Virus record (IMG/VR): IMGVR_UViG_3300046006_002386
Span: 1-22,619 of that record
DNA length: 22,619 nt
DNA from: a virus
Direction: 5' to 3' (one strand)
Position numbers and translations under genes: made by a program
In this document: in pieces, positions 1 through 22,619 of the stretch
How the letters are laid out: each line of letters starts with the position of its first letter
Numbering within the stretch: the first letter of the stretch is position 1
Notes under the pieces: generated by a model
The model's database searches: none
What the model saw: the letters and a program-made list of their open reading frames with translations, nothing else
Told to the model about the DNA's origin: nothing

Positions 1-157
1 AAGAATTCAAGAAAAAAATAATATCGAAACCGGAACTGATGATAATCCGGATGCTAGTTTTGAAAGTGTTGATCAGATTGTAACAGAGCAATTACTTAAT
101 ATTGACTCAGACAATATCGATGCAAAAACTCTACTAGCAATTTACAATAGTCTATAA
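1..157 (+). CDS. 47: C-terminal end of recombination endonuclease subunit gp47 (partial)
   Basis: The reading frame is open from base 2 and ends with TAA at 155-157; the start lies left of the window. About 51 residues are visible, acidic and polar, ending in an amphipathic helix-like stretch (TLLAIYNSL). This piece alone does not identify the family. The call rests on position: it abuts gp46 with no gap (TAA then ATG), and in T4-like phages the Mre11-like nuclease gp47 is the usual partner encoded just before the Rad50-like gp46. The pair forms the exonuclease that resects DNA ends for recombination-dependent replication. No catalytic residues fall in the visible part. An unrelated early gene is possible. 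Confidence 0.6.
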   Translation, partial: RIQEKNNIETGTDDNPDASFESVDQIVTEQLLNIDSDNIDAKTLLAIYNSL

Positions 158-1939
158 ATGCTAAAACTTAAAAATATAACTGTAAAAAATTTTCTATCAG
201 TAGGTAATCAGACACAGGCCGTGGATTTTGACAAAGAGCAACTGACATTAGTGTTGGGTGCAAACTTAGATCTAGGCGGAGATGACAGCGGTAGTCGAAA
301 TGGCACGGGCAAGACTACCATTGTTAACGCACTGAGTTATGCACTGTACGGCCAGGCATTAACTAACATTAAAAAAGAAAACTTAATCAATAAGACCAAC
401 GGCAAAGGTATGCTAGTCACGGTCGAATTTGAAAAGAATAATATGCTATATCGCATTGAACGAGGCCGAAAGCCCAATGTCATGCGACTGTTTGTCAACG
501 ATGCTCAACAAAAATCAGCCAATGATGATGATGACAGCCAAGGCGACAGCAGAGAAACCCAACGGTATATTGATACTATGTTGGAAATGTCGCATACTAT
601 GTTCAAACATTTAGTTGCACTGAATACCTACACAGAACCTTTCCTGTCAATGCGGGCTGCTGAACAACGAGAAGTTATCGAACAGCTACTTGGTATTACA
701 ATCTTAAGTGAAAAATCAGAAAAACTAAAATTAGAAGTCAAGTCAATTAAAGACACCATTCAAGCAGAAACTTTTAAGATTGAAAGTATAAAGAGTGCAA
801 ACGATAATGTACAAAAAAGTATTGACAGTCTTGTAATCAAAAGCAAAGCATGGGAAACTAAGAAAGATAACGACCTTGAAAGTTTTGGCAAAGCAATATT
901 GCAATTAGAAAGTGTAGATATCGAAGTTGAATTGCAGTCTCACATTGCATTAAAAACTTGGGACGAAAACAATACTAAAATACGTAACTTAAACAAACAG
1001 CGAGCAACATTAGATTCTGCAATTGGACAAGCTGAAAAAACTGTTAAGAAATACGAAAAAGAATTAGAAAGTCTAGCAAATAAAACTTGTCATGCATGTG
1101 AACAAGAATTGCACGACCATAAACACGAAGAAATGACCACTACTGCTGTTCATCATCTAGGTGATGCGATGAAATACTTTGATAAAGTGTCGCAAGATCT
1201 TAAGAAGATTGTAGAGGAATTAGGCACGGGAGAGATGCCGCCTAAGCCCAACACGTTTTATGAAACTGAAGCAGAAGCATTGGGGCATAAAAACAACTTA
1301 GACAACCTAGAAAGAGAATTAACCAATAAGTGTGATGAACACAATCCGTATGACGAACAGATTGAAGAATTAAAGAAAACTGCCATTCAAGAAATTAAAT
1401 GGGACGCAATCAATGAACTTGTTAAATTACGAGATCATCAAGAATTCTTGTTAAAGCTATTGACAAATAAAGATAGTTTTATCCGTAAAAAGATTATTGA
1501 TCAAAATTTAACGTATTTGAACAAACGATTAGGGTATTATGTTGACAAGCTAGGATTGCCACATAAAGTAATATTCTTAAACGACCTAAATGTAGAAATT
1601 ACTCAATTAGGGCAAGATTTAGATTTTGATAATCTAAGTCGAGGCGAAAGAAATCGATTGATTCTATCACTAAGTTTTGCATTCCGCGATGTATGGGAAA
1701 ATCTATATCAGAATATAAATTTACTATTCATTGACGAATTAATTGATGCAGGTATGGATGCAGCAGGCGTAGAAGCTGGATTAGCTGTTCTAAAGAAGAT
1801 GGCCAGAGAACGAAATAAGAATATATACTTAATATCACATAAAGATGAATTAATCGGTCGAGTAAACAACGTTCTAAGAGTTATCAAAGAGAACGGTTTT
1901 ACCAGTTACTCAAATGACGTCGACTACATTGAGGCATAG
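158..1939 (+). CDS. 46: Recombination endonuclease subunit gp46, Rad50/SbcC-like ATPase
   Basis: A 593-residue SMC/Rad50-type ATPase (T4 gp46 is about 560). It works with gp47 to resect DNA ends for recombination, repair and recombination-dependent replication. Visible landmarks in order: Walker A GSRNGTGKTT at residues 45-54; a long charged coiled-coil arm; a zinc-hook CHAC at 311-314 in the middle of the arm, where two subunits would join through one metal ion; the returning coil; ABC signature LSRGE at 493-497; Walker B LLFIDE ending in D526-E527; and the switch histidine in LISHKDE at H561. All ATPase parts are present, so it should be active. A short insertion rich in Gly and Asp precedes Walker A. 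The ATG directly follows the upstream stop codon, which implies translational coupling. Confidence 0.96.
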   Translation: MLKLKNITVKNFLSVGNQTQAVDFDKEQLTLVLGANLDLGGDDSGSRNGTGKTTIVNALSYALYGQALTNIKKENLINKTNGKGMLVTVEFEKNNMLYRIERGRKPNVMRLFVNDAQQKSANDDDDSQGDSRETQRYIDTMLEMSHTMFKHLVALNTYTEPFLSMRAAEQREVIEQLLGITILSEKSEKLKLEVKSIKDTIQAETFKIESIKSANDNVQKSIDSLVIKSKAWETKKDNDLESFGKAILQLESVDIEVELQSHIALKTWDENNTKIRNLNKQRATLDSAIGQAEKTVKKYEKELESLANKTCHACEQELHDHKHEEMTTTAVHHLGDAMKYFDKVSQDLKKIVEELGTGEMPPKPNTFYETEAEALGHKNNLDNLERELTNKCDEHNPYDEQIEELKKTAIQEIKWDAINELVKLRDHQEFLLKLLTNKDSFIRKKIIDQNLTYLNKRLGYYVDKLGLPHKVIFLNDLNVEITQLGQDLDFDNLSRGERNRLILSLSFAFRDVWENLYQNINLLFIDELIDAGMDAAGVEAGLAVLKKMARERNKNIYLISHKDELIGRVNNVLRVIKENGFTSYSNDVDYIEA

Positions 1940-1945
1940 GGATAA

Positions 1946-2182
1946 ATGTCTGCACTAGAGGAATATAAAGAAACGTATAATAAGTTTGTAACTATGTTGA
2001 TAGATTTACATAATACCAACGTGCTTTATACTAGACAACAAAGTTTCAGAAACGCAGCAGATTTAAGAAGAATATTAAGACAACTCAAAGTTGTAGAAAA
2101 AGCTCTTTGGTCAGCTTCATTACAAGCATCTAAAGAAGCTGCACACATTGAGAAACGAGGAAGACCAAAAAAGGAAAGATGA
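1946..2182 (+). CDS. Small basic protein with C-terminal AT-hook-like motif
   Basis: A 78-residue protein starting 6 bases after gp46 stops. Most of it reads as alpha-helical and charged (EEYKETYNKF; RQQSFRNAADLRRILRQLK). It ends in KRGRPKKER, whose RGRP core flanked by Lys/Arg matches an AT-hook, a minor-groove DNA-binding motif. I do not recognise the family. The position behind gp46 and before a histone-like protein suggests a DNA-associated early or middle role, but that is inference. There is no strong Shine-Dalgarno sequence; GGGATAAATG precedes the start, so re-initiation after gp46 is plausible. The reading frame stops just before the next gene's ATG (TGATATG). Confidence 0.7.
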   Translation: MSALEEYKETYNKFVTMLIDLHNTNVLYTRQQSFRNAADLRRILRQLKVVEKALWSASLQASKEAAHIEKRGRPKKER

Positions 2183-2183
2183 T

Positions 2184-2381
2184 ATGACAACAACAACCGC
2201 ACAACTACAAACAACATTTGCAGAATTCTTAGCAGAAGACGCAAAATTTACAGGTGGCAATTCGGCCGCCGGTACACGTTCACGCAAGGCTCTTGCAGAA
2301 GTTTCTAAACTAGTTAAGCTTCGCCGTAACGAAATTACTGCTGAAAAGAACGCACGTAAAGAAGCTAAGGCTGCAAAGTAA
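2184..2381 (+). CDS. Small histone H1-like (Hc1-type) basic protein
   Basis: A 65-residue protein. I chose the ATG at 2184, not an in-frame ATG at 2148, because AAGGAA at 2171-2176 is well spaced before it and this avoids overlap with the upstream gene. After a Thr-rich start it carries GGNSAAGTRSRKALAEVSKL, then LRRNEITAEKN and a Lys/Ala-rich end (KEAKAAK). The pattern of GN-x-AA-x-R-x-R followed by Lys-rich helices and an AEK segment resembles the Chlamydia Hc1 histone H1-like family from memory; phage versions of about this length exist. Hc1 proteins bind and compact DNA without sequence specificity. The role in a phage (genome packing, shielding of replicating DNA or host nucleoid takeover) cannot be read from the sequence. 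Confidence 0.7.
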   Translation: MTTTTAQLQTTFAEFLAEDAKFTGGNSAAGTRSRKALAEVSKLVKLRRNEITAEKNARKEAKAAK

Positions 2382-2810
2382 TTGACTTGGGTCTATAAAG
2401 ACTCTATAGTTAATGAACTACCTGATGATTGTATCGGTTTTGTATATTGCATTACCAATACAGTTTCAGGGCGCCAATACATTGGCAAAAAATTAGCAAA
2501 ATTTAGTAAAACGACCTACAAGACTGTAAAGTTGAAGAACGGCACTAAGAAGAAAAAGAAAATTAGAAGTAAAATTGACAGCGACTGGCAGGAATATTAC
2601 GGGTCCAGCGTTGAACTATCTAAAGACATAGACGCTTTAGGCAAAGATAAATTCACAAGAGAAATTCTCTATTATTGTAAAAGTAAAGCAGAAACATCTT
2701 ACGTTGAGGCCCGCGAACAATTCGACCGCAAAGTATTAGAATCCGATGAATACTATAACGGACATATACAAGTCCGTGTACATGGCTCACACATTAAAAC
2801 AAAAATTTAA
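2382..2810 (+). CDS. GIY-YIG family endonuclease
   Basis: A 142-residue protein that starts with TTG directly after the previous stop (TAATTG); no ATG lies upstream of the conserved domain. The GIY-YIG core is at the N-terminus: FVY at residues 20-22 and YIG at 33-35, followed by a very basic stretch of Lys/Arg and Thr, then SDWQEYYGSS and FTREILYYC. A Glu-containing helix (SYVEAREQFD) follows, where this family carries its metal-binding glutamate. Stand-alone GIY-YIG genes are common in T4-like phages and include the Seg homing nucleases; others are resident genes of unknown role. I see no separate DNA-binding domain beyond the basic loop. The gene ends at the border of a structured non-coding region, which raises a homing association, though no intron ends were recognised. 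Confidence 0.88.
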   Translation: MTWVYKDSIVNELPDDCIGFVYCITNTVSGRQYIGKKLAKFSKTTYKTVKLKNGTKKKKKIRSKIDSDWQEYYGSSVELSKDIDALGKDKFTREILYYCKSKAETSYVEAREQFDRKVLESDEYYNGHIQVRVHGSHIKTKI

Positions 2811-3250
2811 GGCACCTTAAGCGGTACACAAGCAAGCGTCGGCTAACATCGGACGCCCTGAACCTGGACATCGTGTCACAGGGATGGAAATCTCTTGCCG
2901 CTAAGAGTACTCAACCACTATCCTTTACAGGACGTAAATCGCAAATTCGCCGCGGTATGGTTGTTTGAAGTAAGAAAAAAGGCAAAAGGAGGGGAGAAAA
3001 ACCCCAAGTATATGAATATGTTAGTGTATATTCATATGCTGCCGTTGTATAAAGACGGAGCTCGTGGTACCGATCAACCGCCACTGTAACTGCTCTAACA
3101 CTAAGTGATACATGTTCGACTCAGATAATGTTCAATTTCTTTGCCCAGCTTGGGCAAAGTGTGACTGAACGATCTAGATAATATTTAATCGCCCATGATA
3201 TAAAAATTGCTTCAAGCGATAGCGCAGAAGCAAGTGAGCGTCTGCTCACT
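2811..3250 (+). ncRNA. Candidate structured non-coding RNA region
   Basis: About 440 bases with no convincing gene between the GIY-YIG stop and a late promoter. The region holds many inverted repeats: GCGTC 2836-2840/GACGC 2852-2856; CCTG 2857-2860/CAGG 2879-2882 enclosing GACA/TGTC; CTCTT 2892-2896/AAGAG 2903-2907; AACCA 2913-2917/TGGTT 2958-2962 enclosing TTTAC/GTAAA; GGGG 2991-2994/CCCC 3002-3005; a 13-pair stem 3007-3019/3028-3040 with one G-T pair; CCGT 3042-3045/ACGG 3055-3058; nested AGAT/ATCT, GTTCA/TGAAC and CTTTGCCCA/TGGGCAAAG across 3123-3175; TTGCTTC/GAAGCAA with inner GCG/CGC across 3207-3233; and AGTGAGC/GCTCACT 3233-3250. GCGGT 2821-2825 could pair with ACCGC 3077-3081 to close a domain. 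It matches no tRNA, tmRNA, RNase P or intron core I could recall. Strand, ends and function are inferred. Confidence 0.45.
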
Positions 3251-3257
3251 ATAAATA
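3250..3257 (+). promoter_or_regulatory. T4-type late promoter
   Basis: Exact TATAAATA, the T4 late promoter octamer read by the phage sigma factor gp55. In T4 the start site is about six bases past the octamer, so transcription would begin near 3263, giving a 21-base leader for the gene at 3284. A perfect 7-pair hairpin (3233-3250) abuts the octamer and shares its first T. Confidence 0.8.
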
Positions 3258-3283
3258 TATAAACTGTTGTCAGGAATAACATA

Positions 3284-4021
3284 ATGAAATTCAATGATCT
3301 ATTAAATGAAACTCAAGTTAATGAGTTAGGAATACTTAAAAATATTGGCGGAGCTCTGAATAAAATGCGATCCAATAGGCAAGCATCAAAGTTGCAATCA
3401 AAGGGTGCGTCTCATGCAGGGCGTATTGCTGATAATATTAGAGCTGAGTTTCAACAGATGGTAGGGGGTGGCATGGAACCTACATACCAAAACTTAATTG
3501 ACTTCTTAGAAGATTTAGGTCTAAGTGATTTGGACACTATTCCTAATCCAGCAGGCGGTGCACCAAGTGTAGCAACTCCTCCTGAAAGAATAGATCCTAC
3601 TATGGAAGCAGTAGCAGGTGGATTGAATAACATGCAAATTGATAAGATTATCAAAGATGCAGTTAGAAAAAATTATGCTAAAATAGTGGCTGCACAACAG
3701 GGCAGGAGTCGTCAACAAGTTGAACCTACTGGTGATGCTACTCCGGAACCAGCAGCGCCTGAGCAACCAGCAGCGCCTGAGCAACCAGCAGCGCCTGCTC
3801 CACAAGCTACTACTAAACCTGTTGCGCCGCCGACAATGACTGGTCCGACTCCTACAACATTAGATGGATTTAAGAAAATGTATTCAACTTTAGATCCAAA
3901 AGAACGGGCAGCATTACGTGATCAGTTGGATATAATTGACGATCAAGACAGACTAGCTAGCGGAACAAACGAAAGTATCAGTCAACCGTTTGTTAGCAAG
4001 TTCCTGGGTATTGCACTATAA
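3284..4021 (+). CDS. Pro/Ala-rich putative virion or internal head protein
   Basis: A 245-residue protein with no family I can name. The N-terminus (MKFNDLLNETQVNELGILKN) is a short amphipathic segment followed by a basic helix; next come a Gly-rich linker, a helical part around residues 110-140, and a low-complexity Pro/Ala/Gln/Thr region of about 145-195 containing three PAAPEQ-type repeats. It ends in a charged helix (DPKERAALRDQLDIIDDQ) and a hydrophobic tail. The exact late promoter upstream shows late expression, which fits a virion protein. The N-terminus holds two L/I-x-E-like sites (LNE; VNE-L) of the kind gp21 cuts, so an internal head protein with a capsid-targeting peptide is one possibility. 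The stop codon directly touches the stop of the minus-strand gene. Confidence 0.75.
   Translation: MKFNDLLNETQVNELGILKNIGGALNKMRSNRQASKLQSKGASHAGRIADNIRAEFQQMVGGGMEPTYQNLIDFLEDLGLSDLDTIPNPAGGAPSVATPPERIDPTMEAVAGGLNNMQIDKIIKDAVRKNYAKIVAAQQGRSRQQVEPTGDATPEPAAPEQPAAPEQPAAPAPQATTKPVAPPTMTGPTPTTLDGFKKMYSTLDPKERAALRDQLDIIDDQDRLASGTNESISQPFVSKFLGIAL
3749..3802 (+). repeat. Three 18-bp tandem repeats encoding PAAPEQ
   Basis: CCAGCAGCGCCTGAGCAA occurs twice in a row (3749-3766, 3767-3784). A third copy diverges at its end (3785-3802, reading PAAPAP). The repeat is in frame and extends the flexible Pro/Ala linker of the gene at 3284, so copy number may vary between related phages through slippage. Confidence 0.85.
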
Positions 4022-4249
4022 TTAAAAGAACGGTAATTTAGTTTTGTTAGTTGTTTCTAAATTAGATTCGATCAACTTGGAAATGACTTCCCGATCATCA
4101 TAATCGGTGCAGTATATTTCTGACAGCGTTATGCCACCGCGCATAAACCAACACATCTTAAAAAGTTCATCTTTTATGGCCCTTATCTCTTTTTCCATTT
4201 TAGTTGCTAGTTGAGTTATCTCGTCTAGCGACAAAGATAAGAGCCTCAT
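4022..4249 (-). CDS. Small conserved tail-region protein coupled to gp26
   Basis: A 75-residue minus-strand protein. Its ATG overlaps the stop of the upstream gp26-like gene by four bases (ATGA), so the two are translationally coupled. It is helical and charged at the start (DEITQLATKMEKEIRAIKDEL), then has a conserved-looking CWFMRGGITLSEIY and ends in ESNLETTNKTKLPFF. I recall small proteins with a CWYMRGG-like motif and an ETTKK..PFF-like end beside gp26 in cyanophage-type T4-like genomes, but their function is unknown to me. A chaperone or partner for the baseplate hub protein is the natural guess from the coupling. Confidence 0.75.
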   Translation of the reverse strand: MRLLSLSLDEITQLATKMEKEIRAIKDELFKMCWFMRGGITLSEIYCTDYDDREVISKLIESNLETTNKTKLPFF

Positions 4250-5112
4250 TCGAAAAAATTTGCAGGATCAAATGTTAGTGGAACTTCGAGTTCTTCTTCT
4301 GAACCGTTGTCAATCATTTCTTGAGTTGCTCGAACTTTAACTGGCTTTAGACTGTTAGTTTTTCTTAAATTGTCTAATCTATCTTTGACTGCATCGTATA
4401 CACTTTTATCGCAATTCTCCATAAATTCAGCAATGTCCTCTGAAATTTCTGTTGTTCCTGCAGAACTCTCTATTCTATATACTGAACTATTGATAATTCC
4501 TACAGTGATATCTGTCAATTTTTTGAAACTATCTCTAAAGGTGTCAACTTTTTGTTCCTCGGATAACTCCGAATTGTTAACTAGATTCATTAATTTCTGT
4601 GTTTCAAAATTTTGAATACTAGTCTTGCTAATAGTATGATAGTTAACTGGTTTGATATATAACGCTAGTTCTGTGCCAACATTAATTCGTTCTTCCCAGG
4701 TAATTGTTTCGTAAAGTGTGTCTAATAGTTGTCTTAAGTCAACATTGTAGTTCATTTCTTCTTCACCGATGGTGATAGAAGTTTCCATCATCTCACCGTA
4801 GGTAGCTAGTCGAATTGCAATCAATACTACATCAAGATCAATACTTGGAATTTCCCATGCATTCTTAATTGCTGGAACACAGTTTTGAATTACATCAACT
4901 ACAGCTTGCCCATTCATTAGTGCATCGGGCGTTTTTAATAATAATTCATCTCTAGCAGTCATTGAGTATACTGCATATTCACTATTTGGAGACATATCTA
5001 AACTACCATCGGCCCAGAATCTGCCCTTACTGGGAAGTTTGATAGAAATTTTTGGTTGCCTCATTAGGCTTGCAAGAGGATTAACTCTTTGTTTTGGTAG
5101 GGTATTTTCCAT
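4246..5112 (-). CDS. 26: Baseplate hub protein, T4 gp26-like
   Basis: A 288-residue minus-strand protein (T4 gp26 is about 208) that looks like the T4 baseplate protein family. Supporting features: an N-terminal Pro-rich lead followed by ISIKLPSKGRFW, the MTARDELLLKTPDALMNG segment, NCVPAIKNAW followed by DLDVVLIAIRLATYGE, and a C-terminal helical half ending in an acidic tail. In T4, gp26 takes part in assembly of the central baseplate hub that nucleates the tail tube. Its own late promoter lies at 5155-5162 on the minus strand. It forms a two-gene operon with the small downstream gene and stands alone against otherwise plus-strand neighbours. The ATG at 5110-5112 is the first in frame before the conserved part. 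Confidence 0.82.
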   Translation of the reverse strand: MENTLPKQRVNPLASLMRQPKISIKLPSKGRFWADGSLDMSPNSEYAVYSMTARDELLLKTPDALMNGQAVVDVIQNCVPAIKNAWEIPSIDLDVVLIAIRLATYGEMMETSITIGEEEMNYNVDLRQLLDTLYETITWEERINVGTELALYIKPVNYHTISKTSIQNFETQKLMNLVNNSELSEEQKVDTFRDSFKKLTDITVGIINSSVYRIESSAGTTEISEDIAEFMENCDKSVYDAVKDRLDNLRKTNSLKPVKVRATQEMIDNGSEEELEVPLTFDPANFFE

Positions 5113-5124
5113 GGTATTAACTCC

Positions 5125-5132
5125 GATAAATA
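5125..5132 (+). promoter_or_regulatory. T4-type late promoter for the tape measure gene
   Basis: GATAAATA, one base from the T4 late octamer. The predicted start is near 5138, giving a leader of about 51 bases before the ATG at 5189. The leader includes an AGGA Shine-Dalgarno at 5176-5179. Confidence 0.65.
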
Positions 5133-5154
5133 AGTTTCTGTAATGCTGGTGACT

Positions 5155-5162
5155 TATTTATA
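5155..5162 (-). promoter_or_regulatory. T4-type late promoter for gp26, minus strand
   Basis: The plus strand reads TATTTATA, an exact TATAAATA on the minus strand. The predicted start is near 5149, leaving a leader of about 37 bases to the gp26 ATG at 5112. The start sites of this promoter and the plus-strand one at 5125 are placed so that the two divergent transcripts would share about 12 complementary bases at their 5' ends. Confidence 0.75.
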
Positions 5163-5188
5163 TATGCATTTAATTAGGAAAAATAACA

Positions 5189-7234
5189 ATGGCTATTGAT
5201 ACCGCTGTAATGGAGCAGTTACTCCAAAGTTTGCTGAAATTGCATCAACAACAAGGCAAAGAACAAGCCGCGGCCTTTGCTAAAATTGCAAAAGCATCAG
5301 GCCTTGATCCTAAAGTTATTGCCAGTGCAGAATCTAAATTAAAAGCATTAGGTGACTCTGCAGAAGAAACTGCAAAATCAACATCTAAAATGAGTAAAGC
5401 AGGTAGTGTGGTAGGATCAGCCTTAGCTGATCTAACAACAGGAGTAATGGGCACTGCTGGCAATTTGATAAATTTTGGTCATGCCGCCATGGCGGGAACT
5501 GCAAAGGTTAGTGATTTTTTTGCAGCATTTAAGGATCTTCCTATTGTAGGAACTGTTGCAAGTTTATTTGCAGGATTAGTAAAGTTACAAGAAGAAGCTC
5601 TTGATAGTTTTAGTTCGTTATCACAAAATGGTATTAATCTAGGTGGTAGTTTGAGTCAATTAAGAATTGACGCATTTTCTACAGGTCTGTCATTACAAGA
5701 ATATACTCAAATATTAAAAGATAGTTCGGAAACATTAGTACAAATGGGCGGGTCTGCCAGTTTAGGTAAGAAGAATTTTGACGGAATTGCCAAAGCTATG
5801 AAAGACGGCGGGTTAACTCAAGAACTATTAAATCTTGGATTTACTGCTCAAGAAGCAAATAATACTATTCTACAGTATGCTAAAACTACTGGAGGAATAT
5901 CTAAACAAGCATTAAATGATCAAGCAGGATTAGCATCGGCTTCTGCTAGATACGGAAAAGAATTAGATTTCTTAGCAAGACTAACTGGCGAATCAAGAGA
6001 ATCATTACAGAAAAAATTAGAAGAAGAAGCAGCAGAAGCAAACTGGCAAGCATTTTTAGCATCTAAAGATCAAGCAACAAGAGATAAACTAACTGACGGT
6101 TTACAAAAATATTCAACAGTTGCCGGAAAAGCAGGGTCTGATATTTTCAAAGCTGCTGCCCAAGGCATTGCTGTACAGGGCGAAGCAGGACAAATGACTA
6201 CTGCATTAATGGGTGATTTAGCAGACACTATAACTAAAGATGCAAAACGAGCAAATGATAGAACAGTATCATCTCAAGAATATTTTGCAACTTCCACAAG
6301 AAACATGGCATTGGCACAGACACAATCTGCAAGAGGATATCAACAAAATGCAACTCTTTTTCAAGCACTACAGGCTGCTGGAGATCCATTAGGAGCTCAA
6401 ATGGGAGCTCATGCTAAAAATTATCAAACGTTAACAAACAGTCAAGGACAATTGAATCTTAGTGTAGAAGAAAACGTAAGACGATTTGAAGAAGAACGAA
6501 GAAAAGCAAAAGAAGCAGCCGATGCAGCCGACAGCGAAGTTGCTGCAATGAGAGAAATGCAGCAAGCTATGAAAACTTTAGGGTTACAACTATTCACTGC
6601 ATTAAAACCATTATTGCCGTTAGTTACAGAAATTATTAAGTTTGTAGGACAAAAATTACCCGAAGTTGGGGAAAAAATAAAATGGTTTATTGAAAATTTA
6701 TTCAGTGAAGATGGTCGATCTAGAATTTTAAGTAAAATTGGAGATTCTTTGGCAGAACTAATTAGTACCATTGCACAAAAGTTAGGCGAAACGGTGTTAG
6801 ATCAAAGTACTGGTAATACTGGTTTACAGAATAACTTAAATGCTATTAATAAATTTTTACCAACTTATTGGGCAATGAGGGCGCTGGGCATGGAAGCCAA
6901 TACGGTTAATCCGGCAGCAAGGCCGCAACAACAAAGCCCGGCAGTTCAACAAATTCCTACCGGTCGAAGCGCAGGATCTTGGGGAACTGTGGGGTCGGCT
7001 TTTGAGAATTTTGGATCCGGGACTTCTATTGTTGCTCACGGCACTGAAGGAGTTTTTACACCGTCTCAAATCAATCAACTAATGGCTGCTGGCACCGGAA
7101 ATAATCTCAAAGAGCTGATAAGTCAGTTAAATAACACACAAGCAGAGTTAGTATACCAGATGAGGCAAGTTGCAGAAAATTCCAGAAGGAATGTTCAAGC
7201 AACTGAAAGTCTAAGTGGAAATGCTTTTGCATAA
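5189..7234 (+). CDS. Tail tape measure protein (gp29-like role)
   Basis: A 681-residue, mostly helical protein rich in Ala, Gln, Lys and Ser. Tape measure features are visible: a helical N-terminus, hydrophobic segments at about 116-133 (DLPIVGTVASLFAGLVKL) and 465-490 (FTALKPLLPLVTEIIKFVG) that could insert in the host membrane during DNA delivery, a long charged helical stretch before the second one, and a C-terminal GTEGVFTPSQ at 618-627, a motif I associate with the end of many phage tape measure proteins. T4 gp29 (590 residues) sets a tail of about 100 nm; a similar tail length is expected here. Similarity to gp29 itself is not evident by eye, so the symbol is left out. AGGA lies ahead of the start; gp20 follows after 15 bases, probably on the same transcript. 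Confidence 0.8.
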   Translation: MAIDTAVMEQLLQSLLKLHQQQGKEQAAAFAKIAKASGLDPKVIASAESKLKALGDSAEETAKSTSKMSKAGSVVGSALADLTTGVMGTAGNLINFGHAAMAGTAKVSDFFAAFKDLPIVGTVASLFAGLVKLQEEALDSFSSLSQNGINLGGSLSQLRIDAFSTGLSLQEYTQILKDSSETLVQMGGSASLGKKNFDGIAKAMKDGGLTQELLNLGFTAQEANNTILQYAKTTGGISKQALNDQAGLASASARYGKELDFLARLTGESRESLQKKLEEEAAEANWQAFLASKDQATRDKLTDGLQKYSTVAGKAGSDIFKAAAQGIAVQGEAGQMTTALMGDLADTITKDAKRANDRTVSSQEYFATSTRNMALAQTQSARGYQQNATLFQALQAAGDPLGAQMGAHAKNYQTLTNSQGQLNLSVEENVRRFEEERRKAKEAADAADSEVAAMREMQQAMKTLGLQLFTALKPLLPLVTEIIKFVGQKLPEVGEKIKWFIENLFSEDGRSRILSKIGDSLAELISTIAQKLGETVLDQSTGNTGLQNNLNAINKFLPTYWAMRALGMEANTVNPAARPQQQSPAVQQIPTGRSAGSWGTVGSAFENFGSGTSIVAHGTEGVFTPSQINQLMAAGTGNNLKELISQLNNTQAELVYQMRQVAENSRRNVQATESLSGNAFA

Positions 7235-7249
7235 TTCCGGAGTAACCAA

Positions 7250-8983
7250 GTGAGTTGGAAAAGATATTTTAATCCCGTTAATACAACAGGCCAAATGAGC
7301 CCGCTGTCTAGTGGCAATAGACCTAACATGTCTAGAACAAACTACAGCAGTTATCTTCCGGATGTTTATTCAGGTCACCCAAACAGATTAGAACGCTACG
7401 GTCAGTACGATTCTATGGATACCGACAGTGAAGTCAATGCTGCCTTTGATATCTTAGCAGAATTCTGTACGCAGATGAATGATGAAAACGGAACACCGTT
7501 TCAAGTTTTCTTCAAAGACCAATCTACATCTACTGAAGTTAAGATCATTAAAAAGTATCTACAACAGTGGACTAAAGCAAATAAATTTCAAATTAGAATT
7601 TTTAAGATTGTTAGAAATGCATTCAAGTACGGCGATGTATTTTTTATTCGTGATCCAGAAACACAAAAATGGATGTACATTGATCCTAGCAAAGTAGATA
7701 AAGTCATTGTCAACGAAAGTGAAGGTAAAAAACCTGAACAATATGTTATCCGTGATCTCAATGTTAACTTTCAAAATCTAACTGTAACTCAGATTAATCC
7801 TACTAATACTAATGTTACTCCGGGCGGAACTGCCTACACAGGCGGCGGCGCACAGCAAAAAGGTATGGTTGGCGGCATGGCCAACAATGCCAATACCAGT
7901 AGATTTCAACAAAACGCAAATCAATTTACAATTGACGCTAGACATGTGATTCACATCAGCATGAGCGAAGGTATCGATAATAACTTCCCATTTGGCAACA
8001 GCTTAATGGAAACTATTTTCAAAGTATACAAGCAAAAAGAACTGCTTGAAGATGCTATTATTATCTATCGTGTACAACGTGCGCCTGAGCGTAGAGTGTT
8101 CTATATCGACGTGGGCAATATGCCAAGCCATTTGGCTATGGGATTTGTTGAGCGTGTTAAAAATGAAATTAATCAACGTCGAATTCCCAGCAGTGTAGGT
8201 GGCGGGCAAAACGTTATTGATGCTGCATACAACCCGTTGAGCATTAATGAAGATTATTTCTTTCCTCAAACAGCTGAAGGTCGTGGATCTAAAGTTGAAA
8301 TTTTACCTGGCGGTACAAACCTAGGAGAAATTGATGATCTTAGATATTTTACTAATAAGCTGTTTAGGGCTTTACGCATACCTAGCAGTTATCTACCTAC
8401 TGGTGCCGACGACGGAGGATCTTCGTTTAATGATGGTCGAGTTGGAACAGCCTACATCCAAGAATTACGATTCAACAAGTACTGTGAGCGTCTCCAAAGT
8501 TTAATGCACGAACAGTTTGATACTGAATTCAAACTGTACTTGCACACTAAAGGTATCAACGTTGATAACAATCTATTTGATATCAAGTTTAATCCACCTC
8601 AAAACTTTGCTGCATACCGTCAAGCAGAAATGGATACTGCTCGTGTAGGCACATTTGCCAGTATGGTAGAAGTTCCATTCATGTCAAAACGTTTTGCTAT
8701 GAAGCGTTTCTTAGGATTAACTACAGAAGAAATTGCAGAAAACGAAAAAATGTGGCGTGATGAGAACTTAGATCAAGGCACAAACTTAAATGCAAGTGCA
8801 GAATTACGTTCTGCAGGTATTACTGCAAGCGGAATCGCTGGAGATATCGACGGAATGTCTGGAGCAACTACTCCGCCCGACGATATGGAAGGTGAAGACG
8901 GGATGAATCCAGATGGGGAAATGCCATCTGGTATGAGTCCTGTAGGTGGTGGTGGCAGTCCGGGCGGCGCCGCACCTTTATAA
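7250..8983 (+). CDS. 20: Portal vertex protein gp20
   Basis: A 577-residue protein (T4 gp20 is 524) forming the dodecameric ring at the special head vertex, through which DNA is packaged and ejected and on which the head initiates. Recognisable gp20 signatures: DSEVNAAFDILAEF near the N-terminus, KYGDVFFIRDP, the conserved block LLEDAIIIYRVQRAPERRVFY, EINQRRIPSSVGG, NEDYFFPQTAEGRGSKVEIL and RYFTNKLFRALRIPSSYLP. The C-terminus is Gly/Met/Asp-rich and low in complexity. GTG at 7250 is used as start because the sequence after it (SWKRYFNP) reads like the family start and GGAG lies at 7238-7241. No late promoter precedes it, so it should be co-transcribed with the tape measure gene. Confidence 0.96.
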   Translation: MSWKRYFNPVNTTGQMSPLSSGNRPNMSRTNYSSYLPDVYSGHPNRLERYGQYDSMDTDSEVNAAFDILAEFCTQMNDENGTPFQVFFKDQSTSTEVKIIKKYLQQWTKANKFQIRIFKIVRNAFKYGDVFFIRDPETQKWMYIDPSKVDKVIVNESEGKKPEQYVIRDLNVNFQNLTVTQINPTNTNVTPGGTAYTGGGAQQKGMVGGMANNANTSRFQQNANQFTIDARHVIHISMSEGIDNNFPFGNSLMETIFKVYKQKELLEDAIIIYRVQRAPERRVFYIDVGNMPSHLAMGFVERVKNEINQRRIPSSVGGGQNVIDAAYNPLSINEDYFFPQTAEGRGSKVEILPGGTNLGEIDDLRYFTNKLFRALRIPSSYLPTGADDGGSSFNDGRVGTAYIQELRFNKYCERLQSLMHEQFDTEFKLYLHTKGINVDNNLFDIKFNPPQNFAAYRQAEMDTARVGTFASMVEVPFMSKRFAMKRFLGLTTEEIAENEKMWRDENLDQGTNLNASAELRSAGITASGIAGDIDGMSGATTPPDDMEGEDGMNPDGEMPSGMSPVGGGGSPGGAAPL

Positions 8984-8986
8984 TTT

Positions 8987-8994
8987 GGTAAATA
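8987..8994 (+). promoter_or_regulatory. Late-promoter-like octamer with predicted start on the next ATG
   Basis: GGTAAATA, keeping the TAAATA core. Five bases separate it from the ATG at 9000. With the T4 late geometry (octamer at about -13 to -6) the +1 base would be the A of that ATG, giving a leaderless mRNA. No Shine-Dalgarno lies upstream of the ATG. The same arrangement occurs at 14301-14316. Confidence 0.5.
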
Positions 8995-8999
8995 TAAAC

Positions 9000-9239
9000 A
9001 TGTTATTACAAGAGTTTATATATTTTGAAAAAGATCAAGCAGGCATGAAGAACAATGACCGCTACGATCCCAACCACGATACTAGTGTAATAACCGATAA
9101 AGACAATAGAAAAAGTAGACTGACTCTTAAGATGTTAAACAACTTGAGAAAAGCAGGAGACGCTCGAGAAGTTGAGACTAGGGAAGATTTAGAACTAGTT
9201 AGAATTATGTATGCTATTCCGGCAGAGCCGACAGAATAA
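9000..9239 (+). CDS. Small prohead-region protein between portal and core genes
   Basis: A 79-residue protein starting at ATG 9000; an in-frame extension to 8946 would overlap gp20 and carries only Gly-rich shadow sequence. It is highly charged: MLLQEFIYFEKDQAG, then RYDPNHDTSV, a conserved-looking RKSRLTLKMLNNLRKAGDAREVE, and ELVRIMYAIPAEP at the end. Small proteins with an RLTLKxxNxLR segment and a V-R-x-MY-x-xPAE ending occur between gp20 and gp21 in T4-like phages, where T4 itself has the prohead core proteins gp67 and gp68. A prohead core or head-assembly role follows from that position, not from similarity. No Shine-Dalgarno is present; see the octamer at 8987. Confidence 0.8.
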   Translation: MLLQEFIYFEKDQAGMKNNDRYDPNHDTSVITDKDNRKSRLTLKMLNNLRKAGDAREVETREDLELVRIMYAIPAEPTE

Positions 9240-9296
9240 TAACTAATTTAACTTTTAGATGCAAAAATTAAATATTTTTTCAAAGAATTTTGTTAT

Positions 9297-9321
9297 TTGG
9301 ATTCAAAATAATCCAATCTTT
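9297..9321 (+). terminator. Probable weak intrinsic terminator
   Basis: TTGGATT 9297-9303 and AATCCAA 9310-9316 form a perfect 7-pair stem with a 6-base loop, followed by TCTTTT. The stem is AT-rich and the T tract is broken, so it should be weak. It sits after the small gene at 9000 and before the promoter at 9373. Confidence 0.5.
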
Positions 9322-9369
9322 TGTCAGAAACGACCGTTTTTGGCCTATTTCATATAAGTATATCATCTT

Positions 9370-9392
9370 GGCTGTAAATATACACGACAGCC
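9370..9392 (+). promoter_or_regulatory. Late-promoter-like octamer inside an inverted repeat
   Basis: TGTAAATA at 9373-9380 keeps the TAAATA core of the late octamer; the predicted start is near 9386, leaving a 36-base leader with AAGGAG before the ATG at 9422. GGCTGT 9370-9375 and ACAGCC 9387-9392 are perfect inverted repeats around the octamer and the start site. The arrangement could be an operator or a cruciform, or chance. The rest of the 182-base gap holds only the terminator at 9297. Confidence 0.5.
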
Positions 9393-9421
9393 TTGCCGCA
9401 TCTAATTAAGGAGAACCCGCA

Positions 9422-10444
9422 ATGTCTAAAAAGTTTGAACAACTTCTAGATTATCTTGTCAACGAGGAAATGGACAAGGCAAATGATTTATTCCATGAAA
9501 TCGTTGTAGAGAAATCTAGAGAAATATATGAAAACATGATCGCTGAGGAATCAGATGATTACGAAGAAGAATCAGTTGAAGAAACTGATGATTCAGAAGA
9601 TGATCCAGTTGAAGAAGCTGATGATTTAGAAGACGAAGCCGTAGAAGAAGGCTTTGGTATGGATGACGAAGAACAAGTTGGCGAGCCAGGCGACGAAGAA
9701 AGTTCTATGTCTATCGGTGGTGACAATGATCCAGCCGACAGCTTACCAGCTGATGTACAAGATCCAGCAGGAGACGAAGGTGAAGTAAGTTCTGGTGAAG
9801 AACAGATCCTAGACATCCTATCTCAATTAAAGAGCGAATTTGAAAATATCGTAGCTAAGAATGGTGGAGCAGGCGACACAGCCGCTGAGCCAGAATTTGG
9901 TGATAACGACGACGATGGCGACCATGACATGGATGACCATGACATGGAAAAAGACGACGAAGAATTTGACGACAAAGATGAAAGTATGGGCCAGCCAATG
10001 CGTGAATACGTTGAAACCGTAGGCATGAACTGGGACAAAGGTAATACTATGAAATCTCCAGGCCCAGTTGGTTCTGGTAAAGGCGACAAAGCTGGTCAAA
10101 CTAGTGTTGACAGCAATAAAAGCCCAGTTAGTTCTGGTAAAGGCAAGCCTACAACAGGCGCAACTGCACACAACATCCTTGGCGACATGAAGTCTGCTAG
10201 CGATTCAGGTACAGGTACAAGCCCTAATGCTAAAGTTGGCGGTTTCTTAAAGAACCCTCAAGCAATGAATACTGGTAACCAAAATGTTCCAGGTGGAAAA
10301 GTAAGCGTTAAAGGTCTAACAAAAGTTGCACAAAACAGCAAGACTCCTGGTCCAGTTGGTTCTGGTTCAGGCGACAAAGCTGGACAAACTAGCGTTGGTG
10401 TTGTAAAGAGTCCGTTAAACGGCGCTCCAGGTCGTAACGCTTAA
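9422..10444 (+). CDS. Acidic prohead core protein (gp67-like role)
   Basis: A 340-residue protein in three parts. Residues 1-45 form a conserved-looking helix (FEQLLDYLVNEEMDKANDLF, then IVVEKSREIYENM) typical of prohead core proteins of T4-like phages. Residues 45-200 are extremely acidic, with runs of Asp/Glu such as DDDGDHDMDDHDMEKDDEEF. Residues 205-340 are Gly/Ser/Lys/Pro-rich with an imperfect repeat. T4 gp67 is far smaller (80 residues) but is also acidic and lies at the same place between gp20 and gp21; it is a core component cut up by gp21. I infer the same role: an acidic filler or scaffold core. A strong AAGGAG precedes the ATG. The acidic, low-complexity composition explains long but meaningless open frames on the other strand. 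Confidence 0.75.
   Translation: MSKKFEQLLDYLVNEEMDKANDLFHEIVVEKSREIYENMIAEESDDYEEESVEETDDSEDDPVEEADDLEDEAVEEGFGMDDEEQVGEPGDEESSMSIGGDNDPADSLPADVQDPAGDEGEVSSGEEQILDILSQLKSEFENIVAKNGGAGDTAAEPEFGDNDDDGDHDMDDHDMEKDDEEFDDKDESMGQPMREYVETVGMNWDKGNTMKSPGPVGSGKGDKAGQTSVDSNKSPVSSGKGKPTTGATAHNILGDMKSASDSGTGTSPNAKVGGFLKNPQAMNTGNQNVPGGKVSVKGLTKVAQNSKTPGPVGSGSGDKAGQTSVGVVKSPLNGAPGRNA
10058..10396 (+). repeat. Pair of imperfect 17-residue repeats in the core protein
   Basis: PGPVGSGKGDKAGQTSV at residues 213-229 (10058-10108) returns as PGPVGSGSGDKAGQTSV at 309-325 (10346-10396), each followed by a KSP motif. A shorter relative (SPVSSGKGK) lies after the first copy. The DNA copies differ at several third positions, so the duplication is not recent. 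Confidence 0.8.
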
Positions 10445-10457
10445 TTAGAGAATCTTG

Positions 10458-11087
10458 ATGAAACTAGCTTATCTAAAAGAACATTTAAGTTTTGATCAAT
10501 CTGGTCTTGTATTAGAATCTGACGACAAAGAAGGCAAAAACCTTTTCTTAAAAGGTATTGCCATCCAAGGCGGGATTCGTAATCAAAATCAAAGAGTTTA
10601 TCCAGTTAGAGAAATCGAAACTGCGGTTAAAACTCTAAATGACCAGATTCAAAACGGATATAGTGTGCTAGGCGAAGTAGACCATCCTGATGATCTTAAA
10701 GTAAATTTGGACCGTGTATCCCATATGATTACTCAAATGTGGATGGAAGGTCCTAATGGATATGGTAAGATGAAAGTTTTACCTACTCCAATGGGGAACT
10801 TAATTCGTACTATGCTTGAAGCAGGCGTAAAACTTGGCGTAAGTTCTAGAGGCAGCGGCAACGTTGACGAAAGAACTGGCGAAGTAGCAGACTTTGAGAT
10901 TATTACGGTCGATATTGTTGCCCAGCCTTCCGCGCCCGGAGCTTATCCTACGCCAGTATACGAACATCTTTTGAATGCAAGAGGTGGTAGTAGAGCGTTT
11001 AGGGTGGCGCAAGAAGTACAACAAGACCCAAAAGCACAGAAGCATCTCCAAGAGGCGATGATTCACATAATTAACGGTTTGAAATAA
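10458..11087 (+). CDS. 21: Prohead core protein protease gp21
   Basis: A 209-residue serine protease (T4 gp21 is 212) that cuts scaffold, core and capsid proteins inside the finished prohead to make room for DNA. The family motifs are clear: GEVDHPDD with the likely catalytic histidine at H76, then GVSSRGSG with the likely nucleophile in S129-S130, followed by DFEIITVDIVAQPSAPGAYP, the conserved block after the active site. ATG 10458 is preferred; a TTG sits just before it in frame, and the Shine-Dalgarno (AGAGAA) is weak, so coupling with the core gene that ends 13 bases upstream is likely. The gene keeps T4 order: core, gp21, gp22, gp23. Confidence 0.95.
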   Translation: MKLAYLKEHLSFDQSGLVLESDDKEGKNLFLKGIAIQGGIRNQNQRVYPVREIETAVKTLNDQIQNGYSVLGEVDHPDDLKVNLDRVSHMITQMWMEGPNGYGKMKVLPTPMGNLIRTMLEAGVKLGVSSRGSGNVDERTGEVADFEIITVDIVAQPSAPGAYPTPVYEHLLNARGGSRAFRVAQEVQQDPKAQKHLQEAMIHIINGLK

Positions 11088-11104
11088 CCGCATAGGAGAA
11101 CGTG

Positions 11105-12196
11105 ATGTTGGACGCATTCAAACAATTAGTAGAATCCGGCGTAATGACAAATGACACAGTCAATGTTATTGAGTCTGCTTTTGCTAAAAAGATTCAGGAG
11201 AATCGCGACCTAGTCACTGCTGAACTTCGTGAAGAGTTTGCACAAAAATACAATCATGACAGAAGTGTTATGGTTGAAGCAATCGACAAGATGTTGAGCG
11301 AGAGATTGGCCGCAGAAATGGCTGAACTTGTTACAGATAAAAATGCACTAGTGGAAGCTAGAGTTGCTTATCAACACAAGATGACAGGTGATGCTAAAGT
11401 ATTAGAATCATTTGTACTAAGTCAGCTAGGAAAAGAATTGGTAGAATTCCAAAGTGATCGTCAGAAAGTTTCGGAAAACTTCCAAAAACTTGAGCAGTTC
11501 GTAGTACACGCATTGTCCAAGGAAATTAGAGAATTTGCAATTGACAAACGTGATTTAGCTGAAACAAAAGTTAAGTTAGTCCGTGAAGCAACTAGTAAAT
11601 TTGCTGAGATCAAATCAAGATTTATTGAACGTAGTGCCGCAGTAGTTCAGGAAGCAGTCACAACTAAGTTGACATCTGAAATCAAGCAATTGAAAGAAGA
11701 TATTGACAGTGCCCGCGAGAACAACTTTGGACGTCGTTTATTTGAAGCATTTGCTAATGAATTTTCTACTTCATATCTAAATGAAAAATCTGAAACAAGT
11801 AAATTGTTAAAGATTATTCAGAAGAAAGAAAAAGAAATTGCTGAAGCAAACGTAGCATTAACAGAAAAAGATACTATCGTTGAGTCTAAGAACCGCGAAA
11901 TTCGCGTTACTAAAGACTTAATGGAACGAAAGACTGTTATGAGCGAAATGTTAGCACCGTTAGGCGCTGACAAAAGAGAAGTAATGCAATCGTTGTTAGA
12001 AAGTGTAAAAACTACAAAACTACGTGACGCATTCGACAAATACCTACCAGCAGTGATTGAAGGCGATAAGAGAGTTGCAGCACCTAAAAAAGCAGCACTC
12101 AATGAAGGCAAAGAAATTACTGGCGATAAAGAAACCAAGCCAGCGGTAGGCTTAGATAACATTTTAGATATCCGCAAATTAGCGGGTCTAAGATAA
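11105..12196 (+). CDS. 22: Prohead scaffold protein gp22
   Basis: A 363-residue protein (T4 gp22 is 269) forming the main internal scaffold on which the prohead assembles and which gp21 later degrades. It is almost wholly charged and helical with long heptad-like coiled-coil stretches, a short conserved opening (DAFKQLVESGVM), a middle of Lys/Glu-rich helices, MSEMLAPLGADKREVMQSLLE near the end, and a C-terminal NILDIRKLAGLR tail, which reads as the conserved capsid-contact end of the family. ATG at 11105 gives proper spacing from AGGAGA (11094-11099); the GTG at 11102 would be too close. It lies between gp21 and gp23 as in T4. Confidence 0.93.
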   Translation: MLDAFKQLVESGVMTNDTVNVIESAFAKKIQENRDLVTAELREEFAQKYNHDRSVMVEAIDKMLSERLAAEMAELVTDKNALVEARVAYQHKMTGDAKVLESFVLSQLGKELVEFQSDRQKVSENFQKLEQFVVHALSKEIREFAIDKRDLAETKVKLVREATSKFAEIKSRFIERSAAVVQEAVTTKLTSEIKQLKEDIDSARENNFGRRLFEAFANEFSTSYLNEKSETSKLLKIIQKKEKEIAEANVALTEKDTIVESKNREIRVTKDLMERKTVMSEMLAPLGADKREVMQSLLESVKTTKLRDAFDKYLPAVIEGDKRVAAPKKAALNEGKEITGDKETKPAVGLDNILDIRKLAGLR

Positions 12197-12216
12197 TTAT
12201 ATTCAAGGAGACATAA

Positions 12217-13392
12217 ATGTCACAATTATTAAATGAAAGATGGTCAGAGACCAAAGAAGCTCTACTTGAAGGCCTATCCGGTGTACGCAAGTCGAGCATG
12301 GCTGTATGTTTAGAGAACACACGCAAGTATCTAGGTGAAAGTGCAACAGCCGGTGCAACATCCGCTGGTAACATTGCTACCTTAAACCGTGTTATTCTTC
12401 CAGTAATTCGTCGTGTTATGCCGACAGTTATTGCAAATGAAATCATCGGTGTTCAGCCAATGACAGGTCCAGTTGGTCAAATCCATACTCTACGTGTTCG
12501 TTACGCTGACAGCGGCGACAACGTAGTAGCAGGTGAAGAGGCTCTAAGCCCATTCAAGATTGCTAGTGCTTATTCTGGTAACAATACTGACAGCAATCCA
12601 AAAGCTAATAACACTAGCGCATTGGAAGGTCAACCAGGCAAGCGTATGAGCATTCAAATCTTGAAAGCTCCAGTCGAAGCAAAGAGCCGTAAGCTATCTG
12701 CTCGTTGGACTTTTGAAGCTGCTCAAGATGCACAAGCCCAACAAGGTATTGACATCGAAGCAGAAATCATGGCTGCTCTAGCCCAAGAAATCACAGCTGA
12801 AATCGATCAAGAGATTCTAACAAGTCTACGTGCTCTAGCTTCAGTTGAACAGACTTATGACCAGTCCCTAGTTTCAGGTACTGCTACATTCGTTGGTGAC
12901 GAACACGCTGCTCTAGCGATTCAAATCAACCGTGTTGCTAACTTGATCGCTCAGCGTACACGTCGTGGTTCTGCAAACTGGGCAGTTGTTTCCAACCAAG
13001 CGTTGACAATTCTTCAGAGCGCAACAACAAGTGCATTTGCACGTACAACAGAAGGTACTTTCGAAGCTCCTACAAACACTAAGTTTGTCGGTACATTGAA
13101 CGGTGCTATGCGTGTGTATGTTGATGCATACAAGGCTGACAGTGATGACAACAACCAAGTTCTACTAGGTTATAAAGGTACAAGCGAAGCAGATGCTGCT
13201 GCGTTCTATTGCCCATATATTCCTTTGATGAGTTCTGGTGTTGTTCTAGATCCTAACACCTTTGAGCCAGTAGTTGGCTTCCTAACACGTTACGGCTATG
13301 TTGAATTAAACAACACAGCAAGTTCGTTAGGTAACGCTGCTGACTACTTAGGTAAAGTTGCTATCACAAGCGCAACAGTTAGCTTCAAGTAA
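12217..13392 (+). CDS. 23: Major capsid protein gp23
   Basis: A 391-residue capsid hexamer protein, much shorter than T4 gp23 (521) and closer in size to environmental T4-like capsids. Family blocks: NIATLNRVILPVIRRVMPT then ANEIIGVQPMTGPVGQI near the N-terminus; VEAKSRKLSARWTFEAAQDA in the middle; QEITAEIDQEIL; and ILLGYKG-like and AAFYCPYIPLM, then EPVVGFLTRYGY near the C-terminus. A likely gp21 cleavage site is LGE/S at residues 39-42, just before the conserved body. Strong AAGGAG at 12205-12210. A strong terminator follows, so gp23 ends its transcript. No gp24 (vertex protein) follows, unlike in T4. Confidence 0.97.
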   Translation: MSQLLNERWSETKEALLEGLSGVRKSSMAVCLENTRKYLGESATAGATSAGNIATLNRVILPVIRRVMPTVIANEIIGVQPMTGPVGQIHTLRVRYADSGDNVVAGEEALSPFKIASAYSGNNTDSNPKANNTSALEGQPGKRMSIQILKAPVEAKSRKLSARWTFEAAQDAQAQQGIDIEAEIMAALAQEITAEIDQEILTSLRALASVEQTYDQSLVSGTATFVGDEHAALAIQINRVANLIAQRTRRGSANWAVVSNQALTILQSATTSAFARTTEGTFEAPTNTKFVGTLNGAMRVYVDAYKADSDDNNQVLLGYKGTSEADAAAFYCPYIPLMSSGVVLDPNTFEPVVGFLTRYGYVELNNTASSLGNAADYLGKVAITSATVSFK

Positions 13393-13414
13393 TCCACTGC
13401 TTAAAAAGCAAATC

Positions 13415-13437
13415 AAAACGCCCTTCGGGGCGTTTTC
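13415..13437 (+). terminator. Strong intrinsic terminator after gp23
   Basis: AAAACGCCC and GGGCGTTTT form a perfect 9-pair stem closed by a TTCG tetraloop (C-UUCG-G in RNA), with the T-rich arm serving as the U tract. The flanking A and T runs would let it work in both directions. Confidence 0.9.
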
Positions 13438-13438
13438 T

Positions 13439-13490
13439 GTTAAATAAAGAGTCTAGATTATTATGCGGCACCCACCGCGTAGGGCCTAGA
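13439..13490 (+). promoter_or_regulatory. Weak late-promoter-like octamer and structured leader
   Basis: GTTAAATA at 13439-13446 keeps the TAAATA core; the predicted start is near 13452. TCTAG 13452-13456 then pairs with CTAGA 13486-13490 and encloses GCGG/CCGC, so the transcript would begin with a stem-loop. The Shine-Dalgarno AAGGAG (13504-13509) is left free. The preceding terminator means the gene at 13516 needs a promoter here. Confidence 0.45.
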
Positions 13491-13515
13491 ACGCTCATAA
13501 CTCAAGGAGAAACAA

Positions 13516-14253
13516 ATGGGACGTCCTATTAATAAGAAATTTTTTGGTAACACCAACAGTCCATATGACGATGGACAAACTGGCGGTGCAACAGGTGTAG
13601 GCGGCGAAGGCCTTTCTACAGTTGCAATTGTTACTACAGGTTCGGGTTACAGCACCTCAACTACAGTAACATGGGTTGCAGGCACACCAGGTATTCCGGG
13701 CGGTACAGTGGCTTCTGGTACAGTAACAGTATCTGGCGCTGGCGCCCCTACGGCGTACAATGTACTAACTGCTGGTAGTGGTTATATAACTACTGCAACA
13801 TCATTAACATTTACACCTAATCCTACAACCACAGGAACATTTGCAATCAGTTTAACTACTGGCCGTCAAAACGCTCTAAACTTTACAGCGTGGGTTCCAA
13901 CAGCATCTAACGGTACAGTTAATTCTGGTGGTAGTGCAGTAATTGGTGACATTGTTAAACAACAAGGTACAAGTCGTTACTATGTTAAGACTGTTCAAGG
14001 GTACGGCGTATGTAAGTTAGTAGCTGACACTGCATCTATTGGTACAATGGTTCTTGAAGCTAGCGATGCTAACGGTAACACATATTATGTAACTCGTTTA
14101 GCATCTAGAAAAGCAAGATTAACTCAGAAAACACAAAACGGTGCCAGTGCATGGGTTTATGCAACTAACGATTTAGCAAAATGGACACTTGCTGCTGCCA
14201 ATGGCACAGACAAGACTCTTGTCACTACTACAGTTAGCATTAGCAACGTTTAA
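13516..14253 (+). CDS. Virion structural protein after gp23
   Basis: A 245-residue protein starting MGRPINKKFFGNTNS, a start I recall in small structural proteins near the capsid genes of cyanophage-type T4-like phages. The middle is Gly/Thr-rich beta-type sequence with two related units (TTGSGYSTSTTVTW and TAGSGYITTATSLTF, about 50 residues apart). The second half has VIGDIVKQQGTSRYYVKT, then ASRKARLTQKTQ and AWVYA, a compact beta domain. No enzyme motif is seen. It is an independent unit, with terminators on both sides and AAGGAG at 13504, which suggests high-level expression. Capsid decoration, neck or fibre-linked protein are all possible. Confidence 0.8.
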   Translation: MGRPINKKFFGNTNSPYDDGQTGGATGVGGEGLSTVAIVTTGSGYSTSTTVTWVAGTPGIPGGTVASGTVTVSGAGAPTAYNVLTAGSGYITTATSLTFTPNPTTTGTFAISLTTGRQNALNFTAWVPTASNGTVNSGGSAVIGDIVKQQGTSRYYVKTVQGYGVCKLVADTASIGTMVLEASDANGNTYYVTRLASRKARLTQKTQNGASAWVYATNDLAKWTLAAANGTDKTLVTTTVSISNV

Positions 14254-14269
14254 TTAATATTAGTTGAAT

Positions 14270-14299
14270 AAAAATAGCTGCTTCGGCGGCTATTTTTTT
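14270..14299 (+). terminator. Strong intrinsic terminator
   Basis: AAAATAGCTGC 14271-14281 and GCGGCTATTTT 14286-14296 pair over 11 positions with one G-T pair, closed by TTCG, then a T run to 14299. It ends the unit at 13516 and lies immediately before the promoter-like octamer at 14301. Confidence 0.9.
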
Positions 14300-14300
14300 A

Positions 14301-14308
14301 GGTAAATA
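14301..14308 (+). promoter_or_regulatory. Late-promoter-like octamer with predicted start on the next ATG
   Basis: GGTAAATA begins one base after the terminator T run and ends five bases before ATG 14314. T4 late geometry puts +1 on the A of the ATG. Only 14 bases lie between the terminator and the start codon, so a promoter for this gene has little other room, and no proper Shine-Dalgarno fits. Confidence 0.55.
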
Positions 14309-14313
14309 TTCTT

Positions 14314-15279
14314 ATGTATTCCAACAAGCCTACTAATTACTATCCTAAATGGTATTATCCTCATTCTATATCGCAAGATTCTGAAGCAATAACTCATGTA
14401 CCTTGGGATTCTACTGGTAATTTTACATATATAAAATCTAGAGATCTTACACAGACTAAAACTATTGCACCGTTAAAGCATATACCAAACTCTTTTTCTA
14501 CTCCTATTAGAAATAAAACATGGTATTTGAATTGCATGTTTCAACTGGGTCGAGAACCAGGTCAAGTAAACGGAATACAACTTCAGATACAAATGGATAG
14601 GGGCGCCCGCATTGTTGACGACACTATTCAATTAATATACAACGGTTCTCCTATTGGAGATAACTTAGCAACTCCTGAAATTGAAACATTAAAAACTTAC
14701 GGCAATGCATGGGGATTGACTTGGACTGATCCCGATGTATATGCAATGACCAGCGGCGACTTTGGTGTTGTTTTAAGATTTCAAAGTAATTTTTCAACCC
14801 CGCATACTACTACTCCTGCAATTGATTTTGTAAGAATGAGATACACTGTTGAAGGTGAGACTGTAATTAATAAACAAGAAGCTCGACCTAACATCGGTTG
14901 GACAATGTCATTGACACTAGACAAATTTTGGAAAAGAGGTGAACCGGGGGAGATGCCTGAAATATCAGAAGAACAGGAAGGCGGCACTACTAACCCGGAA
15001 GATGGATATGCAGGAAGTGGTGCATTTGTAGGAAGTTTTGGATTTGTAGGATCGTCGGGATTTACAGGTTCTTCGGGATTTACAGGAACTACTGGTTTTA
15101 CAGGTAGTATTTTTGGATTTATAGGCAGTGGATTCCGAAATATTTCGTCATACAATGTAATCCCAACAATTGCATTCTTACCAGTTACGGGCGCTTATAC
15201 ATATCAAGCATTCCTAGTACAGGATACAAATCAAATATTTTATTGGGATAATGTGTGGATCTTGGTAGCATCACCATAA
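14314..15279 (+). CDS. Virion or fibre accessory protein with GFTG hexapeptide repeats
   Basis: A 321-residue protein. Residues 1-215 look like a globular, Tyr/Trp-rich structural domain (KPTNYYPKWYYPHSIS; IDFVRMRYTVEGE). An acidic linker (EISEEQEGG) leads to 238-273, six glycine-rich units of the form F-V/T-G-S/T-x-G. The last 45 residues (FLPVTGAYTYQAFLVQDTNQ, then FYWDNVWILVASP) resemble the small domain often found at phage fibre ends, where a value is displayed by a Trp-rich motif. It is probably a fibre or fibre-attached adhesin; no family name can be given. No Shine-Dalgarno precedes the ATG, and the start may be leaderless. Confidence 0.8.
   Translation: MYSNKPTNYYPKWYYPHSISQDSEAITHVPWDSTGNFTYIKSRDLTQTKTIAPLKHIPNSFSTPIRNKTWYLNCMFQLGREPGQVNGIQLQIQMDRGARIVDDTIQLIYNGSPIGDNLATPEIETLKTYGNAWGLTWTDPDVYAMTSGDFGVVLRFQSNFSTPHTTTPAIDFVRMRYTVEGETVINKQEARPNIGWTMSLTLDKFWKRGEPGEMPEISEEQEGGTTNPEDGYAGSGAFVGSFGFVGSSGFTGSSGFTGTTGFTGSIFGFIGSGFRNISSYNVIPTIAFLPVTGAYTYQAFLVQDTNQIFYWDNVWILVASP
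15025..15132 (+). repeat. Six-copy glycine-rich hexapeptide repeat
   Basis: Residues 238-273 of the gene at 14314: FVGSFG, FVGSSG, FTGSSG, FTGTTG, FTGSIFG, FIGSG. Every unit starts with Phe and has Gly at position 3. Similar GFTGS-type repeats are known in fibres of marine T4-like phages, where they replace collagen-like Gly-x-y stalks. Confidence 0.85.
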
Positions 15280-15291
15280 ACCCATTAACAC

Positions 15292-15299
15292 GATAAATA
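15292..15299 (+). promoter_or_regulatory. T4-type late promoter
   Basis: GATAAATA, one base off the consensus. The predicted start is near 15305, only 12 bases before ATG 15317, so the mRNA would begin with the Shine-Dalgarno AAAGGAA itself. Confidence 0.65.
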
Positions 15300-15316
15300 T
15301 TGCAAAGGAAATAGAG

Positions 15317-16339
15317 ATGTCAACAGTCAATATAGTAAGAGTACCAGGAGATTATCAAGTTGTTGCCAAAAATGGCGGCATAATTCTGGATGTCTACAAT
15401 GACGGCACATTGCATCCTGCAACATCTGGTACAGTAACAGTTTATGGAGATTTGAATGTTGTGGGAAATACAACATATATTTCCACAACCAATACTAACA
15501 TTGTAGATAATATCTTAATGCTTAACAGCGGTGAGACCAACGGCTATGTTACTGGAGGATATTCTGGTATAGCAATTTCTAGAGGATCTGTTAATACACT
15601 TACTAATGCCGCTGCATTATTATACAACGACACTGCATACTGGAGTTACGATACAATAACAACCGGCACTCAAGGTGTTTGGGAATTTTCAGTCGGGGAC
15701 GGAATCCAGTTAGCAACAAGTGCTATTAAAACTAACGCTATTAGAATTGGTGGCGGGAGTTTCTTAAACTTATTTGGCCGAGAGAATCCAAATGCAGTGT
15801 TAAATGTTAGAGGTACCACTGATTACGAACTTCAAGTTCTTGACGACGATGATATCCCAAACAAAAGATATGTAGATGATAAAGCATATTCTGGAGAAGA
15901 ATTTACTAAAAAGGTTAGAGTAGGCGGAACGTTTATTGAACTCAACGACCCTGCTGTTATTTTTTCAGATCCGCAGTACTATTCAAATCCGCCTAAAATA
16001 TTTATGGGATTTGGGTCCGGCACAAATGTTGTTTTTACATTAGAAGGTACGGATGCTAATATACAAGGTTTATATATTGCTGACACAAACATATCTGTTA
16101 ATGCTTCTAGAAGTAGTCAAAGTATTAGAATTACTCCCTACAGTACAGGTACCGTCGAAATTGCGTCAGCTTTAAGTTTGGCAAATATTAATCCACCGCG
16201 TGTCAAACCATTACATACAAATGTATATAGCACGTCTACAATTGGTGGCGGTGGCACCGGCGTGTATTTTGTAAATACACAGCAATCGGATGAATTAGTA
16301 AGTAGAAAACGTGCTATCATTTACGGATTAATTTTTTAA
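15317..16339 (+). CDS. Tail fibre-like structural protein
   Basis: A 340-residue beta-rich protein. GTVTVYGDLNVVGNTTYIS at about 38-57, followed by NTNIVDNILMLNSGE, is the repeated-strand motif seen at the head of many phage tail fibre proteins (a GxLxVxGxTT element). The middle has SGIAISRGS and a DDDDIPNKRYVDDKAYSG segment, also typical of trimeric fibres. The C-terminus is Gly-rich (TIGGGGTGVYFV) and ends in a short basic and hydrophobic tail. It is preceded by a late promoter and begins a tight cluster of three genes. A short fibre or a joint protein for the large fibre downstream is likely; the receptor cannot be inferred. Confidence 0.8.
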   Translation: MSTVNIVRVPGDYQVVAKNGGIILDVYNDGTLHPATSGTVTVYGDLNVVGNTTYISTTNTNIVDNILMLNSGETNGYVTGGYSGIAISRGSVNTLTNAAALLYNDTAYWSYDTITTGTQGVWEFSVGDGIQLATSAIKTNAIRIGGGSFLNLFGRENPNAVLNVRGTTDYELQVLDDDDIPNKRYVDDKAYSGEEFTKKVRVGGTFIELNDPAVIFSDPQYYSNPPKIFMGFGSGTNVVFTLEGTDANIQGLYIADTNISVNASRSSQSIRITPYSTGTVEIASALSLANINPPRVKPLHTNVYSTSTIGGGGTGVYFVNTQQSDELVSRKRAIIYGLIF

Positions 16340-16349
16340 GGTTATACAA

Positions 16350-16682
16350 ATGGCGATACAAAATACACTGGTAACATTTGCTTCTGCAATTCCAATCTTC
16401 ACGGCAACTACTGGAACAGAGTTTGCAGTAACAACAATGATGTTCTGCAATACTGATGGTACCGACGATGCTTATTTGGATGTTTGGGTAGTACCATTTG
16501 GGTCAGTACCCGGTACTCCATTAGGACAAATTCTTAAGAATGTTCACATCCCTACCCTAGAAACATTTGTAATGGACACTGAAAAATTACTTCTACAAAG
16601 TCAAGATGCAATATGGGGACAAGTTAACGCAAATGCAAACCTAAAAGTTAATTCAACAGTGAGCTATGTGCAGATATCATGA
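16350..16682 (+). CDS. Small beta-rich virion protein
   Basis: A 110-residue protein, ten bases after the fibre-like gene, with AAGG at 16338-16341. It reads as a single beta-sandwich-like domain: ASAIPIFTATTGTEFAVTTM, FCNTDGTDDAYLDVWVVPFG, and VNSTVSYVQIS at the end. No Cys/His cluster, signal peptide or catalytic motif is visible. Its stop overlaps the next ATG (ATGA), so it is translationally coupled to the 175-residue neighbour. Together they probably make a fibre accessory or baseplate-wedge part; I do not recognise a named family. Confidence 0.75.
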   Translation: MAIQNTLVTFASAIPIFTATTGTEFAVTTMMFCNTDGTDDAYLDVWVVPFGSVPGTPLGQILKNVHIPTLETFVMDTEKLLLQSQDAIWGQVNANANLKVNSTVSYVQIS

Positions 16683-17206
16683 AATATGTAAAGAAATCAT
16701 CCATAGTTAGAAACGATCCGATGACAAATCGGTTTGCTGTTCTAGAAAATGGTAGAATAGTTACGACCACTAGAGTTTCTATGGAGATTCCTCGAGGCGA
16801 CGATTCTACGCGGCCCGGCTTATATATTGATGGTATGGTTAGATATAATGCAGACTTAACTGAAGCAGAAATGTATAATGGACTAGGGGCTGGATTAGGA
16901 TGGGAAGTTATTAGAACTGTAAGACCAGCCCCTATAACAGTACAGACATTAGGGCCGGGTAATTATGCAACATTTGATTTTGGTCCCTTACAATACAGTA
17001 GTGGGGAGTTTTATACAGATTTCACAAGCCCACAAAATATATTTGTTTTTGTAGAAAATGTATGGCAAATTCCCACAACAAACTACACCTTGATTCAATC
17101 TGGATCAAGGGTATATGTGCGATTTAACGAAGCGCCACCTGCACTCAAGTACATAACTGTAATGCTAGGATACGACGGATACTTCCCTCCATTCCCTACT
17201 CCTTAA
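16679..17206 (+). CDS. Fibre-associated structural protein
   Basis: A 175-residue protein coupled to the previous gene by ATGA. The N-terminal half contains PGLYIDGMVRYNADLTEAEMYNG then GWEVIRTVRP, the short motif (x-x-G-M-x-R-Y-N...Y-x-G-x-W) common in phage fibre proteins where strands display a label and a Trp. The C-terminal half has NIFVFVENVWQIPTTNYTLIQ and SRVYVRFNEAPP, a second beta domain resembling tail-tip repeats. It ends with an aromatic Pro-rich tail (GYFPPFPTP). It is placed directly before the promoter of the giant fibre gene. Confidence 0.78.
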   Translation: MKYVKKSSIVRNDPMTNRFAVLENGRIVTTTRVSMEIPRGDDSTRPGLYIDGMVRYNADLTEAEMYNGLGAGLGWEVIRTVRPAPITVQTLGPGNYATFDFGPLQYSSGEFYTDFTSPQNIFVFVENVWQIPTTNYTLIQSGSRVYVRFNEAPPALKYITVMLGYDGYFPPFPTP

Positions 17207-17227
17207 ACTCCTTAAAAATTATTTTGG

Positions 17228-17235
17228 TATAAATA
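17228..17235 (+). promoter_or_regulatory. T4-type late promoter of the giant fibre gene
   Basis: Exact TATAAATA. The predicted start is near 17241, giving an 87-base leader before ATG 17328. Confidence 0.8.
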
Positions 17236-17240
17236 ACTGC

Positions 17241-17327
17241 GATGCCAAATGGTTGGCAGAATTAACTGTGGTAAACCCGCAACGTAAGGTGGTTCTTGGG
17301 TGTGATACCCAAAGTTGAGGAGCTCAA
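17241..17327 (+). promoter_or_regulatory. Structured leader of the giant fibre gene
   Basis: Two perfect hairpins: TGCCAA 17243-17248/TTGGCA 17253-17258 with loop ATGG, placed at the predicted 5' end, and TTGGGT 17296-17301/ACCCAA 17307-17312 with loop GTGAT, just before the Shine-Dalgarno GAGGAG at 17317-17322. A 7-codon reading frame (MPNGWQN) starts at 17242, one base after the predicted +1. A 5'-end hairpin would protect the long mRNA from decay; translational control is possible. Confidence 0.5.
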
Positions 17328-20300
17328 ATGGCTATTGGTCGTATATCTGGTCCGTTATTGGCGGCAAACTTGTTCCGCGATGGGTTTGACATTGCTTTTT
17401 ATAACGTAAACAGCACGACTGAAGATCCGATATTGTTCCTAGACGTTACCGGTACTAGAGTCGGTATTAGAAAAGACACTCCGTTATATCCTTTAGATGT
17501 TAAAGGCACAATTAACGGTGACGTATTAAGAATTGTTGAAACAACTCCAGGTACTGGAAATGGTACTATTGGTAAAATCTACATTTCAACAAACACTATC
17601 GCATCCATCACGGGCCCAATTAATATTAAACCACAAGGTGGCGATGATATTAATTTACAAAGTAATGTAACTGTTTCGGGCGATTTACATGCAACAGGTA
17701 ATATCACAGCCGATGGTGATATTGGGCTAGGTGATAGGCCTACAGACAAAATTAAAATTAACGGTACTGTTGACAGCAACATTGTTCCTTCCGTTGATAA
17801 TACATATAATATTGGAGCCCCAGATGCTACCTGGGAAGCTGGATATTTTCAAGAATTAATTGCAAACAAACTTTCCAGTACTACTGGAGGCATTTCTATC
17901 AATCCTGCTGACGGGCTTTTAGAAATCAACGGTCAAATTAGAGTTAACAGTCCTAACAAACCATTAGGTACTGCTCCAGTAGTTACTAACATTTTGTATG
18001 TTACTATGGACGGCAGTGATACTAATGATGGATCTGCAATGGATGCAAGCCGTGCTTGCCGTACAATAAAAGGTGCCACATTAAGTCCGTTATATACTCC
18101 TGGAACAAGCATTAGAGTTGCACCTGGTAGATATTATGAAAATAATCCTATCTTAATGCAACCTTCTACTAGTATTCTTGGAAGTGACTTGCGTACTACA
18201 TTTGTTGAACCTCTAAATAAAACACAAGATTTGTTCCACGTACAGTCTGGTTGTTATATTGCTCAATTACAAATGAGTAACGGCCGCAGTGGTCTACTAC
18301 CTATCGAAAATTCTAGTGGTTATAATAGAGGAGCATATGCAACGGCATTTCCTCCTCTAGTAGATGGCCGCAAGATAGATGTGTTCAATTCACCGTATAT
18401 TCAGAACTGTACTAATCAATCAGGCCCGTGGTTAAAAGATGGTACATTATTTTTTCCTAACCAAACTGTACAAATTCCTAATGCAGTTGGTGTCGGTTCT
18501 TGGACTGCAAATACTAGCACACTAGTTATAAATTTAAGTACTGGAACTATTGCTGTTGGAGATAGTATTAATACTGGCCAACAAAATTTAGGATTCTATG
18601 ATGCTAGAACATTGATTCTTGCTAATAAATCGTACATCCAAGAACAAACAATCAATTGGATCAATTATAATATTGCAACGGCTAGTACTAGTTCAATATG
18701 GTACGGATTCAGTTATGCCCGTGCCAAGTGTTATCGAGATGTTGGTATTATTTTAGAAAATGTATCATATGATACTACATTTGGCGGCAACGAAAAATCT
18801 GTTGAAAGTGGACTTGCATATTATCGCGGCGTTATTAGTTTAATTGCTGGTCAAGAAATTCAAACAGTAGCAGCCATTAATTATGTTAATTCGTTAACAC
18901 AGGCAGTTATCGTTAATTCAACTAGTACACTGTATGGATCAGTAACTGCTCCGCAAGTAATTAATACCGCATTAACTGGTGGAGCAATTGCTAGCGCAGG
19001 TTTTGCCAACAACATTAATATTATTACTGACATTATTACAAACGGCACTGATGTTGCTCCGACTATCTTTAAGAGTTCAGGTCCTGATGCACAGACTATT
19101 AGTGCCGAAGTATTATTGCAAGCTAACAGAACATTTGTACGAAACGAAGTTACTGCATGGACTGATTATACATTCTCTAGCATAAACTATAGTGAAGACA
19201 AGTGCAAACGAGATTTGAATTTAATTGTTGATTCGATTGGGTTTGATTTACTATATCCTACAACTAATAGTTCTCAAAGTGCGTTTGCTGGATTACAGTA
19301 TTGGGAACAAAACGGATACACCGGCCAAATTGCCAACGAACTTTCTACAACTACTAACGCCATTCGTTATGTTCGAGATTTAATTCAAGAAGTTGTACAA
19401 AACGTTACTACCGGAGTTCGATATCAATCTACAGAAACACAGGTTACTAATCTTGTTCAAGGTTCAGAAGTTGAAGCTACTCTGTTAACTAATGAATTTA
19501 ATTTAATTTTAGATATTATTGTAAATGGCACAGTAGGAGTTACTGATAGAATTATTCCAAATAATGGAACTCCGAGTTCTGTTGTGTCTGTTAATAATGC
19601 CTATAATGTTCTACAAGCTAACAGGGTATATATTATTGCTGAAGCAATTGCATTTGTTGAACAAAATAAATCTATTGGGTTTACATATAATCAGGCAACG
19701 TGTGGTCGAGATGTAGGACACATGATCGACAGTGTAAGTTTTGACTTGTTGCATGGCGGAAATAAACAAGCTGTGCAGAGTGGCGTATATTATTATTCAT
19801 TCAATGCATCTGCATCTGCAATCGTTAACGAAATTCCACAGACAGTGTATGCGTACAATACACTAACAACTATTGTTTCTGATCTAGTTCAAAATATTGT
19901 TATTGTTCCTAAGCAAACAAAAGTTTCTCAAAATATATCACTTCCGGCAGCAACATCTTCCGAAGCTATTGACCTAGCAGCATTAGTTGGAATAATTTTG
20001 AGTATTATTACTACTGGTCCTAGCGTGGTTACTACTAAAGAACCAATTAGCTTAACAAGAGTATCTAGTGTCGATATTGAAAACGCATTTGCAATTTTAC
20101 AAGCAAATAAAGAATTTATTAGAGAAGAAGTAGTTGCTCGAGTAAACGATAGATTCTTTAGAACTCATTCTTACAATCAAGATAAGTGTCGTAGAGATGC
20201 TGGATTAATTGTTGATTCAGTTGTGTTAGATTTATTATTTCCAACTGCTGGAAATAGTCAAAGCACGTTTGCAGGACTACAATATTGGAATAACACCGGT

Positions 20301-22619
20301 ACTGTGATTCCGGGACAAGTTACAACTACTACTAATGCAATTCTTTATGCAAGAGATTTGTGTAAGAAAATTCTTGTTAACGATACAAGTAATCCAAGAT
20401 TCTCTACAGGTACTCAGATTATTTCTTTACCAGCTGCTACAGAAGCTGAAGGTATTGAATTAGCTACCAAATTTGATGCAATGGTAGATATTATTACTAC
20501 CGGCACATCTGGAGTTTCTGATAAGATTGTGCCTAATGGAATAGAACCATCATTTAAGATTGATGTTAGACAAGCTGTTGATATATTAATTGCTAATAAA
20601 GTTTACATCCAGCAAGAAGTTGTATCTTGGGTAGATTACAATAAAACAGTCGGCTGGGTATATGACAGAGTCAAATGTGAACGAGACGCAGGCTATATTA
20701 TTGACAGTGTAACATTTGATTTGTTATACGGCGGAAATAAACAATCCATTCAAAGCGGAGTTTACTACTACGGATTTAATGCTGGCTCGAGTGCAATCTA
20801 TGGTCAAACTACAGCAACTATTGCAGCATATAATAGAATTCATACTATTATACCTGATATTATTAGAGGTATTGCAGTAACACCGTATCAATCTACTGAA
20901 AAACAAATATATGGGGTGTCTTCTCAAAATACTTCAACCATTGCCGTAGCAGTTAGTAAGATTAACACAATTACAACTATTATTTCTAGTGGTACTTCGG
21001 TTGCAGCAGCACCGAGTCCAATTTCTTTAATTGCAAGTACAAGTACTGATGTAGTTAATGCATCTGCAATCATTTATGCTAACCGAGAATTTATACAAGC
21101 AGAGACAGTTGCATACGTAAATCAATTCTTTGCATTTGATTATAATAGAGCCAAGTGTTCGCGAGATGCCGGTCTAATTGTTGATGCAGTGACGCAAGAT
21201 TTAATTCTTGGTGGAACTACAAAGGCAGTTGAAGCAGGTATTAGTTACTGGTTAGGTACTAGAAGTTATATTGATGGACAGATTCCTCAAACAGTAGGCG
21301 CCGTAAACAGAGCAAAAACTGTTGCTCTTGATATTATTCAAAATGTATTAGTATCAAGAACTAGTGGCAACGGCACTGAACAAATTACCAACTCATATTT
21401 TGCCGGAGGCGCATTTGCATCCGGCGCAGTTGCCAGAAGTTTTGACATCATCACTAACATTATGCAAAACGGTCCATCGGCTGCACCTGCAACTTTTGTT
21501 GGATCAGGATTATTTGCAGCGACAGGCATTAGTAATAATGACACAAAAATTGCTACAAAAGTTACAAGTGTTTCTAATACAGGAAGTACCTACACCGTTG
21601 GTATTGATACCCCCACTGTTGGCCTAGCTACTAACGCAACTTTATATTTTGGAAGAACTGCGGTATTTCCAAAATTAGACAGCGAATTTACCTCTCAAGA
21701 ACTTTTAGATTGGAAACAACGAACAGTGGATCCAAACGGCTCTATGGGCGGAAGTTTAGTCGACGGCGCTGTTGTAAGCGATCGAAGCCCGATTAATTCT
21801 TTTGTTTACGATGCATTTACACAGGTAAATCAAGGTGGCCGCGGCATACATATTATTAATAACGGTTATGCACAGTTAGTTTCTGTGTTTACAATCTTCT
21901 GTTCAACCGCAGTAGAAGTTACAGATGGCGGAATTGCATCAATTACAAACAGTAATGCAAACTTCGGCGACTTCTGTTTAGTTGCTAAAGGTAAAGGAAG
22001 GTTAGATTTCCAAGGTACTGTATATAATCCAGCGTATCCAACATTTGCACAGTCGGGTGAACAGACACAAAATGGTCAATATTATCCAAATGGATTTTGG
22101 CCACAAAATGCAGAATTGTTAGCATTTATTCCTGACACCGAAGAAAGACCGCACATTGGTCAAGTAATGGAAGTTATTCCGCCAACATATGTCTTGACAG
22201 ATACTACAGGTGCTGGCAACTTTGTTGAAACACTATATGTTAATGATCAAGGCTTGCCAGGATTCTTAAATGCAGCACCAAATTTGGCTGTGTTATCTAC
22301 CGGTACAATTAAAATTGATAATATTAATACAGACGGTATTGCAATTGGAAATACTATTCATATTCGAGATCAGTTTGGTAGCTTTACTGACAGTGTAGGA
22401 GTACGTTATGCAACTACTGGAACAGTAGTTACAGACATTAGCTTCCAATCCGTTACAATTAGCACTGCTCTTACATCTGGTGGCGGTGAAATAGCTAATC
22501 CTAATTTCTTTACACTGTTGTTTACTGGAAATGCATATTATAATGTTTTAAGTAGCAGATTAGTTCCTACGCCAATAACACCGGGGCAAACTACAATTCC
22601 GGGACAAACTATTCTCTCT
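17328..22619 (+). CDS. Giant tail fibre protein, 3' end outside window (partial)
   Basis: The frame is open from ATG 17328 to the last base: 1764 codons without a stop. GAGGAG precedes the ATG. Order of parts: an N-terminal beta region with fibre motifs (DLHATGNITADGDIGLGD; NTYNIGAPDATWEAGYF) to about residue 215; a pectate-lyase-like beta-helix cap from about 222 (VTMDGSDTNDG, later RTIKGAT and APGRYYENNPILMQP) to about 330; six ~160-residue repeats, 432 to about 1390; a DWKQRTVDP linker; and a second beta-helix segment near 1503-1560 (GGRGIHIINNGYAQLVSVF). Similar fibres with beta-helix caps and C-x-R-D repeats occur in cyanophage-type myoviruses, from memory. Its role would be host surface binding. 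Receptor tip and length are unknown since the end is missing. Confidence 0.9.
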   Translation, partial: MAIGRISGPLLAANLFRDGFDIAFYNVNSTTEDPILFLDVTGTRVGIRKDTPLYPLDVKGTINGDVLRIVETTPGTGNGTIGKIYISTNTIASITGPINIKPQGGDDINLQSNVTVSGDLHATGNITADGDIGLGDRPTDKIKINGTVDSNIVPSVDNTYNIGAPDATWEAGYFQELIANKLSSTTGGISINPADGLLEINGQIRVNSPNKPLGTAPVVTNILYVTMDGSDTNDGSAMDASRACRTIKGATLSPLYTPGTSIRVAPGRYYENNPILMQPSTSILGSDLRTTFVEPLNKTQDLFHVQSGCYIAQLQMSNGRSGLLPIENSSGYNRGAYATAFPPLVDGRKIDVFNSPYIQNCTNQSGPWLKDGTLFFPNQTVQIPNAVGVGSWTANTSTLVINLSTGTIAVGDSINTGQQNLGFYDARTLILANKSYIQEQTINWINYNIATASTSSIWYGFSYARAKCYRDVGIILENVSYDTTFGGNEKSVESGLAYYRGVISLIAGQEIQTVAAINYVNSLTQAVIVNSTSTLYGSVTAPQVINTALTGGAIASAGFANNINIITDIITNGTDVAPTIFKSSGPDAQTISAEVLLQANRTFVRNEVTAWTDYTFSSINYSEDKCKRDLNLIVDSIGFDLLYPTTNSSQSAFAGLQYWEQNGYTGQIANELSTTTNAIRYVRDLIQEVVQNVTTGVRYQSTETQVTNLVQGSEVEATLLTNEFNLILDIIVNGTVGVTDRIIPNNGTPSSVVSVNNAYNVLQANRVYIIAEAIAFVEQNKSIGFTYNQATCGRDVGHMIDSVSFDLLHGGNKQAVQSGVYYYSFNASASAIVNEIPQTVYAYNTLTTIVSDLVQNIVIVPKQTKVSQNISLPAATSSEAIDLAALVGIILSIITTGPSVVTTKEPISLTRVSSVDIENAFAILQANKEFIREEVVARVNDRFFRTHSYNQDKCRRDAGLIVDSVVLDLLFPTAGNSQSTFAGLQYWNNTGTVIPGQVTTTTNAILYARDLCKKILVNDTSNPRFSTGTQIISLPAATEAEGIELATKFDAMVDIITTGTSGVSDKIVPNGIEPSFKIDVRQAVDILIANKVYIQQEVVSWVDYNKTVGWVYDRVKCERDAGYIIDSVTFDLLYGGNKQSIQSGVYYYGFNAGSSAIYGQTTATIAAYNRIHTIIPDIIRGIAVTPYQSTEKQIYGVSSQNTSTIAVAVSKINTITTIISSGTSVAAAPSPISLIASTSTDVVNASAIIYANREFIQAETVAYVNQFFAFDYNRAKCSRDAGLIVDAVTQDLILGGTTKAVEAGISYWLGTRSYIDGQIPQTVGAVNRAKTVALDIIQNVLVSRTSGNGTEQITNSYFAGGAFASGAVARSFDIITNIMQNGPSAAPATFVGSGLFAATGISNNDTKIATKVTSVSNTGSTYTVGIDTPTVGLATNATLYFGRTAVFPKLDSEFTSQELLDWKQRTVDPNGSMGGSLVDGAVVSDRSPINSFVYDAFTQVNQGGRGIHIINNGYAQLVSVFTIFCSTAVEVTDGGIASITNSNANFGDFCLVAKGKGRLDFQGTVYNPAYPTFAQSGEQTQNGQYYPNGFWPQNAELLAFIPDTEERPHIGQVMEVIPPTYVLTDTTGAGNFVETLYVNDQGLPGFLNAAPNLAVLSTGTIKIDNINTDGIAIGNTIHIRDQFGSFTDSVGVRYATTGTVVTDISFQSVTISTALTSGGGEIANPNFFTLLFTGNAYYNVLSSRLVPTPITPGQTTIPGQTILS
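18621..21500 (+). repeat. Six tandem ~160-residue C-x-R-D repeats in the giant fibre
   Basis: Each unit begins with A-N-K/R-x-F/Y-I/V-x-x-E and about 20-30 residues later has C-x-R-D-x-G-x-I-x-D-x-V-x-x-D-L. The Cys is at residues 468, 626, 792, 954, 1117 and 1277, spacing 158-166. After it units carry either a GGNxxxVxxG segment (1, 3, 5, with a GGT version in 6) or a PTxxxSQSxFAGLQYW segment (2 and 4). Units 2-3 and 4-5 match pairwise, which suggests duplication of a two-unit block. Confidence 0.9.

Follow-up and report, generated by a model that had tools for sequence, protein, structure and literature searches.

A conserved RNA of about 430 nt downstream of a GIY-YIG gene in a T4-like phage record, with a 3' module that also occurs in chromosomal mobile elements

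The window, that is, the whole stretch of DNA analysed, is a viral record of 22,619 bases with T4-like gene content: a gp46-like SbcC, an Hc1-like protein, a SegE-type GIY-YIG nuclease, the portal, the head protease and gp23. Between the stop of the GIY-YIG gene (2810) and the start of the next gene (3284) lies a gene-free gap of 473 nt (2811-3283), by far the largest intergenic gap of the window, where the others are mostly shorter than 40 nt. The Hc1-like protein (2184-2381, 65 aa, histone H1-like, PF07432) is encoded between gp46 and the GIY-YIG gene and was also identified in 69 related loci. Annotations of T4-like phage genomes widely label the GIY-YIG family itself (PF19835, PHROG 447) 'NAD synthetase', apparently an error that has been passed on from record to record. 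The features of the locus are as follows.

2382-2810, + strand: SegE-type GIY-YIG gene (PF19835, Pfam E 1.1e-32), directly upstream of the RNA
2820-3250, + strand: predicted whole RNA, about 430 nt, covariation unbroken over 2820-3104 and over 3118-3250
2820-2825 with 2897-2902, + strand: PK1, its 3' strand in the loop of P3; the pair 2821/2901 is A-U in 18, G-C in 12 and U-A in 6 homologues; its 5' strand lies outside the Rfam model
2831-2833/2842-2844, + strand: PK0, a short pseudoknot, within 2831-2856 together with P1
2836-2840/2852-2856, + strand: P1, within 2831-2856 together with PK0
2863-2869/2875-2882, + strand: P2, covariation in 44 homologues
2892-2895/2904-2907, + strand: P3, covariation in 44 homologues
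2909-2916/2959-2966, + strand: P4, enclosing P4b and P5; region 99.6-100% paired, with double changes
2939-2942/2952-2955, + strand: P5, inside P4
2991-3005, + strand: P6 hairpin, 79% paired, double changes in 4 of 4 pairs, with alignment gaps here
3008-3039, + strand: P7, 12 pairs, 92-95% paired
3021-3027 (loop of P7) with 3098-3104, + strand: PK2, 97.7% paired, double changes in 7 of 7 pairs
3044-3104, + strand: central pseudoknotted core, with PK3, P8, P9 and the 3' strand of PK2
3044-3048/3074-3078, + strand: PK3, part of the core
3058-3061/3092-3095, + strand: P8, core
3064-3067/3081-3084, + strand: P9, core
3118-3129, + strand: S1, first copy of a duplicated element, x-ACUC-AGAUAAU
3139-3159, + strand: P11, hairpin between S1 and S2, 91.9% paired, with a conserved GUGUGAC after it
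3171-3182, + strand: S2, second copy of the element, x-AUCU-AGAUAAU
3208-3232, + strand: terminal hairpin A, of the type N6-GAGCG-NN-AGCGA-N6, present in chromosomal copies too
3233-3250, + strand: terminal hairpin B, 98.2% paired, double changes in 6 of 7 pairs
3250-3257, + strand: T4-type late promoter TATAAATA of the next gene, behind the RNA
3284-4021, + strand: next gene, not part of the RNA, 245 aa, N-terminus MKFNDLLNE

A preliminary description made from the letters of the window had taken 2811-3250 to be non-coding, strongly folded and more GC-rich than its surroundings, and the comparison with homologues, shuffled sequences and the window agrees on all three points. Frame-changing indels in the homologues break both candidate open stretches of the gap, the open frame being absent in 38 and 42 of 44 homologues respectively; with no frame conserved, a coding gene is ruled out. 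The fold of 2811-3283 has a z of -3.31 against shuffles, none of 100 folding equally well, and 2967-3250 alone reaches -4.13 with none of 200. The gap has a GC fraction of 0.448 and the window one of 0.386, which places the gap at the 93rd percentile. The inferred helices contain 204 G.U cells and 52 A.C cells, an excess which identifies the + strand as the RNA.

The 5' part of the gap is a member of a known family. By cmscan, 2831-2966 is Rfam RF01718, Polynucleobacter-1, with 113.9 bits (gathering threshold 37), an E of 2.1e-24 and positions 1-141 of the 141 of the model, thus a full-length member. Its consensus helices P1-P5 are paired in 90-100% of cells with double changes in most helices (44 homologues), the two helices of 2831-2856 being 91.7% and 99.5% paired, with double changes. 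The literature search on RF01718 found a single paper, of 2010 (PMC2864571), where it was considered probably an RNA, 'probably' cis-regulatory and of uncertain status as a switch, occurring in Burkholderiales and in fresh water and estuaries. For the remainder, 2967-3250, no Rfam match above chance was obtained, and models of group I and II introns and other ribozymes gave no match at E up to 1 within 2700-3400. The label of undescribed RNA therefore fails for 2831-2966 and stands for the other two thirds and for all pseudoknots. A weak resemblance of P6-P7 (2978-3049) to Methylobacterium-1, RF01712, was rejected as chance-level: it scores 20.3 bits, half the gathering threshold, with an E of 0.47, and is absent from 14 homologues.

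The region 2820-3250 almost certainly encodes a single long conserved RNA. The structure was written on 44 diverse homologues; its 18 helices have 81 pairs in total, and it contains four pseudoknots. Pairing is seen in 93.7% of its cells, against 35-43% when the partners are slid. Double changes, the compensatory evidence by which the preliminary description proposed to judge its stems, occur at 61 of the 81 pairs. Cells with double changes number 517, compared with 147 after shuffling and 46-77 after sliding, and the covariation score of 0.450 falls to 0.174 on shuffling and to 0.055-0.072 on sliding, one of these controls ignoring phylogeny. Since these sequences also served in part to derive the structure, the slid control is flattering; 61 double-changed pairs would be hard to reach in that way. 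A covariance model of 3041-3183 (R1) reaches relatives down to 67 bits, and PK1 is also legible in chromosomal copies as CUACUG/CAGUAG. Among the options raised earlier that of a large phage RNA was right, and the stems are parts of a single molecule. The 13-pair stem seen at 3007-3040 is recovered as P7, and the two adjacent hairpins that close the region both covary, so that the end point at 3250 was placed correctly. The long-range closure of GCGGT at 2821 with ACCGC at 3077 finds no support: 2820-2825 covaries with 2897-2902 in PK1, and 3074-3078 with 3044-3048 in PK3. RF01718 is only the 5' third of an RNA of about 430 nt, its model stopping at 141 positions and omitting PK1 with its upstream strand, and the boundary of the Rfam family is too narrow. 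What was in 2010 a probable cis-regulatory motif becomes one domain of a widespread four-pseudoknot RNA.

The 3' module, 3118-3250, is 89.4% paired and scores 0.454 against 0.173 and 0.05-0.08 in the controls. A nested three-helix arm had been drawn at 3123-3175; its inner hairpin, P11, covaries, and its outer helices are unsupported because their strands form a direct repeat, S1 and S2. Across 196 class-I RNAs the two heptamers have matching residues at their variable positions in 99% of cases. At the two most variable ones, position y is identical in 99% against 50% after permutation and position z in 99% against 68%; mixed y residues occur in one RNA. The heptamer differs by lineage (RGAURAU, GAAUAAU, GCAUAAU, ACAUGAA, AGCGAAA, AACAAAA and others), the two matching copies changing together as a strong evolutionary rule. 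Gene conversion is disfavoured by the fixed difference of context, ACUC for S1 and AUCU for S2, and simple pairing of S1 with S2 because it would favour mixed residues, which hardly ever occur. No column inside the RNA fits a third strand covarying or pairing with either copy, and neither AGAUAAU in the rest of the window nor copies of the repeat in the rest of the chromosomal elements are enriched.

The matching suggests either two copies recognising one partner or an unusual parallel contact. The latter reading, in which S1 and S2 would join in a parallel or some other non-canonical duplex and their identity would be structural, with no external partner, agrees with a coupling that is identity in parallel register and with the rarity of mixed y, even though antiparallel pairing would gain from one mixed form; ornate RNAs do contain unusual helices, such as an A-A helix (PMC12286853). 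The elements contain C and U besides A and G, which argues against it, and it is considered unlikely.

The distribution of the module was followed with R2, a covariance model of 3118-3250 for which class-I phage RNAs alone served as training set. It finds held-out class-II phage RNAs at 47-65 bits, chromosomal RNAs of RF01718 type mostly at 35-57 bits (L352 at 23), and chromosomal RNAs that lack RF01718 and have a different 5' domain (L383-L385) at 35-42 bits; unrelated control loci gave no match, and the very divergent copy L346 scores just 15.8 bits. Of the 70 GIY-YIG loci whose sequence extends far enough, 58 have the RNA described here, 8 have another long folded gap in that place and 4 (L046, L064, L076 and L078) have neither. 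The second class follows the GIY-YIG gene in L005 (4427-4900), L006, L007, L016, L025, L028, L035 and L037, has the repeat ACAUGAA and no Rfam match in the three loci scanned, and shares only the 3' module with class I. The third class, in the chromosomal elements L383 (4440-4760), L384 and L385, has the module without RF01718, its S1 and S2 sharing CCAAUC at altered spacing. The 5' domain is thus exchangeable over a constant 3' module, which occurs without RF01718 as well. In G441, G085, G163, G392 and other genomes of the genus presumed to be Polynucleobacter, the R2 match is confined to the two terminal hairpins (model positions about 57-133), perhaps in further RNA classes.

The viral loci were gathered by a search with the GIY-YIG protein and with two RNA patterns and comprise at least 200 distinct loci with the RNA; they are metagenomic, and their counts are lower bounds biased to relatives of this window. 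Their gene order is gp46, GIY-YIG, RNA, a variable gene and a minus-strand hub gene. In L016 and L028 a small additional gene (about 90 aa) lies between the GIY-YIG gene and the RNA, and also in L165, L180 and L240, where the gap is longer. In six isolate phages with GIY-YIG relatives RF01718 and R1 were not found and R2 gave chance-level scores only; none of the three RNA classes has DNA similarity to isolate phages, and a 17-mer scan of genome contigs returned 16 matches, all apparently chance and without the RNA. Upstream of the RNA in the phage there is one sigma-70-like site, below chance expectation; with no evident promoter there, the RNA may be processed from the gp46/GIY-YIG transcript.

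The bacterial set comprises 186 genomes, mostly of about 2 Mb, from a genus reached from a Burkholderiaceae genome and presumably Polynucleobacter. RF01718 was identified in 20 of them and the R2 module in 39. The RNAs are found in elements which, in the regions read, carry a large integrase, a small tyrosine recombinase, a clamp-loader-like ATPase, DUF6641 and a protein of 124-135 aa; a 264-aa marker protein of the elements is present in 58 of the 186 genomes. An integrase together with a few conserved genes, recurring from genome to genome, is what would be expected of phage satellites, and by gene content the elements fit a satellite-like nature. A conserved TAAATA stands before 24 of 25 chromosomal copies, which apparently have a late promoter of their own. 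In the IMG/VR contigs neither the chromosomal version of the RNA, searched as a pattern, nor the 264-aa marker was found. A common RNA module thus links T4-like phages to mobile elements of this bacterial genus.

The neighbours bear on what the RNA belongs to. That it is a homing-ribozyme remnant or a nuclease guide, functionally part of the upstream GIY-YIG gene, is suggested by the position of that gene, which is the next one upstream of the RNA in 184 of 185 viral loci. This tie, which the preliminary description had put forward in the form of a mobile-ribozyme remnant, is positional only. The chromosomal copies have no GIY-YIG neighbour (PF19835 occurs in 1 of the 186 genomes), GIY-YIG relatives stand without the RNA in the six isolate phages and in four fetched viral loci, no intron family of Rfam matches, and the position of the RNA is fixed, not mobile, among these phages. 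The reading is highly improbable.

A cis-regulatory leader in the 5' UTR of the next gene, controlling that gene, would agree with the published judgement on RF01718 (PMC2864571) and with the + strand gene that follows the RNA in the window and in many loci. Against it, the late promoter often lies between the two at a fixed distance: the exact TATAAATA was identified in 80 of the 198 loci and, with few exceptions, stands 90-129 nt past the 3' anchor and thus between RNA and next gene. The first downstream proteins form several unrelated clusters; the 245-aa product of 3284-4021 has no family match and whole-protein relatives in only seven viral contigs. Chromosomal copies precede varying genes, and in L348 a gene on the opposite strand follows. 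The nuclease-free chromosomal copies, the intervening promoter and the unrelated next genes argue jointly against leader, ribozyme remnant and nuclease guide; the RNA is probably not a leader of the next gene, and the cis-regulatory reading as such retains a slight chance. The very different first downstream proteins, including that of 3284-4021, have in common an N-terminus MK(I/V)xE(L/I), like a capsid-targeting leader, and a similar start (MKMYEI, MKVKEV) is seen in the protein of 124-135 aa from the chromosomal elements.

The explanation preferred here, with chances a little better than even as a whole, is a stand-alone noncoding RNA of about 430 nt that acts late, recognises a partner through S1 and S2 and lets satellites share a late process of their helper. 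The exchangeable 5' domain, here RF01718, and the pseudoknotted core would form a scaffold, and the 3' module would display two identical strands of 7-8 nt beside the fixed ACUC/AUCU context. Made late in infection, the RNA would act in trans or on its own DNA rather than as a leader. The partner of S1 and S2 would be a single one specific to the lineage, be it a dimeric protein or a strand of nucleic acid that is read twice; recognition through the duplicated heptamer is proposed only tentatively. The satellite-like elements would have a version of their own since they would rely on a late process of a T4-like helper that the phage RNA also serves, for which genome processing, packaging and late-gene control are candidates. 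Equally speculative is the broader idea of a new modular RNA class common to T4-like phages and satellites, in which the constant 3' module would carry the two identical strands as a duplicated, re-programmable guide or address tag and the 5' scaffold would be swapped between lineages, RF01718 being one such domain.

A role in replication or packaging is rather unlikely. Here the RNA would be a structured primer, like ColE1 RNA II, or a genome-recognition RNA marking phage and satellite DNA, with S1 and S2 pairing with DNA of the same genome. Its occurrence in both phages and integrated elements with a clamp-loader-like ATPase and integrases, the lineage-specific yet internally matched S1 and S2, and the apparent late promoter of the chromosomal copies are consistent with such a role; no DNA partner site was found in the elements or in the window, and T4 packaging is not known to require an RNA.

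The RNA appears to work like no characterised system and resembles in kind GOLLD, ROOL and the RNAs of ICP1 and its satellite PLE. With GOLLD and ROOL (PMC12286853) it shares length, a phage origin, an elaborate structure and a function not assigned, and with GOLLD a conserved 3' and a variable 5' region; however, it matches neither Rfam model, measures about 430 nt against about 650-800 nt or more, and has the duplicated matching element, and the window contains no tRNA. A further mark of GOLLD and ROOL is a multimeric RNA-only cage. ICP1, with a noncoding RNA of about 800 nt, and PLE, with one of its own, offer abundant noncoding RNAs in a large phage and its satellite; phage and host are different (PMC7567579). 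As far as that description goes the two RNAs are not presented as mutually related, whereas here phage and element have a module in common.

In the Rfam scan of the whole window only RF01718 and RF02980 reach threshold. The latter, freshwater-2 (cis-regulatory), was identified at 13443-13518 with 51.2 bits against a threshold of 49.9; the match runs up to the start codon of the gene that follows gp23 and is preceded by a strong GC hairpin at about 13418-13435.
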